Part shown: positions 1-64,000 of the stretch, piece after piece
Position numbering within the stretch: position 1 is the first letter of the stretch
Layout of the letters: each line of letters starts with the position of its first letter
NCBI GenBank assembly: GCA_030651895.1
Contig: JAUSBR010000011.1
Coordinates: 62,001 to 126,000, forward strand
Source of the DNA: Sideroxyarcus sp.
GTDB lineage: Bacteria; Pseudomonadota; Gammaproteobacteria; Burkholderiales; Gallionellaceae
Direction: 5' to 3'
DNA: 64,000 nt
Notes under the pieces: model-generated
Seen by the model: the letters and a program-made list of their open reading frames with translations, nothing else
The model's database searches: none
What the model was told of the DNA's origin: nothing
Translations under genes and position numbers: made by a program

Positions 1-35
1 AGCGCCCCCAACAATCCGAATTTGATCGACTTCAT
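1..35 (-). CDS. Start of a probable exported protein (truncated by window edge)
   Basis: An ATG at 33-35 on the minus strand opens a frame reading MKSIKFGLLGA before the window ends. The start is charged and then hydrophobic, as in a signal peptide. A good AAGGAG ribosome site lies just upstream, and the gene begins 10 bases after the modE stop on the same strand, so it is co-transcribed with modE. A periplasmic molybdate-binding protein would fit this position, but too little is visible to assign it. Confidence 0.6.
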   Translation of the reverse strand, partial: MKSIKFGLLGA

Positions 36-45
36 TTTTCTCTCC

Positions 46-855
46 TTATGCGTTGACTGCCAAAATAACGTGCGATGCCTTGATCAGCGCCGCTGCTTTC
101 ACACCTTCCTTCAATCCCAGCGACTTGATGCTGTCGTTGGTCACGATGGCTGCCACGCTCTTGCCGCCGGAAAGCTCGATGATGACTTCGCCGTTCACCG
201 CGCCTTCGTGGCAGCGCACCACCGTGCCGTGCAATTCGTTGCGCGCGCTGGTCTTGAAGCCGTCGGAGGTGGTCACGATCACCCACGGTGCCTTGATTAG
301 CGCATACGCTTGCGAGCCGATCTTCAAGCCCAGATGATTCACGCTCTCGTTGGTGATCACCGCCGCCAGCATGTCGCCGCCGCCGATCTCCAGCACCACC
401 TCGGCATTGATTGCGCCGAGCTTGATGCTCTTCACCGTGCCGAGGAACTGGTTGCGCGCACTCGTTTTCATATCGAATCTCCTTATCAAATGGTAGTACT
501 CGTCAAAATCGTCCATCACGTCCGCGAGCCGCTTCAACACCTCCTCGCGCTCCTGCTCCAGTCGGCGATAGGCACCGGCCACACGGCGTCCATAAACAGT
601 AAGCGTCGTGCCGCCGCCTTTGGCCCCGCCGGTCTTGCGCTCCACCAGCGGCTGTTCGGAAAGATTGTTGATCGCTTCGACCGCTTCCCACGCAGCCTTG
701 TAGCTCATGCCCATGGCACTCGCCGCCGCCGTGATCGAACCCGTCGCATCGATACGTTCCAGCAATTCCAGATGGTCCCAGCGCCGCCCCTTGGCGATCT
801 TCAGTTTGGAGACGACAGCAGAGCCAGTCTTCTTTTCAGCAGTTGCTTGCACCAT
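46..855 (-). CDS. modE: Molybdate-responsive transcriptional regulator ModE
   Basis: 269 residues, the usual ModE length. Residues about 15-110 form the LysR-like winged helix, with the family phrase AAWEAVEAINNL. Two tandem Mop domains follow, each beginning TSARN (about residues 131-198 and 202-269), which bind molybdate. The family represses molybdate uptake genes and activates some Mo-enzyme genes when molybdate is bound. The ATG at 855 has a GAGAGG ribosome site. It is divergent from a TonB receptor operon that carries two ModE-type operators, and a weaker operator-like sequence overlaps its own upstream region. Function is secure from domain architecture; the target genes are inference. 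Confidence 0.95.
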   Translation of the reverse strand: MVQATAEKKTGSAVVSKLKIAKGRRWDHLELLERIDATGSITAAASAMGMSYKAAWEAVEAINNLSEQPLVERKTGGAKGGGTTLTVYGRRVAGAYRRLEQEREEVLKRLADVMDDFDEYYHLIRRFDMKTSARNQFLGTVKSIKLGAINAEVVLEIGGGDMLAAVITNESVNHLGLKIGSQAYALIKAPWVIVTTSDGFKTSARNELHGTVVRCHEGAVNGEVIIELSGGKSVAAIVTNDSIKSLGLKEGVKAAALIKASHVILAVNA

Positions 856-867
856 GACAACCTCTCT

Positions 868-891
868 CGTTATTACCTTGCACGCCCAACG
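868..891. promoter_or_regulatory. Weak ModE-box-like sequence upstream of modE
   Basis: CGTTAT, 12 bases, then CCAACG, 13 bases upstream of the modE start codon. The left half matches the E. coli ModE operator half-site, and the right half matches at 4 of 6 positions. It would allow autoregulation, but by itself it is weak. Confidence 0.35.
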
Positions 892-1028
892 ATGAGCAAA
901 AGCGATGCCACCTCATGCATCGCACCCACACAACCCCCGCCACCATTTGATTCCTGCGAATACGTCCCGCTTGCGCGAAGCGCCAGCGTCACCCTGCTTT
1001 TGTAGTGTTTTGCACAAATTGCTGCGTT

Positions 1029-1052
1029 CGTTACAACCCTGACAACATAACG
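1029..1052. promoter_or_regulatory. ModE operator, distal copy
   Basis: CGTTAC, 12 bases, then ATAACG. As I recall it, the E. coli modA operator is CGTTAT-N12-ATAACG, so 11 of 12 half-site bases match at exactly the right spacing. It lies in the 323-base gap between modE and the TonB receptor, 100 bases upstream of a second copy. Confidence 0.75.
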
Positions 1053-1128
1053 GTCAAGACAATCGCGCCCAATCCAGCGCTGCTTCGCACTCCGCCCTGT
1101 TGGCACGCCCTTTGCTGAAATCGAATTG

Positions 1129-1152
1129 CGTTATGCACCAGACTATATAACC
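1129..1152. promoter_or_regulatory. ModE operator, proximal copy
   Basis: CGTTAT, 12 bases, then ATAACC, which is 11 of 12 bases of the E. coli ModE half-sites at the correct spacing. It ends 27 bases before the TonB receptor start codon, where a bound repressor would block transcription or an activator would sit very close to the promoter. Confidence 0.75.
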
Positions 1153-1178
1153 AAACACATTATACATAGGAGCGAAAA

Positions 1179-3152
1179 ATGAACAAAAACCGTACGATCA
1201 AACCGCAGTGGCTGGCTTGCATGCTGGCTTTGGCCTCTTCTGCGAACGCAGAGTCCTTCAACCTGGGTGAAATCACAGTGACCGCCCCCCGTTCCCAGAT
1301 CGGCGAGATCGGGGAAGACCAGACGGCTTCGGTCGTCACCAGCAAGGAGATGAAACGATTCAACCGCGACAACGTGGGCGACGCGCTGAACCTGCTTTCC
1401 GGCGTCACGCTCACCAACAGCGGCATGCGCAACGAGAAGATGATCTACGTGCGCGGCTTCGATGCGCGCCAGGTGCCGCTGTTCATCGACGGCATCCCGG
1501 TATATGTACCGTATGACGGCTATGTGGACCTGAACCGCTTCACCACCACCGATCTGGCCGCCATCCAGGTGAGCAAGGGATTCAGCTCGGTCGCCTACGG
1601 CCCCAATACGCTGGGCGGCGCGATCAATCTGATCTCGCGCAAACCGAAGACGAATCTGGAAGGCGATGTCTCAGTCGGATTCGCTTCCGGCAACGAGAAG
1701 CAGGCGCTGGCGAACATCGGCAGCAATCAGGGCATGTGGTATGCGCAGGCGGGCGTGTCTTACCTGAAGAGCGATGGTTATCCGCTCTCGTCCAGCTTCA
1801 CCCCTACCGCCACTGAAGACGGCGGCACGCGCAACAATGCCTACCGCAAGGACGACAAGGTCTCCCTCAAGCTGGGCCTGACACCGAATGCCAGCGACGA
1901 ATATGCCCTCAGCTACTACAAGCAGAACGGCGAGAAGGGCCAGCCGCCCACTACCGGTGCAGGCGCGCGCTACTGGAGATGGCCGATGTGGGACAAACAA
2001 AGTCTCTACTTCGTCTCGAAGACCGCGTTGAGTGATGCAGAAGAACTCAAGCTCAGACTCTATTGGGACAAGTTCGACAACGGCCTGGATATCTACACCA
2101 ACGATACCTACACGACCATCGCCAATCCGGTCGCCGACCGCAGCACCTATGACGACACCACGCGCGGCGGCTCGGTCGAGCTGGCCAGCAAGCGTCTCGA
2201 CGCACACGAGATCAAATTCGTCGCCCACTACAAGATGGACAAACACATCGCGCGCGACGGTGTCTCGACCATCACCGAGTCGTTCCAAGACACGTTGAAC
2301 GCCTACGCGGTGGAAGACAACATCGTGCTTGACCCCGCACTGCTGCTCTCTCTCGGCCTCAGCAAACAGACGCTACGACCGCAGGAAGTCTACAAACCCG
2401 GCAGTCCGTTCACCCTGCCCGATGCGAAAAGCGACACTACCGGACAGGCCGCTCTGTTCTACGATGCGACTGCCAGTTCGCGCATCTATGTCAGCCTCGC
2501 GCAAAAGTCGCGCCTGCCGACCCTGAAAGACCGTTACTCGGCCAGGTTCAACACATACAACGAGAACACCGCGCTGCGGCCCGAATCGTCGCTCAATTAC
2601 GAGATCGGCTATCAGGACACACCATCGCCAGAAGCCAAGGTCGAGGCAGCGCTCTTCTACAGCGACATCACCGACAAGATCCAGACGGCTTACCAGCAGG
2701 GCATGTCCACCTGCACCGTCGGAGCCAAATGCCAGATGCAGAACATTGGCAAGGTCCGTTCCAGCGGGATCGAACTTGGCATGCACGGTGCGGCAAACTC
2801 TTCGCTGGAACTTGGCGGCAACTACACCCTCACCGCACTCAAGAACGTCAGCGATCCCACAACCAAGCTGACCGGCATCCCTCGCCACAAGGCGACCGCA
2901 CATGCCTTGTACAAAGTGGGGGATGCGTTGGACCTCATCACCTTCGCCGAATATGACAGCAGCCGCTGGGCGTCGAACACGGTCGAGTTGTCCGGTTTCA
3001 CGACGCTGAATCTGAAAGCGATCTACCGCGTCACGGCGGGCATTTCGGTCGAAGCAGGCGTCAACAACCTGACCGACCGCAGCTACTCGCTGGCTGACGG
3101 CTACCCGAATCCGGGCCGCAACTGGTTCGCCAACGCTTCGATGAAATTCTAG
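1179..3152 (+). CDS. TonB-dependent outer-membrane receptor, ModE-linked
   Basis: 657 residues. A signal peptide ends near residue 24 (SSANA). A TonB-box-like EITVTAPR follows, then a plug domain (about residues 45-155, with RGFDARQVPLFIDGIPV) and a 22-strand barrel ending in the outer-membrane signature ...MKF with a terminal Phe. The start has an AGGAG ribosome site 7 bases upstream. It heads an operon with a binding protein and a di-haem oxidoreductase and lies behind two ModE-type operators. A role in taking up molybdate, a molybdenum chelate or another ModE-controlled substrate is therefore likely. Related receptors carry iron siderophores or cobalamin, so the substrate is inferred from context only. 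Confidence 0.9.
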   Translation: MNKNRTIKPQWLACMLALASSANAESFNLGEITVTAPRSQIGEIGEDQTASVVTSKEMKRFNRDNVGDALNLLSGVTLTNSGMRNEKMIYVRGFDARQVPLFIDGIPVYVPYDGYVDLNRFTTTDLAAIQVSKGFSSVAYGPNTLGGAINLISRKPKTNLEGDVSVGFASGNEKQALANIGSNQGMWYAQAGVSYLKSDGYPLSSSFTPTATEDGGTRNNAYRKDDKVSLKLGLTPNASDEYALSYYKQNGEKGQPPTTGAGARYWRWPMWDKQSLYFVSKTALSDAEELKLRLYWDKFDNGLDIYTNDTYTTIANPVADRSTYDDTTRGGSVELASKRLDAHEIKFVAHYKMDKHIARDGVSTITESFQDTLNAYAVEDNIVLDPALLLSLGLSKQTLRPQEVYKPGSPFTLPDAKSDTTGQAALFYDATASSRIYVSLAQKSRLPTLKDRYSARFNTYNENTALRPESSLNYEIGYQDTPSPEAKVEAALFYSDITDKIQTAYQQGMSTCTVGAKCQMQNIGKVRSSGIELGMHGAANSSLELGGNYTLTALKNVSDPTTKLTGIPRHKATAHALYKVGDALDLITFAEYDSSRWASNTVELSGFTTLNLKAIYRVTAGISVEAGVNNLTDRSYSLADGYPNPGRNWFANASMKF

Positions 3153-3162
3153 GAGACCCGCC

Positions 3163-4440
3163 ATGAAGACAGCAAATTGGATGCTTGCGCTCTGCCTGCT
3201 GCTCTTGCCGCCACTGGCCGCCGCCACTGAGAAGGTGGTGGTGATCACCAGTTATCCGCAAGAGGTCATCTCGCAGTTCGAGGCCGCTTTCGAGAAGAAA
3301 TATCCGCAGTACCGGCTGGAGATTCTGTGGAGGCAATCGCGCGATACGATGAACTACCTGCACCAGCCGCACAGCCCGGTCGATGTGTACTGGACACCCG
3401 CGCAGCGCAACTTCGCGCAACTGGCGAAGGAAGGCGCCCTGCGCAAACTCGACATCGACCTGACTGGCTTGCCGAAGCGCATAGGCGGCTTCCAAATTTC
3501 CGATCCCGACGGTTATTACGTCGCGCATGAGACCGCCGGTTACGGCATGGCCTACCACCCTGCCGAACTGCAACGACTCGGACTGCCGGTGCCGATCGAC
3601 TGGAAATCCCTGACCGCACCCGCATACAGCGGGCACGTCGTGGTTCCGATCCCGTCCAAGGTCGGCTATGCGCCCATGTTGGTGGATACATTGTTGCAGG
3701 GCTACGGCTGGGAACAGGGCTGGGACATTCTGGCGCGGGTGGCTGCCAATGCCAGTCTCGCCGATGCGGGTGCGACGTTCATCTCCGACGATGTCGGTAG
3801 CGGACGTGTCGCCGTCGGGATGACAATGGACTTTTTCGCCGTTTCCGCCATTGCCAACGGCAAACCATTGCGCTTCACCTATCCGGTCAGGGTTGGCTAC
3901 TCGCCCGCGCACATCGGCATCTTCAAGGAAGCCGCCAACCTCAACGGTGCGCGCACCTTCGCCAGTTTCGTGCTTTCCGATGAAGGCCAGAAACTGCTGT
4001 TCCACCCCGACATCCGCAAACTGCCGGTGCGCCCCGCCGTCTATGCCCGCAAACCGGAAGGCTACTTCGATCCATTCGCCGCAGCGCGCCTTGCCTCCTA
4101 CGACTACGACGTGGCGACCGGACTGAGCCGACAAGAACTGGTCAGCGCACTGTTCGATGCCTTGATCACTCGCCAGCATGCAGTACTGAAAACCATGTGG
4201 TCGGCGATCCACCAGGCGGAACAACGCGCACCCAACGATCCGCGCTTGCAGCAGGCGCGCAACCACGCCAACTGGCTGCCGCTGACCGCGGCACAGGCGA
4301 ACGATGCCGCACGCCAGCAATTATTCATTCAGCGCGACAGCCGCACCGAATCGCTTGAGCAACAGTGGAATGCCGACATCGCGAACCACTACGCGCAAGC
4401 CACCCGCATCGCGCTGGCTATCGCAGGAGAAAAACCATGA
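3163..4440 (+). CDS. Periplasmic extracellular solute-binding protein with C-terminal helical extension
   Basis: 425 residues with a signal peptide (cleavage near AAA, residue 20). The body from VVVITSYPQEVISQFEAAFE to about residue 320 has the pattern of iron(III)/polyamine-type (cluster D, AfuA-like) binding proteins. About 100 further residues, charged and helical, follow PEGYFDPF and are not part of a typical binding protein. It starts 10 bases after the TonB receptor with an AGGAG site and overlaps the next gene by ATGA. No permease or ATPase gene is present, so the binding protein may use a distant transporter or act as a periplasmic carrier or sensor. Confidence 0.85.
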   Translation: MKTANWMLALCLLLLPPLAAATEKVVVITSYPQEVISQFEAAFEKKYPQYRLEILWRQSRDTMNYLHQPHSPVDVYWTPAQRNFAQLAKEGALRKLDIDLTGLPKRIGGFQISDPDGYYVAHETAGYGMAYHPAELQRLGLPVPIDWKSLTAPAYSGHVVVPIPSKVGYAPMLVDTLLQGYGWEQGWDILARVAANASLADAGATFISDDVGSGRVAVGMTMDFFAVSAIANGKPLRFTYPVRVGYSPAHIGIFKEAANLNGARTFASFVLSDEGQKLLFHPDIRKLPVRPAVYARKPEGYFDPFAAARLASYDYDVATGLSRQELVSALFDALITRQHAVLKTMWSAIHQAEQRAPNDPRLQQARNHANWLPLTAAQANDAARQQLFIQRDSRTESLEQQWNADIANHYAQATRIALAIAGEKP

Positions 4441-5783
4441 ACCGACTAACCTGCTTGTTGCTGTGCATCCTAGCGGCGGCACGCCCTGCATTCGCCAACG
4501 ATGCTGCCATCGCCGTCAGCGACGACACGCGTGAAGCCTACACTCAGGCCATCCCCGCGCTGGCCGAGACAGACCGCGCGAAATTCCTCAAGGGGCGCGC
4601 GCTAGTGCGCCAGGTGTGGGTGATCCCGCCCAGCGAGAACCGCGAGATTGCCGGACTCGGACCGCTCTACAACCGCCTGTCCTGCATCGCCTGCCATCCG
4701 GCGAACGGGCATGGCTTCGCACCGGAAAGCGCAGCCGAACCGATGCGGGCGATGCTGGTGCGCCTGAGCGTGCCGGGCAAAGATCCGCATGGCGGACCGC
4801 TGCCGCACGCGGCCTATGGCGGACAGCTGAATGAGAATGGCGTGCCTGGCGTGACGGGTGAAGGTCGCACCGAAGTGCATTACCGCACACACACGGTCAG
4901 CCTGAGCGGCGGCGAGATGGTGAAACTTCGCCAGCCGGAATTCCGCTTCGTCGACCTAGCCTATGGCGACTTCCCCGCCAGCATGATGACCTCGTCGCGC
5001 ATCGGTTCACCGATCTTCGGCCTCGGCTTGCTGGAGGCCGTGCCCGAAGGCACGCTCGTGGCGCTGGCGGCAGTCGGCAAACCGGCGGGCATCAAGGGCA
5101 AGGTCAATTACGTGTGGGATGCCGAGCTGAAGAAGAGCGTGCCGGGCCGCTTCGGCTGGAAGGCCAACATGCCCAACCTGCGCCAGCAGATCGCCGGGGC
5201 GATGGTCGGCGACCTCGGCATCACCTCGCCGCTGTTCCCGCAGGAGAACTGCATGCTCGTGCAGAGCGACTGCGCGAAATCACCTTCCGACGGCAAGCCG
5301 GAATTGAGCGCCGCGCAACTCGACGCGACAGAGTTCTATCACTTCGCCCTCGCCGCTCCACAGCCGCGCAACAACGGCGACAAGCAAGTTAAGCGCGGCG
5401 CAGTCCTGTTCGGGAAGGCGCAGTGCGCGGCCTGCCATGTGCCAGAACTGAAGACCGGCGAGTTCGCAAAATACCCGGCGCTTTCCAACCGCACCATCCA
5501 TCCCTATACCGACCTGCTGCTGCACGACATGGGCGAAGCACTCGCCGATCACAGACCGGACTATCTGGCGAATGGCCGCGAATGGCGCACGCCGCCGCTG
5601 TGGGGGATTGGTCTCGCGCAGAAGATCGAAGCGCGTGCCGGTTTTCTGCACGACGGACGCGCCAGATCTTTGCTGGAAGCGGTGTTGTGGCATGGCGGGG
5701 AAGGTGCCGGTTCAACGCAAGCAGTCAAGGATATGACAGCAGCCGACCGAAATGCGCTGATCGATTTCCTGGAATCGCTGTAG
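4437..5783 (+). CDS. Di-haem oxidoreductase (DHOR / DUF1111 type) c-type cytochrome
   Basis: 448 residues with a signal peptide ending near ARPAFA. It has two c-type haem motifs, CIACH (residues 83-87) and CAACH (about 329-333). The C-terminal part reads LLHDMGEALAD and FLHDGRARSL, as in the DUF1111/DHOR family of putative peroxidases related to MauG. It overlaps the binding-protein stop by four bases (ATGA), so translation is coupled. DHOR proteins are periplasmic redox enzymes. Beside a TonB receptor and binding protein this one could change the redox state of the imported metal or chelate, which is inference. Confidence 0.88.
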   Translation: MNRLTCLLLCILAAARPAFANDAAIAVSDDTREAYTQAIPALAETDRAKFLKGRALVRQVWVIPPSENREIAGLGPLYNRLSCIACHPANGHGFAPESAAEPMRAMLVRLSVPGKDPHGGPLPHAAYGGQLNENGVPGVTGEGRTEVHYRTHTVSLSGGEMVKLRQPEFRFVDLAYGDFPASMMTSSRIGSPIFGLGLLEAVPEGTLVALAAVGKPAGIKGKVNYVWDAELKKSVPGRFGWKANMPNLRQQIAGAMVGDLGITSPLFPQENCMLVQSDCAKSPSDGKPELSAAQLDATEFYHFALAAPQPRNNGDKQVKRGAVLFGKAQCAACHVPELKTGEFAKYPALSNRTIHPYTDLLLHDMGEALADHRPDYLANGREWRTPPLWGIGLAQKIEARAGFLHDGRARSLLEAVLWHGGEGAGSTQAVKDMTAADRNALIDFLESL

Positions 5784-5804
5784 GACGGCAAAAACCAACC
5801 GCCC

Positions 5805-7949
5805 CTACGCCAGCAACTGCTCAAACTCCCGCGCGGGTAGCGGTTTGGAAAACAGGAAGCCCTGAGCGTAGTCGCAGTGCATAGCGTGTAGCAGGTCGCG
5901 TTGCCGCATGGTTTCCACGCCCTCGGCGATGACTTTCAGACCTAGTTTGTGCGCCATGACGATGATCGCCTCGCACACGATCTGGTCGTCATGGTCTTCG
6001 GTCATGTCGCGCACAAAGGATCGGTCGATCTTGAGATAGTCGATGTCGTATTTTTTCAGGTAGGACAACGACGAGTAGCCCGTGCCAAAATCATCGAGCG
6101 CTACCTGCACGCCAGAATCACGAATGGCGAGCAACTTATCGGCCACATCCCCGTCCAGCAGCAATCCTTCGGTGATCTCTATCGCGACACTGCTCCCGGG
6201 CAGATCAAGTTTCTGCAAGTGAGCCATCCACTCGCTGAAGCTGTGCCGCTCCGAATGGAATTGCACCGGCGATTTATTGACGCCGATCTGGAACAAGGGA
6301 TGACCGTTCATGCGCAGATGCTTCACCAGTTGAGCGGCCTGCCGGAACACCCAATCGCCGATCTCGACGATCTGACCGGTCTCCTCGGCGATATGGATGA
6401 ATTCGTCCGGCGGCACCAGGCCGCGCACCGGATGCTGCCAGCGGATGAGCGCTTCCGCCTTGTGAACATGGCCCGACTTCAATTCGATGATAGGTTGATA
6501 ATGGATCACAAACTGTTTCTCCGCCAGCGCACTGCGCAGATCCCGTGCGATCTTCATGTGATGCTCGGCAGCCTCCTGCAGTTCAGGAGTGAAATAGTGA
6601 AAGCGGTTGCGACCAGCAGCCTTGGCCGCATACATGGCCTGATCGGCGTACTTGAGCAGATCGTTTATCTTCACAGTATCGTTGGGAAAAAGCGTGATGC
6701 CGATGCTGACGCTGATGAAAGCCAGCTCCTCCCCCAGTTGGAACGGTTCGGCCAGCACAGCGCAGATATTCTGCGCGATCCGTTCGACGACTGACAGGTC
6801 CGCCAGGCCGGTGAGAAGGATCGTAAATTCGTCACCGCTCAACCGGGCCACCGTATCGGTTTCGCGCACACACTCGCACAGACGCCGCGCGGTCTCCTTC
6901 AACAACAGGTCACCCATATAGTGCCCCAGCGTGTCGTTGACCTCCTTGAAAAGATCGAGATCGAGAAACAGCAATGCCAACGGCAAGCCGGAACGGTTGG
7001 ATTCTTTCATCGCCTGCTCCAGGCGGTCGGCAAACAATCGGCGGTTGGGCAGGCCGGTCAGGTCATCGTAGTTGGCCTGTCGCTCGATCTGCTGCTGGGC
7101 ACGCTGTCTTTCGGTGACATCGTGAAATACCAGCACCGCTCCACTAATCTTTCCTTGCGTATCCTTCACGGGCGCAACGGAATCCTCGACCGGAACCTTG
7201 CGTCCGTCACGCGAGACCAACACCGTATTGATCTTCAACTCCCCGGTCTTGCCATCGCTCAACACCGCGCTGACCGGGTCCGGTGATGTCGTTCCGGTCT
7301 GCCCGTCATATATCGTGAACACCTCGCTCAAAGGCTTGCCTGCCGCCTCGGCTTGCGTCCAGCCCAGAATCGTCTGCGCTACCGAGTTGAGATGTTCGAC
7401 CCGTCCGTCGACATCGGTCACGATCACAGCATCACCGATAGACTCGAAGACGATGCGCGCACGCTCGTTGTCGCGGCGCGCCCTTTCTGAGAACGCATGC
7501 TGCATGCAGGCCAGGCTGGCATCGGCCAGACGCGCCAATATCGGCTTGAGTATCTGCAACAGGTGGCGCGGCAACGGCGAGGTGCGCTGCAACATCACAA
7601 AGCCGTTCTGACCGAGCGGCAGCAGATGGTAGAACAGGCCGCCTTCTTCGATCGCCGCCTCGGTTGCCCGCAGCATCGCATCGCGTTGATGCATTTCGAT
7701 GGCACGACCGACAGACGGGACATGCTGCAGGTCCGCAAAGGCCAGGCGCGGATAACTGAAGCAGATGGCCGCGCCGTTGTCCGACAACGCATCCTCCTGC
7801 CATAACATCCCTGCACGACAACCGAGCAGCTTGAGCGCGGGCGGCAGGAACTGCCGCCACATCCCGGCTAGGTCGAGTTCGCGCCCCACCAGCATGGATA
7901 GTGCATATTGCGTGGCGATCAGGTCGAACTTATCGAGCGACTTATTCAC
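5805..7949 (-). CDS. PAS-GGDEF-EAL cyclic-di-GMP protein
   Basis: 714 residues. An N-terminal GAF-like region covers about residues 1-160. A PAS domain with its C-terminal motif follows (about 165-285, SIGDAVIVTDVDGRVEHLN). The GGDEF domain has LSGDEF in place of GGDEF, and the EAL domain keeps AEALIRW, EITEG and DDFGTGYSS. The preserved EAL residues suggest phosphodiesterase activity; SGDEF variants can remain cyclases. The start is GTG in GTGAATAA, overlapping the stop of the FIST gene by eight bases, so it is translationally coupled to that sensor. No membrane segment is seen. Confidence 0.93.
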   Translation of the reverse strand: MNKSLDKFDLIATQYALSMLVGRELDLAGMWRQFLPPALKLLGCRAGMLWQEDALSDNGAAICFSYPRLAFADLQHVPSVGRAIEMHQRDAMLRATEAAIEEGGLFYHLLPLGQNGFVMLQRTSPLPRHLLQILKPILARLADASLACMQHAFSERARRDNERARIVFESIGDAVIVTDVDGRVEHLNSVAQTILGWTQAEAAGKPLSEVFTIYDGQTGTTSPDPVSAVLSDGKTGELKINTVLVSRDGRKVPVEDSVAPVKDTQGKISGAVLVFHDVTERQRAQQQIERQANYDDLTGLPNRRLFADRLEQAMKESNRSGLPLALLFLDLDLFKEVNDTLGHYMGDLLLKETARRLCECVRETDTVARLSGDEFTILLTGLADLSVVERIAQNICAVLAEPFQLGEELAFISVSIGITLFPNDTVKINDLLKYADQAMYAAKAAGRNRFHYFTPELQEAAEHHMKIARDLRSALAEKQFVIHYQPIIELKSGHVHKAEALIRWQHPVRGLVPPDEFIHIAEETGQIVEIGDWVFRQAAQLVKHLRMNGHPLFQIGVNKSPVQFHSERHSFSEWMAHLQKLDLPGSSVAIEITEGLLLDGDVADKLLAIRDSGVQVALDDFGTGYSSLSYLKKYDIDYLKIDRSFVRDMTEDHDDQIVCEAIIVMAHKLGLKVIAEGVETMRQRDLLHAMHCDYAQGFLFSKPLPAREFEQLLA

Positions 7950-9057
7950 CGGAGAATGCTCCCATCACGATGGTTTTGTTGTAGTACTCGAGACAGCCCT
8001 CGTCGCGCCCCGCGATCTCACCGACAGTCAGCGCCCCGAACACGGGCACACCGTCCGGTAACGCTTGGGTCATGGCAGCGACTTCTTCCGGGTATCTGCC
8101 ACCGAGAAACAACGAACGTCCGACACAGTCGAATGCCAGCACGAACCCGCCGTCGACATGCAATCGTCCGGCCACCTGACCCACAGTACTGATGAGTTCG
8201 TCGGCATCGCCCGAAAGGATATAGAGCAACGCGCCTTCGGGGAATTCACCGACACAGAGCAGGCTATCCGCCCGTCTGACGACCGTCTCGCGCACGACGA
8301 TGTCGCCGTCCCATTTCTTGAGACCGAAAGGATGGTGGCTGGCGATCTCGAAATACGGGCGGTCATCAAAGCGCTGTTCGCCGATCTTCTCAACCTGTTC
8401 GCGGTAGACTTCAAAAGCGGGCCGGTAATCCAGTTCGTGAATGGTTGCTCCCTCGCTTCGGGTCACCAGGAAAGGGCCCGACAGCACCTGCCAGCCGTGC
8501 CCCACCTCGACCCCGCTATGCATTGGCAAACCAGCCAGCTGCGCGGCATCCGCCAACACACCGGCATTACTGAACAAACAGGGTTTCTGGATAAATTCAA
8601 GCGAACCGGCGCCACCGCCCAGATAGCGCCGGTTCATACCCAGCGCATCGTAGATTGCATCCAGCACGGGGGTGATCCGCCTTGCGACTCCGTCGAGTAG
8701 CACAATGACTGTCGGCATTTCCTGCAACACGGTGTCGAACTCGGCTATCTGCGACGCGAGATCTGTTTCCGGATCGCTGATGCGTTCGATGTGCCGCACC
8801 TCGACTTCAGCATCAAGCCCGCACACTAAAGTGCCTCGATCAAAATTCTTTTGCGCATGGATAATCTGGGGAAATATCCCGCCAAAAACCGGAACCGGCA
8901 ATTGGCTCAGCTTGCGATCGACAACGTCGATGGGAAAATGATTGGCATCACAGGACAGCAAGAACAGGCTGCGCGCGCCTGCGGCAACGGCGGCATCCAT
9001 ATTGCGGAAGAACGCATCCAAGTTCCCCGCAGGTTCGAACCAGATTTTCTTATTCAC
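7942..9057 (-). CDS. FIST domain sensory protein
   Basis: About 371 residues with FIST_N (residues about 20-200, RSLFLLSCDANHFP and VPVFGGIFPQ) and FIST_C (VFGALTVGEIAG near the end). FIST proteins are thought to bind small ligands, perhaps amino acids, and to pass the signal to a partner. I place the start at GTG 9055-9057 because an AAAGG site sits seven bases upstream; an in-frame TTG at 9096 would add 13 residues. The partner is very likely the PAS-GGDEF-EAL protein encoded immediately downstream with an 8-base overlap. Confidence 0.87.
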   Translation of the reverse strand: MNKKIWFEPAGNLDAFFRNMDAAVAAGARSLFLLSCDANHFPIDVVDRKLSQLPVPVFGGIFPQIIHAQKNFDRGTLVCGLDAEVEVRHIERISDPETDLASQIAEFDTVLQEMPTVIVLLDGVARRITPVLDAIYDALGMNRRYLGGGAGSLEFIQKPCLFSNAGVLADAAQLAGLPMHSGVEVGHGWQVLSGPFLVTRSEGATIHELDYRPAFEVYREQVEKIGEQRFDDRPYFEIASHHPFGLKKWDGDIVVRETVVRRADSLLCVGEFPEGALLYILSGDADELISTVGQVAGRLHVDGGFVLAFDCVGRSLFLGGRYPEEVAAMTQALPDGVPVFGALTVGEIAGRDEGCLEYYNKTIVMGAFSGE

Positions 9058-9239
9058 GACATAACCTTTTGCGAAGTCATGACAGCCATTCGCCAATTAC
9101 GGATCGGCGATACCGCATTCATCGACAAAACATATCCGATTGGAATTCAATTTATCAGAAAACCATCGCGAATACATGGATAAAGTTTGGGGGTGAGGAT
9201 TTTTGGAGCCATGCGCGCAGAAGCGGATATCCGCCCGGG

Positions 9240-10004
9240 TCACGGAAATTCGTAGCCGAAGCCGCGCATCACCTTCTGCGCTCTCTCGCTCTTCAGGAAA
9301 ACGAGGAAAGCTTTGGCCGCTGCCGGATCTTTTGCACCGGCCAACAACACCGCGCTCTGGCGGATGGGGGTGTGCATCTCGGGCGGCACCAGCCACCAGG
9401 AACCGGAGCTCACCTTGCCGTCGCGCATCACCTGCGACAGCGGGATGAAAGCCAGCTCGGTCCTTTCGCTGGCGGCGAACCGATATGTCTCGATCACATC
9501 GTCGCCCTTGTCCAGTTTGCGTTGCATCGCGTTCCACATCGTCAGCTTGGTCAGCGTCTCTTTCGCCGCCACGCCGTAGGGCGAGTTGACCGGATTGGGA
9601 ATCGCCAGCAGGTTGAAGTTGCCACGATTAAGTACCAGTCCCTTGTCATCCACGAAACCGTCTTGCGCGCTCCACAGCACCAACCGTCCCGTGGTATAGA
9701 TGAAACGCGAACCGGTGACCGCCGTACCTTCCTGCATCATGCGCTTGGGCAGTTCTTCATCCGCCGAGAGGAACACATCGAACGCCGCGCCTTTTTTGAT
9801 CTGCGCATACAACTTGCCACTGGCCCCCGGTGTGACCTTCACCGCGTGTCCGCTTTCCTTCTGGAACAAGGGCACAAGGCGCTCCATGGGGGCGACAAAG
9901 TTGGACGCCACTGCGACGCTCACTTCGCCGGCCTGCACCGGCGAAGCCATCAGTCCGCACAACATCAATATGGCGGCGAACTCGTTACGCAATGGGATTT
10001 GCAT
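9240..10004 (-). CDS. modA: Molybdate ABC transporter substrate-binding protein ModA
   Basis: 254 residues. A signal peptide ends near SPVQA, and the mature chain begins with the ModA pattern VSVAVASNFVAPMERLVPLF. It continues with GASGKLYAQIKKGAAFDVFLSAD, a family hallmark that lines the oxyanion site. The ATG at 10004 has AGGAG six bases upstream. It binds molybdate or tungstate in the periplasm for an ABC permease, but modB and modC are not adjacent. I found no ModE box in the region upstream, in contrast to the TonB operon. Confidence 0.88.
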   Translation of the reverse strand: MQIPLRNEFAAILMLCGLMASPVQAGEVSVAVASNFVAPMERLVPLFQKESGHAVKVTPGASGKLYAQIKKGAAFDVFLSADEELPKRMMQEGTAVTGSRFIYTTGRLVLWSAQDGFVDDKGLVLNRGNFNLLAIPNPVNSPYGVAAKETLTKLTMWNAMQRKLDKGDDVIETYRFAASERTELAFIPLSQVMRDGKVSSGSWWLVPPEMHTPIRQSAVLLAGAKDPAAAKAFLVFLKSERAQKVMRGFGYEFP

Positions 10005-10132
10005 CTTCTGCTCCTGACTTGAATGGCTACCATGATAGCTCGCCAAGCGGCAAGTAGCGAAAGGTATAGGTCGTTTGGCATATTGACCGAGGGGTTTTGG
10101 GCGGGTACGGTTCACCCCACGACCATTCTGCA

Positions 10133-10167
10133 CCGACGATTTCCGCGCTATGGCTCAACATCGTCGG
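10133..10167. repeat. 8-bp inverted repeat between modA and a small membrane gene
   Basis: CCGACGAT and ATCGTCGG are separated by 19 bases in the divergent intergenic region 10005-10251. The two arms are a perfect match. It may be an operator or a weak hairpin; nothing else recognisable is in this 247-base gap. Confidence 0.4.
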
Positions 10168-10251
10168 CAGATACCGTTACACTTCGTCCGGGCTGTTCTG
10201 GATCTGCAGTCAGCGCCTCACCCCAAAATTCACTCATAAGGAGTCGCAGCA

Positions 10252-10401
10252 ATGAAAAGAAGCATCGGCGTACTGTTACTGGGCGCATGGCTCATCCTCA
10301 CCGGACTGGCACATCTGCTCCATTTCAGTTTCTCCGGCATGGGCACGGTCATGGCCATTCTTGCCACCGCCTCCGGAGTGATGATCATTCTGGGGCTGTA
10401 A
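10252..10401 (+). CDS. Small membrane protein, 49 residues
   Basis: An ATG at 10252 with a strong AAGGAG ribosome site (8 bases upstream) opens a 49-residue frame ending at TAA 10401. It begins MKRSIGVLLLGAWLIL. It has two hydrophobic stretches (about residues 5-22 and 31-49) separated by a short HLLHFSFSG turn, so it is probably a two-span inner-membrane protein. No family is recognised. It is followed 22 bases later by a lipoprotein gene on the same strand. Confidence 0.75.
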   Translation: MKRSIGVLLLGAWLILTGLAHLLHFSFSGMGTVMAILATASGVMIILGL

Positions 10402-10423
10402 GGACAGCGAAGCCGTTTTGCCG

Positions 10424-11485
10424 ATGAAGCGACCTTTCCTCATCCTTGTGCTTGTGCTGCTCGGCTGCAGCAAACCCGTTGTCACCGGCGACTGGAAGAA
10501 CGCGCCGGTCGATCCCATCAAGCCGGGAGCCATCGTGAAGCTCCGTGTCGCCTACGCGAACAATCCGCGTCTGGCGCGCTTCTCGCCGGACCATCTGCGC
10601 ATCGTGCTGGCTTCCGCCCAACTGACCATGTGGAAGAACTTCGGCACCTTCGTCGAGTTCACCGACATCACTGAGACCGGGGTCGAGCAGATGTTCGCGC
10701 TCATCCCGTCGCCGATACGGGCGGCGCGCGTCGAATCGATCTATGACTTCAAGTCCGGAACCGGTGACAGACGCATGCTGGCCGAGGGGATCAACAACAC
10801 GCTGACCGAACGCAAGACGAAACTGGAAGATGCGCTGACCTTTGCGGCGCCCTATCTGCCGGGTTCGCCGCCAAAGGACCTGATGGCGCTTTCCGAATCG
10901 CTGACGAAAGTGATGCTGGAAAGGCTGGAACAGTGGCGCCATGTCATGGCGGCCGACGGGGCGCCGGTACTCGATGCCTCGCCGTACAACGAATGGGTCT
11001 ACTGGGACACGCTGGGTTACGGCAACCTGCAATACGATCTGGTGCTGACCAACCAGTTCATCGCCAGCGCCGAGTACTACGGCGTCGACATCCATTCCGC
11101 GATCCGCGGCGGGGTGACGGTAGGCACCACTTCCTACAGCCGCAACAGCCCGTATGCTTCATATGTGTTTATGAGCACGTTCCCGTTCACGGACAATTCC
11201 GAGAACACGCGGCAGTTGCGTGACGGCGACTATTCTGAAGAATTGGCTGCAGAACTCGCTGGAGCCTATCTGGCACACGAGATCGGTCACCTCCTGTTCC
11301 AGCTCGGACACCCGTTCGGCCAAAAAGCATGCGCGATGAATCCGGTCAGCATGCTGCGTTTCCGCGAGTGGTACACCCAGATCAACGGCAAGGAATGTCC
11401 GATCGGCAGCCGCCCGGAAATGAGAGCCGGCGCGATTCCACCCTCGTTCAACGGGGACTGGCTGAAGTTGACGCCTGCACCATAG
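10424..11485 (+). CDS. Lipoprotein with zincin HEXXH motif, putative metalloprotease
   Basis: 353 residues from ATG 10424. It begins with a lipoprotein signal peptide with lipobox LLGC (Cys 14). Near the C terminus HEIGH (residues 285-289) is followed by LLFQLGH, giving HEXXH with a third His seven residues later, close to but not exactly the metzincin spacing. MNPVSMLRF follows, resembling a met-turn. It is probably a membrane-anchored zinc protease acting in the periplasm; I know no close family. An alternative start at 10418 adds two residues. Confidence 0.8.
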   Translation: MKRPFLILVLVLLGCSKPVVTGDWKNAPVDPIKPGAIVKLRVAYANNPRLARFSPDHLRIVLASAQLTMWKNFGTFVEFTDITETGVEQMFALIPSPIRAARVESIYDFKSGTGDRRMLAEGINNTLTERKTKLEDALTFAAPYLPGSPPKDLMALSESLTKVMLERLEQWRHVMAADGAPVLDASPYNEWVYWDTLGYGNLQYDLVLTNQFIASAEYYGVDIHSAIRGGVTVGTTSYSRNSPYASYVFMSTFPFTDNSENTRQLRDGDYSEELAAELAGAYLAHEIGHLLFQLGHPFGQKACAMNPVSMLRFREWYTQINGKECPIGSRPEMRAGAIPPSFNGDWLKLTPAP

Positions 11486-11629
11486 GTACAAACAGAGTCG
11501 CCCCCCTTTTTCTGGATGGGGAATTGCAGTTTCGACCTCCAGCTCCGGCCATCTCCACACCCGCATCAGGCTTGATTGTTCCCCGCAGCAGGATGAAAAT
11601 CCCAGCATCTGCCCGATTCGGTTACTGCC

Positions 11630-12247
11630 ATGGAACTGAACGATCCGATACTGAAGGTTCTCTATGCGTACACCAAGGCGTTGTCGGTCGCTCTGGGTTA
11701 CCGCGATCAGTTGACGCGCCTGCACTCCGAGCGGGTGCGCGACCTTTCTGCAGCGATCGGCATCTGCAGTGGATTGTCCGAAAGCCAGCTGGAAGCCCTG
11801 AAGATCGCGGCATCATTCCACGATATCGGCAAGATCGGTATCCCCGACCACATCCTGCTGAAACCTTCAGCTTTCACTGCGGAGGAGTGGGGGCAGATGA
11901 AGAAGCATTCCGAGATCGGTGCAGAGATCATCGCGGCGACCGAGATCGATGGCGCACACCAGGCCTCGGTAGTGATCCGCCACCATCATGAACACTTCGA
12001 CGGCTCCGGTTATCCGGACGGTCTCGAGCGCGAGAATATCCCGATCTGCGCCCGTATCATCTCCATCGCCGACAGCTACGATGCCATGACCGTCACCAGG
12101 ACATACCACAGCGCCAAACCCCACCCGGAGGTGATAGAGATCATGCGCAAGGAGATCGGGATCAAACACGACCCCGCGCTGATGGATATCTTTTACGAAG
12201 TCATCGAATCAGGCGAATTCAGCCCGATCAAGGGCCGATCAGCGTAG
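11630..12247 (+). CDS. HD-GYP domain protein, putative c-di-GMP phosphodiesterase
   Basis: 205 residues, essentially a stand-alone HD-GYP domain. It has HSERV near residue 31, HDIGK (about 64-68), HHHEHFDGSGYPDGL (about 119-133) and IISIADSYDAM. These include the metal ligands and the GYP triplet of c-di-GMP hydrolases. No receiver or sensor domain is attached, so it probably acts with a partner. The 3' end overlaps by nine bases the 3' end of the oppositely oriented last gene of the nif operon. Confidence 0.92.
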   Translation: MELNDPILKVLYAYTKALSVALGYRDQLTRLHSERVRDLSAAIGICSGLSESQLEALKIAASFHDIGKIGIPDHILLKPSAFTAEEWGQMKKHSEIGAEIIAATEIDGAHQASVVIRHHHEHFDGSGYPDGLERENIPICARIISIADSYDAMTVTRTYHSAKPHPEVIEIMRKEIGIKHDPALMDIFYEVIESGEFSPIKGRSA

Positions 12248-12505
12248 TGCGCCGATGTAGCGACCGCTATCTTTGTTCTCTTCGATCTTGGTGGTTGCGG
12301 CAGGTGTGTCGAGCAGGCCGAACTGGTTCATCAGCTGGATGACGACGAGCACCAGTTCCGGATCGTCGGCATTGCTGAGTTCTTTCAGGGTGAGTTCGGC
12401 GTAGCCCAGGTCGCCGCTCATTTTGACCAGGTCCAGATTGGTCCCCGTTTTTTTTGCCAATACCTTTAACTTGGCCAGTAAGGCCAAGGTTGCTGGATCA
12501 AGCAT
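12239..12505 (-). CDS. Small nif-linked protein of unknown function (88 aa)
   Basis: 88 residues, soluble and rich in Leu, Lys and Asp, with no Cys or His clusters. It begins MLDPATLALLAKLKVLAKK. It is the last gene of the nifHDKT-ferredoxin-nafY operon, 84 bases after the DUF6129-like gene. I do not recognise it. Its position suggests a nitrogenase accessory role. It converges on the HD-GYP gene and overlaps it by nine bases, with no terminator between. Confidence 0.7.
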   Translation of the reverse strand: MLDPATLALLAKLKVLAKKTGTNLDLVKMSGDLGYAELTLKELSNADDPELVLVVIQLMNQFGLLDTPAATTKIEENKDSGRYIGALR

Positions 12506-12589
12506 GCTTAAGCTCCCGTTTTTTTGCTTTTATTATTTTCGTTATGCAAGCGTTTTAGTTATAAACGATTCCCCCTAAAACTCTTTTGA

Positions 12590-12862
12590 TCACTCTTCAT
12601 CCACTTGCGCCAGCACGACACCGATGGCTTGTTCCATATCCTGGGTCAGGCTCAGGCAGTGTTCGCCGCCGCCCACCAGATAGACGTTGAACTTCCCGCC
12701 CTGCAACGCAGGCGGCAGACGTGCGGGCATGTCATCGTCGTTGCAGAAGGTGAAACGCAGATCCGGCCAGCTCTTCTTCAACGACTCCAGCGTGTCATCG
12801 TTCAGCGTGCCGATGGAAGTGGCCGCATCGGCGATCTGCTGCAATGTGGCGACGGAAAGCAT
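12590..12862 (-). CDS. Nif-cluster small protein (DUF6129-like)
   Basis: 90 residues from ATG 12862 (MLSVATLQQIADAA). The centre reads PDLRFTFCNDDDMP and the end LYLVGGGEHCLSLT-like (YLVGGGEHCLSLTQD). This matches my memory of a small family found only in nif clusters and now numbered DUF6129; the name should be checked. The start is two bases after the nafY stop, so it is co-translated with nafY. The function is unknown; conserved acidic residues and Cys/His could bind a metal. Confidence 0.8.
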   Translation of the reverse strand: MLSVATLQQIADAATSIGTLNDDTLESLKKSWPDLRFTFCNDDDMPARLPPALQGGKFNVYLVGGGEHCLSLTQDMEQAIGVVLAQVDEE

Positions 12863-12864
12863 GA

Positions 12865-13575
12865 TCAGTCTTCCTCGGTGTCGGCGAAGCGGCTCAGCGA
12901 TTTGGCTTCCACGCCGAGTATCTTGGCGAGCCAGGGCGGCGGTGCGTCGAGCACAGCTTGCAGGCGTTGCAGCGCGATGCTGGCTTTGCCGCCTTCCGGC
13001 GCTTTCACGGGATGGATGTTGGCGCGCACGGCCTTGGCCGCTGCCGGCCCGCCGATGGATTGCACGTAGACGATCTGGCAATCCTTGATCAGATTGGCGC
13101 GCGCGACGTTCTTGTCTTCAGCGTCGTCAGCAAGACTGGTGGAACGGATCTCGATCAGGCGTATGTCTTCGGGCCCGACCTGATAGATGAGGAAACGAGG
13201 GCAGGAACCGAAGTGACCGTCCAGGTTCTCCTCGGTGTTCGACGCCACCGCCACGCGCAGACTGCCGGGCATGTCGCCATCCTTGTAGACGGACAGCGGC
13301 GGCAGATCTTCGGCATCGGCAGATTGGCCCCACAGATGGCGCACCGCCAGTTTGATCGAGGCGCTATCCATGTCCGGATCGACCGTCTCTTCGCCGGAGA
13401 GGATGAGCTTGATGTCGGCCACGGTCACCTTGGCGAGTTTCTCTTCGGTGATCGGCAGGCCGAGGTTGTCCCCCAGCTTGGCCGCGAAGGCACCCGCATT
13501 CACATCGGCGAGGACGCGCGCGGCTTGCGCGATGCGCAGTGCGGCGGCTTTGGTGATGACGGTGGTGGTAGTCAT
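12865..13575 (-). CDS. nafY: Nitrogenase cofactor carrier NafY (NifX-like C-terminal domain)
   Basis: 236 residues from ATG 13575 with an AGAGG site. An N-terminal helical domain (about 1-95) precedes a NifX/NifB-C-type cofactor-binding domain (about 105-215, VAVASNTEENLDGHFGSCPRFLIYQV). NafY binds FeMo-cofactor and apo-dinitrogenase and is encoded just after nifHDKT in A. vinelandii; the two-domain form here fits NafY better than the single-domain NifX. His in LDGHFGSC is a likely ligand. A ferredoxin gene lies upstream, across a palindromic repeat. Confidence 0.88.
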   Translation of the reverse strand: MTTTTVITKAAALRIAQAARVLADVNAGAFAAKLGDNLGLPITEEKLAKVTVADIKLILSGEETVDPDMDSASIKLAVRHLWGQSADAEDLPPLSVYKDGDMPGSLRVAVASNTEENLDGHFGSCPRFLIYQVGPEDIRLIEIRSTSLADDAEDKNVARANLIKDCQIVYVQSIGGPAAAKAVRANIHPVKAPEGGKASIALQRLQAVLDAPPPWLAKILGVEAKSLSRFADTEED

Positions 13576-13608
13576 ATCGATACCTCTTGTTTTTTCAACA
13601 CCCCCAAG

Positions 13609-13674
13609 CCGTTCGGCCTGAGCTTGTCGAAGGCTATTTGTCCGCTCACCCTTCGACAGGCTCAGGGCGAACGG
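13609..13674. repeat. Palindromic intergenic repeat (GTTCG...GAACG family), copy 1
   Basis: Two inverted arms: one begins CCGTTCGGCCTGAGCTTGTC and the other ends GGCTCAGGGCGAACGG. They fold into a long imperfect hairpin between the nafY and ferredoxin genes. Related copies are at 38787-38871 and 62082-62140. In frame on the minus strand such copies read FALSLSKG. Confidence 0.85.
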
Positions 13675-13682
13675 AAATTTTG

Positions 13683-13883
13683 TTACGCTGCGATCTGCGT
13701 GATGCAACCCTTGATCGGGCAGACCTTCACGCACTGAGGCTTGTCGAAATCGCCTTCGCACTCGGTGCATTCGTTGGCGTTGATGACGTACACGCCCTTC
13801 TTCACGCTGATGGAAGCCGTGGGGCAATCTGCCACGCAATCGTCGCAACCGGTGCACAAGTCAGCATTGATCTTATATGCCAT
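13683..13883 (-). CDS. 2[4Fe-4S] ferredoxin
   Basis: 66 residues with two cluster motifs. The first is [12 protein letters not shown]. The second is [18 protein letters not shown], with the extra residues between second and third Cys typical of nif-linked FdxN-type ferredoxins. It is a likely low-potential electron carrier to NifH or to cofactor synthesis. It sits between nifT and nafY in the nifHDK operon and has a good AGGAG site. Confidence 0.93.
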
Positions 13884-13901
13884 GATAATTCTCCTAGTCG
13901 T

Positions 13902-14123
13902 TTATTCCGCAGCATCCAGACGCTTGGCGCGCAACGAGATCGGCAACCGGGCCGGAGCCGGCTGCGGCTCGATGTAATACGTGCCGCCGTTGTTCAGCTT
14001 GATCTCGCCGCCCCACTTCTCCGGGGTGTCGAACTCCATCGAAACGATGGCGTCCTCGAGGTCGCGCTTGGGCAGGTAGAACACGTACGCACCTTTGCTG
14101 CCTTGGATCATGATGTTTGCCAT
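13902..14123 (-). CDS. nifT: NifT/FixU protein
   Basis: 73 residues from ATG 14123, preceded by AAGGAG five bases upstream. The pattern MxIMIQGSKGAYVFYLPKRDLEDAIVSME with GGEIKLNNGGTYYIE is diagnostic of NifT/FixU, a small protein of unclear role encoded right after nifK in most diazotrophs. It follows nifK by 98 bases, a gap holding a 13-bp perfect inverted repeat. Confidence 0.93.
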   Translation of the reverse strand: MANIMIQGSKGAYVFYLPKRDLEDAIVSMEFDTPEKWGGEIKLNNGGTYYIEPQPAPARLPISLRAKRLDAAE

Positions 14124-14159
14124 TGCAACTCCTTGAGTTGCAGTTCTGAGCGACGGGTT

Positions 14160-14200
14160 CTGAGTGCTGAGTAAAACCGCCATACCCACTCAGCACTCAG
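14160..14200. repeat. 13-bp perfect inverted repeat between nifK and nifT
   Basis: CTGAGTGCTGAGT at 14160-14172 and ACTCAGCACTCAG at 14188-14200 are exact reverse complements around a 15-base loop. No T-run follows on the minus strand. It sits in the nifK-nifT gap and could set the lower level of downstream genes by partial termination, or protect the upstream nifHDK message. Confidence 0.8.
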
Positions 14201-14221
14201 TCCTCGCTACTCAGTCCTGCC

Positions 14222-15790
14222 TTAACGCACCAGGTCGTGGTTGTAGTCCGTCGTCCCCATACCGCGGGTCTCTTCGTCCAGACGCTCCAGCACTGCATTG
14301 GTCAGTGTGGTGAGCATCTGCATGGCACCCTCATAGCCCAGTGTGGTGGCGCGATGCAGGTGGTGACGATCGAAGATCGGGAAGCCGATACGGATCAGCG
14401 GAACCTCGAACTCTTTGCCCTTGGCCAGCGTGTCGCGCTGGATGAACTTGCCGTAGGAGTTGCCGATCATGAAGTCCGGCTTCTCGGTCAGCACCAGCGA
14501 ACGGAAGTGCCACAGGTCGGCACCCGCGAACAACTGGGTGTTCTTGCCGTAGGGGCTCTCGTCCAGCATCGCTTTCATGGCCTTCGTCCACTTCTTGCTG
14601 CCGTTGTTGCACAGCACGTGCAGCGGCTCGATACCCAGCTCCATCAGGAACTTGGTCATGCCCAGCGTGAAGTCGGGATCACCGTACAGGCTGATCTTCT
14701 TGCCGTGCAGCCAGGTGTGGCTGTCGGTCATCATGTCGACGAAGCGGCCGCGCTCTTTCAGCAATGAGGGCGGGATCGCCTTGCCGGTGACTTCGGACAC
14801 TTTCATCAGCCATTCGTCGGTCCACTCCAGACCCATCGGGATGTTCAGCTTCGGCACTTCATGCTTCCATGTGGTGTCGAGGAACTTCTTGGTCTTTTCC
14901 AGCTGCATCGGCTGCATCAGGAAAGTGGTGGTCGCGTTCGGTGCGTCCTTGATCTCGTCCTGGGTCGTGCCGCCGGCGTACATGCGGAACTGGCCGTCAG
15001 CCGGTGTATCCAGCACTTCGGTTGGATCGCTCAGCATGGTGTGCGCAACGCCCATCTCGTCCAGCATGCGATGGATGACGCGGTAGTTGCCGAGGTAAGT
15101 CTCGAAACCGGGAACGATGTTGATCTTGCCGTTCTTGCCCGGAACCTTATCGTCCATGCTGTTGCGGGTGAAGTAACCGATGATGCCTTCGAACATATTG
15201 TCCCAACCGGTGACGTGCGAACCCACGAAAGACGGGGTGTGCGCGAACGGAACAGGGTAGTCCTCGGGGATGTTGCCGGCCTTCTTGGTGTTGCGGATGA
15301 AGGCGTTCAGGTCGTCACCGATAACTTCGGCCATGCAGGTCGTGGATACGGCGATCACGTCCGGCTTGTAGATGGCGCGGCAGTTTTCCAGACCGTCGAT
15401 CATGTTCTTCTGACCGCCGAACACGGCTGCGTCTTCAGTCATGGAGTCGGAAACACAGGAGACCGGCTCGCGGAAGTGACGATTGAAGTAGGTGCGGAAG
15501 TAAGCCACGCAGCCTTGCGAACCGTGCACGTAGGGCATGGTCTTCTCGAAGCCCAGTGCGCACAACACCGCACCCAGGGGTTGGCAGGCCTTGGCCGGAT
15601 TGACGGTCAACGCTTCGCGCTTGAAGTTGAGTTCGCGGTACTCCATCGTGGTGGTCCACTTGAAGGTCTCGGCGATCTTGTCGGCTTCATGGCGCTCTTC
15701 GAAAGAGTTCTGTTTGTTGGTCAGCGATTCCTTGTACTCGTCCTGACGGAACAATGGATAACAGGGTTTGATGTCATCAGCTTGTTGCAT
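14222..15790 (-). CDS. nifK: Nitrogenase molybdenum-iron protein beta chain
   Basis: 522 residues, normal for NifK. The P-cluster Cys regions are present: NPAKACQPLGA, HGSQGCVAYF and STTCMAEVIGDDL. The C terminus carries the NSYGKFIQRDT and YEGAMQMLTTL regions. Start ATG 15790 has an AAGGAG site. It forms the alpha2-beta2 dinitrogenase with NifD. It lies 84 bases after nifD in a gap with a short GGGCGG/CCGCCC hairpin. Confidence 0.99.
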   Translation of the reverse strand: MQQADDIKPCYPLFRQDEYKESLTNKQNSFEERHEADKIAETFKWTTTMEYRELNFKREALTVNPAKACQPLGAVLCALGFEKTMPYVHGSQGCVAYFRTYFNRHFREPVSCVSDSMTEDAAVFGGQKNMIDGLENCRAIYKPDVIAVSTTCMAEVIGDDLNAFIRNTKKAGNIPEDYPVPFAHTPSFVGSHVTGWDNMFEGIIGYFTRNSMDDKVPGKNGKINIVPGFETYLGNYRVIHRMLDEMGVAHTMLSDPTEVLDTPADGQFRMYAGGTTQDEIKDAPNATTTFLMQPMQLEKTKKFLDTTWKHEVPKLNIPMGLEWTDEWLMKVSEVTGKAIPPSLLKERGRFVDMMTDSHTWLHGKKISLYGDPDFTLGMTKFLMELGIEPLHVLCNNGSKKWTKAMKAMLDESPYGKNTQLFAGADLWHFRSLVLTEKPDFMIGNSYGKFIQRDTLAKGKEFEVPLIRIGFPIFDRHHLHRATTLGYEGAMQMLTTLTNAVLERLDEETRGMGTTDYNHDLVR

Positions 15791-15845
15791 TTTTATCTCC
15801 TTAGCCGCACTGCCAATTTGCAGATGCCGGCACAGATTGATAGAT

Positions 15846-15865
15846 GGGCGGCGTCGCCACCGCCC
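15846..15865. repeat. Short GC hairpin between nifD and nifK
   Basis: GGGCGG (15846-15851) and CCGCCC (15860-15865) flank an eight-base loop in the nifD-nifK gap. A hairpin here could stabilise the upstream message. Confidence 0.5.
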
Positions 15866-15874
15866 GCTTGTTTC

Positions 15875-17350
15875 TTACGCTGCCTTCTTTTCCGTTTCGG
15901 AATCAGCCTTCTTCAGCCACGGTGCCTGCATCTTGCCCCAGCACGGGTTGTTCAAAGTCATGTCCATGTCGCGGGCAAAGATGGCGAAGCCGTCGTAGCC
16001 GTGGTACGGGCCGGAATAGTCCCAGCTGTGCATCTGGCGGAAAGGAACACCCATCTTTTGGAAGATGAACTTTTCCTTGATGCCGGAACCGACCAGGTCT
16101 GGCTTGACGCGTTTGACGAACTCCTCGAACTCGAAGCCGGTGACATCGTCGTACAGCAGTGTCGCGTTGCCCATATCCTTGATGGTGCGGTCGTAGTCGT
16201 CGCCGTGGGCGAACTCGTAACCGGTACCGACCACTTCCATGCCCAGGTCTTCATAGGCACCGATCACGTGACGCGGACGCAGACCACCCACGTACAGCAT
16301 GACGCGCTTGCCTTGCAGACGCGGCTTGTACTTGTCGATCACGGCTTGCATCAGCGGCTGGTACTTGGCGATGACGCGCTCGGCACCTTCCTTGATCTTG
16401 TCGTCGAACTTCGCGGCGATGGCACGCAGCGACTCGGCAACCTTGGTCGGGCCGAAGAAGTTGTATTCCATCCAGGGGATGTTGTACTTCTCTTCCATGT
16501 GGCGCGCGATGTAGTTCATCGAACGGTAGCAGTGGATCAGGTTGACCTTGACATAAGGTGTCTTCTCCATCTCGGCGATGGTGCCGTCACCGGACCATTG
16601 CGCGACAACGCGCAGACCCATCTCTTCCAGCAGGATGCGGGAAGACCAGGCGTCGCCGCCGATGTTGTAGTCGCCGATCACGGCCACGTCGTACGGTGTG
16701 GACTCGAACGCCTTGCCATCACGGCGCGGCAGAACCCAGTCACGGATCGCATCGTTGGCGATGTGGTGACCCAGCGATTGCGACACGCCGCGGAAACCCT
16801 CGCAGCGCACCGGCACGACCGGCTTGTCGATCTCTTTGGCGGCTTTCTTGGAAACGGCCTCGATATCGTCACCGATCAGACCGATCGGGCACTCGGATTG
16901 CACGGAGATACCTTTGTTCAGCGGGAACAGCTGCTCGATCTCGCCGATCAGTTTGGCGAGCTTCTTGTCGCCGCCGAACACGATGTCCTTTTCCTGGAAA
17001 TCGGAAGTGAAGTTCATCGTGCCGAAGGTGTTCACGCCGGTGGTGCCGACGTAGTAGTTACGGCGACCGGCGCGGGAATACTGACCGCAACCGACCGGGC
17101 CGTGGGAAATGTGGATCATGTCCTTGATCGGGCCCCACACCACGCCTTTGGAACCGGCGTATGCGCAACCGCGAATGGTCATCACGCCCGGCAACGATTT
17201 GCGGTTGGAGGTGATGCACTTCTTGGACTGTTCGATCGAGTGATCATTGACGGCGAGGTGTTTCTCGCGGTCTTTCTTTGCTTTCTCTGGATAAACCTCA
17301 AGCACCTCCTGAATCAGGGCCTGGGTTTCTTCGCGTGTTAATGCTGTCAT
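15875..17350 (-). CDS. nifD: Nitrogenase molybdenum-iron protein alpha chain
   Basis: 491 residues. P-cluster ligands are in [19 protein letters not shown] and [11 protein letters not shown]. The FeMo-cofactor Cys is in [11 protein letters not shown], and the cofactor His is in [15 protein letters not shown]. All key residues are present and the alpha-subunit is of the Mo type. It has an AGGAG site before ATG 17350 and follows nifH by 106 bases. Confidence 0.99.
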
Positions 17351-17412
17351 TTCATTCTCCTAAATTGACCCACTAATCTGTGGCGTCCGTCAGAGTTTCA
17401 TTTCGGTGAGGC

Positions 17413-17440
17413 TGGCGGACCGGACAATGCCGACCCGCCA
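17413..17440. repeat. Hairpin in the nifH-nifD gap
   Basis: TGGCGG (17413-17418) pairs with CCGCCA (17435-17440), and an inner CGG/CCG can extend the fold. Many diazotrophs have a stem-loop here that raises nifH transcript over nifDK; that role is inferred by position. Confidence 0.55.
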
Positions 17441-17456
17441 CTCTCAAGCCCTTTTA

Positions 17457-19349
<1,893 letters not shown>

Positions 19350-19561
19350 TCACAACGAGCTTTACCGAAACCGTATTACCTGAGAAACCGGATGAACAGC
19401 CATCCGTGAAAATTTAGGTCGCCCTATACAGATCAGGCAGAGTAATGCACGCACTAACATCATGAAAGTCATAGACAACATTGACAAGCCATCTGACTTT
19501 AGGCGACATTGCCGCTCTATAAAACTGTTTTCTAATTTTTTAGGCTTACTCGGAGTTTCTT
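19350..19561. other. Intergenic region, no gene seen
   Basis: 212 bases between draT and an AT-rich orphan gene. Base composition drops from GC-rich to AT-rich around 19440. I see no coding sequence, promoter or terminator I could support; it may be the left flank of an insertion. Confidence 0.4.
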
Positions 19562-20077
19562 ATGTTCAAACTAATTCTAGTTTTTCTTGCATCCATTGGA
19601 CTAACAACTGCTGTGTACGCAGACCAACCTTTAAACCAATCAGATGCCCTTAACGGTTTAGCTCACCTGTTTTACGATGACAAAGAAACCCCCACCTTTG
19701 GGCAGCAATATTTAGATCCTAAAAAATTGGACCTTTCCCTTTCCAGTCTCGGCCATATCAACGATTACCTTGATAAAGTCAGGAAAGATGAAAACATACA
19801 TAAAAATTGGAATGTGGTTGTACTTCGGGCTGGTGCATATGTTGGCGAAGTAATTCGGGCCAATGACAAGAAAAAAGTCTGGATTTGGATAGACTATCAG
19901 GATGCAATAAAAATAAACCCTAAAATCGAGACCTTTGGAAAATCTATTGCAACTGTTGCAGTTCTCTTCGACGGGAAAGATGGTTTTTTGTTTCCTCTTG
20001 CCAAAGTAGAGAAATACTTGATCAATGGAAAAGAAGATGATGTTCAATTTTTTGCTCAGGTCATTCTCGCTCAGTAA
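19562..20077 (+). CDS. Secreted protein of unknown function, AT-rich
   Basis: 171 residues. A clear signal peptide, MFKLILVFLASIGLTTAVYA, is followed by a soluble domain with VVVLRAGAYVGEVIRANDKKKVWIW in the middle. I do not recognise the family. Codons are AT-rich compared with every neighbour, and the gene is flanked by short repeats (aatcaaagggg), so it looks horizontally acquired. A weak ribosome site (GGAG at about 19553) precedes the ATG. Confidence 0.8.
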   Translation: MFKLILVFLASIGLTTAVYADQPLNQSDALNGLAHLFYDDKETPTFGQQYLDPKKLDLSLSSLGHINDYLDKVRKDENIHKNWNVVVLRAGAYVGEVIRANDKKKVWIWIDYQDAIKINPKIETFGKSIATVAVLFDGKDGFLFPLAKVEKYLINGKEDDVQFFAQVILAQ

Positions 20078-20456
20078 ACGAAATCAAAGGGGGCCGCATA
20101 AACTGACCCGGCATTTTGGAATCAAAGGGGAATCAAAGGGGTCTACCATCGCATTTGCTTTACACCCCAACTCTTAAAGACGCAATCAGCTTCGCCCTCA
20201 AATAATAAGGGACGCACCACGATTTCCTGAGCCGGCCCTCCCGTCTACATCCTCATAGTTTCATGCACACCTTTCCCTTGGCCGATTTCTTGCTCAATAC
20301 CTTCCTGTAGCACTCTGCAACATCGACTGACATCCGTCTGACTCTTGCAACCCCAACATCTGCCGAGTTCCCAAGCGGCGCAGCACGGTTGTAGGCAATC
20401 TGACATCGCCGGCGCATGTTGTCGAGTCGCGTTCGCAACCATTTCAGGAAAAGACG
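20078..20456. other. Intergenic region with direct repeats and a candidate sigma-54 promoter
   Basis: 379 bases. At 20078-20145 the phrase aatcaaagggg occurs three times (followed by gcc, aatc or tc), as often seen beside REP-associated transposase genes; no transposase is present. The right half holds a sigma-54-like sequence at 20279-20294 and a TGT-N10-ACA at 20390-20405, both ahead of the GST-like gene. Confidence 0.5.
20279..20294 (+). promoter_or_regulatory. Candidate sigma-54 promoter for the GST-like/CCG operon
   Basis: TGGCCGATTTCTTGCT keeps TGGC and TTGCT at the correct spacing but differs at three central consensus bases. It would leave a 150-base leader. The only exact TGT-N10-ACA nearby (20390-20405) is downstream of it, so NifA control is uncertain. 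Confidence 0.4.
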
Positions 20457-21074
20457 ATGAAGTTCTACATGACACCCGGTTCGTGCTCGACCGGTATCCA
20501 CATCCTGCTCGAAGAGTTGGAGCTGGTATTCGAGGTGACTCTGGTGAATCTGTTGGCGGGCGATCATCTGCGGCCGGAGAATCTGGCGGTCAATCCGAAG
20601 GCGACTATCCCGACGCTGGTGCGCGACGACGGTTCAGCCATCACCGAATTCCAGGCCATCGCGTGGTGGCTGGCGCGTGCTTACCCCAAGGCGAAGTTGT
20701 TGCCGGATGACATCGAGGGCGAGGTGCGCGTGATCGAGACGCTGGACTACGTGGTGGGCACGATCCACGGACAGGGTTACACGCGCATCTTCACCACCGA
20801 GAATTATTCGACCAACAAAGCCGAACACGAGGCGATCCAGGCGCGCGGGCGCGAGATCGTGGACAAGGGGCTTGCGCTGATGGACGGCGTGCTGGCAGGC
20901 AAGGAATACGTGGCCGGCAGTTTCAGCATCGCCGATGCGGCCTTGTTCTATGTGGAATTCTGGGCGGACAAGATCAAGATTGAACTGCCGCCCAATTGTT
21001 TGGCGCATTACCAGCGCATGCTGCAACGCCCTGCGGTGCGCCGGGTGTTGATGGAGGAAGGTTACCGGGTATGA
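20457..21074 (+). CDS. Glutathione S-transferase-like protein
   Basis: 205 residues. The N-terminal thioredoxin-fold half starts KFYMTPGSCSTGIHILLEEL and has NPKATIPTLV, with the cis-Pro of GSTs. The C-terminal helical half has AGSFSIADAALFYVEFW, the usual GST Asp box. Its own start has AGGA. It overlaps the next gene, a CCG Fe-S protein, by four bases. GST-like genes recur in nif clusters, where a glutathione role in Fe-S or cofactor chemistry is suspected; the substrate is unknown. Confidence 0.88.
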   Translation: MKFYMTPGSCSTGIHILLEELELVFEVTLVNLLAGDHLRPENLAVNPKATIPTLVRDDGSAITEFQAIAWWLARAYPKAKLLPDDIEGEVRVIETLDYVVGTIHGQGYTRIFTTENYSTNKAEHEAIQARGREIVDKGLALMDGVLAGKEYVAGSFSIADAALFYVEFWADKIKIELPPNCLAHYQRMLQRPAVRRVLMEEGYRV

Positions 21075-22474
21075 GCGAGAAACCTGCAGCAATGAAGACA
21101 CAGCTCGACTGGTCTGCCTACGAGAGCTACGGCAGTTTCGGCAGCTTCGATTTCGGCGGCTTTGGCGAAAGCACTGTGGCAGAACCTGCCACAGATGGTG
21201 GCGGTTATGCCAAGGCGGCAGCGGTGTGCATGGGCAAGCGCCATTGTCAGCAAAAAGACAAGGGCGTGATGTGCCCCAGCTTCCGCGTCACCGACGACGA
21301 GAAGCATTCCACCCATCATCGTGCGGTCACGCTCAAGGCCGCGCTCGATGGCGAATTGGGCGCACATCCATTCCTGAGCGCGGAGCTGGCGGAAGCGATG
21401 GAGCTGTGCGTGAGTTGCAAAGGCTGCAAGAGCGAATGCCCACATGGTGTGGATATGGCGTTGCTGCGGGTGGAAGCATTGGCACAGCGCTGGCAGCAAC
21501 TCGGGTACGTGCCGCTGCGTGAGCGTTTGTTCGCCAATACGCCGCGCTTTGCCCGGCACCTGAAATTGATCAACTGGGTGGGCACGTTGCGTAAACGCGT
21601 GCCGTTGATCGCCAAGGCGATGGAAAGTTGGCTGGGTATCGCGGCCAGGCGTTCACTCCCCAGGGCGGCGGCGCAAGATTTCATTTCATCGCAACCGCGA
21701 TCGGTCGCGGTGACCGAGGGCGCGCGTGAAGTCGTGCTGCTGGTGGATACTTTCTCCAATCATCTCGATCCGCAGATTGCGCAGGCGGTACTGGATGTGT
21801 TGCAAGCCGCCGGTTACACGGTGCACATCGCGCAACCGGCGGCGGGCGAACGTGCGCTGTGCTGCGGCCGCACTTTCCTCTCCAACGGGTTGATAGACGA
21901 GGCGCGCGCCGAAGCCACGCGTTTGCTGGATGCGCTCACCCCTTTCGCCGAGCGCGGACTGCCGGTGATCGGGCTGGAACCTTCCTGTCTGCTGATGTTG
22001 CGAGACGAGTATCACGCGCTGGGTCTGGGCGAGCGTGTCGCAAAGCTCGCCAATGCTGCCGTGCTGCTGGAAGAATTCCTCGCGCGCGAACACGATGCAA
22101 AACGGCTGACTTTGCCGCTCAAGCCGCTGACCGGCAAAGTGCTGGTACACGGCCACTGCCACCAGAAGGCATTCGGTGTCATGCCCGCGATGGGCAAGGT
22201 GCTGGGGCTGGTGCCGGGCTTGCAGGTGGAATTCATCGAATCGAGTTGCTGCGGCATGTCGGGTTCGTTCGGCATGGAGGCGGAGCATTACGATGTGGCT
22301 ATGCGGATGGGCGAGCTGTCTTTGTTGCCCGCAGTGCGCGCCGCCGATGCGGACACGCTGCTGATCGCCAACGGCACCAGTTGCCGCCACCAGATCCGCG
22401 ACGGCGCAGCGCGCGAGGCGACGCATCTGGCGCAGGTGTTGCAACGGGCGCTGCGGTCCCCGCAGGACAGTTGA
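21071..22474 (+). CDS. Stand-alone Fe-S/CCG-domain protein (first paralog)
   Basis: 467 residues. Residues about 48-75 contain C-x5-C...CPSFR, then a ferredoxin motif CVSCKGCKSECP, then two CCG domains with CCGRTFLS and SSCCGMSGSFG. This is the C-terminal half of FAD-linked dehydrogenases of the GlcD/GlcF or YdiJ type, without the FAD part. Such domains pass electrons or bind thiol-type substrates. It overlaps the GST-like gene (ATGA). A second paralog lies at 40230-41591 behind a sigma-54 promoter. A nitrogenase electron or Fe-S role is inferred. Confidence 0.88.
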   Translation: MSEKPAAMKTQLDWSAYESYGSFGSFDFGGFGESTVAEPATDGGGYAKAAAVCMGKRHCQQKDKGVMCPSFRVTDDEKHSTHHRAVTLKAALDGELGAHPFLSAELAEAMELCVSCKGCKSECPHGVDMALLRVEALAQRWQQLGYVPLRERLFANTPRFARHLKLINWVGTLRKRVPLIAKAMESWLGIAARRSLPRAAAQDFISSQPRSVAVTEGAREVVLLVDTFSNHLDPQIAQAVLDVLQAAGYTVHIAQPAAGERALCCGRTFLSNGLIDEARAEATRLLDALTPFAERGLPVIGLEPSCLLMLRDEYHALGLGERVAKLANAAVLLEEFLAREHDAKRLTLPLKPLTGKVLVHGHCHQKAFGVMPAMGKVLGLVPGLQVEFIESSCCGMSGSFGMEAEHYDVAMRMGELSLLPAVRAADADTLLIANGTSCRHQIRDGAAREATHLAQVLQRALRSPQDS

Positions 22475-22477
22475 GCT

Positions 22478-22540
22478 CGGTCTTTTTTCAGCAACGCTTC
22501 GAACTGCCCTATCGGTAGCGGTTTGGGGGCAGCATCGCGG
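22478..22540 (-). pseudogene. Remnant of an EAL-protein C terminus
   Basis: On the minus strand the bases read PKPLPIGQFEALLKK, almost identical to the C terminus of the GGDEF-EAL protein ending at 52003 (KPVPIGQFEALLK). No EAL domain precedes it; the sequence beyond 22545 is non-coding. It is the tail of a lost EAL gene. The remainder of the gap to 22768 shows nothing recognisable. Confidence 0.7.
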
Positions 22541-22768
22541 CAGACTGAAACGAATGCCGACACCGCATTGCATTAAACCCTATTCCTTCAGTGGTTTGCG
22601 CCTCACCCAACTCTGCTATGCTTGCGCCGCCCAGTCGCTGCGACCATACCTTGCAGCACGATTTTCAGCGGTTGATACTCGAAGGGAAATGCATGCTCAT
22701 ACCATCGAATCAAACATCACTGTCCGTCACAGACAGCGTGCCGGACACATCCGCCAGATTGGTTGAAC

Positions 22769-23827
22769 ATGTATAGCCTTCCCATCCCCTGCTCGCCTGA
22801 ACGGCAAGCTGTCGCAAAACAACTGCTCAAGGTTCTCGCCGTATTTGGCGCAGTTGTGGCAGCAATCGATTTGCTGAATGGCAACCACCTTGGCGCGGCC
22901 GCGAGCGCGCTCATTTCCGTCAGCATTCTGGTTGTCATGTACATTTCCCGCAGCCGCTCCTCTCACGCGCTTCCGCTGCATTTTGTCATCTGGTTGCTGC
23001 TTTGCATGTATCTGTTCGGGACCATTTCCCATATGCCGCTGCATCCGGAAAAGGCCGTCTGGTCAACTGTCTTTCCTTTTGCCTTCTTCTATCTGGCCGG
23101 GCTACAGACTGGCTTATGGCTGTCAGTTTTCAGTCTTGCTTCCACGATCATCGCGTACCAGATGTATTCCTGGTTCGGCACCTCCCTGCAAGTGACCTAT
23201 TACGGCTTCACGCAGACCGTTGGCGCATTCATCCTGTGTTCCATATTTGCCTACCTGTATGAAAAGGTCCGCACGCAACAAGAAGGACTGCTCAAACAGT
23301 CTGCGCAATGCGACCCGCTCACCGGACTGCTGAATCGTCGCGGCTTTGAGACGGTCTCCGATTCCGCCTTGCAACAAGCCTTGCGTGCGCAGCATCCCGT
23401 CGCCGTGCTGTTGATCGATTTGGACAACTTCAAACAGATCAATGACACTCAAGGTCATGACGCAGGCGACTTGTTGCTGAAAGAAGTATCCACATTGCTT
23501 CGCTCGCAGACCCGCAGCGTGGATATCATCTCCCGCTGGGGCGGCGAGGAGTTCGTTCTGCTATTGCAAAGTGACCTGGAGGGTGCAAAACAACTGAGCG
23601 AAAAGATCCGCGCGGCCATCTTTTCTCATCAGTTCTCCAGCGGACACCGCACTGCCAGCATCGGTGTCACTATCCACGAACAGCAGGAGCCGCTGGAAGA
23701 GACCATCAAGCGTGCAGATCTTGCGATGTACCAAGCCAAGAAGAGCGGAAGGAACAGGGTCGAGATAGCCTCTCGTCAAGCTGCAGATCATATGCACCGG
23801 CCTTCCGAATTGCCCCGTCCCGCATAA
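22769..23827 (+). CDS. Membrane diguanylate cyclase (GGDEF)
   Basis: 352 residues. Six or so hydrophobic spans occupy residues about 20-170. A canonical GGDEF domain follows, with DPLTGLLNRRGFE, DLDNFKQINDTQGHDAGD and WGGEEF (GGEEF, an active form). It makes c-di-GMP at the inner membrane in response to an unknown signal. I choose ATG 22769 rather than the TTG six bases earlier. No partner gene overlaps. Confidence 0.93.
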   Translation: MYSLPIPCSPERQAVAKQLLKVLAVFGAVVAAIDLLNGNHLGAAASALISVSILVVMYISRSRSSHALPLHFVIWLLLCMYLFGTISHMPLHPEKAVWSTVFPFAFFYLAGLQTGLWLSVFSLASTIIAYQMYSWFGTSLQVTYYGFTQTVGAFILCSIFAYLYEKVRTQQEGLLKQSAQCDPLTGLLNRRGFETVSDSALQQALRAQHPVAVLLIDLDNFKQINDTQGHDAGDLLLKEVSTLLRSQTRSVDIISRWGGEEFVLLLQSDLEGAKQLSEKIRAAIFSHQFSSGHRTASIGVTIHEQQEPLEETIKRADLAMYQAKKSGRNRVEIASRQAADHMHRPSELPRPA

Positions 23828-23878
23828 CTGCCGCCCAAGATCCTTCCGCGCCGCTTTCGCCCTACCCCCGCACCCTTG

Positions 23879-23905
23879 TGCGACATGGTTTTCACTTTTG
23901 TCGCA
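23879..23905. repeat. 7-bp inverted repeat upstream of the SIR2-like gene
   Basis: TGCGACA (23879-23885) and TGTCGCA (23899-23905) are exact reverse complements 13 bases apart, ending 54 bases upstream of a sigma-54 promoter. The spacing does not match TGT-N10-ACA. It may be an operator for an unknown regulator. Confidence 0.45.
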
Positions 23906-23958
23906 TTCCCTCCACACCCCGTCCCGCTGTAACCCCTGCCAATGCTGAATGTGCGTTC

Positions 23959-23973
23959 TGGCCCGTTTATTGC
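23959..23973 (+). promoter_or_regulatory. Sigma-54 promoter of the SIR2-like/hemerythrin operon
   Basis: TGGCCCGTTTATTGC matches TGGCACG-N4-TTGC with one change (A5 to C), 40 bases before the SIR2-like start codon. No exact NifA site was found within 250 bases upstream. Confidence 0.7.
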
Positions 23974-24012
23974 GATGTATCCCCTCGTTACCACCACGAG
24001 GAGTCATTTCCC

Positions 24013-24873
24013 ATGAGCACGACATTCGACAACATCTTTACCGGCCTGTCCGATGGCACGGTCGTTCCCTATCTCGGCCCCGGCGCGCTCAACGGCGTGA
24101 TCGACCCGGCCTCGGGCAAAGCCATCCCGGCGGACAGCGACAGCCTGATCATCGCGATGAACAACGGCCAGCCGATGGCGCCCAAGCTGATGTACGAATT
24201 CCCGCGTGCGGCGATGAATATCGAGCTGAAACGCGGCCGCTCGGCGGTGAACAAGTTCCTCGATGCGACTTACCGCGATACGCAGTGGAGCACTTCCGCG
24301 CTGCATACCTGGCTGGCACAGCAGAAGTTGCCCTACGTCATCGACTGCAACCGCGACACACAGTTGCAAAAACAATATGCCGCCACACCGCACACGCTGA
24401 TCGTCGGCATCGCGCGCATGGCGGGCACCGGCTACCGCTTCAAGCTGTTCCAGTACGATGGCACGCAATATTCCGCCGTTGAGCAGGAGGCGGTAGACAC
24501 TTCGCTGCCCGTGCTGTTCAAGCCGCTGGGCACGCCGCTGCCGGAATCGAATTACATCGCTTCGGATGCCGACTTCGTCGATTACATCACCGAGCTGATG
24601 GGCGGCTTCGCCATCCCCTCGTTCGTCAAACGCGCGCGCCAGAACAAGCGCTACCTGCTGCTCGGCCTGCGCATGAACCGCGACACCGACCGCATGGTGT
24701 TCTCCGACGTCATCTTCGGCGCGGACAAACCCGCCGGCTGGGCGCTCATCCCGCACCCGACCGACAAGGAAAAACGCTATCTGGAACGGCTCAACGTCGA
24801 GATCGTGAACGCCGACGTGGCGGATTTTCTCACTGCCGCGCAGAGCTGGAACGGTAGCCTGGCTGCAGCATGA
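24013..24873 (+). CDS. SIR2-like domain protein in the nif region
   Basis: 286 residues. The start FDNIFTGLSDGTVVPYLGPGAL has the SIR2-like nucleotide loop. YVIDCNRDTQLQ, VLFKPLGTPLPES and YLLLGLRMNRDTDR occupy the places of the TTNYD, KLHG and C-terminal loops of SIR2_2 proteins. The family binds NAD, as deacylase or NADase. Here TNYD is changed to DCNRD and the KLHG His is replaced by Leu, so catalysis may differ. A GAGGAG site precedes ATG 24013. It overlaps the bacteriohemerythrin gene (ATGA) and has a sigma-54 promoter. Confidence 0.8.
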   Translation: MSTTFDNIFTGLSDGTVVPYLGPGALNGVIDPASGKAIPADSDSLIIAMNNGQPMAPKLMYEFPRAAMNIELKRGRSAVNKFLDATYRDTQWSTSALHTWLAQQKLPYVIDCNRDTQLQKQYAATPHTLIVGIARMAGTGYRFKLFQYDGTQYSAVEQEAVDTSLPVLFKPLGTPLPESNYIASDADFVDYITELMGGFAIPSFVKRARQNKRYLLLGLRMNRDTDRMVFSDVIFGADKPAGWALIPHPTDKEKRYLERLNVEIVNADVADFLTAAQSWNGSLAAA

Positions 24874-25355
24874 GCAAGCACGCTGCAACATCCCCTCACC
24901 CCAACCCTCTCCCGCTTGCGGGCGAGGGGGCAAACGTAACGCGCCGCGTTGCTAAACCCATATTCGACGAGACACGCCACACGCTGGGCATGGCGGAGAT
25001 GGACGCCACTCATCATGATTTCATCGCGCAGGTGGCAACACTCATCGCGGCCGACAATGCCGAGTTCCCCGCCCTGTTCCAGGCGCTGGTCATCCACACT
25101 GCCGCGCATTTCAAGGCCGAAGGGGTATTGATGCGCGAATCGAAATATCGCGGCCTGCCCGAGCACGAGGGTGAACATCATCGCGTGCTGGGCGAGTTGC
25201 AGCAGCTCAACCGCACGCTCAAGCGCGGGCACCTGCCGCTGGTGCGCGCATATGTGAAAGAAGGATTGATGGAGTGGTTCGACACCCACGTGGCGATGAT
25301 GGATGCCGCGCTGGTGATGCATCTGAGGAAACAACAACAGGAATCAACCACGTAA
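24870..25355 (+). CDS. Bacteriohemerythrin with an in-frame repeat near its N terminus
   Basis: 161 residues. The di-iron ligands are visible: DATHHDF, HTAAHFKAEG (H-x3-H-x3-E), HEGEHH and WFDTHVAMMD. It binds oxygen and could deliver it to respiration or shield nitrogenase. Residues 8-21 ([14 protein letters not shown]) are the translation of a palindromic repeat, not part of the family. The ATG overlaps the SIR2-like stop, so the two are made together. A truncated second copy lies at 28190-28330. Confidence 0.9.
   Translation: MSKHAATSPHPNPLPLAGEGANVTRRVAKPIFDETRHTLGMAEMDATHHDFIAQVATLIAADNAEFPALFQALVIHTAAHFKAEGVLMRESKYRGLPEHEGEHHRVLGELQQLNRTLKRGHLPLVRAYVKEGLMEWFDTHVAMMDAALVMHLRKQQQESTT
24891..24930. 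repeat. GC palindromic element (CCCGCTTGCGGG family) inside the hemerythrin gene
   Basis: Core CTCTCCCGCTTGCGGGCGAG with the usual CCCCTCACCCCAA flank. It preserves the reading frame and adds about 14 residues. Related copies are at 43351-43463, 60771-60826 and 63433-63547. Confidence 0.85.
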
Positions 25356-25534
25356 GTGTAGTGGTCATAAGACCTTGCGCGGGGCCAGTAATAGACCTCC
25401 ATCTATATATTCCGGCATATGTTCAGTTGCTATTGCCGCTGTTAGCCTGTCAGACGATCCAAGTCAGCACGAACACAGATTCGCGCGATTTGAGATAGGT
25501 AGATTGCGATTGGCTGATAGTCAGGGAGAGCAAT

Positions 25535-25921
25535 ATGCAAAACAAGATTCCGAAATTCACGTTCCATCTTTCCGATCCGTGCAGTGAGAAGTATCGCGGG
25601 ATCGAGCTAGACGGAGAGATCATCCACTGGATCGATGACACCGAAGGGTTCGTCGGGATGTTCGGCTTCACTCATGACATGAGGGGCGCCGGCGTATCGC
25701 CGGAGCAGTACATCCGGAACGAATTCACCAATCACCGCGAATTCGACTTCACTGCCTGTATGCAGGCGCAGATCATCGAGTACCTCAGAGTGCACTCGAA
25801 GCGATTCATCCAGCAGTACGGCAAACAATGCGAGAAATGGCTGGCTCATCATGCAAGATTGCGCGCACCAAAGCACGAGGTCTGCGCGACCTGCAGGATC
25901 AGGCCTTTCTGTTCGCACTGA
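25535..25921 (+). CDS. Protein of unknown function with C-terminal Cys cluster
   Basis: 128 residues from ATG 25535 with a GGGAG site. The C terminus carries CATCRIRPFCSH, and an earlier Cys lies at about 70, so a small metal site is possible. The middle is soluble and mixed. I do not recognise the family. It follows the hemerythrin gene by 179 bases and converges on the antiporter gene, so its tie to the nif genes is not shown. Confidence 0.75.
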   Translation: MQNKIPKFTFHLSDPCSEKYRGIELDGEIIHWIDDTEGFVGMFGFTHDMRGAGVSPEQYIRNEFTNHREFDFTACMQAQIIEYLRVHSKRFIQQYGKQCEKWLAHHARLRAPKHEVCATCRIRPFCSH

Positions 25922-25958
25922 AAAGACCCGACCCGCTACAGCACCCGACAAGGCGGGA

Positions 25959-28037
25959 TCAGTCCGCCTCGCGCTGCTGCTTCAGCTCGCCGTAGAGCAC
26001 GGTCTTCACTGCGGGCGTGATGACTTCGCTACTCTCCAGTTCTTCCAGCGCATGGATCTGCGACAGGAAAAGTTCCTGTTCCAGCAGCTCGATCTGCTGT
26101 TCCGCCAGCGCCGGGTACTGCTGTTGCATCCCGGCCACCCTGTCCAGCGCATGCCCCTTGTACTCGCGATACTGGCCAAGGAGTTCATCAAAGATCTTGT
26201 CCGCCTCGAACAGGCGGATGCCTTCGTGTTCGGCCAGCCGCGACAGCATGTAGATCACCTGCTGTGCACACACTGCCATGGCGCGGTAGTACAGATACTT
26301 GTCCGCCGGGTCGCTCAACCGGTCGGTGGACATGTTGACGAGTTGACCCAGTCGCAGCCAGCGCTTGCGCAAGGTCTTGCGGTTTGGCGTGGCCGACAGT
26401 CCGTGCTCCAGGAACACCAGTTGCTGTTCGAACTTGCCAAGCGCGCGCCGATAGCCAATCTCGGTCAGTTCCGCCGCCGCATACAGCGCCTTCAGCGTCT
26501 GCTTCTCGATGCCGATGGCGTGGATCTGCAACACGCGCGCGAACATCGCCGCGAATCCGCGCGTGTTGCTGGATAGCTCGCCATAGGCTTGCCGATAGAG
26601 CGCGCCGTAGCGTTCCTGCAATTCATGCAACGCGGCCTTGTCCACATGCGGCTGGTTCTGCATCGAGGCGAGCCGCAGCAGGGTCTGCGCATACACATAG
26701 ACCTTGCCCTCGTGGTACTCGACCGGCTCCAGTCCCTGCAGCTCGTTGATACGGAAACGGCGGATCGCGCCGTTGATGGTGGTGGCCTTGATGAACAAGG
26801 TGAAATAGATGCAGCCGATGGTGAGCGCCATGATGAACTCCTTGATGGAGTAGGCCTGCGTCCATTCGGGATGGCTCAGCGTATCGGGGATGAGCAGCAC
26901 CATGGTCACCGCGAGCGCACCGCGCAGACTGCCCCAGGCCATCAGGTGTTGCCAGGAACTCGGGATGTGCTGTTCCAGCCGGAGCGCGTTCAACACGGCA
27001 ATGACCGGATACACCGAGAACGCACGCGCCACCACCACCACCAGGATGATCACGGCCATCGCGGGCAGGATGTCGGCCAGGCCGACCGGCAAGGTGGTGA
27101 ACAGAAGGCCGAGCAGGATGAACACCAGCGAGTTGGCGACGAAGGCGGCATAGCCCCAGAAGCGGCCGATGTATTCCTGCACCTCGGGCAATATCTTGAA
27201 GCGCCCGTAGCTGCCGATGCTCAGCGAGGTGATGACGGTGGCGAGGATGGATGAGATATGGATCGGCTCTCCCCAGAGCGTGAGCGAGTTGGAAGTGAAC
27301 TCGGCCAGCAGGAAGGTGGCGTGCGCCGCGAGCATAGTCAGCGTGATCTGCAAGTGCTCGTGGCGGGCAAACTGCAGCAGGCGCGTGAACACCCAACCCA
27401 TCAGGAAACCGAACACGGTGCCCCCGACCAGCATGGAGAAGAAGATGAAAACTCCGTGCAGCAACGAACCCGCGCCGTGAAATCCCGCACCAACCGATTC
27501 CAGCACGACCAGGAACAGCGCCAGCGCAGTGGCGTCGTTGAACAGGCTCTCGCCCTCGAAGATCAGCGCCAGGCGGCGCGGCGCGCCGAAGTCCTTGAAT
27601 AGCGCCAGGATGGCGACCGGGTCGGTGGCGGAGATGAGTGCGCCGAACAGCAGCACCACGATGAACGGCACCTCGAAGCCGATCGCGCGCAGGCCCCAGT
27701 AGCCGGCGAAGGCGATGAAGAACGCCGACAGCAGCAGACCGACGATGGCGAGTGCCGAGATGGCCGCGATGTTCTCGCTGATGCGCCGGATGTTCATATT
27801 GAACGCCGACTCGAAGATCAGGATGGGCAGGAAGATGAAGAACAGCAGCTCGGGCGTGAGCTGGAAACTGGTGATGTAGGAGAATAGCGGCAGCTTGCTC
27901 AGCGGGATGAGCAGAAAGCCGACCAGCACCAGCAACACGGAATACGGCAGGCGCAACCGCGGCGCGGCGATATGGGCAAAGATAGACAGCAACAGCAGCG
28001 TGATTAGAGACAGAATGATCTGAACGGTCGAACTCAT
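25959..28037 (-). CDS. CPA1-type Na+(K+)/H+ antiporter
   Basis: 692 residues from ATG 28037. About twelve membrane spans occupy residues 5-425, with the CPA1 features FLPILIFESAFNMN, ALISATDPVAILAL and FEGESLFNDATALALF (the ion-exchange Asp-containing region). A soluble C-terminal helical tail of about 260 residues follows. It exchanges sodium or potassium for protons at the inner membrane. A longer upstream frame to 28166 lacks family similarity. It sits near NhaB and Rnf, which suggests sodium bioenergetics. Confidence 0.9.
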   Translation of the reverse strand: MSSTVQIILSLITLLLLSIFAHIAAPRLRLPYSVLLVLVGFLLIPLSKLPLFSYITSFQLTPELLFFIFLPILIFESAFNMNIRRISENIAAISALAIVGLLLSAFFIAFAGYWGLRAIGFEVPFIVVLLFGALISATDPVAILALFKDFGAPRRLALIFEGESLFNDATALALFLVVLESVGAGFHGAGSLLHGVFIFFSMLVGGTVFGFLMGWVFTRLLQFARHEHLQITLTMLAAHATFLLAEFTSNSLTLWGEPIHISSILATVITSLSIGSYGRFKILPEVQEYIGRFWGYAAFVANSLVFILLGLLFTTLPVGLADILPAMAVIILVVVVARAFSVYPVIAVLNALRLEQHIPSSWQHLMAWGSLRGALAVTMVLLIPDTLSHPEWTQAYSIKEFIMALTIGCIYFTLFIKATTINGAIRRFRINELQGLEPVEYHEGKVYVYAQTLLRLASMQNQPHVDKAALHELQERYGALYRQAYGELSSNTRGFAAMFARVLQIHAIGIEKQTLKALYAAAELTEIGYRRALGKFEQQLVFLEHGLSATPNRKTLRKRWLRLGQLVNMSTDRLSDPADKYLYYRAMAVCAQQVIYMLSRLAEHEGIRLFEADKIFDELLGQYREYKGHALDRVAGMQQQYPALAEQQIELLEQELFLSQIHALEELESSEVITPAVKTVLYGELKQQREAD

Positions 28038-28189
28038 CTGGGGCGTCCGGTGTTGATTGGTATAGGTCTGCAGTTGGAAAACGACCTTCCGCCAGGACAT
28101 TCTACGCCGCTGAAGCTGCTCCTCGATAGCTTGTTGAGCCCGACCTAAGCACATCCGCCGCGGCATGAACAGATTCTCTGCAAGGTGCG

Positions 28190-28330
28190 CTCGCTTCCCG
28201 CATTTATCGGGTGCGCGCCTATGTGAAAGAAGGACTGCCGGAATGTTTCGATACGCATCCGGCGATGATGGACAGTGCGCTGGCGATGCATCTGCGAAAG
28301 AGCAAAAACGCTACCGTTGTTCATCCATGA
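28190..28330 (+). pseudogene. 3' fragment of a second bacteriohemerythrin gene
   Basis: From about 28211 the + frame reads VRAYVKEGLPECFDTHPAMMDSALAMHLRK up to TGA 28330. This nearly matches residues 126 onward of the intact hemerythrin at 24870-25355. The part encoding the other di-iron ligands is absent. It sits just beyond the antiporter gene, so hemerythrin sequence flanks that gene on both sides, suggesting duplication followed by loss or an insertion event. Confidence 0.8.
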
Positions 28331-28624
28331 ATAAACGGTGTACCGCAGCCCGGCCCGGCGCAAGCGCCCTGCTGTCATGCCAGTCTTATTAATATGTCGC
28401 GCCCTCACCTGTCCGGCTCACATGCGAACGAAAACCTGCCCGGCAACTAGCGTCTGCTTGTTTACAGGTGATACACTTCGACGCCATGTACAAATCTTCA
28501 ACAGCGCACATCTTGATGACGCCAGCTCCGGCAAAACCACCGGATAGACGGCGTTCATGCATGTCACCGACCTGGTGAAAGACCTTCCAAAACTATCTGA
28601 ACCGCACACGAATCGAGCAGAACC
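28331..28624. other. Intergenic region ahead of nhaB
   Basis: 294 bases with no supported gene. A loose sigma-70-like pair (TTGTTT around 28459 and TACACT near 28475) is visible, but the spacing is poor. No sigma-54 site was found. Confidence 0.3.
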
Positions 28625-30127
28625 ATGACAACAGCAACCCAACCCGGCGTCCTTAAAGTCCTCGCCAATAGTTTCCTCGGCCATACACCGCGCTGGTACA
28701 AACTGGCCATCGTCGCCTGCCTCATCCTCAACGCGGTGGTGTTCTATACCGTCGGGCCGCTGATAACCGGCTGGCTGATCCTCGGCGAATTCATCTTTAC
28801 GCTGGCCATGGCTTTGAAGTGCTTTCCGCTGCAACCCGGCGGCCTGCTTGCTCTGGAGGCGGTCATCCTCGGTCTGACCGACACGCATACCGTCTACCGC
28901 GAGGTCGAACACGGCCTGCCGGTGCTGCTGCTGGTGATCTTCATGGTGGCGGGTGTGCATTTCCTGCGCGGCATGCTGTACCGCATGATCAGCCACATCC
29001 TGCTCGGCATCCATTCCCGACTCTTGCTCAACCTGGTCATCATCGTAGTGGTGTCGGTGTTCTCGGCTTTCCTCGATGCGCTCACCCTGCTGGCCGTGCT
29101 GGTCGCGGTGTCGATCGGCTTCTACGAGGTCTATCACAAAGTCGTTTCCTCCAAGGGCTATCACGAAGATCCCGACCTGACCGATGATTATGTCGATGAG
29201 CTGCATCGCGCCGACCTCGAGCAGTTCCGCGCCGTGCTGCGCAGCATGCTGATGCACGGTGCCATCGGCACGGCCATCGGCGGCGTCTGCACGCTGGTCG
29301 GCGAACCCGAGAACATCGTCATCGGCACCGAGGCGGGCTGGAGCTTCGTGGAGTTCTTCGTGAATGCGGCACCGTCCACCATCCCCACCCTGCTGGCCGG
29401 TTTTGCCACCTGTGTGGTGATCGAGAAATACAAATGGTTCGGCTACGGCGCGGAACTGCCTGCCGGTGTGCGCCAGATCCTGCTGGATGAAGACCGTCGC
29501 CAGCGCGCCAACCACACCGCGCGCGACCGCCTGATGCTCATCGCCCAGGCCGTGGTCGGGGTGCTGCTGGTGCTTGCGCTGGGCTTCCACGTCGCCGAGA
29601 TCGGCCTGATCGGTTTGGCGGTCATTGTCATCGTCTCGTCCATCGCGGGCGTCACCAACGAACACCATATCGCCGAAGCCTTCATGCCCGGCCTGCCGTT
29701 CGCTTCTCTGCTGGTGGTGTTCTACGTGATCGTGGCGATGATAAGCAGCCAGCACATGTTCGTTCCCATCATCCAGTGGGTGCTGGCGATGGAGGACCGC
29801 ATGCAGGTGTTCATGATCTTCGTCACCAACGGCGCACTGTCGGCCATCAGCGACAACGTATTCGTGGCCGCCATCTACATGAAAGAACTCAAGGCGGCAT
29901 TCGATGCGGGACTCACCAGCCGCGAGCTGTTCGATGCGCAATCCGTCGCGGTGGTGATGGGCACGGGCATCCCGAGTATGTCCACGCCCAACGGCCAGGC
30001 GGCTTTCCTATACCTGCTGACCTCGCAGATCGCGCCGCTGATCCGTCTCGGCTACGGGCGCATGCTGTGGATGGCGCTGCCCTATGCGATCGTCACGACG
30101 ATTGTTGCCGGGCTGACGCTGTACTGA
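28625..30127 (+). CDS. nhaB: Sodium/proton antiporter NhaB
   Basis: 500 residues with about a dozen membrane spans. NhaB patterns include TPRWYKLAIVACLILN, FLDALTLLAVLVAVSIGFYEVYH, GGVCTLVGEPENIVIG and FVTNGALSAISDNVFVAAIY. It exports sodium in exchange for protons. It converges on the rnf operon. If the Rnf complex here is driven by sodium, NhaB would supply or balance that gradient, which is inference from neighbourhood. Confidence 0.95.
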   Translation: MTTATQPGVLKVLANSFLGHTPRWYKLAIVACLILNAVVFYTVGPLITGWLILGEFIFTLAMALKCFPLQPGGLLALEAVILGLTDTHTVYREVEHGLPVLLLVIFMVAGVHFLRGMLYRMISHILLGIHSRLLLNLVIIVVVSVFSAFLDALTLLAVLVAVSIGFYEVYHKVVSSKGYHEDPDLTDDYVDELHRADLEQFRAVLRSMLMHGAIGTAIGGVCTLVGEPENIVIGTEAGWSFVEFFVNAAPSTIPTLLAGFATCVVIEKYKWFGYGAELPAGVRQILLDEDRRQRANHTARDRLMLIAQAVVGVLLVLALGFHVAEIGLIGLAVIVIVSSIAGVTNEHHIAEAFMPGLPFASLLVVFYVIVAMISSQHMFVPIIQWVLAMEDRMQVFMIFVTNGALSAISDNVFVAAIYMKELKAAFDAGLTSRELFDAQSVAVVMGTGIPSMSTPNGQAAFLYLLTSQIAPLIRLGYGRMLWMALPYAIVTTIVAGLTLY

Positions 30128-30211
30128 TCCTCACCTTGATGTCCTGCTGACGCTGGAGATTTTGCGGCTCCGGCGCGGCAGGCATCATTTCCGGCTCAAT
30201 AGCAAACCACT

Positions 30212-30490
30212 TCAATCCTCATCATCCCCGGCCATGACACGGCGCGGAACGGTGGCGGGATCGGCGGTGATGGCGCGATAGATCTCCACGCGGTCGCCGG
30301 GCTTCAGGGCCGCATCCAGTTCGGCCATCTTGCCGAAGATACCCACCTTGTATTCTGTCAGATCGATCTGCGGGAATTTCTGCAGGATGCCGGATTGGAC
30401 GATGGCTTGCTCAACCGTGGTCTCGTCCGGCACTTCGATGCGCAGCCAGAGCTGGCTTGCTGGTTCTGAAAAAGCGATACCGACTTGCAT
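30212..30490 (-). CDS. rnfH: RnfH family protein
   Basis: 92 residues with a ubiquitin-like fold pattern: VGIAFSEPASQLWLRIEVPD, VGIFGKMAELDAALKPGDRVEIYRAI. This is diagnostic of RnfH. ATG 30490 has AGGAGG five bases upstream; a GTG three bases earlier is less likely. It is the last gene of the rnf operon, as in A. vinelandii rnf1. Confidence 0.92.
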   Translation of the reverse strand: MQVGIAFSEPASQLWLRIEVPDETTVEQAIVQSGILQKFPQIDLTEYKVGIFGKMAELDAALKPGDRVEIYRAITADPATVPRRVMAGDDED

Positions 30491-30499
30491 CACATCCTC

Positions 30500-31177
30500 C
30501 TAACTTGCCGCCGCGACAGTTGCCGCGGCTTCCGCACGTTCCGCATGGCGACGGTCGATCACGCGCTTGGCGGCGAGCAACAACCCCACCGCCATGAAAC
30601 CGCCCGGCGGCAGGATCATCAGCAGGAAGCCCTTGTACTGCGGCACGATGGTGGTCTCGAGAAAGGCGAAAGCCGGCCCGAGCAGCAGGTGCGCGTTGGC
30701 GAACAGCGTGCCGCTGCCGAAGATCTCGCGCACGCCGCCGATCACCACCAGCGAGAGCGTGAAGCCGACACCCATCATCAGGCCGTCCAGCGCCGCATCG
30801 GCCACGCTGTTTTTGGAAGCGAACGCTTCGGCGCGGCCAAGGATGGCGCAGTTGACCACGATCAGCGCGATGAACAGACCGAGGACTTTATAGAGTTCAT
30901 GCGCCCAGGCATTCAGGCTCATGTCGACCAGCGTCACCAGCGTGGCAATGAGCACGATGTACACCGGGATGCGCACCTCGGGACTGATGAGATGACGCAC
31001 GCTGGAAACGATGATGTTGGAGAGCAGCAGCACCGCCGTGGTGGCCAGCCCCATGCCGAGACCGTTGGTGGCGGAACTGGTCACCGCCAGCAGCGGGCAC
31101 AGCGCGAGCATCTGCGCGAACACCACGTTGTTGTTCCACAGACCGTCTTTGGTGATGCGTGCGTATTTTTCGTTCAT
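30500..31177 (-). CDS. rnfE: Rnf electron transport complex subunit E
   Basis: 225 residues with six membrane spans, starting [29 protein letters not shown]-like ([18 protein letters not shown]) and [10 protein letters not shown] are family hallmarks shared with NqrD. It is an integral subunit with Cys ligands for a buried Fe-S centre. It overlaps rnfG by four bases. Confidence 0.96.
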
Positions 31178-31794
31178 TTCACACCTCCCGCTTCATCCAG
31201 CAAGGCACTCTTGTTGCCCTCAAAGAACTCCAGCCCGCCCTTCACCGCGTTCACCACGCCGCGCGGGGTGATAGTCGCTCCGGCGAACTGGTCGAACACA
31301 CCGCCGTCCTTCTTCACCGCCCATTTGTCCGCGGCCGGTTCGCCCAGCCACTTGCCTTCGAAGGAATGAATCCAGTCGCCCTTGGCCGGCTCGATCTTGT
31401 CGCCCAGTCCCGGTGTCTCCTTGTGGCTGATGACGCGCACGCCGAGGATCTTGCCTTCGCGCGACACGCCCATCACGCACACGATGTTGCCCGCATAGCC
31501 GTTACCGATCACTTGGTACACCACCGCCTCCACCTTGCCCGCGCGGCGGCCGCGATAAACCAGCACCTCGCCTTTTTTTCCCGTCAGCGTGACGGTATCT
31601 TTGAGCAGGTCGTTCTCATATTCGCCCGGCAGCACCTGCGCCAGCGACTGTTTGAGGTCGGCCGCTTCCGCCGCCTTGATGTCCGCTTCGGTGGCTTGCG
31701 AGAAGAATGACAGCAATGCACTGGTGAGCAGTGCTGCGCCGCCGAGCAGCAGGCCCTGATAGACCAGTTTTCCGCGCAGTTCTTCGAGTTTCAT
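31174..31794 (-). CDS. rnfG: Rnf electron transport complex subunit G
   Basis: 206 residues: one N-terminal membrane span and a periplasmic FMN-binding domain. The flavinylation motif is at the C-terminal side, where [10 protein letters not shown] keeps the Thr to which FMN is covalently attached (S/T-GATxT). It overlaps rnfE, and its start is two bases from the rnfD stop. Confidence 0.95.
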
Positions 31795-31795
31795 C

Positions 31796-32848
31796 TCACG
31801 ACTCCTTCTTCACAGCCAGCGCCGCGCCCTTGCGGTCGCGACCGTAGATGCGCGGTTTGACGTACTGATCGATGATGGGTGTGGCCGCGTTCATCAGCAG
31901 CACGGCGAAGGCCACACCTTCCGGATAACCGCCCCAGGTGCGGATGATCCAGGTGAGCAGGCCGCAACCGAGACCGAAGATGAACTGACCGAGCGCGGTG
32001 TTGGGCGAGGTGACCGGATCGGTGATGATGAAGAACGCGCCCAGCATCAGCCCGCCCGAAAGCAGGTGCACCATCGGTCCCGCATAGTGGTTGGCGTCTA
32101 TGGCGTTGAACAGCAGCGCGGGCGCGGCCACACCGAGCAGCATGGCAACAGGCGCATGCCAGGTGATGATGCGGCGCGCGATGAGGAACAGACCGCCGAT
32201 CAGCAACAGCACGGCCGCTGTCTCGCCGAGACTGCCCGCACGGCTGCCCCACAACATATCGAGCGGTGCGTAGTAACCGGTGAGCGCCTGATCGAGACCG
32301 ATGCCGCGCGTGAACTCGGTCTTCACGTGGCCGAGCAGCGAGGCGCTGGCCATGCCGTCAATGGGCTGGCTGAAGAAGGTGATGCGCAAACTTTCGAGCA
32401 GACCTGGCGCTTGCGAGGGCGCGACCCAAGTGGTCATCTCCAGCGGGAACGAGATCAGCAGCATCACACGCGCGGCCATCGCCGGGTTGAACACGTTCTG
32501 TCCCAGCCCGCCGAACACCTGCTTGCCGATGATGATTGCGAACAGACTGCCGAGCACCGCGATCCACCAGGGCGCATAGGGAGGCAGCGACAAGGCCAGC
32601 AGCCATGCGGTCAAAATTCCGGAACCATCCATCAGCACCGGGCGCACCTTGCGGCCCTGCATGCGCACGACGAAGGTCTCACCGAGGATGGCCGCGATGA
32701 GCGACACCGCCCACAGGTTGACTGCGGGCCAGCCGTACAACCAGAAACTGAACAGCGTGGCGGGCGTAAGTGCGAGCAGCACGGTGGCCATCACCTTGCC
32801 GATGGAAACGGGTGCGTGGGCGTGGGGAGAATGGGCGATGGCGTTCAT
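31796..32848 (-). CDS. rnfD: Rnf electron transport complex subunit D
   Basis: 350 residues, about nine spans. Typical patterns include GSGILTAWLLALSLPPYAPWWI, GQNVFNPAMAARVMLLISFP and FFIITDPVTSPNT; the last resembles the flavinylation neighbourhood of the NqrB/RnfD family. It is an ion-translocating membrane subunit. It overlaps rnfC by four bases. Confidence 0.96.
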   Translation of the reverse strand: MNAIAHSPHAHAPVSIGKVMATVLLALTPATLFSFWLYGWPAVNLWAVSLIAAILGETFVVRMQGRKVRPVLMDGSGILTAWLLALSLPPYAPWWIAVLGSLFAIIIGKQVFGGLGQNVFNPAMAARVMLLISFPLEMTTWVAPSQAPGLLESLRITFFSQPIDGMASASLLGHVKTEFTRGIGLDQALTGYYAPLDMLWGSRAGSLGETAAVLLLIGGLFLIARRIITWHAPVAMLLGVAAPALLFNAIDANHYAGPMVHLLSGGLMLGAFFIITDPVTSPNTALGQFIFGLGCGLLTWIIRTWGGYPEGVAFAVLLMNAATPIIDQYVKPRIYGRDRKGAALAVKKES

Positions 32849-34329
32849 ACGGTCTCCGTTGCTGCTTTGGCTGCAGCTTCCTTGGCCGCGCGTTCTTTCG
32901 CCTCGCGCGCCGCTTTGCGTTTCGCTGCCGCTTCGGCGCGTTCACGTTCGATGCGTGCCAGGCGTTCATTGCGCGCGTCGGCCAGTTTCTTGGTCGCTTC
33001 CTGTTTCAGTTTGCTGCGTTCCTGCGCGGCGAGGTCGCCCTTGGCGTAGTTGAAAAAATGCACCAGCGGGATATGCGCCGGACAGACATAGGAACAGGAG
33101 CCGCAGGCGATGCAATCCTTGAGTCCCAGCGCGACCGCGCCGGCCAGATCGGCAGTGCGGATATGCGCCGCCATCTCCAGCGGCAACAGGCCGACCGGAC
33201 AGGCGCGCACACAGGTGGAACAACGGATGCATGGCGAGGCTTCGGCGTGGCCTATCTCGGATGCCAGCAGTGCCAGCACACCGCTCGTTCCCTTCACCAC
33301 CGGCACATTGGTGTTGGTGAATTGCTGGCCCATCATCGGGCCGCCCAATACCAGACGCGCGGCAGGCTGCGCGTAACCGTCGGCGAAATCAATGAGCTCC
33401 TGCACCGGTGTACCGACCAGCGCTTCGACATTGCATGCGGTCTTGATCGCGCCGCCGCTGAGGGTGACGATGCGCGAGATCAGCGGTTTGCCGTAGCGGA
33501 CCGCCTGCTGCACGGCAAATGCGGTGGCGACGTTGTGCACCAGCACACCGATGTCGGCGGGACGTCCGCCTGCGGGGATCTCCATGCCGGTGAGCACCTG
33601 GATGATCTGCTTCTCGGAACCCATCGGATACATGCTGGGCATCGCCACGACTTTGACTTCGCTATTGCCGGCTGCGGCCTGCATGGCGGCGATGGCTTCG
33701 GGTTTGTTGTCCTCGATACCGACCAGTATCTCTTTTGCATCCACGGCATGCGCGATCAGACGGATGCCTTCGACGATCTCGACAGCGCGTTCGCGCATGA
33801 TGCGGTCATCACAGGTGAGATAAGGTTCGCATTCGCCGCCGTTCATGATCAGCGTCTGCACGCCGCTGTTGCGGCTGAGATTCAATTTGAGCGCGGACGG
33901 GAAGGTCGCGCCACCGAGACCCACGATGCCTGCCGCCGCGACGCGCGCGGCGACTTCTTCCGGTCTCAGCAAAAATGGCATATCCACCGTTTCGATCTGC
34001 ATCCACTTGTCTTCGCCGTCGCTCTCCAGCGTGATGGTCGGCACCGGCAAGCCGGAGGGATGCGGTGCGACATGATCGCCGAGTGCCGTGATGGTGCCGG
34101 AGGTCGGCGCATGGATGGAGGAAGAGACTGCGCCCTGCGCGCTGGCGAGGAGCTGGCCTTTCAACACCTTGTCACCCACCTTCACCACGGGAGTAGCCGG
34201 CGCGCCGATGTGCTGTTGCAAAGGAACATACAGTTTCTTCGGCAACGGCAGTGTGCGGATATGGCGCTCGGCGGACAGGTCCTTGTTGCCCTCGGGATGG
34301 ACGCCGCCTTTCAGATCGAACAGTTTCAT
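32845..34329 (-). CDS. rnfC: Rnf electron transport complex subunit C
   Basis: 494 residues from ATG 34329 (MKLFDLKGGVHPEG). It has an NADH/FMN-binding Nqo1-like core with GLGGATFPSALKLN and two 4Fe-4S motifs (CIRCSTCVRACP and CIACGSCSYVCP). A C-terminal Lys/Ala/Glu-rich helical tail, as is common in gammaproteobacterial RnfC, completes it. It is the peripheral NADH-oxidising subunit. Confidence 0.96.
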   Translation of the reverse strand: MKLFDLKGGVHPEGNKDLSAERHIRTLPLPKKLYVPLQQHIGAPATPVVKVGDKVLKGQLLASAQGAVSSSIHAPTSGTITALGDHVAPHPSGLPVPTITLESDGEDKWMQIETVDMPFLLRPEEVAARVAAAGIVGLGGATFPSALKLNLSRNSGVQTLIMNGGECEPYLTCDDRIMRERAVEIVEGIRLIAHAVDAKEILVGIEDNKPEAIAAMQAAAGNSEVKVVAMPSMYPMGSEKQIIQVLTGMEIPAGGRPADIGVLVHNVATAFAVQQAVRYGKPLISRIVTLSGGAIKTACNVEALVGTPVQELIDFADGYAQPAARLVLGGPMMGQQFTNTNVPVVKGTSGVLALLASEIGHAEASPCIRCSTCVRACPVGLLPLEMAAHIRTADLAGAVALGLKDCIACGSCSYVCPAHIPLVHFFNYAKGDLAAQERSKLKQEATKKLADARNERLARIERERAEAAAKRKAAREAKERAAKEAAAKAATETV

Positions 34330-34862
34330 GCTGCCTCCGCTCTCGGCTTGTTCCAGTACCAGGATTGCAACGTGACCGGCACGGGCTGCAGTTTCACCGA
34401 TTCGGTCGGGCACACTTCCTCGCATTTACCGCACGCAGTGCAGGCTTCGCGGAACACCACATGGATCTGCTGCGCCGCGCCCATGATGGCGTCGGTGGGA
34501 CATACTTTGAAACAGCGCGTGCAGCCGATGCATATCTCTTCCTTGATCTCGGCGATCATCGGCCCCTTGTCCGCGACTCCGGACAGGTCGGCTTCGACGC
34601 CCAGTTTGGCCGCCAGCGCCTGCGCCAGTGCGACACCGCCGGGCGGACACAGCGTGACGGCCGCATTGCCCTCGGCCAGCGCCTGCGCCGCACCGGTGCA
34701 ACCGGGGAAGCCGCACTGCCCGCATTGCGAGCCTGGCAACAACTGTTCGATCTCGGCGACCAGCGGGTTACCCTCGACTTTCAGATAGCGCGCGGCAACG
34801 CCGAGCAGCAAGCCGAGCACGGCGCCCAATAGAGTCAAACTGATGATTGCTGCAAACAACAT
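34326..34862 (-). CDS. rnfB: Rnf electron transport complex subunit B
   Basis: 178 residues. An N-terminal span (about 3-22) is followed by a CGQCGFPGC Fe-S motif and two ferredoxin motifs (CIGCTRCFKVCP and CTACGKCEEVCP). It takes electrons through Fe-S clusters to the soluble ferredoxin. It overlaps rnfC by four bases and lies 12 bases after rnfA. Confidence 0.96.
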   Translation of the reverse strand: MLFAAIISLTLLGAVLGLLLGVAARYLKVEGNPLVAEIEQLLPGSQCGQCGFPGCTGAAQALAEGNAAVTLCPPGGVALAQALAAKLGVEADLSGVADKGPMIAEIKEEICIGCTRCFKVCPTDAIMGAAQQIHVVFREACTACGKCEEVCPTESVKLQPVPVTLQSWYWNKPRAEAA

Positions 34863-34874
34863 TCCAAATCTCCT

Positions 34875-35450
34875 TTACGCCAAACCCGCAAACCCCATGA
34901 ACGCCAGCGCCAGCAAACTCGCGGTGACGAAACCGATGGGTGCGCCGCTGAATGCCGGCGGCACCTGTGCCAGCGCCAGGCGCACGCGCAACCCGGTAAA
35001 CAACAGCATCACCAGCATGAAGCCAAGCGCGGAACCGAAGCCGTACATCAGGCTGTGCACGAAGTCGCTCTTCTCCTGCACATTGAGCAGCGCCACACCG
35101 AGCACCGCGCAGTTGGTGGTGATGAGCGGCAGATAGATGCCGAGCACCTGGTACAGGCCGGGACTGAATTTGCGGATCGCCATCTCGGTAAATTGCACCG
35201 TCGCCGCGATGGTGAGGATGAAGGCGAGGATGCGCAGGTACTGGATGCCCAGCGGCATCAGCAGCCAGTGCTCCAGCATCCAGCTTGCAGCAGTGGCAAA
35301 GGTCAGCACGAAGGTGGTGGCCAAGCCCATGCCGAGCGCGCCGTCCATCTTCTTGGACACGCCCATGAACGGGCACAGCCCGAGGAACTTCACCAGCACC
35401 ACGTTGTTCACCAGCGCGGTGCCCAGCAGCAGTAACAGAAACTCACTCAT
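34875..35450 (-). CDS. rnfA: Rnf electron transport complex subunit A
   Basis: 191 residues from ATG 35450, six spans, starting [31 protein letters not shown]. Cys residues in GLCPF and TNCAVLG ligate the shared RnfA/E centre. It is the first gene of rnfABCDGEH and lies behind a perfect sigma-54 promoter. Confidence 0.97.
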
Positions 35451-35476
35451 ATATACGATCTCCTGCCCTCTCGTCT

Positions 35477-35491
35477 GCAAGCGGCGTGCCA
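35477..35491 (-). promoter_or_regulatory. Sigma-54 promoter of the rnf operon
   Basis: On the minus strand TGGCACGCCGCTTGC (then A) matches TGGCACG-N4-TTGCA at all fixed positions, 27 bases before the rnfA start. The NifA site at 35598-35613 lies 107 bases upstream. Confidence 0.92.
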
Positions 35492-35597
35492 ACGCCTGCG
35501 CACCGAAGCGGGACGCACGGAATCAGGCGTTTGGCGGGCAAACGCACCAGACAGGTGCGGAAAACCTTTGTCGTTGTCGGGTCGGGGGGTGTGCCGA

Positions 35598-35613
35598 TGT
35601 AGCAAACGCTACA
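35598..35613. promoter_or_regulatory. NifA upstream activator site between rnfA and nifL
   Basis: TGT, AGCAAACGCT, ACA is an exact TGT-N10-ACA. It resembles the nifH site in its outer bases (TGTAGC and GCTACA). It lies in the 255-base divergent gap and serves rnfA; no sigma-54 promoter facing nifL was found. Confidence 0.85.
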
Positions 35614-35705
35614 ACTGGCGCGACTTGCGGCGATGAACGAAAACAGGAATTCACAGGCATGGTTATTGCTGAAGTAGCTGTGTCTTCTATCAACCGGAGC
35701 TTTCC

Positions 35706-37253
35706 ATGTCCAAGCAAACAGCCGCACCGACCACGCCGGCTACTTCAAGCGAAGTGCCGATGCACCTCTTCCGCAAAGCGGTGGAGCAAGCCGCGCTGGC
35801 CATCTCCATCACCGATGCGCACGCCAACATCCTGTATGCCAACGGCGCGTTCCAGCGCATCACCGGCTATGGTCAGGACGAGGTCGTCGGCCACAACGAA
35901 TCCATCCTCTCCTATCGCGTCACACCCAAGCTGGTGTACGAGACACTGTGGGCGCAGATCCAGCGCCAGCGTCCGTGGAACGGTCTGCTGGTGAACAAAC
36001 GCAAGGACGGCAGCCGCTATCTGGCCGATGTCACCATCACACCCGTCGTGAGCGAAGACGGCGACACCACGCATTACCTCGGCATGCACCGCGACGTGAC
36101 CGAGGTGCACCGCCTCGAACGCCAGGTGCAGAACCAGAAGACGCTGATCGAATCGGTGGTGGACGCGGCGCAGGTCGCCATCGTGCTGCTCGACGAAAAA
36201 GAACGTGTCGTGCTGGACAACCAGGAATACAAGAAACTCATCGGCGACCTCGGCAAAGAACCGGCGTTGAAACTGCTGGCTGCCCTGCGCGAACAGATGG
36301 GCGATGCCTTCGCCACGGCCCACGACAAACACCGCAATATCGCCGCGCGCGAGGTGTGCATCGAGACGCCGAAGAAGATGTCGCGCTGGTTCTCCTGCGC
36401 GATCTCATGGTTCGAGGAACACGATGTCGGCGCTGACGCGTTCTATGAACCGCTGCGCCGCCACTACCTGCTGCTCACCATCCAGGACATCAGCGAGATC
36501 AAGCGCCAGCAGGAGGCGTTGCGCATCAACAGCCTGCGCGCATTGCTGTCCGAGCAGGAACGTATCCAGGGTCTGCGCGAGACGCTGGCCGGCGCGGTCT
36601 ACCAACTGGAAGGTCCGCTCAACATGCTGAGCGCGGTAGCCAACATGATGGAACGCAAGCGCGACAGTGGCGCCGACCTGCCCGCCGCCAGCGCGCTGGA
36701 AGAAGCGATGCAGAAGAGCCGCGAGGCGCTGGAGAAACTGCGCGCCTGCATCCCCAACCAGAGCACCGAGGCGATGCAGCCGGTCGACCTCAACGAGGTG
36801 CTGGTCGACGTGCTCAAGCTCGCCACCGCCAACCTGCTCAGCACCGGCGTGGTGGTGGAGTGGCAGCCTTCAAGCGACACGGCAACCATCTCCGGCCATC
36901 CGGCGCAACTGACCAACCTGTTCAAGCAACTGGTCACCAACGCGATCGAGGCGATGAACGAACGCCGCGGCGGCTCGCGCGAACTGCGCCTGAGCTGCAT
37001 GACCCGCGCCGACCATATCGAAGTGCTGGTCGAAGACAGCGGTCCCGGCATCGCCGACGACTTGCGTTACCAGGTGTTCCAACCTTTCTTCACCACCAAG
37101 GGCGCGGCAAAACAGCACCTCGGTCTCGGTCTGGCGATGGCGCAGGAAGTGGTGAACCGTCACGGCGGCATCATCGACATCGATCCGGCGTACCGCAGCG
37201 GCTGCCGTGTGCGCGTCCAACTTCCCTATCTGGCGGGAGGCAACCATGTCTGA
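35706..37253 (+). CDS. nifL: NifL, redox/nitrogen-status anti-activator of NifA
   Basis: 515 residues. PAS1 covers about 20-140 ([25 protein letters not shown]), the flavin-type sensor domain in NifL. A second PAS-like domain spans about 150-290. The H region reads [17 protein letters not shown], with no His where kinases have one. A GHKL ATP-binding domain ends the protein ([30 protein letters not shown]). It inhibits NifA in oxygen or fixed nitrogen. It overlaps nifA by eight bases. Confidence 0.95.
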
Positions 37254-38781
37254 TCCCCGTATCGAACTCGATCTGCTGCGCTCCGAACTGGAGACGCTGT
37301 ATCAGGTCAGCAAGGTGCTATCGCGCTCGCTCAATCTCAAAGAGACGCTGGACGGCGTGCTGCACGCATTGCATGAAGGCGTGGCGCTGGAACGCGGCAT
37401 GGTCAGCTTGATCGACGCGGCCAGCGGCGAGCTGCAGGTGTCGCTGGTGTACGGCGTATCGGATGCGGTCACCGAAGAGGTCAGCTATCTGCCCGGCGAA
37501 GGCGTGGTCGGCACCATCCTCAAGACCGGCAGCAGCATTGCGGTCGAATGCATCATGGACGAGCCGCGCTTTCTGAGCCGCATGGGCATCTACAACCCGC
37601 AGGGCGCCTTCGTCGGCGTACCGATCCGCGTCGGCCAAAAGGTCATCGGCGTGCTGGCCGCGCAGCCCGCGCCCAGCATCAACAAGCAACTGGACGAGTA
37701 CCGGCATTTCCTGGAGATGGTCGCCAACCTGATCGGCCAGAGCGTGCGCCTGTCGCAGGATGTGGCCGAGGAGAAGAAGGAGATCTCCGAAGAGCGCGAT
37801 GTGCTGCGCCGCACCGTGCGCGGGCAATACGGTTTCGACAACATCATCGGCCACACCCAGTCGATGCGCCGCATCTTCGAGCAGGTGCGGCTGGTGGCGA
37901 AGTGGAACACCACCGTGCTCATCCGCGGCGAGACCGGTACCGGCAAGGAACTCATCGCCAACGCCATCCACTACAACTCGCCGCGCGCGCGCGGCAGTTT
38001 CGTCAAACTCAACTGCGCGGCCCTGCCGGAGACCTTGCTGGAAAGCGAACTGTTCGGCCACGAGAAAGGTGCGTTCACCGGCGCGGTGGCGCAACGCAAG
38101 GGACGCTTCGAACAGGCCGAGGGCGGCACCGTATTCCTCGACGAGATCGGCGAGATCTCCGCTTCGTTCCAGGCCAAGTTATTGCGCGTGTTGCAGGAAG
38201 GCGAACTGGAACGCGTCGGCGGCACAAAAACCATCAAGGTCGATGTGCGCGTGGTCGCGGCCACGCACCGCGATCTGGAACAGGAGGTTGAAAAAGGACG
38301 CTTCCGCGAGGACTTGTATTACCGCCTCAACGTGATGCCGCTGTACCTGCCGCCGCTGCGCGACCGCATGGAAGACATCCCCGAGATCGCGCGCTTCCTG
38401 GTGGAAAAGGTCAGCACCAACCAGGGCCGCCAACTCAGCCTCACCGATGCCGCACTGCGCATCCTCATGCACCACGACTGGCCGGGCAACGTGCGCGAAT
38501 TGGAGAACTGTCTGGAACGCGCCTCGGTGATGACCGAGGGCAACACCATAGACCGCGATGCCATCCTGCTCACCGGCATCGACGAGAAGATCTCCACCAG
38601 CCGCGGCGCGATACAGGAATTGGACCTCGACGATCCCAACCTCGACGAGCGCGAGAAGGTCATCGCCGCACTGGAACAGGCCGGCTGGGTACAGGCCAAG
38701 GCGGCAAGGTTGCTCGACATGACGCCAAGGCAGATCGCGTACCGCATTCAGACGCTGAACATCAAGGTGAGGCAGATCTAG
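37246..38781 (+). CDS. nifA: NifA, sigma-54-dependent activator of nif genes
   Basis: 511 residues from ATG 37246 with a GGGAGG site. An N-terminal GAF domain covers about 20-165. The AAA+ domain has GETGTGKE (Walker A) and GAFTGA, which contacts sigma-54. The C-terminal Fis-type helix-turn-helix reads [19 protein letters not shown]. The Cys motif of oxygen-sensitive rhizobial NifA is absent, consistent with control by NifL. It acts at the TGT-N10-ACA sites listed in this window. Confidence 0.97.
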
Positions 38782-38786
38782 AAAAT

Positions 38787-38871
38787 CCGTTCGTGCAGAC
38801 CCTTCGACTTCGCTCAGGACTAAAGGCCAAGTCGAAGCATGAATGTCCTTCGATAAGATCAGCACGAACGG
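38787..38871. repeat. Palindromic intergenic repeat (GTTCG...GAACG family), copy 2
   Basis: Starts CCGTTCGTGCAGACCCTTCG and ends CAGCACGAACGG, with inner TTCGACTTCGCTCAGG and AAGTCGAAGC arms. It fills the nifA-to-next-gene gap and may form a long hairpin. Confidence 0.75.
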
Positions 38872-38888
38872 CCACCTACGGACATACC

Positions 38889-39173
38889 ATGACCACTACC
38901 CGCTACTTCATCACCTACTCCGGCATAAAACTGCCCTTCAACCTCGTCAGCGAATTGCAGGAACAAGAGGTGCAGAATCGCAACACCTACTTTCGCGGTT
39001 ACTTCGATTCAAAGGAGCGGCTGTCCGGTTTCGACAAGCTAGCCTACGGCGAGATCGAGTTGCAGCACCGCTACACCTATCACGACAACGGCAGATTGAG
39101 TTCGGCGGAGATCACCGACATCGACGGCGAGGTGACGATGGTGGTGTTCGACGCGGAAGGCAAACCGGCGTGA
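38889..39173 (+). CDS. Small nif-linked protein (DUF6156-like)
   Basis: 94 residues from ATG 38889. The pattern RYFITYSGIKLPFNLV...RNTYFRGYFD...YGEIELQHRYTYH matches my memory of a nif-restricted family numbered DUF6156. It is basic-acidic mixed and soluble, with no Cys. It lies downstream of nifA and is coupled to the next gene by a GTGA overlap. Function unknown. Confidence 0.8.
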   Translation: MTTTRYFITYSGIKLPFNLVSELQEQEVQNRNTYFRGYFDSKERLSGFDKLAYGEIELQHRYTYHDNGRLSSAEITDIDGEVTMVVFDAEGKPA

Positions 39174-39418
39174 GCACCTTCGTCCCGTGCAAGGGCAAGA
39201 CGGCTTGCCGCGACGACGGCGTGAAATGTCTGACCTGCGGGCGCAGCTTCGACGAGATAGAGCAGACCCGAAGACTCATCGATGCGCTGGCTGAGTTCGT
39301 CTGTACGCAGGGTTACGACAATGTGGACGAGTTCGCGGCTTACGTCGCGGACAAGGTGGAGAAGAAAGTCTGCTATCGGCGCGAGATGTTTCGGAACTCG
39401 ATAGTCGGCAAAATTTAG
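39170..39418 (+). CDS. Small Cys-containing nif-linked protein
   Basis: 82 residues from GTG 39170, overlapping the preceding stop (GTGA). The start has CKGKTACRDDGVKCLTCGR, giving four Cys as C-x5-C-x5-C-x2-C, a likely zinc or Fe-S site. It is followed by SFDEIEQTRRLIDAL. The pattern is loosely like DUF1289. No function is known. Coupling to the DUF6156-like gene suggests that they act together. Confidence 0.75.
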   Translation: MSTFVPCKGKTACRDDGVKCLTCGRSFDEIEQTRRLIDALAEFVCTQGYDNVDEFAAYVADKVEKKVCYRREMFRNSIVGKI

Positions 39419-39430
39419 TTGTAGCTCGGG

Positions 39431-39724
39431 TTAGCTAAATTTATTCCACACATCCCCATCTCTCGTCTCCGGCAGCAGGGACTCGTGAAACTTGTATATC
39501 CGCATCAGTGCAGTGATGACCGGCTGCGGGAATCCCTGGCGGTCTCCGCGCCCATCGAAGATGGTGTTGCTGAGATAATTCTGCAATTCGACCGAACCCC
39601 ACATCATCGCGATCTTCTCACCCACGCGCGGGAATTGCGCATGCACAAGAGTGATCTCAGACGCGATGGCGGGCGGAAAGTCCGGCATGGGCGCTGCCTT
39701 GGGTGTGACGATCTTGAGTGCCAT
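39431..39724 (-). CDS. Small nif-region protein of unknown function (97 aa)
   Basis: 97 residues starting ALKIVTPKAAPMPDFPPA. The core IAMMWGSVELQNYLSNTIFDGRGDRQGFP resembles hypothetical proteins I have seen beside nif genes, but I cannot name a family. It has no Cys. It is convergent with the preceding gene and separated from the HepT-like gene by 161 bases. Confidence 0.7.
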   Translation of the reverse strand: MALKIVTPKAAPMPDFPPAIASEITLVHAQFPRVGEKIAMMWGSVELQNYLSNTIFDGRGDRQGFPQPVITALMRIYKFHESLLPETRDGDVWNKFS

Positions 39725-39885
39725 TTTTTCTCCCTGTTCTTAGTTCTTATATGGCCCGTAATCTAACAGCCCCGGACGAAATTAGACATATGCCAAAAGA
39801 TATATAACTCCCCCTATACCTTGCCGAATCATCACGTTGGCCGCATGGGTATCGGCCATTCCCGGGCCGGTGGCTGCACCAACAA

Positions 39886-40236
39886 TCAGGGCACGATGGA
39901 AAACAGTTCGGGCTGCTTGCGCTTGTAGTCGTGCAGACGTTGCACCGTCAGCGGGGTGAGTTCTTTGATGGCGACCCATATTTGCAGGGGATGTTGCGCG
40001 GGTTTGACGAGTGCGACTTGCAGTGCGGCCCAGGCCGCCCAATCGATCTCATGCATGCGCTCGCGCGTAGCGGCGGGCAGGTCGGCGGCGGTGCGGGCGA
40101 CACTGCCAAGCAGCTGCAAGGCCTGAGCCTTGGTCAGACGGCTGTTGAAGAAATCCTCCTCGCTGATCTCGTCGGTCAACACCATGATGTCGAGTGCGAT
40201 GCGTTCCATCAATCCGAGCAGAGCGCCAGTCAGCAT
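39886..40236 (-). CDS. HepT-like protein lacking the nuclease motif
   Basis: 116 residues from ATG 40236. The helical arrangement RIALDIMVLTDEISEEDFFNS...QLLGSVARTAADLP...HEIDWAAW follows HepT/DUF86 toxins. The HepT catalytic R-x4-6-H region reads QVALVKPAQH, so the Arg is absent. No MntA-type antitoxin is adjacent. It overlaps the end of the second CCG gene by seven bases, so it is part of a nif-controlled unit. It may have been recruited to a structural role. The family assignment is moderate. Confidence 0.65.
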   Translation of the reverse strand: MLTGALLGLMERIALDIMVLTDEISEEDFFNSRLTKAQALQLLGSVARTAADLPAATRERMHEIDWAAWAALQVALVKPAQHPLQIWVAIKELTPLTVQRLHDYKRKQPELFSIVP

Positions 40237-41591
40237 GATGCGCCCTCCCCGTTCAGTGCGTCGCGCAGCAGCAGGGCCACATGCACCGGCTGGCGGTCCG
40301 CGCCTTCGCGTATCTGGTGGCGGCAGGAGAAACCGTTGGCGAGGATGGTGGCATCGGGCGCGGCGTGCAATGCGGGCAAGAGATCGATCCCGGCCATCTG
40401 CATGGAGATGTCGGCGTGTTCCGCTTCCAGTCCGAAACTGCCCGCCATGCCGCAGCAACTGGCTTCGATGAATTCGAACTCGAACTCCGGGATCAGGCGC
40501 AACACTTTGCGCAGCGACTTCATCGCGCCGACGGCTTTCTGGTGGCAGTGCCCGTGCACCAGCGTCCTGCCGCGCGGCAGCGGTTTGAATTCCAGGGTGA
40601 AGCGTTTGCGGTCATGTTCGCGGGCGATGAATTCTTCCAGCAGATAGACCTGTTTGGCCAAGGCCACCGCCTCTTCGCCCAGACCGAGTTTCAGGTGATC
40701 GTCGCGCAAGGACAGAATGCACGAGGGTTCCAGTCCGACGACGGGAATTCCCGCCGCCAATGCCGGGCGCAAGGCGGAATGCAGACGGCGCGCTTCGTGG
40801 CGTGCCTCCTCGACTTGACCCAACGAGAGATAGGTGCGGCCGCAACATAGAGCGCGGTCGGGTTCGTCCTGCGGCTGCGCTCGCAGGGTAATGACGTTGT
40901 AGCCCGCGACGGTCAGCACTTGATGTGCAGCGGCAGCTATCTCCGGCTCGAAGTGCAGCGCGAAGGTGTCGACGAAGAGGATCACGTCGCGGTCGGTCGC
41001 CGCGGGATTGGCACTGCTCGCGGGTGCGCGATAAGGGACAAGCGCGGGCTCCGGCAACTGCCGCTTCGCCGAGATGCCGAACAGGAACTCGCCCAGCTTC
41101 GCCAGCCACGGCGTGTCATTGCGCCAGCGGATCAAACCGCGCAACAGGCGGCGGTGGCGCAACCACTTCGGCAAGCCTGCCACCAGCCGGTCACGATACG
41201 ACACACCGCGCCGCGCGTTGGCTTGCGCCTGATATTCGATCTTGATGGCGGCCATGTCGACCTGGTTGGCGCATTCGCGCTTGCAGCCCTTGCAGCCGAC
41301 GCAGAGTTCCATGGCGTCGGCCAATGCTTGTCCGGCGAAGGGATCGTCGCCGAGTTCGCCGTTCAGCGCGGCCTTGAGCACGACCACGCGGCCACCCGGT
41401 GAATGCGCGGGATCATCGGTGGCGCGAAAGCTCGGGCACATCACGCCCTTGGGTGTGCGCTGGCAGAGTTTGTCGCTGATGCATACCGCTACCGCCTTGG
41501 CGAAATCGCCGCCGGTGGCGGGGATGCCGGCGTAGGCATCGCCCTGCCCCGCCGTTTCATAAGAAGACCAATCGAGATGATGTTTTTCCAT
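40230..41591 (-). CDS. Stand-alone Fe-S/CCG-domain protein (second paralog)
   Basis: 453 residues from ATG 41591 (MEKHHLDWSSYE). It has C-x5-C...CPSFR near residues 36-55, the ferredoxin motif CVGCKGCKRECA, and CCG motifs CCGRTYLS and ASCCGMAGSFG. It is clearly a paralog of the protein at 21071-22474 along its full length. A sigma-54 promoter ends 15 bases upstream, so the message would be almost leaderless; no ribosome site is seen. It is divergent from nifB with a shared NifA site. Confidence 0.88.
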   Translation of the reverse strand: MEKHHLDWSSYETAGQGDAYAGIPATGGDFAKAVAVCISDKLCQRTPKGVMCPSFRATDDPAHSPGGRVVVLKAALNGELGDDPFAGQALADAMELCVGCKGCKRECANQVDMAAIKIEYQAQANARRGVSYRDRLVAGLPKWLRHRRLLRGLIRWRNDTPWLAKLGEFLFGISAKRQLPEPALVPYRAPASSANPAATDRDVILFVDTFALHFEPEIAAAAHQVLTVAGYNVITLRAQPQDEPDRALCCGRTYLSLGQVEEARHEARRLHSALRPALAAGIPVVGLEPSCILSLRDDHLKLGLGEEAVALAKQVYLLEEFIAREHDRKRFTLEFKPLPRGRTLVHGHCHQKAVGAMKSLRKVLRLIPEFEFEFIEASCCGMAGSFGLEAEHADISMQMAGIDLLPALHAAPDATILANGFSCRHQIREGADRQPVHVALLLRDALNGEGASC

Positions 41592-41605
41592 ATTGGGTAT
41601 AAGAG

Positions 41606-41620
41606 GCAATTACAGTGCCA
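41606..41620 (-). promoter_or_regulatory. Sigma-54 promoter of the second CCG/HepT-like operon
   Basis: On the minus strand TGGCACTGTAATTGC matches TGGCACG-N4-TTGC with one change. Its -12 base is 41606, so transcription would start near 41594, three bases before the ATG. The NifA site at 41718-41733 is 98 bases away. Confidence 0.82.
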
Positions 41621-41717
41621 GCCTTGATGGAATGGCTGTGGCGTTGCTCTACCCGCCTCCGCAAACATCCCTGCACAGCGAATTTGTCGCCTTCGCCACA
41701 AGCCCGTGCGCGTGTCA

Positions 41718-41733
41718 TGTGCCATTTGCAACA
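41718..41733. promoter_or_regulatory. Shared NifA site between nifB and the second CCG gene
   Basis: TGT, GCCATTTGCA, ACA is an exact TGT-N10-ACA. It lies 98 bases from the leftward -24 element and 62 bases from the rightward nifB promoter, the only such site in this 252-base gap. Confidence 0.78.
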
Positions 41734-41794
41734 GTGGTGCACGCCGCGCACATGCGATCAATATAAAACAATGAGTTAAGCGACATCCAGAGGC

Positions 41795-41810
41795 GGGCAC
41801 GCTGTTTGCT
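41795..41810 (+). promoter_or_regulatory. Sigma-54 promoter of the nifB operon
   Basis: GGGCACGCTGTTTGCT matches TGGCACG-N4-TTGCT except for the first base. It ends 33 bases before the nifB start codon. Confidence 0.87.
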
Positions 41811-41843
41811 CATACTCAGCCGAACCTTAGCGGAGGACAGATC

Positions 41844-43349
41844 GTGCAACTACCCGTATTGAATAGCGCAGCAAACGAAGCCCCCAAAAGCGGATGTTCC
41901 GCCGGATCGTGCGGCTCGACCGACGACCAGATGAACCACCTGCCGGAACATATCCGCCAGAAGGTGTTCAACCATCCCTGCTACTCGGAAGAAGCGCACC
42001 ACTACTTCGCGCGCATGCACGTGGCAGTCGCACCGGCATGCAACATCCAGTGCAACTACTGCAACCGCAAATACGATTGCGCCAACGAGTCGCGCCCCGG
42101 TGTGGTGTCCGAATTGCACCATCCGGTGCAGGCGGTGAAGAAAGTGTTGGCCGTCGCGGCGACCATCCCGCAGATGACGGTGCTGGGCATCGCGGGTCCC
42201 GGTGATCCCTTGGCCAACCCGGAGCGCACCTTCGAGACGTTCCGCATGTTGTCCGAGCAAGCGCCGGACATCAAGCTGTGCGTCTCGACCAACGGCCTGT
42301 CGCTGCCGGAACAAGTGGAAGAGTTGTCCAAGTACAACATCGACCACGTGACCATCACCATCAACTGCGTCGATCCCGACGTGGGCGCGCAGATCTATCC
42401 GTGGATCTTCTGGAAGAACAAGCGCATCAAGGGTCGCGAGGCGGCAGAGATTCTGATCGCGCAACAACAGAAAGGTCTGGAGATGCTGGTGGCCAAGGGC
42501 ATCCTGGTGAAAGTGAACTCGGTGATGATCCCCGGCGTGAACGACAAGCATCTGGAAGAAGTCTCCAAGATCGTGAAGGCCAAGGGTGCCTTCCTGCACA
42601 ACGTGATGCCGCTGATCTCGGAAGCCGAGCACGGCACGTTCTACGGTCTCACCGGCCAGCGCGGCCCGACCAACGAAGAGCTGCAAGCCTTGCAGGATGC
42701 GTGCGAAGGTGACATGAACATGATGCGCCACTGTCGCCAGTGCCGTGCCGATGCAGTTGGCCTGCTCGGCGAAGACCGCGGCTCCGAGTTCACCATGGAC
42801 AAGGTCGAGCAGATGGAGATCAACTATCCGGAAGCGATGAAGATGCGCGCCGAGGTGCATGCCGCCATCAACGAGGAACTGGAGAGCAAACGTCTCGCCA
42901 AGGAATCCAAGGTGCAGCTGGTCAGCATCCAGGGCGTGCAGAAGAAAGAAGTGACCCGTCCGGTGCTGATGGCGGTCGCCACCAAGGGCGGCGGCGTGAT
43001 CAACGAGCACTTCGGCCACGCGGGCGAGTTTCTGATCTACGAGGCATCTTCGGATGGCGTGCGCTTCATCGGCCACCGCAAGACCACGCCCTACTGCGAA
43101 GGCGACATCAGCTGCGGCGACGGCGAAAGCGTATTGGACAAGACACTGAAAGTACTGGCCGGTTGCGAAGCGGTGCTGTGCAGCAAGGTCGGCTACGAAC
43201 CTTGGGGTCCGCTGGAAGCCGCTGGAATCCAGCCCAACGGCGAACACGCGATGGAGCCTATCGAGGATGCCGTGCTCAAGGTGTACGAAGAGATGCGTAT
43301 CGCGGGCAAGCTGGAAGCGAAGTTGGACGAGCAGCAGAAGGTGGCATAA
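41844..43349 (+). CDS. nifB: NifB, FeMo-cofactor precursor (NifB-co) synthase
   Basis: 501 residues from GTG 41844, preceded by GGAGG. The radical-SAM motif is CNIQCNYC. Further conserved Cys (CSTNGL-like VSTNGLSLP region and MRHCRQCRADAVG) follow, then a C-terminal NifX-like domain (about 370-475, MAVATKGGGVINEHFGHAGEF). It joins two 4Fe-4S clusters with a carbide. It is the first gene of an eight-gene operon ending at draG. Confidence 0.98.
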   Translation: MQLPVLNSAANEAPKSGCSAGSCGSTDDQMNHLPEHIRQKVFNHPCYSEEAHHYFARMHVAVAPACNIQCNYCNRKYDCANESRPGVVSELHHPVQAVKKVLAVAATIPQMTVLGIAGPGDPLANPERTFETFRMLSEQAPDIKLCVSTNGLSLPEQVEELSKYNIDHVTITINCVDPDVGAQIYPWIFWKNKRIKGREAAEILIAQQQKGLEMLVAKGILVKVNSVMIPGVNDKHLEEVSKIVKAKGAFLHNVMPLISEAEHGTFYGLTGQRGPTNEELQALQDACEGDMNMMRHCRQCRADAVGLLGEDRGSEFTMDKVEQMEINYPEAMKMRAEVHAAINEELESKRLAKESKVQLVSIQGVQKKEVTRPVLMAVATKGGGVINEHFGHAGEFLIYEASSDGVRFIGHRKTTPYCEGDISCGDGESVLDKTLKVLAGCEAVLCSKVGYEPWGPLEAAGIQPNGEHAMEPIEDAVLKVYEEMRIAGKLEAKLDEQQKVA

Positions 43350-43350
43350 C

Positions 43351-43463
43351 TCCCTTCCCCCGCAAGCGGGGGAAGGGCTGGGGATGAGGGTCTGTGAGTA
43401 CAGCGATTCGGCTTCGCAAGCACACCCCTCACCCCAACCCCTCTCCCGCTTGCGGGCGAGGGG
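43351..43463. repeat. Composite pair of GC palindromes (A then B) after nifB
   Basis: Element A (CCTTCCCCCGCAAGCGGGGG with GGCTGGGGATGAGGG) is followed after about 35 bases by element B (CACCCCAACCCCTCTCCCGC then TTGCGGGCGAGGGG). The same pair in the reverse orientation lies between nifU and nifS (63433-63547). The spacer sequences differ. Confidence 0.85.
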
Positions 43464-43485
43464 CTACATAGGCAAAGGAAATATC

Positions 43486-43740
43486 ATGGCACTCGAAATC
43501 ATCGAACTCTGTACCAATTGCTGGGCCTGCGAACCGCTGTGCCCGAGCAAAGCGATCTACGAGGCGAAGCCGCATTTCATGATCGATCCGGACAAGTGCA
43601 ACGAGTGTTCCGGCGACTTTGAAGATTCGCAGTGCGCCAGCATCTGCCCCATCGAGGGCGCGATCCTGAATGCGGACGGCGAGCCGATGAACCCGCCCGG
43701 ATCGCTCACCAATATCCCGCTGCAAAAACTGGCGGCGTGA
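43486..43740 (+). CDS. fdxN: 2[4Fe-4S] ferredoxin, nifB-associated (FdxN type)
   Basis: 84 residues from ATG 43486 with an AAAGGA site. Motifs are CTNCWACEPLCP and CNECSGDFEDSQCASICP, with the long second loop of nif ferredoxins. In A. vinelandii FdxN follows nifB and supplies electrons to cofactor synthesis. The C terminus is extended by about 20 residues. Confidence 0.92.
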   Translation: MALEIIELCTNCWACEPLCPSKAIYEAKPHFMIDPDKCNECSGDFEDSQCASICPIEGAILNADGEPMNPPGSLTNIPLQKLAA

Positions 43741-43751
43741 GGCGTCACATC

Positions 43752-44186
43752 ATGGCGACCGTCGTCTTTTACGAGAAGCCCGGCTGCGGCAACAACACCA
43801 AACAGAAGGTTTGGCTGGCCGCGTCGGGGCATACCGTATTGGCGAAGAATCTGTTGACTGAAAAATGGACCGCCGAACGCCTGCGCCCTTTCTTCGGCGA
43901 ACTGCCCGTTGCGCAATGGTTCAACCCGGCCGCACCGCGCGTCAAATCCGGCGAGGTCGATCCGTCTGCTTGCGATGCGCAGACCGCGCTCGACATGATG
44001 CTCGCCGAGCCCTTGCTGATCCGCCGCCCGCTGATGGAAGTGGAGGGAGAGTTCCGCGCCGGCTTCGATACCGATGCGGTGAACGCATGGCTGGGCCTCA
44101 ACGATGCCAAGCCCAAGGGCGACATCGAAGCCTGTCCCAACCAGCATCACGCCAAGTCCTGTCCGTCTCCGGAAGCCGTGACATGA
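43752..44186 (+). CDS. nifO: Nitrogenase-associated ArsC-like protein NifO
   Basis: 144 residues from ATG 43752. The N-terminal VVFYEKPGCGNNTKQK has the ArsC/Spx thioredoxin-fold site with one Cys, and RRPLMEVEGEFRAGFD follows. It is the NifO family, implicated in molybdenum use in nitrogenase-making cells. It lies 11 bases after the ferredoxin and overlaps fprA by four bases. Confidence 0.92.
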   Translation: MATVVFYEKPGCGNNTKQKVWLAASGHTVLAKNLLTEKWTAERLRPFFGELPVAQWFNPAAPRVKSGEVDPSACDAQTALDMMLAEPLLIRRPLMEVEGEFRAGFDTDAVNAWLGLNDAKPKGDIEACPNQHHAKSCPSPEAVT

Positions 44187-45460
44187 AACGCGTTCCGGAT
44201 GCCGTCGAGATCGCGCCGGGCACGCACTGGATTGGCGCGCTCGACCCCGGTTTGCGCGAATTCGACATCATCCTCAAGACGGCCAACGGCACGACTTACA
44301 ACTCCTACTGCGTGCGCGGTACAAACGGTGTGGCGGTGATCGACACCGTCAAGGCCTCGCATGCCGAGGAGTTCTTCGCGCGACTGGAGCAAGTCGCGCG
44401 CTACGACGAGATCAGCACCATTGTGCTGAACCATCTGGAGCCGGACCACAGCGGCGCGCTACCCGAACTAATGCGCCGTGCGCCGCAGGCCAAACTGTAT
44501 ATCTCCGCCAAGGCGCAGTTGATGCTGAAGGCGCTGGTGAAAAGCGACGACCTGCAGTTCAACATCGTCAAGACCGGCGACAGCATCGATCTGGGCGGAC
44601 GCACCCTGCGCTTCTTCAGCACGCCGTTCCTGCACTGGCCGGACACACAGTGCACGCTGATCGAGGAACAGAACATCCTGTTCAGCGGCGATGTGTTCGG
44701 CTGCCATTTCTGCGACGGGCGTCTGTTCAACGACCAGGTCGGCGATTTCCGTTTTTCGTTCGAGTATTACTACCAGCACATCATGCGCCCCTTCCGCGAG
44801 CATGTACTCGAGGCGCTGGAATTGCTCGAACCGCTTCCGCTGCAACTCATCGCCCCGGCGCACGGCCCCATCCTGCGCGAGGCGCCGCTCAGTTACATGC
44901 AGCGTTACCGGCAACTGGCTTCACCCTTGCTGCACAACGAAGTCGGCGCCCACAACAAATCGCTGCTGGTGTTCTACATCTCGTCCTACGGCAACACCGC
45001 GCGCATGGCCCAGGCCGTGGTCGAAGGTGCCGAGTCGATACAAGGCGTACGCGTCTCGCTGTATGACTTGCAGGCGGGCGGCGACTTGCCGTTCGTCGAT
45101 CTGATCGAGGAGGCCGACGGGCTGGCTTTCGGATCGCCCACCATCAACGGCGACGCGGTGAAGCCGGTGTGGGATCTCTTGTCCTCACTGGCGATGATCA
45201 AGGTAAGCGACAAGCTGGGTGCCGCGTTCGGCTCCTACGGCTGGAGCGGCGAGGCGATCAACATGATCGAGGACCGGCTGCGCGGACTCAAGCTACGTGT
45301 GCCGATCAAGGGTGTACGCGCCCGCCTCATTCCCACCGAGGAAGAGCTCGAGAATTGCCGCGACCTCGGCAAACAGCTCGCACAACACCTGACCGGCAAA
45401 ATTGAAAAACGCGTCATTTCCATGTCTGAACTACTCGCACAGGAGCCCACCCATGCCTAA
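44183..45460 (+). CDS. fprA: A-type flavoprotein (FprA), di-iron flavodoxin
   Basis: 425 residues. The metallo-beta-lactamase half has the di-iron ligands in LNHLEPDHSG and the FSGDVFGCHF region. The flavodoxin half begins LLVFYISSYGNTARMAQ (FMN site) with GSPTINGDAVKP. FprA enzymes reduce oxygen or nitric oxide. Overlapping nifO and the next ferredoxin gene, it probably protects nitrogenase by scavenging O2 or NO with electrons from the adjacent ferredoxins. Confidence 0.93.
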   Translation: MKRVPDAVEIAPGTHWIGALDPGLREFDIILKTANGTTYNSYCVRGTNGVAVIDTVKASHAEEFFARLEQVARYDEISTIVLNHLEPDHSGALPELMRRAPQAKLYISAKAQLMLKALVKSDDLQFNIVKTGDSIDLGGRTLRFFSTPFLHWPDTQCTLIEEQNILFSGDVFGCHFCDGRLFNDQVGDFRFSFEYYYQHIMRPFREHVLEALELLEPLPLQLIAPAHGPILREAPLSYMQRYRQLASPLLHNEVGAHNKSLLVFYISSYGNTARMAQAVVEGAESIQGVRVSLYDLQAGGDLPFVDLIEEADGLAFGSPTINGDAVKPVWDLLSSLAMIKVSDKLGAAFGSYGWSGEAINMIEDRLRGLKLRVPIKGVRARLIPTEEELENCRDLGKQLAQHLTGKIEKRVISMSELLAQEPTHA

Positions 45461-45737
45461 GGCAAACGTCACCTTTGAAAAACTCGGCATCACCATTTCC
45501 GTCCCCGCAGGCACCCGCCTGATCGAGATCTCGGAGAAGGTCGGCGCCAGCATCACCTACGGCTGCCGCGAAGGCGAGTGCGGCTCCTGCATCATGAAGA
45601 TCAGTTCCGGCATGGAGAACATGAGCGAACGCTCGGTGCTGGAAGACAAGGTGCTGCAGGAGAACATGGCCGGCCGCAGCGACCGGCTCGCCTGCCAGGC
45701 GCAGGTGCTGGGCGGCGACATTACCGTCAAAGCGTAA
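45453..45737 (+). CDS. [2Fe-2S] ferredoxin
   Basis: 94 residues from ATG 45453, overlapping fprA by eight bases. It has a plant-type [2Fe-2S] motif, CREGECGSCIMK, with the fourth Cys in LACQAQV. It could be the electron donor for FprA or for nitrogenase, which is inferred from overlap. Confidence 0.93.
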   Translation: MPKANVTFEKLGITISVPAGTRLIEISEKVGASITYGCREGECGSCIMKISSGMENMSERSVLEDKVLQENMAGRSDRLACQAQVLGGDITVKA

Positions 45738-45771
45738 CCATTTTTTATAACCCTCGTTAGGAGTCACAGCA

Positions 45772-46131
45772 ATGCCAAACATCACTTTTTCCAGCCCGAT
45801 GCACAAGGACAAGACCATCTATGCAGTCGCCGGCAGCCACACCACAACCGTGCTGACACTGGCCAAGGAGAATCACATCCCGATCGACTTCGGCTGCGGC
45901 GACGGTGAATGCTCGACCTGCCTGGTGAAGGTCACCAACCTGTCCAACAAGGGACCGATGGCCGGCCCGCTGACCGACCGCGAGATCAAAGTACTCAAGG
46001 ACTCCGGCAAGATCACCACAGCGCAGATCGAAGCGATGAAGGTCAACGACGTGATCACCACCGAATGGCGCCTGGCTTGCCAGATGGTGCTGCGCGACGA
46101 AGACCTGCTGATCGAGTATCCCAGCAAATAG
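45772..46131 (+). CDS. FeSII-like (Shethna) [2Fe-2S] protective ferredoxin
   Basis: 119 residues. It begins ITFSSPMHKDKTIYAVAG and has FGCGDGECSTCLVKVTNL. An inserted region, GPLTDREIKVLKDSGKI, precedes RLACQMVLRDEDLLIEY. The overall layout, including the inserted helices before the last Cys, matches the A. vinelandii FeSII protein as I remember it. FeSII locks nitrogenase in an oxygen-tolerant complex. It is in the nifB operon with an AGGAG site. Confidence 0.87.
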   Translation: MPNITFSSPMHKDKTIYAVAGSHTTTVLTLAKENHIPIDFGCGDGECSTCLVKVTNLSNKGPMAGPLTDREIKVLKDSGKITTAQIEAMKVNDVITTEWRLACQMVLRDEDLLIEYPSK

Positions 46132-46140
46132 GAGGTCATC

Positions 46141-46722
46141 ATGCAAGCCGGCACCATGCTCAAACAAAAACCCGCCGCACAGCCCCACGGTCTGTATGCC
46201 GAGTTGATGGCGCATGCGGCCGGTCTGCCCAGCGACGATATCTTCGCGCAGATGATCTCCAGCCAGACCCAAGGCATCGGCGCGCTGCCGCCCTGTCTCG
46301 GTCTGGAGGAGAAGGATTTTTCCGCCTTGCTGACGACGCATTTCCCCGGCGTGCAACTGGTCGTTCGCTGTAGCGCGGAGGACGACGATCAACGCGCGCC
46401 GGAACGCGACGACGTGTTGGCGCTGCTGCTCGAACATCGTGCGCACAGGAACGTCTCGGAAGAATGGATGGCCGAGATCGTCACCAATGCCTGCATGGCC
46501 AACGACCACCTGTGGCAGGACCTGGGTTTGTGGTCGCGCGAATATCTCAGCCGTCTGATGAAGCAGAACTTCCCCGCGCTCGCGGCGAAGAACGTGCACA
46601 ACATGAAGTGGAAGAAGTTCATCTACAAGCAGCTGTGCGAGAAGGAAGATATCCGCATCTGCCGCGCGCCGAGCTGCGAGGTGTGTGCCGACTACCAGAA
46701 CTGCTTTGGCCCGGAAGAGTAA
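46141..46722 (+). CDS. nifQ: NifQ, molybdenum donor for FeMo-cofactor
   Basis: 193 residues. The C-terminal ligand motif CRAPSCEVCADYQNC is C-x4-C-x2-C-x5-C, exactly that of NifQ, preceded by MKWKKFIYKQLCE. It carries a Mo-Fe-S cluster and supplies Mo to NifEN. ATG 46141 has AGGAGG. It follows the FeSII-like gene by nine bases. Confidence 0.95.
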   Translation: MQAGTMLKQKPAAQPHGLYAELMAHAAGLPSDDIFAQMISSQTQGIGALPPCLGLEEKDFSALLTTHFPGVQLVVRCSAEDDDQRAPERDDVLALLLEHRAHRNVSEEWMAEIVTNACMANDHLWQDLGLWSREYLSRLMKQNFPALAAKNVHNMKWKKFIYKQLCEKEDIRICRAPSCEVCADYQNCFGPEE

Positions 46723-46729
46723 TCGATCC

Positions 46730-47611
46730 ATGCGCACTGCCGACCGTGCCGCTGCCGCCTATCTCGGTCTCGCCATCGGCGACGCGCTGGGAGCGACGGT
46801 GGAGTTCATGTTGCCGCAGGAGATCGCCGCGCGACACGGCGTGCACGACAAACTCATCGGCGGCGGCTGGCTGCATCTGAAGCCGGGTCAGGTCACCGAC
46901 GACACCACCATGTCGCTCGCGCTCGGCGATTCGATCCTCGCGCAGGGCAAGGTGGACGCGCTGGCGGCGGCCGAGGCGTTCGATACCTGGATGCACGCCA
47001 AGCCGGTGGACATCGGCAACACTGTGCGCCGCAATCTGCTGCAGTTCCGCAAGACCGGCATCCCGGAAGCGCCCTATTCCGACCATGATGCGGGTAACGG
47101 TGCGGCGATGCGCGTACTGCCGGTGGCGCTCGCCACCTTCGGACAGCCGGAAGATGCCGTGCGCGCCGCCAGCCGCGCCCAGGCACATGTCACCCACAAT
47201 TGCGTGATGTCCGATGCCGCCTGCGAGACGCTGGTGTTCATGGTGCAGGACGCGTTGCGCGGTGCGGGCAAGAACGACCTGCTGCACGATCATGCCCATC
47301 CGCTCGCCGCACGTTTTCCGGAATTCAGGTTCCGCGCGGTCAAGCCCAGCCGCAATCCCAGCGGCTACGTCGCCGACACGTTGAAGGCGGTGTTCCAGAG
47401 CTTCTTCGATACCGATGATTTTCGCGATTGCCTGATCGACGTGGTCAACCGCGGCGGCGACGCCGACACCACGGGTGCCATCGCGGGCATGCTGGCAGGT
47501 ACATTGTACGGACCGGAAGATATACCCGAAGCATGGCTGAAAAGACTGGACACGGTGACCGCCGGCGCTTGCGCTATGCAGGCGCGCTCATTGATACAGT
47601 TGTCAAAATAA
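46730..47611 (+). CDS. draG: ADP-ribosyl-dinitrogen reductase hydrolase DraG
   Basis: 293 residues from ATG 46730. The di-manganese site is in TDDTTM (VTDDTTMSLAL) and NRGGDADTTGAIAG, with AYLGLAIGDALGATVEF at the start. It removes ADP-ribose from NifH, reversing DraT. It lies seven bases after nifQ, so reactivation is tied to the nifB operon, whereas draT is divergent from nifH. Confidence 0.95.
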   Translation: MRTADRAAAAYLGLAIGDALGATVEFMLPQEIAARHGVHDKLIGGGWLHLKPGQVTDDTTMSLALGDSILAQGKVDALAAAEAFDTWMHAKPVDIGNTVRRNLLQFRKTGIPEAPYSDHDAGNGAAMRVLPVALATFGQPEDAVRAASRAQAHVTHNCVMSDAACETLVFMVQDALRGAGKNDLLHDHAHPLAARFPEFRFRAVKPSRNPSGYVADTLKAVFQSFFDTDDFRDCLIDVVNRGGDADTTGAIAGMLAGTLYGPEDIPEAWLKRLDTVTAGACAMQARSLIQLSK

Positions 47612-47736
47612 ATCCCACTTCGTCTGGCAGGTTATTTTTTGTATCCCGTAACAACCCCGCACAACCGTATGGTTCTCGTGTTTTGTCGGGGCATAGGCAA
47701 AGCGTGCCGCGGGCTTAACTGTTAAAATTCCCACTG

Positions 47737-47771
47737 ACCGATCACAGTCTGCACCGTAGACTATGATCGGT
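47737..47771. repeat. 14-bp imperfect inverted repeat ahead of the binding-protein gene
   Basis: ACCGATCACAGTCT (47737-47750) and AGACTATGATCGGT (47758-47771) pair at 13 of 14 positions around seven bases. No T-run follows. It is in the 208-base gap after draG and could be a terminator remnant or an operator for the downstream pair. Confidence 0.6.
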
Positions 47772-47819
47772 ACATAGAGAAGGTAACTCGATTACCTCAA
47801 TATTTAGGAGAGAGAGCCA

Positions 47820-48620
47820 ATGCGCAAATCCACGTTGCTCGCGATGCTTGCCATCGCCTGCGTACTGCCGACCCCGTCTGTCGCGCAGGACCATCCCGCG
47901 AACCGACTCGAACGCGTCCTCGCCGGCAAGACCGTGCGCGTCTGTATCTGGCCCGACTACTACAGCATCACCTATCGCAACCCCAAGACACAGCAACTTT
48001 CCGGCATCGACATCGACATGGCCACCGAACTCGGCAAAGACCTCGGCGTGGCGGTCGAGTTCGTCGACAGCTCCTTCGCCAAGCTGGTCGACGATGTCAC
48101 GAGCGACCGTTGCGACATCGCGATGTTCGCGATCGGCATCACACCCTTGCGCGCGAAGAGCCTGCGCTTCACCCAGCCCCACCTCGCCAGCGACATCTAT
48201 GCGATCACCACCAAGACCAACCGCCGCATCAAGAGCTGGGACGACATCGACAAGGCCGGTTCGGTGGTGGCGGTCGCCAAGGGCACGCTGCACGAACCGG
48301 TGATGAAGGAAAAGCTGAAAGCGGCACAACTGCTGGTGCTCGACACGCCCTTTGCGCGCGAGCAGGAAGTGCAGTCCGGCCGCGCCGACGTGTTCATGAC
48401 CGACTACCCCTACAGTCAGCGTTTTCTGGCCAACGCCGACTGGGCGCGGCTGGTGTCCCCTTCCAGCACCTACCACATCACCCCGTACGCCTATGCCATG
48501 GTGCCCGGTGACGACGTGTGGCACGCGCGCATCGAACGCTTCGTCGCCGCGATCAAACGCGACGGTCGCTTGATGGCATCCGCAAAGCGCCACAAACTCG
48601 ACCCCATCGTCGTCCCATGA
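47820..48620 (+). CDS. Periplasmic solute-binding protein, family 3
   Basis: 266 residues. A signal peptide ends near SVAQ; the family-3 body has VRVCIWPDYYSITYRN, LSGIDIDMATELGKDLGV, CDIAMFAIGITPLRAKSL and VAVAKGTLHEP. It would bind an amino acid-like ligand. It has no transporter partner and overlaps a membrane GGDEF-EAL sensor by four bases, so it probably works as the ligand-binding arm of that sensor. A GGAGAG site precedes ATG. Confidence 0.9.
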   Translation: MRKSTLLAMLAIACVLPTPSVAQDHPANRLERVLAGKTVRVCIWPDYYSITYRNPKTQQLSGIDIDMATELGKDLGVAVEFVDSSFAKLVDDVTSDRCDIAMFAIGITPLRAKSLRFTQPHLASDIYAITTKTNRRIKSWDDIDKAGSVVAVAKGTLHEPVMKEKLKAAQLLVLDTPFAREQEVQSGRADVFMTDYPYSQRFLANADWARLVSPSSTYHITPYAYAMVPGDDVWHARIERFVAAIKRDGRLMASAKRHKLDPIVVP

Positions 48621-51600
48621 CACACAAGGCGCTGCAACTGCGCCAGATCTTCCTTGCCGCCCTGCTGCTATTCGTCTGCGGCATGTTCTCCATCACCGCG
48701 TACACGCTGTGGCGTTTGCGCGCCGACGCAATCCACAGCGGCCTCGATATATCGGCGATGCACACCCGCAGCTTCGAGGATTTCCTGACCCAGAACCTGC
48801 ATGTCACCGAGCTCATCGCAGCCAACGCGCTGACCGGGGAAGACAGCCGACCGGCACCGCTCCACCTCAAGAACGACTTCGATGCCATCCTGCGTCACGC
48901 GCCCTTTCTGCGCTCGATGTCCCTGCTCAACGAGCAGAACCGCATATACGCCAGTTCCAACCAGGCCAATGTCGGCATCGCGATCTCGACCCGCAGATAC
49001 CTGCCGCCCGTGGCGGGCCCCCAGGACATCCTGCGCATCGGCCATCCCTGGGCCGGTCGCGACTTCGCCGACGGCAGAGCGTCCAGCGCCCAGTCGCCGG
49101 TGGAAGCCGAAGCGCAGTATTTCATTCCGGTCACCCGCACACTCAAAATCGGCGATCGCGTCGTGACGCTGCTGTTCGCCCTCAACCCGGATTATTTCGT
49201 CAACCATATCGCACAGAAACTCGAGAACGGGGAAGGCTCGGTCGAGGTGTTGCTCTACGATGGCACCCTGTTGATGGATACCGATCCGTCGAAGAGCATA
49301 GGGGCGGTTCACGAATTCATCGAACAGGATATGCGGCTGGCCGAGATCGAGTCCGGCAAGTTCGAGGAGATGTTCGGCAACGGCCAGCATGAGCTGACCT
49401 CCTATCGCGCCTCCCGCCTCTACCCGTTCGTGATCGTCACCCATCTGCATCGCGAGTTCGCCTTGCGCCAATGGCAGACCGAGTCCAAGACCATACTCGG
49501 CGTCGTCATTCCGGCATTGCTGCTCATCCTGCTGCTGGCCACCGCATTCTATCGCCGCCAACAGCAGATCATGGCGCAGCGCGCGGAGGCCGAGCGGCTG
49601 CAGCGCATCAACGCCACGGTGTTCGATTCCAGCAGCGAGTCGATCCTGATCACCGACCTCAATGCCGACATCATCTCGGTCAATCAGGCCTTCACCCGCA
49701 TCACCGGCTACCGTCCAGACGAGGTCATCGGAAGCAATCCCCGCATCCTCTCCTCGGGCAAACAAACCGCGGATTTTTACGCGCAGATGTGGAAGACCCT
49801 GCTGCACAACGGCGTCTGGCACGGCGAACTGGTCAACCGCCACAAGAACGGCGAGCTCTACGATATCCACATGTCGATCACCGCCTCCCGCGACAGGATG
49901 GGCAGGCTGCAGCACTATATCGGCGTCGCCACCGACATCACCGAACGCAAGCAGGCCGAACGGGCGCTGCGCAGGGAAAGCGAAAAGAACCTGGCACTGC
50001 TGCGCAATGCCAGCGACGGCATCCACATCCTCGACAGCGACGGCAACATCATCGAGGTCAGCGATTCGTTCTGCACCATGCTCGGCTACACGCGCGAGGA
50101 GATGATCGGCATGAACGTCGCGCAGTGGGAGGCTCACTTCGCGGGCAGCGAACTCATCCGCGTGTTCAAACAGCAATTCGAACAAAAGAGACGTTCCGAG
50201 TTCGAGACTTGCCACCGGCGCAAGGACGGCACCGTCCTCGATGTCGAGGTCAGCGGCTTCCCGCTCGAACTCGACGGCAAGCTGGTCGTATTCAATTCGT
50301 CGCGTGACATCACAGCACGCAAACAGACGGAGGCCGAACTACGCATCGCCGCCTCCGCTTTCGAGACACAAGACGGCATCCTGATCACCGATGCCGACAA
50401 CACCATCCTCAGGGTCAACCGCGCCTTCACCGACATCACCGGCTACAGCGCCGACGACGTCATCGGCAAGAACCCGCGCATCCTCAAGTCGGGCCATCAC
50501 GATGCCAATTTCTACAAGACCCTGTGGGCCAGCATCAACAACACCGGCGCATGGAAAGGCGAGATCTGGAACCGGCGCAAGAACGGCGCAACCTATCCGG
50601 AACGGCTCTCCATCACCGCGGTGAAAGACCCGAACGGCCGCGTCACCAATTACGTCGCTTCGCTGGCCGACATCACCATGCACAAGGCGGCCGAAGAGGA
50701 GATCAAGAGTCTCGCGTTCTATGACCCGTTGACCCAGTTGCCCAACCGCAGGCTTCTGCTGGATCGCCTGCAGCAGGCGTTGGTCTCCAGCACGCGTAGC
50801 GGCAAGGAAGGTGCGCTGTTGTTCATCGATCTGGACAACTTCAAGACACTGAACGACACGCTTGGCCACGACATGGGCGACCTGTTGCTGCGGCAAGTGG
50901 CGCAGCGTCTCGGCGGTTGCGTCCGCGAGGGAGATACGGTGGCCCGGTTGGGCGGCGACGAGTTCGTGGTGATGCTGGAGGACCTGAGCATCGAGGCCAT
51001 CGAAGCCGCGGCACAGACAGAAGCCATCAGCGAGAAAGTCATTGCGGCCCTGAACATCCCCTACCATCTGGATACCTACGAGTACCACAGCACGCCCAGT
51101 ATCGGCGCCACCCTGTTCAATGGCCAGCAGCAGGTGATCGACGAGCTGTTCAAACAAGCCGACATCGCCATGTATCAGGCCAAGAAGGCGGGCCGCAACA
51201 CCCTGCGCTTCTTCGACCCGCAAATGCAGGAGACCCTCAATATCCGGGCTGCGCTTGAGAGCGACCTGCGCAAGGCGCTGGAACGCAGCCAGTTCGTCCT
51301 GTATTACCAGGTTCAGGTCGACAATTCGCGCCGCCCGTTCGGGGCCGAGGCGCTGATACGCTGGACACACCCCGAGCGCGGTCTGGTGGCACCGGATCAG
51401 TTCATCCCGCTGGCGGAAGAATCGGAATTGATCCTGCCCATCGGCCTGTGGGTCCTGGACACTGCCTGCGCCCAACTCAAGAACTGGGAACATGACCCGC
51501 TCACCCGCGAGCTCAGTCTCTCGGTGAACGTCAGCGCCAAGCAACTGCATCAAACCGATTTTGTCGCCCAGGTGCAGACGGTGATTCGGCACCATGCCAT

Positions 51601-52003
51601 CAGACCGAACCTGCTCAAGCTGGAGATGACCGAAAGCATGCTGCAGGGAAACATCGAGGACACCATCGTGATCATGAACGCATTGAAGGAGATCGGCGTC
51701 CGCTTCTCCCTCGACGACTTCGGCACCGGCTATTCATCCCTGCAGTACATCAAGCGCCTGCCGCTCGAACAACTCAAGATAGACCGCTCCTTTGTCAGCG
51801 ATGTCGTTTCCGACAGCAGCGACAAAGCGATCGTGAACACCATCATCGCCATGGCGCACAGCATGAACTTGAATGTCATCGCGGAAGGGGTGGAAACGGA
51901 AGAGCAGCAGGAATACCTGCTTGGTCACGGCTGTACGCACTTCCAGGGCTACCTGTTCAGCAAACCGGTCCCGATCGGGCAATTCGAGGCGTTGTTGAAG
52001 TAA
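48617..52003 (+). CDS. Membrane sensor with Cache-like, PAS x3, GGDEF and EAL domains
   Basis: 1128 residues from ATG 48617. A span (about 10-30) is followed by a periplasmic Cache-like domain to about 290 and a second span (about 295-315). Three PAS domains cover about 340-690, one with the SIT-DL motif of the family. GGDEF has LGGDEF (active form) and EAL has AEALIRW, EMTES and DDFGTGYSS. It makes or degrades c-di-GMP. The four-base overlap with the binding protein suggests a two-part receptor. Confidence 0.94.
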   Translation: MTHKALQLRQIFLAALLLFVCGMFSITAYTLWRLRADAIHSGLDISAMHTRSFEDFLTQNLHVTELIAANALTGEDSRPAPLHLKNDFDAILRHAPFLRSMSLLNEQNRIYASSNQANVGIAISTRRYLPPVAGPQDILRIGHPWAGRDFADGRASSAQSPVEAEAQYFIPVTRTLKIGDRVVTLLFALNPDYFVNHIAQKLENGEGSVEVLLYDGTLLMDTDPSKSIGAVHEFIEQDMRLAEIESGKFEEMFGNGQHELTSYRASRLYPFVIVTHLHREFALRQWQTESKTILGVVIPALLLILLLATAFYRRQQQIMAQRAEAERLQRINATVFDSSSESILITDLNADIISVNQAFTRITGYRPDEVIGSNPRILSSGKQTADFYAQMWKTLLHNGVWHGELVNRHKNGELYDIHMSITASRDRMGRLQHYIGVATDITERKQAERALRRESEKNLALLRNASDGIHILDSDGNIIEVSDSFCTMLGYTREEMIGMNVAQWEAHFAGSELIRVFKQQFEQKRRSEFETCHRRKDGTVLDVEVSGFPLELDGKLVVFNSSRDITARKQTEAELRIAASAFETQDGILITDADNTILRVNRAFTDITGYSADDVIGKNPRILKSGHHDANFYKTLWASINNTGAWKGEIWNRRKNGATYPERLSITAVKDPNGRVTNYVASLADITMHKAAEEEIKSLAFYDPLTQLPNRRLLLDRLQQALVSSTRSGKEGALLFIDLDNFKTLNDTLGHDMGDLLLRQVAQRLGGCVREGDTVARLGGDEFVVMLEDLSIEAIEAAAQTEAISEKVIAALNIPYHLDTYEYHSTPSIGATLFNGQQQVIDELFKQADIAMYQAKKAGRNTLRFFDPQMQETLNIRAALESDLRKALERSQFVLYYQVQVDNSRRPFGAEALIRWTHPERGLVAPDQFIPLAEESELILPIGLWVLDTACAQLKNWEHDPLTRELSLSVNVSAKQLHQTDFVAQVQTVIRHHAIRPNLLKLEMTESMLQGNIEDTIVIMNALKEIGVRFSLDDFGTGYSSLQYIKRLPLEQLKIDRSFVSDVVSDSSDKAIVNTIIAMAHSMNLNVIAEGVETEEQQEYLLGHGCTHFQGYLFSKPVPIGQFEALLK

Positions 52004-52028
52004 GGCTGCGCAGTTCGAAACCGCAGCC
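52004..52028. terminator. Terminator-like hairpin between convergent genes
   Basis: GGCTGCG (52004-52010) and CGCAGCC (52022-52028) are exact reverse complements, immediately after the TAA of the GGDEF-EAL gene and before the convergent gene's end. It has no T-run, so terminator activity is only suggested. Confidence 0.5.
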
Positions 52029-52037
52029 GCCAGCCGC

Positions 52038-52673
52038 CTATTTCTTGTTGAGCTTGTCGATCGCGTCTTTCAGGGCCTTCAGCTGGGCGGGGGTCTTCTC
52101 TGTCGCAGGGGGCGCAGTTGCTACCGGCTTCTTTTCGACTGTCGCCGGCGCGGCATGGGGCTTGTCCGCGACTGTGGCTGCTGGCACGACTGCGGGTTTG
52201 GTCTCTTCTACTGCCGCAGCAGCTGCCGGCACCGGTGCCGCAACCGGGGCAGCATGCACGGGAACACTCTCTGCGGCTTTCAATTGCTCTTCCAGCGTGG
52301 GCGCAACTTTCAATTTGGTTTGCAGACGGCTCACATGCTGGACGATCGCGGTTTCGCGTTCCTCTGCTTTCTTGCGTTCTTCCGCACGCTGCGACCGCTC
52401 GCGCGCCAGGGTGAATTTCAGACTCTCCAGTTCGTTCTTCGTTTCCGTCAGGCTTGCGCCCAGACTCTCGATGCGCGCGCCGGAGTCATCCGCTTGCGGC
52501 GGCGCGGAACGGCCGAGGACGAGCGCGGCGATGGCGAGTGCCAGTGCAAGCAATGCGACAACCGGTGCCGTCAATAGCGCGTAATGCGCAATCACCTTCA
52601 GTCTTGCCCGCAACGAGCCGCTTTCGACGGGCTCTGCCGCGTCCTCTTCTTCCCTGTCGATTCTCCTGTCCAT
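52038..52673 (-). CDS. Membrane-anchored coiled-coil, Ala/Pro-rich protein
   Basis: 211 residues. One membrane span (about 28-53) is followed by a coiled coil (about 65-125, LESLKFTLARERSQRAEER) and an Ala/Pro/Val-rich low-complexity tail to a Lys-rich end. The N terminus is acidic and cytoplasmic. No family is recognised. Such proteins often act in envelope scaffolding. It is convergent with the GGDEF-EAL gene. Confidence 0.75.
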   Translation of the reverse strand: MDRRIDREEEDAAEPVESGSLRARLKVIAHYALLTAPVVALLALALAIAALVLGRSAPPQADDSGARIESLGASLTETKNELESLKFTLARERSQRAEERKKAEERETAIVQHVSRLQTKLKVAPTLEEQLKAAESVPVHAAPVAAPVPAAAAAVEETKPAVVPAATVADKPHAAPATVEKKPVATAPPATEKTPAQLKALKDAIDKLNKK

Positions 52674-52812
52674 GATGCCCCCCGATCGAAACTGCAGCCG
52701 GAACCTTCCTGCCGTGGTTCGAGTCTAGCACCATGTCCGGCCCGCGGACAAAGCCTTAAGCTCGTGTAAACTCACGGCTGCATTGAATCCATCCGGCGAA
52801 GGGAATCAGGAA

Positions 52813-54180
52813 ATGAACATCGCGGTGCGTATCACTCTCGGCCTGCTGACCACCTTGTGGCTGCAAACCGCATGGGCCGAAGTATCCATCCCCGGCACCA
52901 GCGAAGAATGCATCCTGGAGCCTATCTTCGAAAGCAAGGTCTGCACCGTGGAGGCGAACCGCGACGCCAAAGTCGGCGTGATCCTCATCCACGGTCTCGG
53001 CGGCTCCACCGACGACTGGATAAACACCATCCCCGCGTTGGCCAAAAATTTCCATGTGCTCGCCTTCGACCTGCCCGGCTTCGGCAAATCGGACAAGGGC
53101 AGTCAGGAGTACTCGCCCACACGCTATGCACGTCTTGCGCATTTTCTGGCCGACCATCATTTCCACGACAAGACCTATCACATCGTCGGCCATTCCATGG
53201 GCGGCGCCATCGCGCTGCGTTTCGCCGCGCAACGACCACTGCGCTTCCAGCGTCTGGTGCTGATCGATGCGGCCGGCATCCTGCATCCGCAGGTGATTTC
53301 GAAATTCCAGGCCGGCTCCTTCCTCGAGCGCAACAGCGGCGTGAAGCAAACGCGCGGATTCGCCGAGCGCCTGTCCGGAAAAATACTGGAACAAGTGGAC
53401 AAGCTGCCGATCTCGCCCATCGACATCGCCAGCTCTGCATTGGGGAGAGAACATGTACTGCAAGGCGGCCCTGAAAAGATCGCCGCACTCGAACTGGCCG
53501 GAGAGGATTTTAGCCAGGCCGTCACTGCGGTCAGCGAACCCACCCTCATCCTGTGGGGCGATGCGGACCTGACCGTTCCGCTGCGCACCGGCAAAGTGCT
53601 CGCGGCGCGCATGCCGCACGCGCGGCTGCAGATCATCGCCGATGCTGCACATGAACCCATGAACGATCAGCCCAAGGAAGTGAACAAGCTGGTCAACAGT
53701 CATCTGCAGGCAAGCGATGAGAAATTGAAAGAGCAATTCGAGCAGCCCGCGGCGAAACCCGCCTTCGCCAGCGACCGTGTGGGCACCTGCTCGAACGATT
53801 CCGGCATGACATTCGAAGGCGACTACCGCAGCATCGATCTGCGTGACTGCAGCGGCATCACCATCCGCAACGCGCGCATCGGCCACCTGCACGTGTACAA
53901 CTCCAGGGCGACGCTGACCGACACCGACATCATCGGCAAGGAAGAAGGCGTGTACGCGGAATACGCCGACCTCACCTTCACCAACGGCGACATCTCCGGC
54001 GACACCGCCATCAATGCGAAATACAGCCGCCTCGACATGGCCGGTGTGCACCTGAAGGGCGACAAGGATGCCGTCAAGGCGCTCGGCAGCAAGGTCGTGT
54101 TCTCCATCAGCGAGATCCGCAGCCCGCATACCGACGGTGCGATACATGCGTACAAGCAGATGGATGACGGGGTGTTGTAA
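52813..54180 (+). CDS. Secreted alpha/beta hydrolase fused to a C-terminal repeat domain
   Basis: 455 residues from ATG 52813 with a signal peptide (to about TAWA). The hydrolase part has GHSMGG (nucleophile Ser), LWGDADLT (Asp) and DAAHEPM (His), a full triad. The last 130 residues contain short repeating strands (SIDLRDCSGITIRNARIG, HLHVYNSRATLTDTDI, DLTFTNGDISGDTAIN), typical of a right-handed beta-helix. The fusion is unusual; the repeat domain may bind polysaccharide or envelope. Esterase or lipase substrate unknown. Confidence 0.85.
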   Translation: MNIAVRITLGLLTTLWLQTAWAEVSIPGTSEECILEPIFESKVCTVEANRDAKVGVILIHGLGGSTDDWINTIPALAKNFHVLAFDLPGFGKSDKGSQEYSPTRYARLAHFLADHHFHDKTYHIVGHSMGGAIALRFAAQRPLRFQRLVLIDAAGILHPQVISKFQAGSFLERNSGVKQTRGFAERLSGKILEQVDKLPISPIDIASSALGREHVLQGGPEKIAALELAGEDFSQAVTAVSEPTLILWGDADLTVPLRTGKVLAARMPHARLQIIADAAHEPMNDQPKEVNKLVNSHLQASDEKLKEQFEQPAAKPAFASDRVGTCSNDSGMTFEGDYRSIDLRDCSGITIRNARIGHLHVYNSRATLTDTDIIGKEEGVYAEYADLTFTNGDISGDTAINAKYSRLDMAGVHLKGDKDAVKALGSKVVFSISEIRSPHTDGAIHAYKQMDDGVL

Positions 54181-54383
54181 CGGGCGGCAGGATTGCGGGA
54201 TCGAATCGAGTCCGGCACCTTTGAGCTCAAAGAAGTGGGGGAATTTGAAGATGTCGTTTTTTCTGGCAAGGGTGGTGTGTATATGAAATGTTCTCACATG
54301 CGAATCAATGGGCTGTCATTCCATATCCCAGATTATCCGACAGATCATCAGACACTTTTGGTGTCTAATCTAAATTGGGCATC
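54181..54383. other. Intergenic region, left flank of the cassette gene
   Basis: 203 bases of lower GC. A 64-codon open frame from 54193 has no ribosome site and no recognisable family, so I do not call it. The left recombination point of the downstream cassette should be here, but no clear GTTRRRY is seen. Confidence 0.35.
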
Positions 54384-55046
54384 ATGACCTCGCGCGAGTT
54401 TGAGCTTCTAACCATTCCGACCATTCATCAGAATGTAGGCTCCGTTGTCGACACCCTTTTGCTGCCTCAAGGGTTTGTTTCGCTAAAGCCTTTACAGTGG
54501 GTGCGAAGCGACGATGCGCCCATCCGCCAGGTGTTCGAGTACCGACAACTTAAGGGTGGCGCACTCGCCCCTGCCTGGGGGTACTCATTAGACTTCGTAC
54601 CCCATTTCTCCGGACGAGAAATGAAATGGCACAGAACCGAGAAGTCGGCGCTCCTCGATGCCTTCGTTGACGGCCAACGTCATCGAGACCTATTGCTGAC
54701 CTATATGTACGGAGTATCTGGCCTGCTAGAGAACTTGCATCATCGGGTAACTGCCGCAGTCCAAATGGCGAGCCAATTCTGGGCAAAGGGCGACACTCCT
54801 CACCGCGTGTACTCCATAGTTGAAGAGTTGCGCTCCGAGCCAGGATCTAATTGCTTCGTGCAGTTGCCTATCGCCAACGCCTTTTGTCTCGCACGGAACG
54901 GCCGCGAGGCCGAGGGGAGGGCCGAGCTGGAGGGCATCATGCAAGACAGAGGCCACTATCCATCAACCGGGCTAAGCGAGAAGACCATCGCTAAGGTTTG
55001 GGTAGCCTTCCGCGACGCTAGTTCCACCGGGGAAGGGACGCCGTGA
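54384..55046 (+). CDS. Cassette-encoded protein of unknown function
   Basis: 220 residues from ATG 54384 (MTSREFELLTIPTI). No signal peptide or membrane span. The middle LLTYMYGVSGLLENLHHRVTAAVQMASQFW is helical. No family recognised. Its TGA is one base before an attC site, the standard arrangement for the gene of an integron cassette, and no integrase is nearby. Codon use is less GC-rich than in the neighbours. An in-frame TTG at 54375 is less likely as start. Confidence 0.78.
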   Translation: MTSREFELLTIPTIHQNVGSVVDTLLLPQGFVSLKPLQWVRSDDAPIRQVFEYRQLKGGALAPAWGYSLDFVPHFSGREMKWHRTEKSALLDAFVDGQRHRDLLLTYMYGVSGLLENLHHRVTAAVQMASQFWAKGDTPHRVYSIVEELRSEPGSNCFVQLPIANAFCLARNGREAEGRAELEGIMQDRGHYPSTGLSEKTIAKVWVAFRDASSTGEGTP

Positions 55047-55047
55047 T

Positions 55048-55116
55048 GCCCAACCCATCAATCGAGCGGACCTCGCGCACAAAGCCGCGCGAGGCCGCTC
55101 ATTTCAAACGTTAGTC
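55048..55116 (+). other. attC recombination site of an integron gene cassette
   Basis: R'' GCCCAAC (55048-55054) and R' GTTAGTC (55110-55116; one base off GTTRRRY). Between them lies a stem of GAGCGG, a bulged A at 55070, then CCTCGCGC, an eight-base loop, and GCGCGAGG with CCGCTC. The single extrahelical base and the 69-base length are what integron integrases recognise. Confidence 0.82.
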
Positions 55117-55123
55117 CTTGTAG

Positions 55124-55151
55124 GGCGCATTAGTCGCAGACGTAATGCGCC
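55124..55151. repeat. 9-bp inverted repeat after the attC site
   Basis: GGCGCATTA (55124-55132) and TAATGCGCC (55143-55151) match exactly around ten bases. It resembles the widespread TAGGG...GCATTA small palindromes of proteobacteria. The rest of the gap to 55286 shows no gene. Confidence 0.7.
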
Positions 55152-55286
55152 GAATGTTTGAACGTTTCGCTGCGCTGACCTGCCGCGCAAATGTTGTGAC
55201 AGGAGTATTACAACAGACATTCAGAAGGAAGAAGTGCAGAATCCCCTGTTGAGTCTATTCAACACCGTGAGCCGATCCGCACATCC

Positions 55287-56297
55287 ATGTCTACACTGCC
55301 CGAACTGAGAGAGTTGGAGCGCCTGCTGGAATTCGGGCGGCAGCATCTGCAAGTTAGCGAGGCCTGCCAGGTCAGCGCCGGCGAAAAGAATTTCCCGGTA
55401 TACCAACTGACGCTGGGCAATCCCGACCCCAAACTGCCCTCGATCGGATTCTTCGGCGGCATCCACGGCCTCGAACGCATCGGCACGCAGGTGTTGCTCT
55501 ACTTCCTGCGCAGTCTGATCACACGTCTGGAGTGGGACAACAGCCTGCATCATCTGCTGCAGGACGTGCGGCTGGTGTTTATGCCGCTGATCAACCCCGG
55601 CGGCATGTGGCAATCGACCCGCAGCAACCCGAACGGCGTCGATCTGATGCGCAACGCGCCCGTCGATGCCGCCGGCAAAGTCCCCTTTCTGCTCGGCGGC
55701 CACCGCATCAGCCCGCTGCTACCCTGGTATCGCGGCGCGGCGGATGCCGGAATGGAAACAGAGAACCTGGCGCTGTGTCGTGTCGTCAGCGAGGAATTGC
55801 TGACGCGGCCGTTCAGCATCGCGGTGGACTGCCATTCCGGTTTCGGCTCGCGCGACCGCATCTGGTTCCCCCACGCCCACAGCGGCGAACCCATCGACCA
55901 TCTCGCCGACATCCTCACGCTGGAAGAACTGTTCCACCAGACCTTGCCCAACAACCGCTATCTGTTCGAGCCGCAAAGCAAGCACTACCGCACCCATGGC
56001 GACGTATGGGACTACCTCTATCTGCAGTCGCAGCGCGACAAGAGCAAGACCTTCCTGCCGTTGACGCTGGAGATGGGTTCGTGGATGTGGGTACGAAAGA
56101 ATCCGCGCCAGCTCTTCTCGCGCCACGGCATGTTCAACCCGTCGGTCGAGCATCGCCTGCACCGCGTCCTGCGCAGACATGCGGTGTGGCTGGATTTCCT
56201 GATGCGCGCCGCCAGCGGTCACGACAAATGGCTGGCCACCGGCCCCACCCGCCTGCGCCTGCAGGAGCGCGCCGTCGCGCGCTGGTACCGGACATGA
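55287..56297 (+). CDS. M14-type zinc carboxypeptidase / succinylglutamate desuccinylase-like protein
   Basis: 336 residues. The zinc ligands are in GGIHGLERIG (H-x2-E) and DCHSGFG (third His), with the RSNPNGVDLMRN substrate loop. TLEMGSW contains the probable catalytic Glu. It cleaves an amide-linked amino acid or acyl group; the substrate is not predicted. It overlaps the next hydrolase gene by four bases (ATGA), indicating a two-enzyme unit. Confidence 0.88.
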   Translation: MSTLPELRELERLLEFGRQHLQVSEACQVSAGEKNFPVYQLTLGNPDPKLPSIGFFGGIHGLERIGTQVLLYFLRSLITRLEWDNSLHHLLQDVRLVFMPLINPGGMWQSTRSNPNGVDLMRNAPVDAAGKVPFLLGGHRISPLLPWYRGAADAGMETENLALCRVVSEELLTRPFSIAVDCHSGFGSRDRIWFPHAHSGEPIDHLADILTLEELFHQTLPNNRYLFEPQSKHYRTHGDVWDYLYLQSQRDKSKTFLPLTLEMGSWMWVRKNPRQLFSRHGMFNPSVEHRLHRVLRRHAVWLDFLMRAASGHDKWLATGPTRLRLQERAVARWYRT

Positions 56298-57049
56298 GCA
56301 CCTGGGTACTGCTGCGCGGTCTGATGCGCGAAGCGCGCCACTGGGGCGACTTCCCGCAACAGTTTCAAAAGGTCACCGGCGTACAAAAGGTGGTGACGCT
56401 GGATTTCCCCGGCAACGGCAGCCTGCATGCACAAGCCAGTCCGACCAGCGTGGCGGGAATGGCGGAATCCTGCCGGACACAGCTCGAACGACTCGGCCAT
56501 CGGCCGCCGTATAACGTGCTGGCACTTTCGCTGGGCGCAATGGTAGCGGTGAACTGGAGCGAACGGCATCCGCAGGAGCTCGAACGCTTGGTATTGATCA
56601 ATACCAGCCTCGCGCCTTACAACCCGTTCTACCAGCGCATGCGCCCGCGCAACTATCCCGGCCTGCTGCGTTTCCTCATTTTCAACTCCATCCGGGCACG
56701 GGAAAGATCGGTGCTGCACATCACCAGTAACAAGCAATGCACCGTGCAACAGCGGACTGCATTGCTGGAACAGTGGGAATCATATGCCGGTGAATGCCCG
56801 GTCAGCCGCGCCAACATCCTGCGCCAGCTGAGCGCCGCAGCCACGTTTCGCGCCGCACCAGTTCCGCCCCCCGTCCCGGTATTGCTACTGTCCGGAAAAC
56901 AAGACCATCTGGTCAATGTGAAATGCTCGCTCACGCTGGCACAACGCTGGGACTGCGATATCCGGCTGCACCCGACAGCAGGCCACGACATCCCGCTGGA
57001 CGATGGCGAGTGGGTGGCGCGGCAGGTCAAAGAGTGGGTCGCCGCCTAA
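56294..57049 (+). CDS. Alpha/beta hydrolase
   Basis: 251 residues. The nucleophile elbow reads LALSLGAM (Ser), the acid LLLSGKQDHLV (Asp) and the His AGHDIPLDD. It begins STWVLLRGLMREARHWG without a signal peptide, so it is cytoplasmic. It overlaps the M14-type gene. Substrate unknown; a linked peptide-ester or amide pathway is possible. Confidence 0.88.
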   Translation: MSTWVLLRGLMREARHWGDFPQQFQKVTGVQKVVTLDFPGNGSLHAQASPTSVAGMAESCRTQLERLGHRPPYNVLALSLGAMVAVNWSERHPQELERLVLINTSLAPYNPFYQRMRPRNYPGLLRFLIFNSIRARERSVLHITSNKQCTVQQRTALLEQWESYAGECPVSRANILRQLSAAATFRAAPVPPPVPVLLLSGKQDHLVNVKCSLTLAQRWDCDIRLHPTAGHDIPLDDGEWVARQVKEWVAA

Positions 57050-57092
57050 GCCACGCGTCTATCCTCGCGGCCACCGGATAGAGCAAGCTCGC

Positions 57093-57788
57093 TCAGTTGC
57101 TCCCCGACAGCCGATACACCTTATATTCCACCCGCCGCAAGTCCTGCTCTGGCGATTCCGGATCAACCTCGAACACACTCTCGACATAGGCCAGGTCGAT
57201 CTCGAACCCGGCCGAGTACAGGGCCGCGATCTCATCATCCACACCCACGGCCTGCTTCAGGGTCGCGCCGTCTGCGGCATCTTCGATGGTCAGCAGAAAG
57301 ACTTTGGCCGACTTGGGCAGCAGACGCATCAATTGCGCGACATATTGATCGCGGATGTTCTCCGGCAAAGCGGTCAGCGCGGCGCGGTCATAGACCGTAT
57401 CGAACTCGCCGATGTCCGCTGCGGTCAGCGCGAAGTAATCCCCGCACAGTACGCTGAGTTTGCCGCAGCTCCACACAGTGAACGGCCCCTGCTGCCGCAG
57501 GACCGGGATCAGGCCGTTCTCACGGAAGAAATCTTCCACCGCGAGCGGACTCAACTCGACACCGACGACCTCATGGCCCTGCTGCGCGAGCCAGATCATG
57601 TCCAGGCTCTTGCCGCAGAGCGGGACGAACACGCGGCTGCCGATATCCAGCGCCAGACTGGGCCAGAACCTGTCCAGCAGCGGATTGACTGTGATTTGGT
57701 GGAAATCGGTGCGCTGCTCGCGCCAGCACTGTAGCCAGAGATGATTGTCGCGGTCGTTGCGAACCGGCGCGCCGACATCGACAGTCAC
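57093..57788 (-). CDS. tpm: Thiopurine S-methyltransferase family protein
   Basis: 231 residues. Typical features are NHLWLQCWREQRTDFHQ, RVFVPLCGKSLDMIWLAQQGHEVVGVELS (SAM site) and FDTVYDRAALTALP. Bacterial members methylate thiopurines and also selenite or tellurite. The gene lies 67 bases downstream of nifM on the same strand and may be read through from the nif operon. Confidence 0.92.
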   Translation of the reverse strand: MTVDVGAPVRNDRDNHLWLQCWREQRTDFHQITVNPLLDRFWPSLALDIGSRVFVPLCGKSLDMIWLAQQGHEVVGVELSPLAVEDFFRENGLIPVLRQQGPFTVWSCGKLSVLCGDYFALTAADIGEFDTVYDRAALTALPENIRDQYVAQLMRLLPKSAKVFLLTIEDAADGATLKQAVGVDDEIAALYSAGFEIDLAYVESVFEVDPESPEQDLRRVEYKVYRLSGSN

Positions 57789-57855
57789 TTGCCCAGCCGA
57801 TGGGTCGGTATGTGAGATGAATTATAAGAAACAGGGCGACGCCGGCGGCGCGCCC

Positions 57856-58704
57856 TTACTTCCCCTCCAGCAGTTGCTTCACCCACGCCTGCTGGGTCGC
57901 GCGCTTGCGCTTCTGTTCCAGCACTTTGCGGATATGCGGTTTGGCCTGGGCGAAACCGAGCACACCGGCACCGGTGATGGCGTCGCAACGCAGCACGTGG
58001 AAGCCAATTTCGGTTTCCAGCACACCGCTCACTTCGCCGGCCTTCAATTCGAACAATGCCTTGTCCAGTTCGGGGAATATCTTTCCGCGCGGCAGGTCGC
58101 CCAGTTTGCCGCCGTCCAGCGCGGTGGGACATTCGGAATGTTTGAGCGCCTGCTCTTCGAAGCGCTGCGGTTCTTTTGCCAGCCGGGCGGCGATCTCGGC
58201 GATGCGCTTGTGCGCAGCATCGCGCGTGTTCTCAGCGATGCTGTCGTTGATGGTGATAAGGATGTGACGCACCAGCCGCGTCTCGGGACGGCGGAACTGT
58301 TCCGGGTGATACTGGTAATAGAGGTCCACGTCCGTGTCGCTGACGCTCTCCGCGCGCGTGCCGACTTTTTCCAGGATGGCCTCGACCTTCATCTCGCGCT
58401 CCAGCGCGGTAGCGAAACCGGCTTCGTCCAGTCCGTTCTGTGCCAGATCGGCGGCGAAATCGTCCGCGTTCGGATAGCGCCCGCGTATCTCCTGCATGGC
58501 CGCCGCTTTGGTGGATGGCGGCACCATCGCATCGCGCGCTTCGGATGTGGCGAGCACTCGCGCCTCCAATTGATACTGTTTCTGCGCCATGGATAGCACA
58601 CGCTCCGACTCGTCCGTGTGCAAGGCGGCAGGCGCCTTGCCGAAGAGCTTCTGCGCGGCCTTGAGCGCGAGGTAGGCGACACCGCTGTCGAGCACTTCAG
58701 GCAT
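57856..58704 (-). CDS. nifM: NifM, peptidyl-prolyl isomerase for NifH maturation
   Basis: 282 residues from ATG 58704. An N-terminal helical part with EVLDSGVAYLALKAAQKLFGK precedes a parvulin domain (about 150-250) with RLVRHILITINDS, HSECPTALDGGKLGDLPRG and ETEIGFHVLRCD. It is needed for active NifH. It overlaps nifZ by eight bases and is the last nif gene of the operon. Confidence 0.93.
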   Translation of the reverse strand: MPEVLDSGVAYLALKAAQKLFGKAPAALHTDESERVLSMAQKQYQLEARVLATSEARDAMVPPSTKAAAMQEIRGRYPNADDFAADLAQNGLDEAGFATALEREMKVEAILEKVGTRAESVSDTDVDLYYQYHPEQFRRPETRLVRHILITINDSIAENTRDAAHKRIAEIAARLAKEPQRFEEQALKHSECPTALDGGKLGDLPRGKIFPELDKALFELKAGEVSGVLETEIGFHVLRCDAITGAGVLGFAQAKPHIRKVLEQKRKRATQQAWVKQLLEGK

Positions 58705-59164
58705 GGGCCTTCTCCCCATCGTTGTAGACATGCACCGCCTCCAGCGAAGCCTCCGGCACTTGCAGCACCTGGTCGTGGAAGATCACGTGATACAACACGC
58801 CCACATTCTCGTCGCGGAACACTTTCAGTATCTCGCCTTCCATGCCCGGGGTGACACGCACTTCGCCGCGCACCGCCAGCGTGATCTTGCTGCGCACCTT
58901 CTCGCGACTCTCAAACTTGCTGGGTATCCACGGCTCGGCGATGCCGATGAGTTCTTCCTCGCGGAAGCCGACGATCTTGTTCTGGTCGAGGAAGTTGACG
59001 GTGTAGATCAGCTGGTCCTGCAAAAAGGTGCCGACGTTGGTGACGAAACCGGTACTGCCGCGACGGATCAGCAGCGTGCCGGTAGGCACACCCGGATAGG
59101 TGCCGTCATTGCGCACGTTGCGAATGATGCGGACTTCGTCGCCGAATTCGTATTTAGGCAGCAT
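58697..59164 (-). CDS. nifZ: NifZ, P-cluster maturation protein
   Basis: 155 residues. The NifZ core is YEFGDEVRIIRNVRNDGTYPG, GTLLIRRGSTGFVTNVGTFLQDQLIY and LIYTVNFLD. The C-terminal half adds a second similar segment (RGEVRVTPGMEGEI). It helps assemble the second P-cluster of NifDK. It overlaps nifW by 11 bases. Confidence 0.95.
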   Translation of the reverse strand: MLPKYEFGDEVRIIRNVRNDGTYPGVPTGTLLIRRGSTGFVTNVGTFLQDQLIYTVNFLDQNKIVGFREEELIGIAEPWIPSKFESREKVRSKITLAVRGEVRVTPGMEGEILKVFRDENVGVLYHVIFHDQVLQVPEASLEAVHVYNDGEKAHA

Positions 59165-59492
59165 CTTTCCTGGTCACCGTGATGGAACTGAGCGGCACGA
59201 ACTTCACCTGCGGCTCGTGCATGTGGAACACCTTGAACACTTTTTCGGTCAGCGCGTCGGACTTCACGAAGTCTTGATACGCCTGCGTCAGCAGGGTGGT
59301 GTAGACCAGGCGGCGCGCGGACTCTTCTTCCGACAATGTCGTCTTGCCAAGATAGTTATGGAAGCGCTGCAGGATATGCAGACGGTTCACCTGTACCACC
59401 GAAGCGTCGTATTCGATGCCGAAGTAGTTCAAAAAATCCTCGGCGGAGACCAACTCCTCCATCGCTTCGTCCAAAGTCAGTTCGTCCATCAT
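59154..59492 (-). CDS. nifW: NifW, nitrogenase stabilising/protective protein
   Basis: 112 residues: SAEDFLNYFGIEYDASVVQVNRLHILQRFH is the NifW hallmark. It associates with NifDK and protects it from oxygen. Two adjacent ATGs (59492 and 59489) are possible; the second has the better spacing from AAGGAG. It overlaps the TPR-like gene. Confidence 0.95.
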   Translation of the reverse strand: MMDELTLDEAMEELVSAEDFLNYFGIEYDASVVQVNRLHILQRFHNYLGKTTLSEEESARRLVYTTLLTQAYQDFVKSDALTEKVFKVFHMHEPQVKFVPLSSITVTRKDAA

Positions 59493-60010
59493 GCTCTCCT
59501 TAGTAGATCATTCTCTTCGTGGTGCGATTGGCGCAGCACTTCCAGCAGCGCCTTGCCGCCCATGCGGTCGTGGCTGTCCAGCTCCACCAGTTTCTCCAGC
59601 ATCGCCTGTCCGGTCGTTTGATGGCCCAGGCGCAGGTTGATATAGCCCGTCGCCTTGAGCACCATCAGGTAGAAACGCACCAGGCCCATCGAGCGCATTA
59701 CGCCCGCACCGACATTGGCCTCGCGCAGAAACATCCAGGTATCGGGAAAATCCAGCCGCCGGCCGACCACGGCCAGTGTGCTTTCCGCCACCAGCAGTGC
59801 GTCTTCGAGGCGGTGCTGGTAGAAGTAGTAACGGTACAGCGCGACCAGCACCATCAGATGCTGCGGCGCCATCAGACTGGCGCGCAGCAACAGGCTCTCT
59901 GACTCTTCGCTGCCGTACTTGTCCGCCGCCGCCATGAGCAGGCGCGCAACGTCCTGCGCCAGCGGTTCGTCGAAGTACAACTCGGCTTGTTCGAAATCGA
60001 GCAGATCCAT
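59489..60010 (-). CDS. TPR-like protein in the nifV-nifW operon
   Basis: 173 residues, all helical. It has repeating helix pairs with PLAQDVARLLMAAADKYGS, HLMVLVALYRYYFYQHRLEDALLVAE and GRRLDFPDTWMFLREANVG. This is the pattern of degenerate tetratricopeptide repeats. It lies between cysE and nifW, overlapping the latter. It is probably a protein-interaction partner in nitrogenase maturation; the name of the family is not known to me. Confidence 0.78.
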   Translation of the reverse strand: MDLLDFEQAELYFDEPLAQDVARLLMAAADKYGSEESESLLLRASLMAPQHLMVLVALYRYYFYQHRLEDALLVAESTLAVVGRRLDFPDTWMFLREANVGAGVMRSMGLVRFYLMVLKATGYINLRLGHQTTGQAMLEKLVELDSHDRMGGKALLEVLRQSHHEENDLLRRA

Positions 60011-60013
60011 GGT

Positions 60014-60847
60014 TCACTCCTTCCGGATGACGCGCGCGACTTCGGTGCCGCACAGATCATCTGCTTCGCAACTGCGGCATTGCCCGTCCACCGGCTCGCC
60101 CTGTTTGCGCAGCTGTCCTTCCAGTACTTCGATGCGTTCCATCAGGCAGGCGATGGCGCGGCCGACCGGATCGGGGATCAGGTGGTGGTCAAGGTTGATG
60201 CCGTAGATGTTGTCCGTGCCCGCCTCTTCGGTGCGCAACACGACCTTGGCGGGGATGCCGACCACGGTACGGTGTGCCGGCACGTCTTTCACCACCACCG
60301 AATTGGCGCCGACACGCACGTTCTGTCCCAGCGTGATCGCGCCGAGTATCTTCGCACCCGCTCCGACCACCACACCGTCGCCCAGTGTGGGATGGCGCTT
60401 GCCTTTGTTCCAGGTGGTACCGCCCAGCGTGACGCCGTGATACAGGGTGACGTCGTCGCCGATTTCGGCGGTCTCGCCGATCACCACGCCCGCGCCATGA
60501 TCGATGAAGAAGCGGCGGCCGATGGTGGCACCGGGATGGATATCGATATTGGTGACGAAGCGCGCGAACCAGGACAGCAACCGCGCCGGATAGCGCAGGC
60601 CGAATTTCCATAGCCGGTGCGCGACGCGCTGCATCAGGATGGCATGCACGCCGGGATAGGTGGTCAGCACTTCGAAGCGCGAGCGTGCGGCGGGGTCGCG
60701 CTGGAACACGCAGCTCACGTCTTCGCGCAAGAGACGAAGCAGGCTCACCTTTTCGGCGCGCTGAACACAACCCTCACCCGCCCCTTCGGGGCACCCTCTC
60801 CCGCTTGCGGGCGAGGGGTTGGGGAGTTTGATCATCACGTCTTCCAT
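60014..60847 (-). CDS. cysE: Serine O-acetyltransferase (NifP/CysE type) with in-frame repeat
   Basis: 277 residues. The left-handed beta-helix part has [34 protein letters not shown] and NSVVVKDVP. It makes O-acetylserine to raise cysteine for Fe-S synthesis and homocitrate-linked sulfur needs. Residues about 8-26 are the translation of a GC palindrome and interrupt the N terminus. ATG 60847 has AGGAG, so the insertion is translated. It lies between nifV and the TPR-like gene. Confidence 0.92.
60771..60826. repeat. GC palindromic element inside cysE
   Basis: CTCTCCCGCTTGCGGGCGAG with a CCCTCACCCG flank and an extra GCCCCTTCGGGGC hairpin. It keeps the cysE frame open and reads [18 protein letters not shown]. 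It is a relative of the copy in the hemerythrin gene. Confidence 0.85.
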
Positions 60848-60856
60848 GATGCGCTC

Positions 60857-62002
60857 CTAGTGCGCCGCACCGGGCTGGGTGCGCCCGATGTAGCGTTGGT
60901 AGAGGAACAGCAGTTCCTGATCGGCGGGCGAGCGCTTGGCGCGTTCGGCAAAGCTGCGGATGTCGGGCAGCAAGGCTCGCGCTTCGGCCTGGCTCAGGTT
61001 GAGACCCATGGTGGCATAGGCGGCGATGATGCCGTGTGCGCCGGAATGCTTACCGACCACGAGCTTGTGCTGGCGACCGACTTCGATGGGATCGAAACCC
61101 TGATAGGTGTCCGGGTCCTTGAGCAGGCCGTCGACATGGATGCCCGCCTCGTGCGTGAACACACCCTCGCCCACCACGCTCTTCTGCCAGTGCACCGGAC
61201 GGCCCGATGCGGCGGCGACCAGTTTCGACAGGTCGGTGAAATGGCTGAGGTCGATGCCGGTGTCCATGCCGTAGAGTTTCTTCAGACCAAGGGCGACTTC
61301 TTCCAGCGGCGCATTGCCCGCGCGTTCGCCCAGACCGTTCACCGTGGTGTTGATATGCGTCGCCCCGGCCAGCGCGGCGGCGAGACTGTTGGCGGTGGCG
61401 AGGCCGAGGTCATCGTGCGCATGCATCTCGATCTCAAGGTCGCAGGCACTGCGCAAGGCTGAGATGGCCTTGTGTACGCCGAACGGTTCCATCACGCCGA
61501 GCGTGTCGGCGAAGCGGATACGGCGCGCGCCGGCAGCTTGTGCAGCCTCGGCGACCCGCAGCATGAATTCGGGATCGGCGCGCGATGCATCCTCGCAGCC
61601 GACGATGACGCCCATGCCCTGTTCGCTGGCGAAGGGCACCAGGTCGAAGATGGTCTCCAGCACCCAGTCGCGGTCATGGCCCAGTTTTTTCTTGATCTGG
61701 ATGTCCGACACAGGGATCGACAGATCGATGAGATGCACATCGACCAGTTCCGCCGCGAGAATGTCGGGCTTGCACATGCGGCACCAGGCGACGAGTTTTG
61801 CGTTCAGATTTAGCGCGGCGACGGCGTTGATGCTGTCGCGCTCTTCCTCGCCCATCGCCGGGATGCCGACTTCCAGCTCCGGCACGCCGAGCGCGTCGAG
61901 TTGGCGCGCGATGTCCAGCTTCTCCTCCAGCGTGAACGCCACCCCGGCGGTCTGTTCGCCGTCGCGCAGGGTGGTGTCGTCGATGATGATGGAGCGGGAC
62001 AT
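60857..62002 (-). CDS. nifV: Homocitrate synthase NifV
   Basis: 381 residues from ATG 62002 (AGGTG site; a GTG nine bases earlier is possible). It opens [22 protein letters not shown] and has [16 protein letters not shown] and [18 protein letters not shown], the metal and substrate sites of the homocitrate synthase family. It makes homocitrate, the organic ligand of FeMo-cofactor. It lies ten bases before cysE. Confidence 0.96.
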
Positions 62003-62024
62003 TTTATTCACCTAAATTCAAAAA

Positions 62025-62200
62025 ACATTTGCCACAGAGGACACAGAGATCACAGAGAAAAACATCCGTGCCCAGAGTGGTCCGTTCGTGGTGAGCTTGT
62101 CGAACCATGAACTGCCCTTCGACAGGCTCAGGGCGAACGGCTTTTGGTTTGCTTGGTTCATCTCCGTGTACTCTGTGTTCTCTGTGGCTAAATTGTTTTT
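62025..62200. repeat. Nested inverted repeats between nifS and nifV
   Basis: Outer arms begin TTGCCACAGAGGACACAGAG and end CTCTGTGTTCTCTGTGGC, reverse complements of one another. Inside lies a GTTCG...GAACG palindrome at 62082-62140. The whole 203-base gap is taken up by these elements; no gene is seen. Confidence 0.85.
62082..62140. repeat. Palindromic intergenic repeat (GTTCG...GAACG family), copy 3
   Basis: Starts CCGTTCGTGGTGAGCTTGTC and ends GGCTCAGGGCGAACGG, as in copy 1 near nafY. It is nested between CTCTGTG arms. Confidence 0.85.
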
Positions 62201-62205
62201 CATGA

Positions 62206-63414
62206 TTATGCGTAAGTCGGCGCGAACGCCTTTTCCGGTTCGGCCGCGGGACCGTCGCCTTCCCAGTACGGCGACAGCTTGCGCAGTTGCGCGATGATCT
62301 CGGGCACCACGGCGATCACGCGGTCCACTTCGGCCTCGGTGCTGTAACGCGACAGCGAGAAGCGCACCGTGCCGTGAGCTGCGGTGTAGGGAATTCCCAT
62401 CGCGCGCATCACATGGCTGGGTTCCAGCGAACCGGAGGTGCAGGCGGAACCGCTCGACGCGGCGATGCCGAACTTGTTGAGCAGCAGCAGGATCGCCTCG
62501 CCCTCGATGAACTCGAACGCGATGTTGCTGGTGTTGGGCAGGCGGTTGTCCGGATTACCGGTGACGAAAGAGCGCGGCACCTTGGCGAGGATGGCGGCTT
62601 CCAGTTTGTCGCGCAGACGCGCAACTTCGGTGTTCTCGAAAGTCATCGCTTCCAGCGCCATCTCGGCAGCTTTGCCGAGACCGACGATGGAAGTAGTGTT
62701 CTCGGTACCCGCACGACGGCCGCGTTCCTGATGGCCGCCGCGCAGCAGCGGACGGAAACGGGTACCGCGTTTCAGATACAGGACGCCGATGCCCTTGGGC
62801 GCGTGCAGCTTGTGGCCGGACACGGACAACATGTCGATCTTGGTGTCCTTCAGGTTCAGCGGCACTTTACCCACGGCCTGCACCGCGTCGGTGTGGAACA
62901 TCGCACCGGCGGCATTCGCCAGCTCGGCCATCTCCACCACCGGGAAGAAAGTACCCGTCTCGTTGTTCGCCCACATCACCGACACGACAGCGGTTTGCTC
63001 GCTCAGCAATTTTTTGTATTCGTCCAGGTCGAGACGACCTTTGCCGTCGACCTTGAGGTAATGCACCTTGTAGCCTTCTTTTTCCAGATACGCACACAGC
63101 GTCAGGATGGCCGGATGCTCGACAGTGGTGGTGATGATCTCCTTGCGCTCGGGTTGTGCCTTCAATGCCGAGAGCAAAGCGGTGGAATCCGATTCGGTGC
63201 CGCAGGAAGTGAAGATGATCTCGGAGTCGTGTTCAGCACCGAGCAACTCCTGCACCTGCATGCGCGCCTTCTTGATGGCGAGGCCGACCTTGTTGCCGAA
63301 GCTGTGCATCGACGAGGGGTTGCCAAACTGCTCGGTGAAATACGGCAGCATGGCTTCCACCACGGCGGGGTCTACCCGGGTGGTTGCGTTGTTGTCGAAA
63401 TAGATGCCTTCCAT
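62206..63414 (-). CDS. nifS: Cysteine desulfurase NifS
   Basis: 402 residues. PLP Lys in SVSGHKLHAPKG; active Cys loop SSGSACTSGSLEPSHVMRA; N terminus IYFDNNATTRVDPAVVEAM. It removes sulfur from cysteine for NifU-borne Fe-S clusters. ATG 63414 has an AAGGAG-type site. It follows nifU across a composite repeat. Confidence 0.96.
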   Translation of the reverse strand: MEGIYFDNNATTRVDPAVVEAMLPYFTEQFGNPSSMHSFGNKVGLAIKKARMQVQELLGAEHDSEIIFTSCGTESDSTALLSALKAQPERKEIITTTVEHPAILTLCAYLEKEGYKVHYLKVDGKGRLDLDEYKKLLSEQTAVVSVMWANNETGTFFPVVEMAELANAAGAMFHTDAVQAVGKVPLNLKDTKIDMLSVSGHKLHAPKGIGVLYLKRGTRFRPLLRGGHQERGRRAGTENTTSIVGLGKAAEMALEAMTFENTEVARLRDKLEAAILAKVPRSFVTGNPDNRLPNTSNIAFEFIEGEAILLLLNKFGIAASSGSACTSGSLEPSHVMRAMGIPYTAAHGTVRFSLSRYSTEAEVDRVIAVVPEIIAQLRKLSPYWEGDGPAAEPEKAFAPTYA

Positions 63415-63432
63415 TTTCTGCTCCTTTATCTA

Positions 63433-63547
63433 GCCCCTCGCCCGCAAGCGGGAGAGGGGTTGGGGTGAGGGTCGGTGGGTACAACCACTTTCGCTTTTAC
63501 TCATCGCCCCTCATCCCCAGCCCTTCCCCCGCCTGCGGGGGAAGGGA
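63433..63547. repeat. Composite pair of GC palindromes (B then A, reversed) between nifU and nifS
   Basis: The same A and B palindromes as at 43351-43463, here as reverse complement. B begins CCCCTCGCCCGCAAGCGGGA and A ends GCCTGCGGGGGAAGGGA, with a different spacer. Confidence 0.85.
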
Positions 63548-63556
63548 GTTAAAACA

Positions 63557-64000
63557 TCACGGATGGCAAGTCGCCCTGCTCAACGCGCCCGCCTTGGTCG
63601 GCACGATCTTGATGAACTCTTTCAGCTCTTCCATCAGCTTCTGCTGGATGCCTTGCAGCGTGAGCGCTTCCATCTGGCAGCCCGCGCAGGCACCGGTCAT
63701 GTTGACGTAGATGGTCTTGCCATCCACATCCACCAGCTCGATGTCGCCGCCGTCGCGTTTCAGTTGCGGTCGCACCATTTCCAGCACGGCTTCGATCTTG
63801 CGGATGCGTTGCAGGTTGGTCATGCCGACAGGCTTGGCTTCTTCCTTGGCCGGTGTACCGGGCTTGAAGCTTTCGCCGCGCTCGGCCATCACCTTCGCCA
63901 GGATCTCTTCGATGCCTTCGTGGCAGGACGAGCAACCGCCGCCCGCCTTGGTGTAGTTAGTCACGTCCTCCACCGAGCACAGCTCGTTGGCGCGGATGGT
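63557..64000 (-). CDS. nifU: NifU Fe-S scaffold protein (truncated by window edge)
   Basis: The last 147 codons of NifU. A middle [2Fe-2S] part, [29 protein letters not shown], keeps the NifU CxxC and is followed by an Nfu-type C-terminal domain with TGACAGCQM (CxxC cluster site). The IscU-like N-terminal part lies outside. It receives sulfur from NifS and delivers clusters to nitrogenase. The frame stays open to base 64000. Confidence 0.95.

Follow-up and report, generated by a model that had tools for sequence, protein, structure and literature searches.

We found a three-gene operon for a TonB-dependent outer-membrane receptor, a periplasmic binding protein and a di-haem oxidoreductase (DHOR) that is preceded by ModE-type operators in a nitrogen-fixing bacterium of the Gallionellaceae and in several distant relatives. 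In nitrogen fixers, it is mostly preceded also by a sigma-54 promoter with a NifA-type activator site. The regulation is well supported by sequence, while the transport, the ligand and the DHOR chemistry are inferred. The operon appears to be an outer-membrane uptake module for molybdenum, and this explanation is favored with moderate confidence.

Results

The analyzed window is a stretch of 64,000 nucleotides of Sideroxyarcus sp. (GCA_030651895.1, contig JAUSBR010000011.1, positions 62,001 to 126,000). A sequence-only reading had noted two near-perfect ModE operators exactly 100 bases apart in front of a TonB-receptor operon divergent from modE, and this observation is confirmed. Box B (CGTTAC-N12-ATAACG) lies at 1029-1052 and box C (CGTTAT-N12-ATAACC) at 1129-1152, each being one base off CGNTAT-N12-ATANCG. 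By the operator consensus ATCGNTATATA-N6-TATATANCGAT quoted in PMC545781, each box has 9 of 10 core positions. We additionally found a third and weakest box A (CGTTAT-N12-CCAACG, 2 mismatches) at 868-891, two sigma-54 promoters and a NifA-type site in the same intergenic region.

A single box proves nothing. With up to 2 mismatches, the pattern occurs 22 times in the window against 13.8 expected, and 4 of 100 shuffles reach 22. In the whole genome, which is 73% complete, it occurs 28 times with up to 1 mismatch against 38 for the reversed control pattern. In the 430 bases at the receptor start, however, 0 of 200 dinucleotide shuffles reach the better box. The conservation and the comparison described below make the pair more than chance.

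The modE gene at 46-855 on the minus strand encodes a molybdate-responsive repressor with an HTH and two Mop/TOBE domains. Both Mop domains are over the cut-off, while the full-length ModE model matches at 1.8e-54 but below its equivalog cut-off. It is followed by modA, modB and modC outside the window. Box A is at the modE start and just downstream of a sigma-54 (-24/-12) promoter toward modE at 895-910 on the minus strand, TGGCATCGCTTTTGCT, with 11 of 11 consensus positions. An 11 of 11 site was present in 15 of 15 Gallionellaceae modE regions examined, with or without the trio.

The receptor gene at 1179-3152 on the plus strand encodes 657 aa with Plug (1.3e-21) and barrel (6.1e-35) domains, and a signal peptide and a TonB-box-like EITVTA were read by eye. 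None of 25 NCBIfam models that it matched, which include siderophore, haem, B12 and copper receptors, reaches its cut-off, the best being TIGR01783 with 154.7 against 223.5. The binding-protein gene at 3163-4440 on the plus strand encodes 425 aa of the SBP_bac_6 type plus a C-terminal helical extension, with no partner permease in the locus. Its structure was modeled with a pLDDT of 86.4, and the best fold matches of the model are the sugar-phosphate binders VcA0625 and AfuA. It has Phe224-Phe225, after Asp223, where the aligned ferric-binding protein has Tyr-Tyr, a pair likely serving Fe(III), and the Phe pair is invariant in the window protein and 25 trio-type homologues.

The DHOR (DUF1111) gene at 4437-5783 on the plus strand has a start that overlaps the binding-protein stop (ATGA). 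It matches PF06537 at 9.5e-89 and has two CxxCH motifs, C83-C86-H87 and C330-C333-H334, that are invariant in 17 sequences. A PDB sequence search with DHOR gave nothing at E 0.01, and its structure model was too poor to search (pLDDT 57.4), so its chemistry is a guess.

The sequence-only reading missed a second input. A sigma-54 promoter toward the receptor operon, TGGCACGCCCTTTGCT, lies at 1101-1116 on the plus strand with 11 of 11 positions, and begins 100 bp after a NifA-type upstream activator site, TGT-N10-ACA, at 1001-1016. The promoter is one of 3 perfect matches in the 64 kb, with 0 of 300 shuffles as good, and is mirrored by the one toward modE. The NifA-type motif alone is at chance in the window but is found in 8 of 8 Gallionellaceae trio loci. 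Both motifs were taken in what should be their usual forms. Box C is just downstream of this promoter, about at the expected transcript start, which is inferred.

The same window carries nifD of the downstream nif cluster at 15917-17317 on the minus strand (over cut-off) and nifA at 37282-38778 on the plus strand. The latter scores 610 bits, or 686 with its neighbour in the frame, against a cut-off of 528.85, and would encode the activator that the NifA-type site and the sigma-54 promoters call for.

In 7 aligned Gallionellaceae intergenic regions, the ModE, sigma-54 and NifA-type elements are the conserved islands. The half-site bases CGTTAT and AACG of box A are invariant in 7 of 7 loci, although box A passes the score threshold in only 3 of 8 trio loci. 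Box B is found also in 6 of 7 modE regions without the trio, so it is probably shared with modE. A box at the place of box C is found in 3 of 7 trio-less regions (loci L119, L120 and L132), and box C sits at the trio promoter in 8 of 8 Gallionellaceae trio loci.

ModE boxes precede 22 of 26 trio-type operons, 8 of 8 in Gallionellaceae and 14 of 18 in others, but 1 of 25 operons (L105) of the nearest binding-protein paralogues, which are ordinary ABC systems (Fisher p 2.2e-9). A pass required 8 or more of 10 core positions with at most 10 of 200 dinucleotide shuffles as good. This threshold was fixed after earlier scans using mononucleotide shuffles, and many loci are related, so the p values here and below are only a guide. 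Left out of the 26 were L002 and L130, where the contig ends in or close before the receptor, copies of the same contigs, L107, which lacks DHOR, and L136. L109 was left out of the paralogues because no permease was found.

Four operons fail the box test. L016 and L051 have a 10 of 11 sigma-54 site, L056 has a perfect one and a borderline box, and L004 has neither. L055 passes only weakly, with 8 of 200 shuffles as good, and has no sigma-54 site. A permuted trio in another class (L136) shows no box by a slightly different threshold, and neither does L107, where a related receptor and binding-protein pair follows tupABC.

A sigma-54 site at 10 of 11 or better with a NifA-type site 79–125 bp upstream precedes 12 of 14 trio operons of nifD-bearing genomes, 0 of 12 of genomes without a nifD match (p 9.5e-6) and 0 of 25 paralogue operons. 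The 14 include L009, whose genome shows only a nifD fragment at a contig end (9.6e-9), and L104, whose nifD is split over two contigs, each below the cut-off. Two of the genomes without a match are only 64% and 78% complete. Strict nitrogenase dependence was rejected, since 12 of 18 trio genomes outside the family have no nifD match, although nifD over cut-off is enriched within the family sample (8 of 10 against 30 of 100).

A ModE-domain match at E 4e-24 or better was found in 18 of 18 non-Gallionellaceae trio genomes. This profile is, however, over its curated cut-off in only 6 of the 19 genomes searched, also matches 7 of 14 control genomes at E 0.001 and is weak in the L107 genome (2.4e-8). 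ModE was found in 8 of 10 trio-bearing against 140 of 389 other genomes of the order sample, and in 9 of 10 against 43 of 100 in the family sample.

In the fetched stretches, 13 of 25 trio-type loci have a ModE- or ModA-like hit nearby and 12 show none. The trio is divergent to modE-modABC in the Gallionellaceae, is beside ModA-like and ModE-like genes in Herminiimonas and is flanked by ModE- and Mop-like genes in L055. The paralogues are followed by a permease and ATPase in 22 of 22 loci of the order sample, whereas that permease was found in 0 of 25 trio-type loci. Three loci with the binding protein and DHOR (L053, L054 and L055) have no receptor beside them. The receptor types are 32–48% identical between types on a binding-protein/DHOR base that stays 66–84% identical.

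Discussion

The sequence-only reading had proposed that a ModE-regulated outer-membrane receptor with its own binding protein and a DHOR enzyme would be a new scavenging route for Mo, or chelated Mo/W, beside a nitrogenase. This interpretation is supported, although the uptake of Mo is inferred without transport, binding or expression data. Its own criterion for rejection, trio homologues lacking ModE boxes and consistently neighbouring iron or cobalamin genes, was examined in part and not fulfilled; the neighbours were not searched systematically for such genes, and some exist. The part beside a nitrogenase is not general, since 12 of the 26 compared operons come from genomes with no nifD match.

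From the known ModE and NifA biology, the operon should be on only when Mo is low and, in diazotrophs, N2 is being fixed, and off when ModE carries molybdate. We infer that the TonB receptor actively brings a Mo(VI) species, most likely a Mo chelate of variable make, into the periplasm. The orphan binding protein, whose fold neighbours include phosphate-ester and metal-chelate binders, would hold it, and the di-haem DHOR would free the metal, for example by oxidizing the organic ligand. Released molybdate would be taken up by ModABC, which in the Gallionellaceae is encoded by the divergent operon, so no dedicated inner-membrane permease is needed. Receptor types are swapped while the binding protein and DHOR stay, so a Mo chelate is likelier than bare molybdate. 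More tentatively, and somewhat less likely than not, this is a molybdophore pathway in which swappable receptors import different Mo chelates and the di-haem enzyme destroys the chelator in the periplasm, under a double lock of Mo starvation and, in diazotrophs, nitrogen fixation.

Uptake of the bare oxyanion, molybdate or tungstate, with a second molybdate-binding protein and an unrelated role of DHOR such as redox protection is possible but unlikely. The nearest solved relatives of the binding protein bind anionic phosphate esters, a related pair follows tupABC, and the T6SS-secreted ModA of P. aeruginosa is reported to work with an outer-membrane protein, IcmP, in molybdate uptake (PMC8602904). 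But TonB receptors tend to serve large or scarce complexes, and a constant anion does not explain the receptor swapping. Moreover, a ModE-boxed trimeric porin, which would do for the bare anion, sits at the same place in one trio-less relative (L132). An iron or iron-siderophore system put under nif and Mo control to feed Fe into the FeMo cofactor appears a little less likely still. NifA-regulated uptake would also fit iron, DHOR is a genomic partner of imelysin proteins implicated in iron uptake (PMC3143127), and a joint Fe-Mo transport cluster was proposed in A. ferrooxidans (PMC2631029). The receptor is closest to siderophore, haem and B12 receptors, and the predicted binding-protein fold resembles ferric-binding proteins. 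A siderophore-type receptor lies near the trio in L010, L012, L013, L017 and L018, over its cut-off for the two scanned (L012 and L018), and L055 has an ATPase of the FecE/BtuD type by profile search. However, the boxes pass in 12 of 12 loci of genomes with no nifD match, where Mo-keyed iron uptake makes little sense, and the Tyr pair is not kept. No general Fur-box signal was seen, as among 21 upstream regions only L104 beats all 200 shuffles (13 of 19 bases) and L007 is next (16 of 200).

Supply of another metal that replaces Mo, vanadium or extra iron for an alternative nitrogenase, is very unlikely. A. vinelandii switches on three TonB receptors through VnfA1 in the absence of Mo (PMC9542535), but the trio genomes with no nifD match keep the operon and the box, although vnf or anf genes were not searched for. 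The least likely is that the boxes are chance or belong only to modE. The chance level of single boxes in the genome and the boxes remaining in trio-less relatives allow this view. Yet boxes also precede the trio where modE is not adjacent, in Methylobacillus, Herminiimonas and Oxalicibacterium, and the contrast with the paralogues goes against it.

Parts of this arrangement are known in other systems. The Rhodobacter capsulatus morABC is NifA-activated, is repressed by Mo through ModE-like regulators at a Mo-box and encodes a putative periplasmic molybdate-binding protein (PMC6925177). It is named there as a possible extra molybdate uptake system with no TonB receptor in the text, and its deletion is cited as without effect on Mo-nitrogenase activity. 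The VnfA1-dependent TonB receptors of Azotobacter vinelandii (Avin_30860, Avin_39890 and Avin_47130) are switched on through a sigma-54 activator when Mo is absent (PMC9542535). They are called siderophore receptors and lie in operons with putative ABC components, with no ModE box or DHOR reported for them in the text consulted.

The PhnS2/AfuA-type ABC systems, the paralogues above, have the nearest homologues of the binding protein, with 29–36% identity over the same length including the C-terminal part. They have a fused permease and ATPase but no receptor and no DHOR, except that a 36% second binding-protein copy in L004 is followed by DHOR. One family of the imelysins is called ICMP (PMC3143127), and we infer that this name and IcmP mean one family; no ModE or NifA control is described for them in the text consulted. 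ModABC and TupABC take up molybdate or tungstate, and ModABC is also ModE-controlled (PMC9542535). They serve the inner-membrane step only and are here neighbours of the trio, not its homologues.

Mo is scarce in most fresh waters and has been found to limit production there (PMC3440940). For the outer-membrane step, P. aeruginosa IcmP is the only named partner in the text consulted (PMC8602904), and no system like the present one was seen by title and abstract start among the open-licence papers surveyed. The operon occurs in named strains of Methylobacillus, Herminiimonas and Oxalicibacterium, and names candidate genes for the receptor, the binding protein and the release enzyme. It also shows a compact promoter that seems to read Mo and nitrogen status together.

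Regulatory elements between modE and the receptor gene

The two near-perfect ModE boxes noticed in the sequence-only reading are real and lie where it placed them, but the region between modE (46-855, minus strand) and the TonB receptor gene (1179-3152) holds more than that reading listed. From left to right, it carries a third and weaker ModE box A at 868-891, a sigma-54 promoter toward modE at 895-910 (minus strand, TGGCATCGCTTTTGCT), a NifA-type site TGT-N10-ACA at 1001-1016, ModE box B at 1029-1052, a sigma-54 promoter toward the receptor at 1101-1116 (TGGCACGCCCTTTGCT) and ModE box C at 1129-1152. The layout is nearly mirror-symmetric. Each sigma-54 promoter is followed at once by a ModE box about at the inferred transcript start, with the NifA-type site and box B between.

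Only 3 perfect sigma-54 matches exist in 64 kb and two of them are these promoters. With one mismatch allowed, there are 15 matches against 5.65 expected. The NifA-type motif alone is at chance, with 11 occurrences against 9.8 expected, so its weight comes from its place and conservation. A single ModE box is likewise not more than chance, as the whole genome has 28 sites against 38 for the reversed control pattern. The only perfect CGNTAT-N12-ATANCG site in the genome examined lies outside the window (G000:C11:146444-146467).

Comparison with homologous operons

The comparison with homologous loci is decisive. Homologues of the binding protein were found in named genomes (17 loci) and in even samples of the order (32 of 399 genomes at E 1e-40), the class (10 of 369 at 1e-50), the family (10 of 110 at 1e-85) and the phylum (3 of 398 at 1e-80). 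The fetched loci are denoted here by L numbers and split into two groups. In group A with 40% identity or more, all 25 loci compared for neighbours, the window, L127, L130 and L136 have a DHOR gene beside the binding protein (SBP) gene, and all but L053, L054 and L055 have a TonB receptor. The Methylobacillus gramineus copy (L017:6950-8010) is broken, and its binding protein and DHOR are each only partly present.

Group B with 29-36% identity has a fused permease and an ATPase instead, in 22 of 22 loci of the order sample. One exception blurs the line. In L004, a MAG labelled Methylophilaceae, a second binding-protein / DHOR pair (36% and 52% identical to the window's) lies just upstream of the full trio at L004:1335-4198, without a ModE box.

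In one uniform test, 430 bases at the start of the first gene were scored against 200 dinucleotide shuffles. A ModE box passes in 22 of 26 group A loci (8 of 8 Gallionellaceae and 14 of 18 others) and in 1 of 25 group B loci (L105), with a Fisher p of 2.2e-9. However, the loci are not independent and the threshold was set after earlier scans, so the p value is only a guide. The misses are L004, L016, L051 and L056, the last being borderline, while L055 passes weakly. Moreover, in seven aligned Gallionellaceae regions the three boxes, the two sigma-54 promoters and the NifA-type site stand out as conserved islands in diverged sequence.

The nitrogen input

Toward the first gene, a sigma-54 site of 10 of 11 or better with a NifA-type site 79-125 bases upstream is found in 12 of 14 group A loci of nifD-bearing genomes and in 0 of 12 loci of genomes with no nifD match (p 9.5e-6). 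It is found in 0 of 25 group B loci. Of the four operons without a passing ModE box, three (L016, L051 and L056) are diazotroph operons with this element, whereas L004 has neither, though its genome has nifD. The window's genome encodes NifA (37282-38778). So, where nitrogenase exists the operon is mostly wired to it, and where no nifD was found only the ModE box is seen.

This dual logic has a precedent in Rhodobacter capsulatus, where morAB is NifA-activated and Mo-box-repressed (PMC6925177). In A. vinelandii, three TonB receptors depend on VnfA1 when Mo is absent (PMC9542535).

The link to molybdenum

In the Gallionellaceae, the trio is divergent to modE-modABC. In the fetched stretches, 13 of 25 group A loci have a ModE- or ModA-like hit near the trio and 12 do not. 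A ModE-domain match at 4e-24 or better is present in 18 of 18 group A genomes tested outside the family, although only 6 of the 19 genomes searched are over the curated cut-off and 7 of 14 control genomes match at E 0.001. ModE is in 8 of 10 trio genomes and 140 of 389 others within the order sample, and in 9 of 10 and 43 of 100 within the family sample.

In Herminiimonas, the trio is followed by a ModA-like protein, a siderophore-type TonB receptor and a single-domain ModE-like protein. In L055, the SBP-DHOR pair is flanked by ModE- and Mop-like genes. In L107 (L107:3855-9927), from another order of the class, tupABC is followed directly by a receptor / binding-protein pair related to the trio but without DHOR, possibly a tungsten version. 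Its matches are TupA at 6.5e-65 and TupB at 1.6e-60, both below their equivalog cut-offs, and an ATPase whose best match is WtpC.

The window carries a second ModA-like gene at 9240-10034 (minus strand; TIGR01256, 1.4e-54), and a homologue lies near modE in 5 of 7 trio-less relatives fetched and in L127. A gene that by eye looks like a DUF2325 protein, with no NCBIfam match, lies beside perfect-core ModE boxes at L057:12317-13648 (two boxes) and L053:2928-3995 and may be a further ModE target. The window also holds a lipoprotein-like ORF of unknown function at 10418-11485 (plus strand) with a HEIGHLLFQLGH metalloprotease-like motif, recognised by eye. It has hits in 8 of 14 Gallionellaceae loci, and a homologue had no NCBIfam match.

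Receptor, binding protein and DHOR

The receptor has Plug and barrel domains and is below the cut-off of each receptor model examined. In nine related loci, eight from Gallionellaceae and L004, three receptor types (32-48% identical between types and 67-79% within) sit on a binding protein / DHOR base that stays 66-84% identical. This is the pattern expected when receptors are exchanged for different ligands or to escape phages, and it is hard to explain by ligand if the only ligand is the molybdate anion.

The AlphaFold model of the binding protein has a pLDDT of 86.4. Its best fold matches are glucose-6-phosphate and related sugar-phosphate binders (VcA0625 and AfuA), then ferric-binding proteins and a metal-citrate binder. 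Phe-Phe stands where a ferric-binding protein has Tyr-Tyr, and group A has its own conserved residues against group B (Tyr31, Arg57, Glu123 and Pro171).

The DHOR has two haem sites that are invariant in 17 sequences, but it has no solved relative by sequence and its predicted model was poor. DUF1111 proteins are partners of imelysins (PMC3143127). In P. aeruginosa, IcmP, by its name an imelysin, works with secreted ModA in molybdate uptake (PMC8602904), a distant but suggestive tie.

Evidence against ModE control, and the choice of ligand

L136 (L136:4742-9444), from another class of the phylum, has the three genes linked in the permuted order SBP-DHOR-receptor with no ModE box found in its 10 kb, and L107 has no box. 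L119, a relative with a 99% identical ModE and no trio, keeps boxes A, B and C and the NifA-type site (L119:7250-7800) but not the forward sigma-54 promoter at the trio position (a 10 of 11 match overlaps box B). Box C alone thus does not prove a live target, and that of L119 looks like a remnant of an operon inferred to have been lost recently.

As to the ligand, iron stays in play. A second, siderophore-type TonB receptor lies near the trio in four Methylobacillus species (L010, L013, L017 and L018, downstream of DHOR) and in Herminiimonas (L012:10803-12992), over the TIGR01783 cut-off for L018 and L012, the two scanned, and L055 has a FecE/BtuD-type ATPase. A Mo chelate is favoured over bare molybdate because of the receptor swapping and because a ModE-boxed porin fills the same place in one trio-less relative. 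This porin (L132:6664-7437 and L008:9950-11080; best NCBIfam match PorB, below cut-off) carries ModE boxes at -52 and at -244 or -261, and in L132 it takes the place of the trio, divergent from modE, with a 10 of 11 sigma-54 site. A ModE-controlled porin may be another outer-membrane answer to Mo shortage, although homologues in L003, L005 and L009 have no box.

Proposed mechanism

The comparative sequence evidence supports ModE control, NifA/sigma-54 control in most diazotrophs, the linkage of the SBP with DHOR and mostly with the receptor, and the absence of a permease of the paralogue type. In the absence of functional data, the further steps are inferences. They are induction on Mo starvation (from ModE biology), the uptake of a Mo complex by the receptor, its capture by the binding protein, the release by DHOR and the final uptake by ModABC.

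No ModE-controlled TonB receptor was seen in a literature search judged mostly by titles and the starts of abstracts and lacking most subscription journals. We regard the operon as differing in its ModE control from the TonB-dependent metal uptake described there, with a regulatory circuit close to that of morAB.
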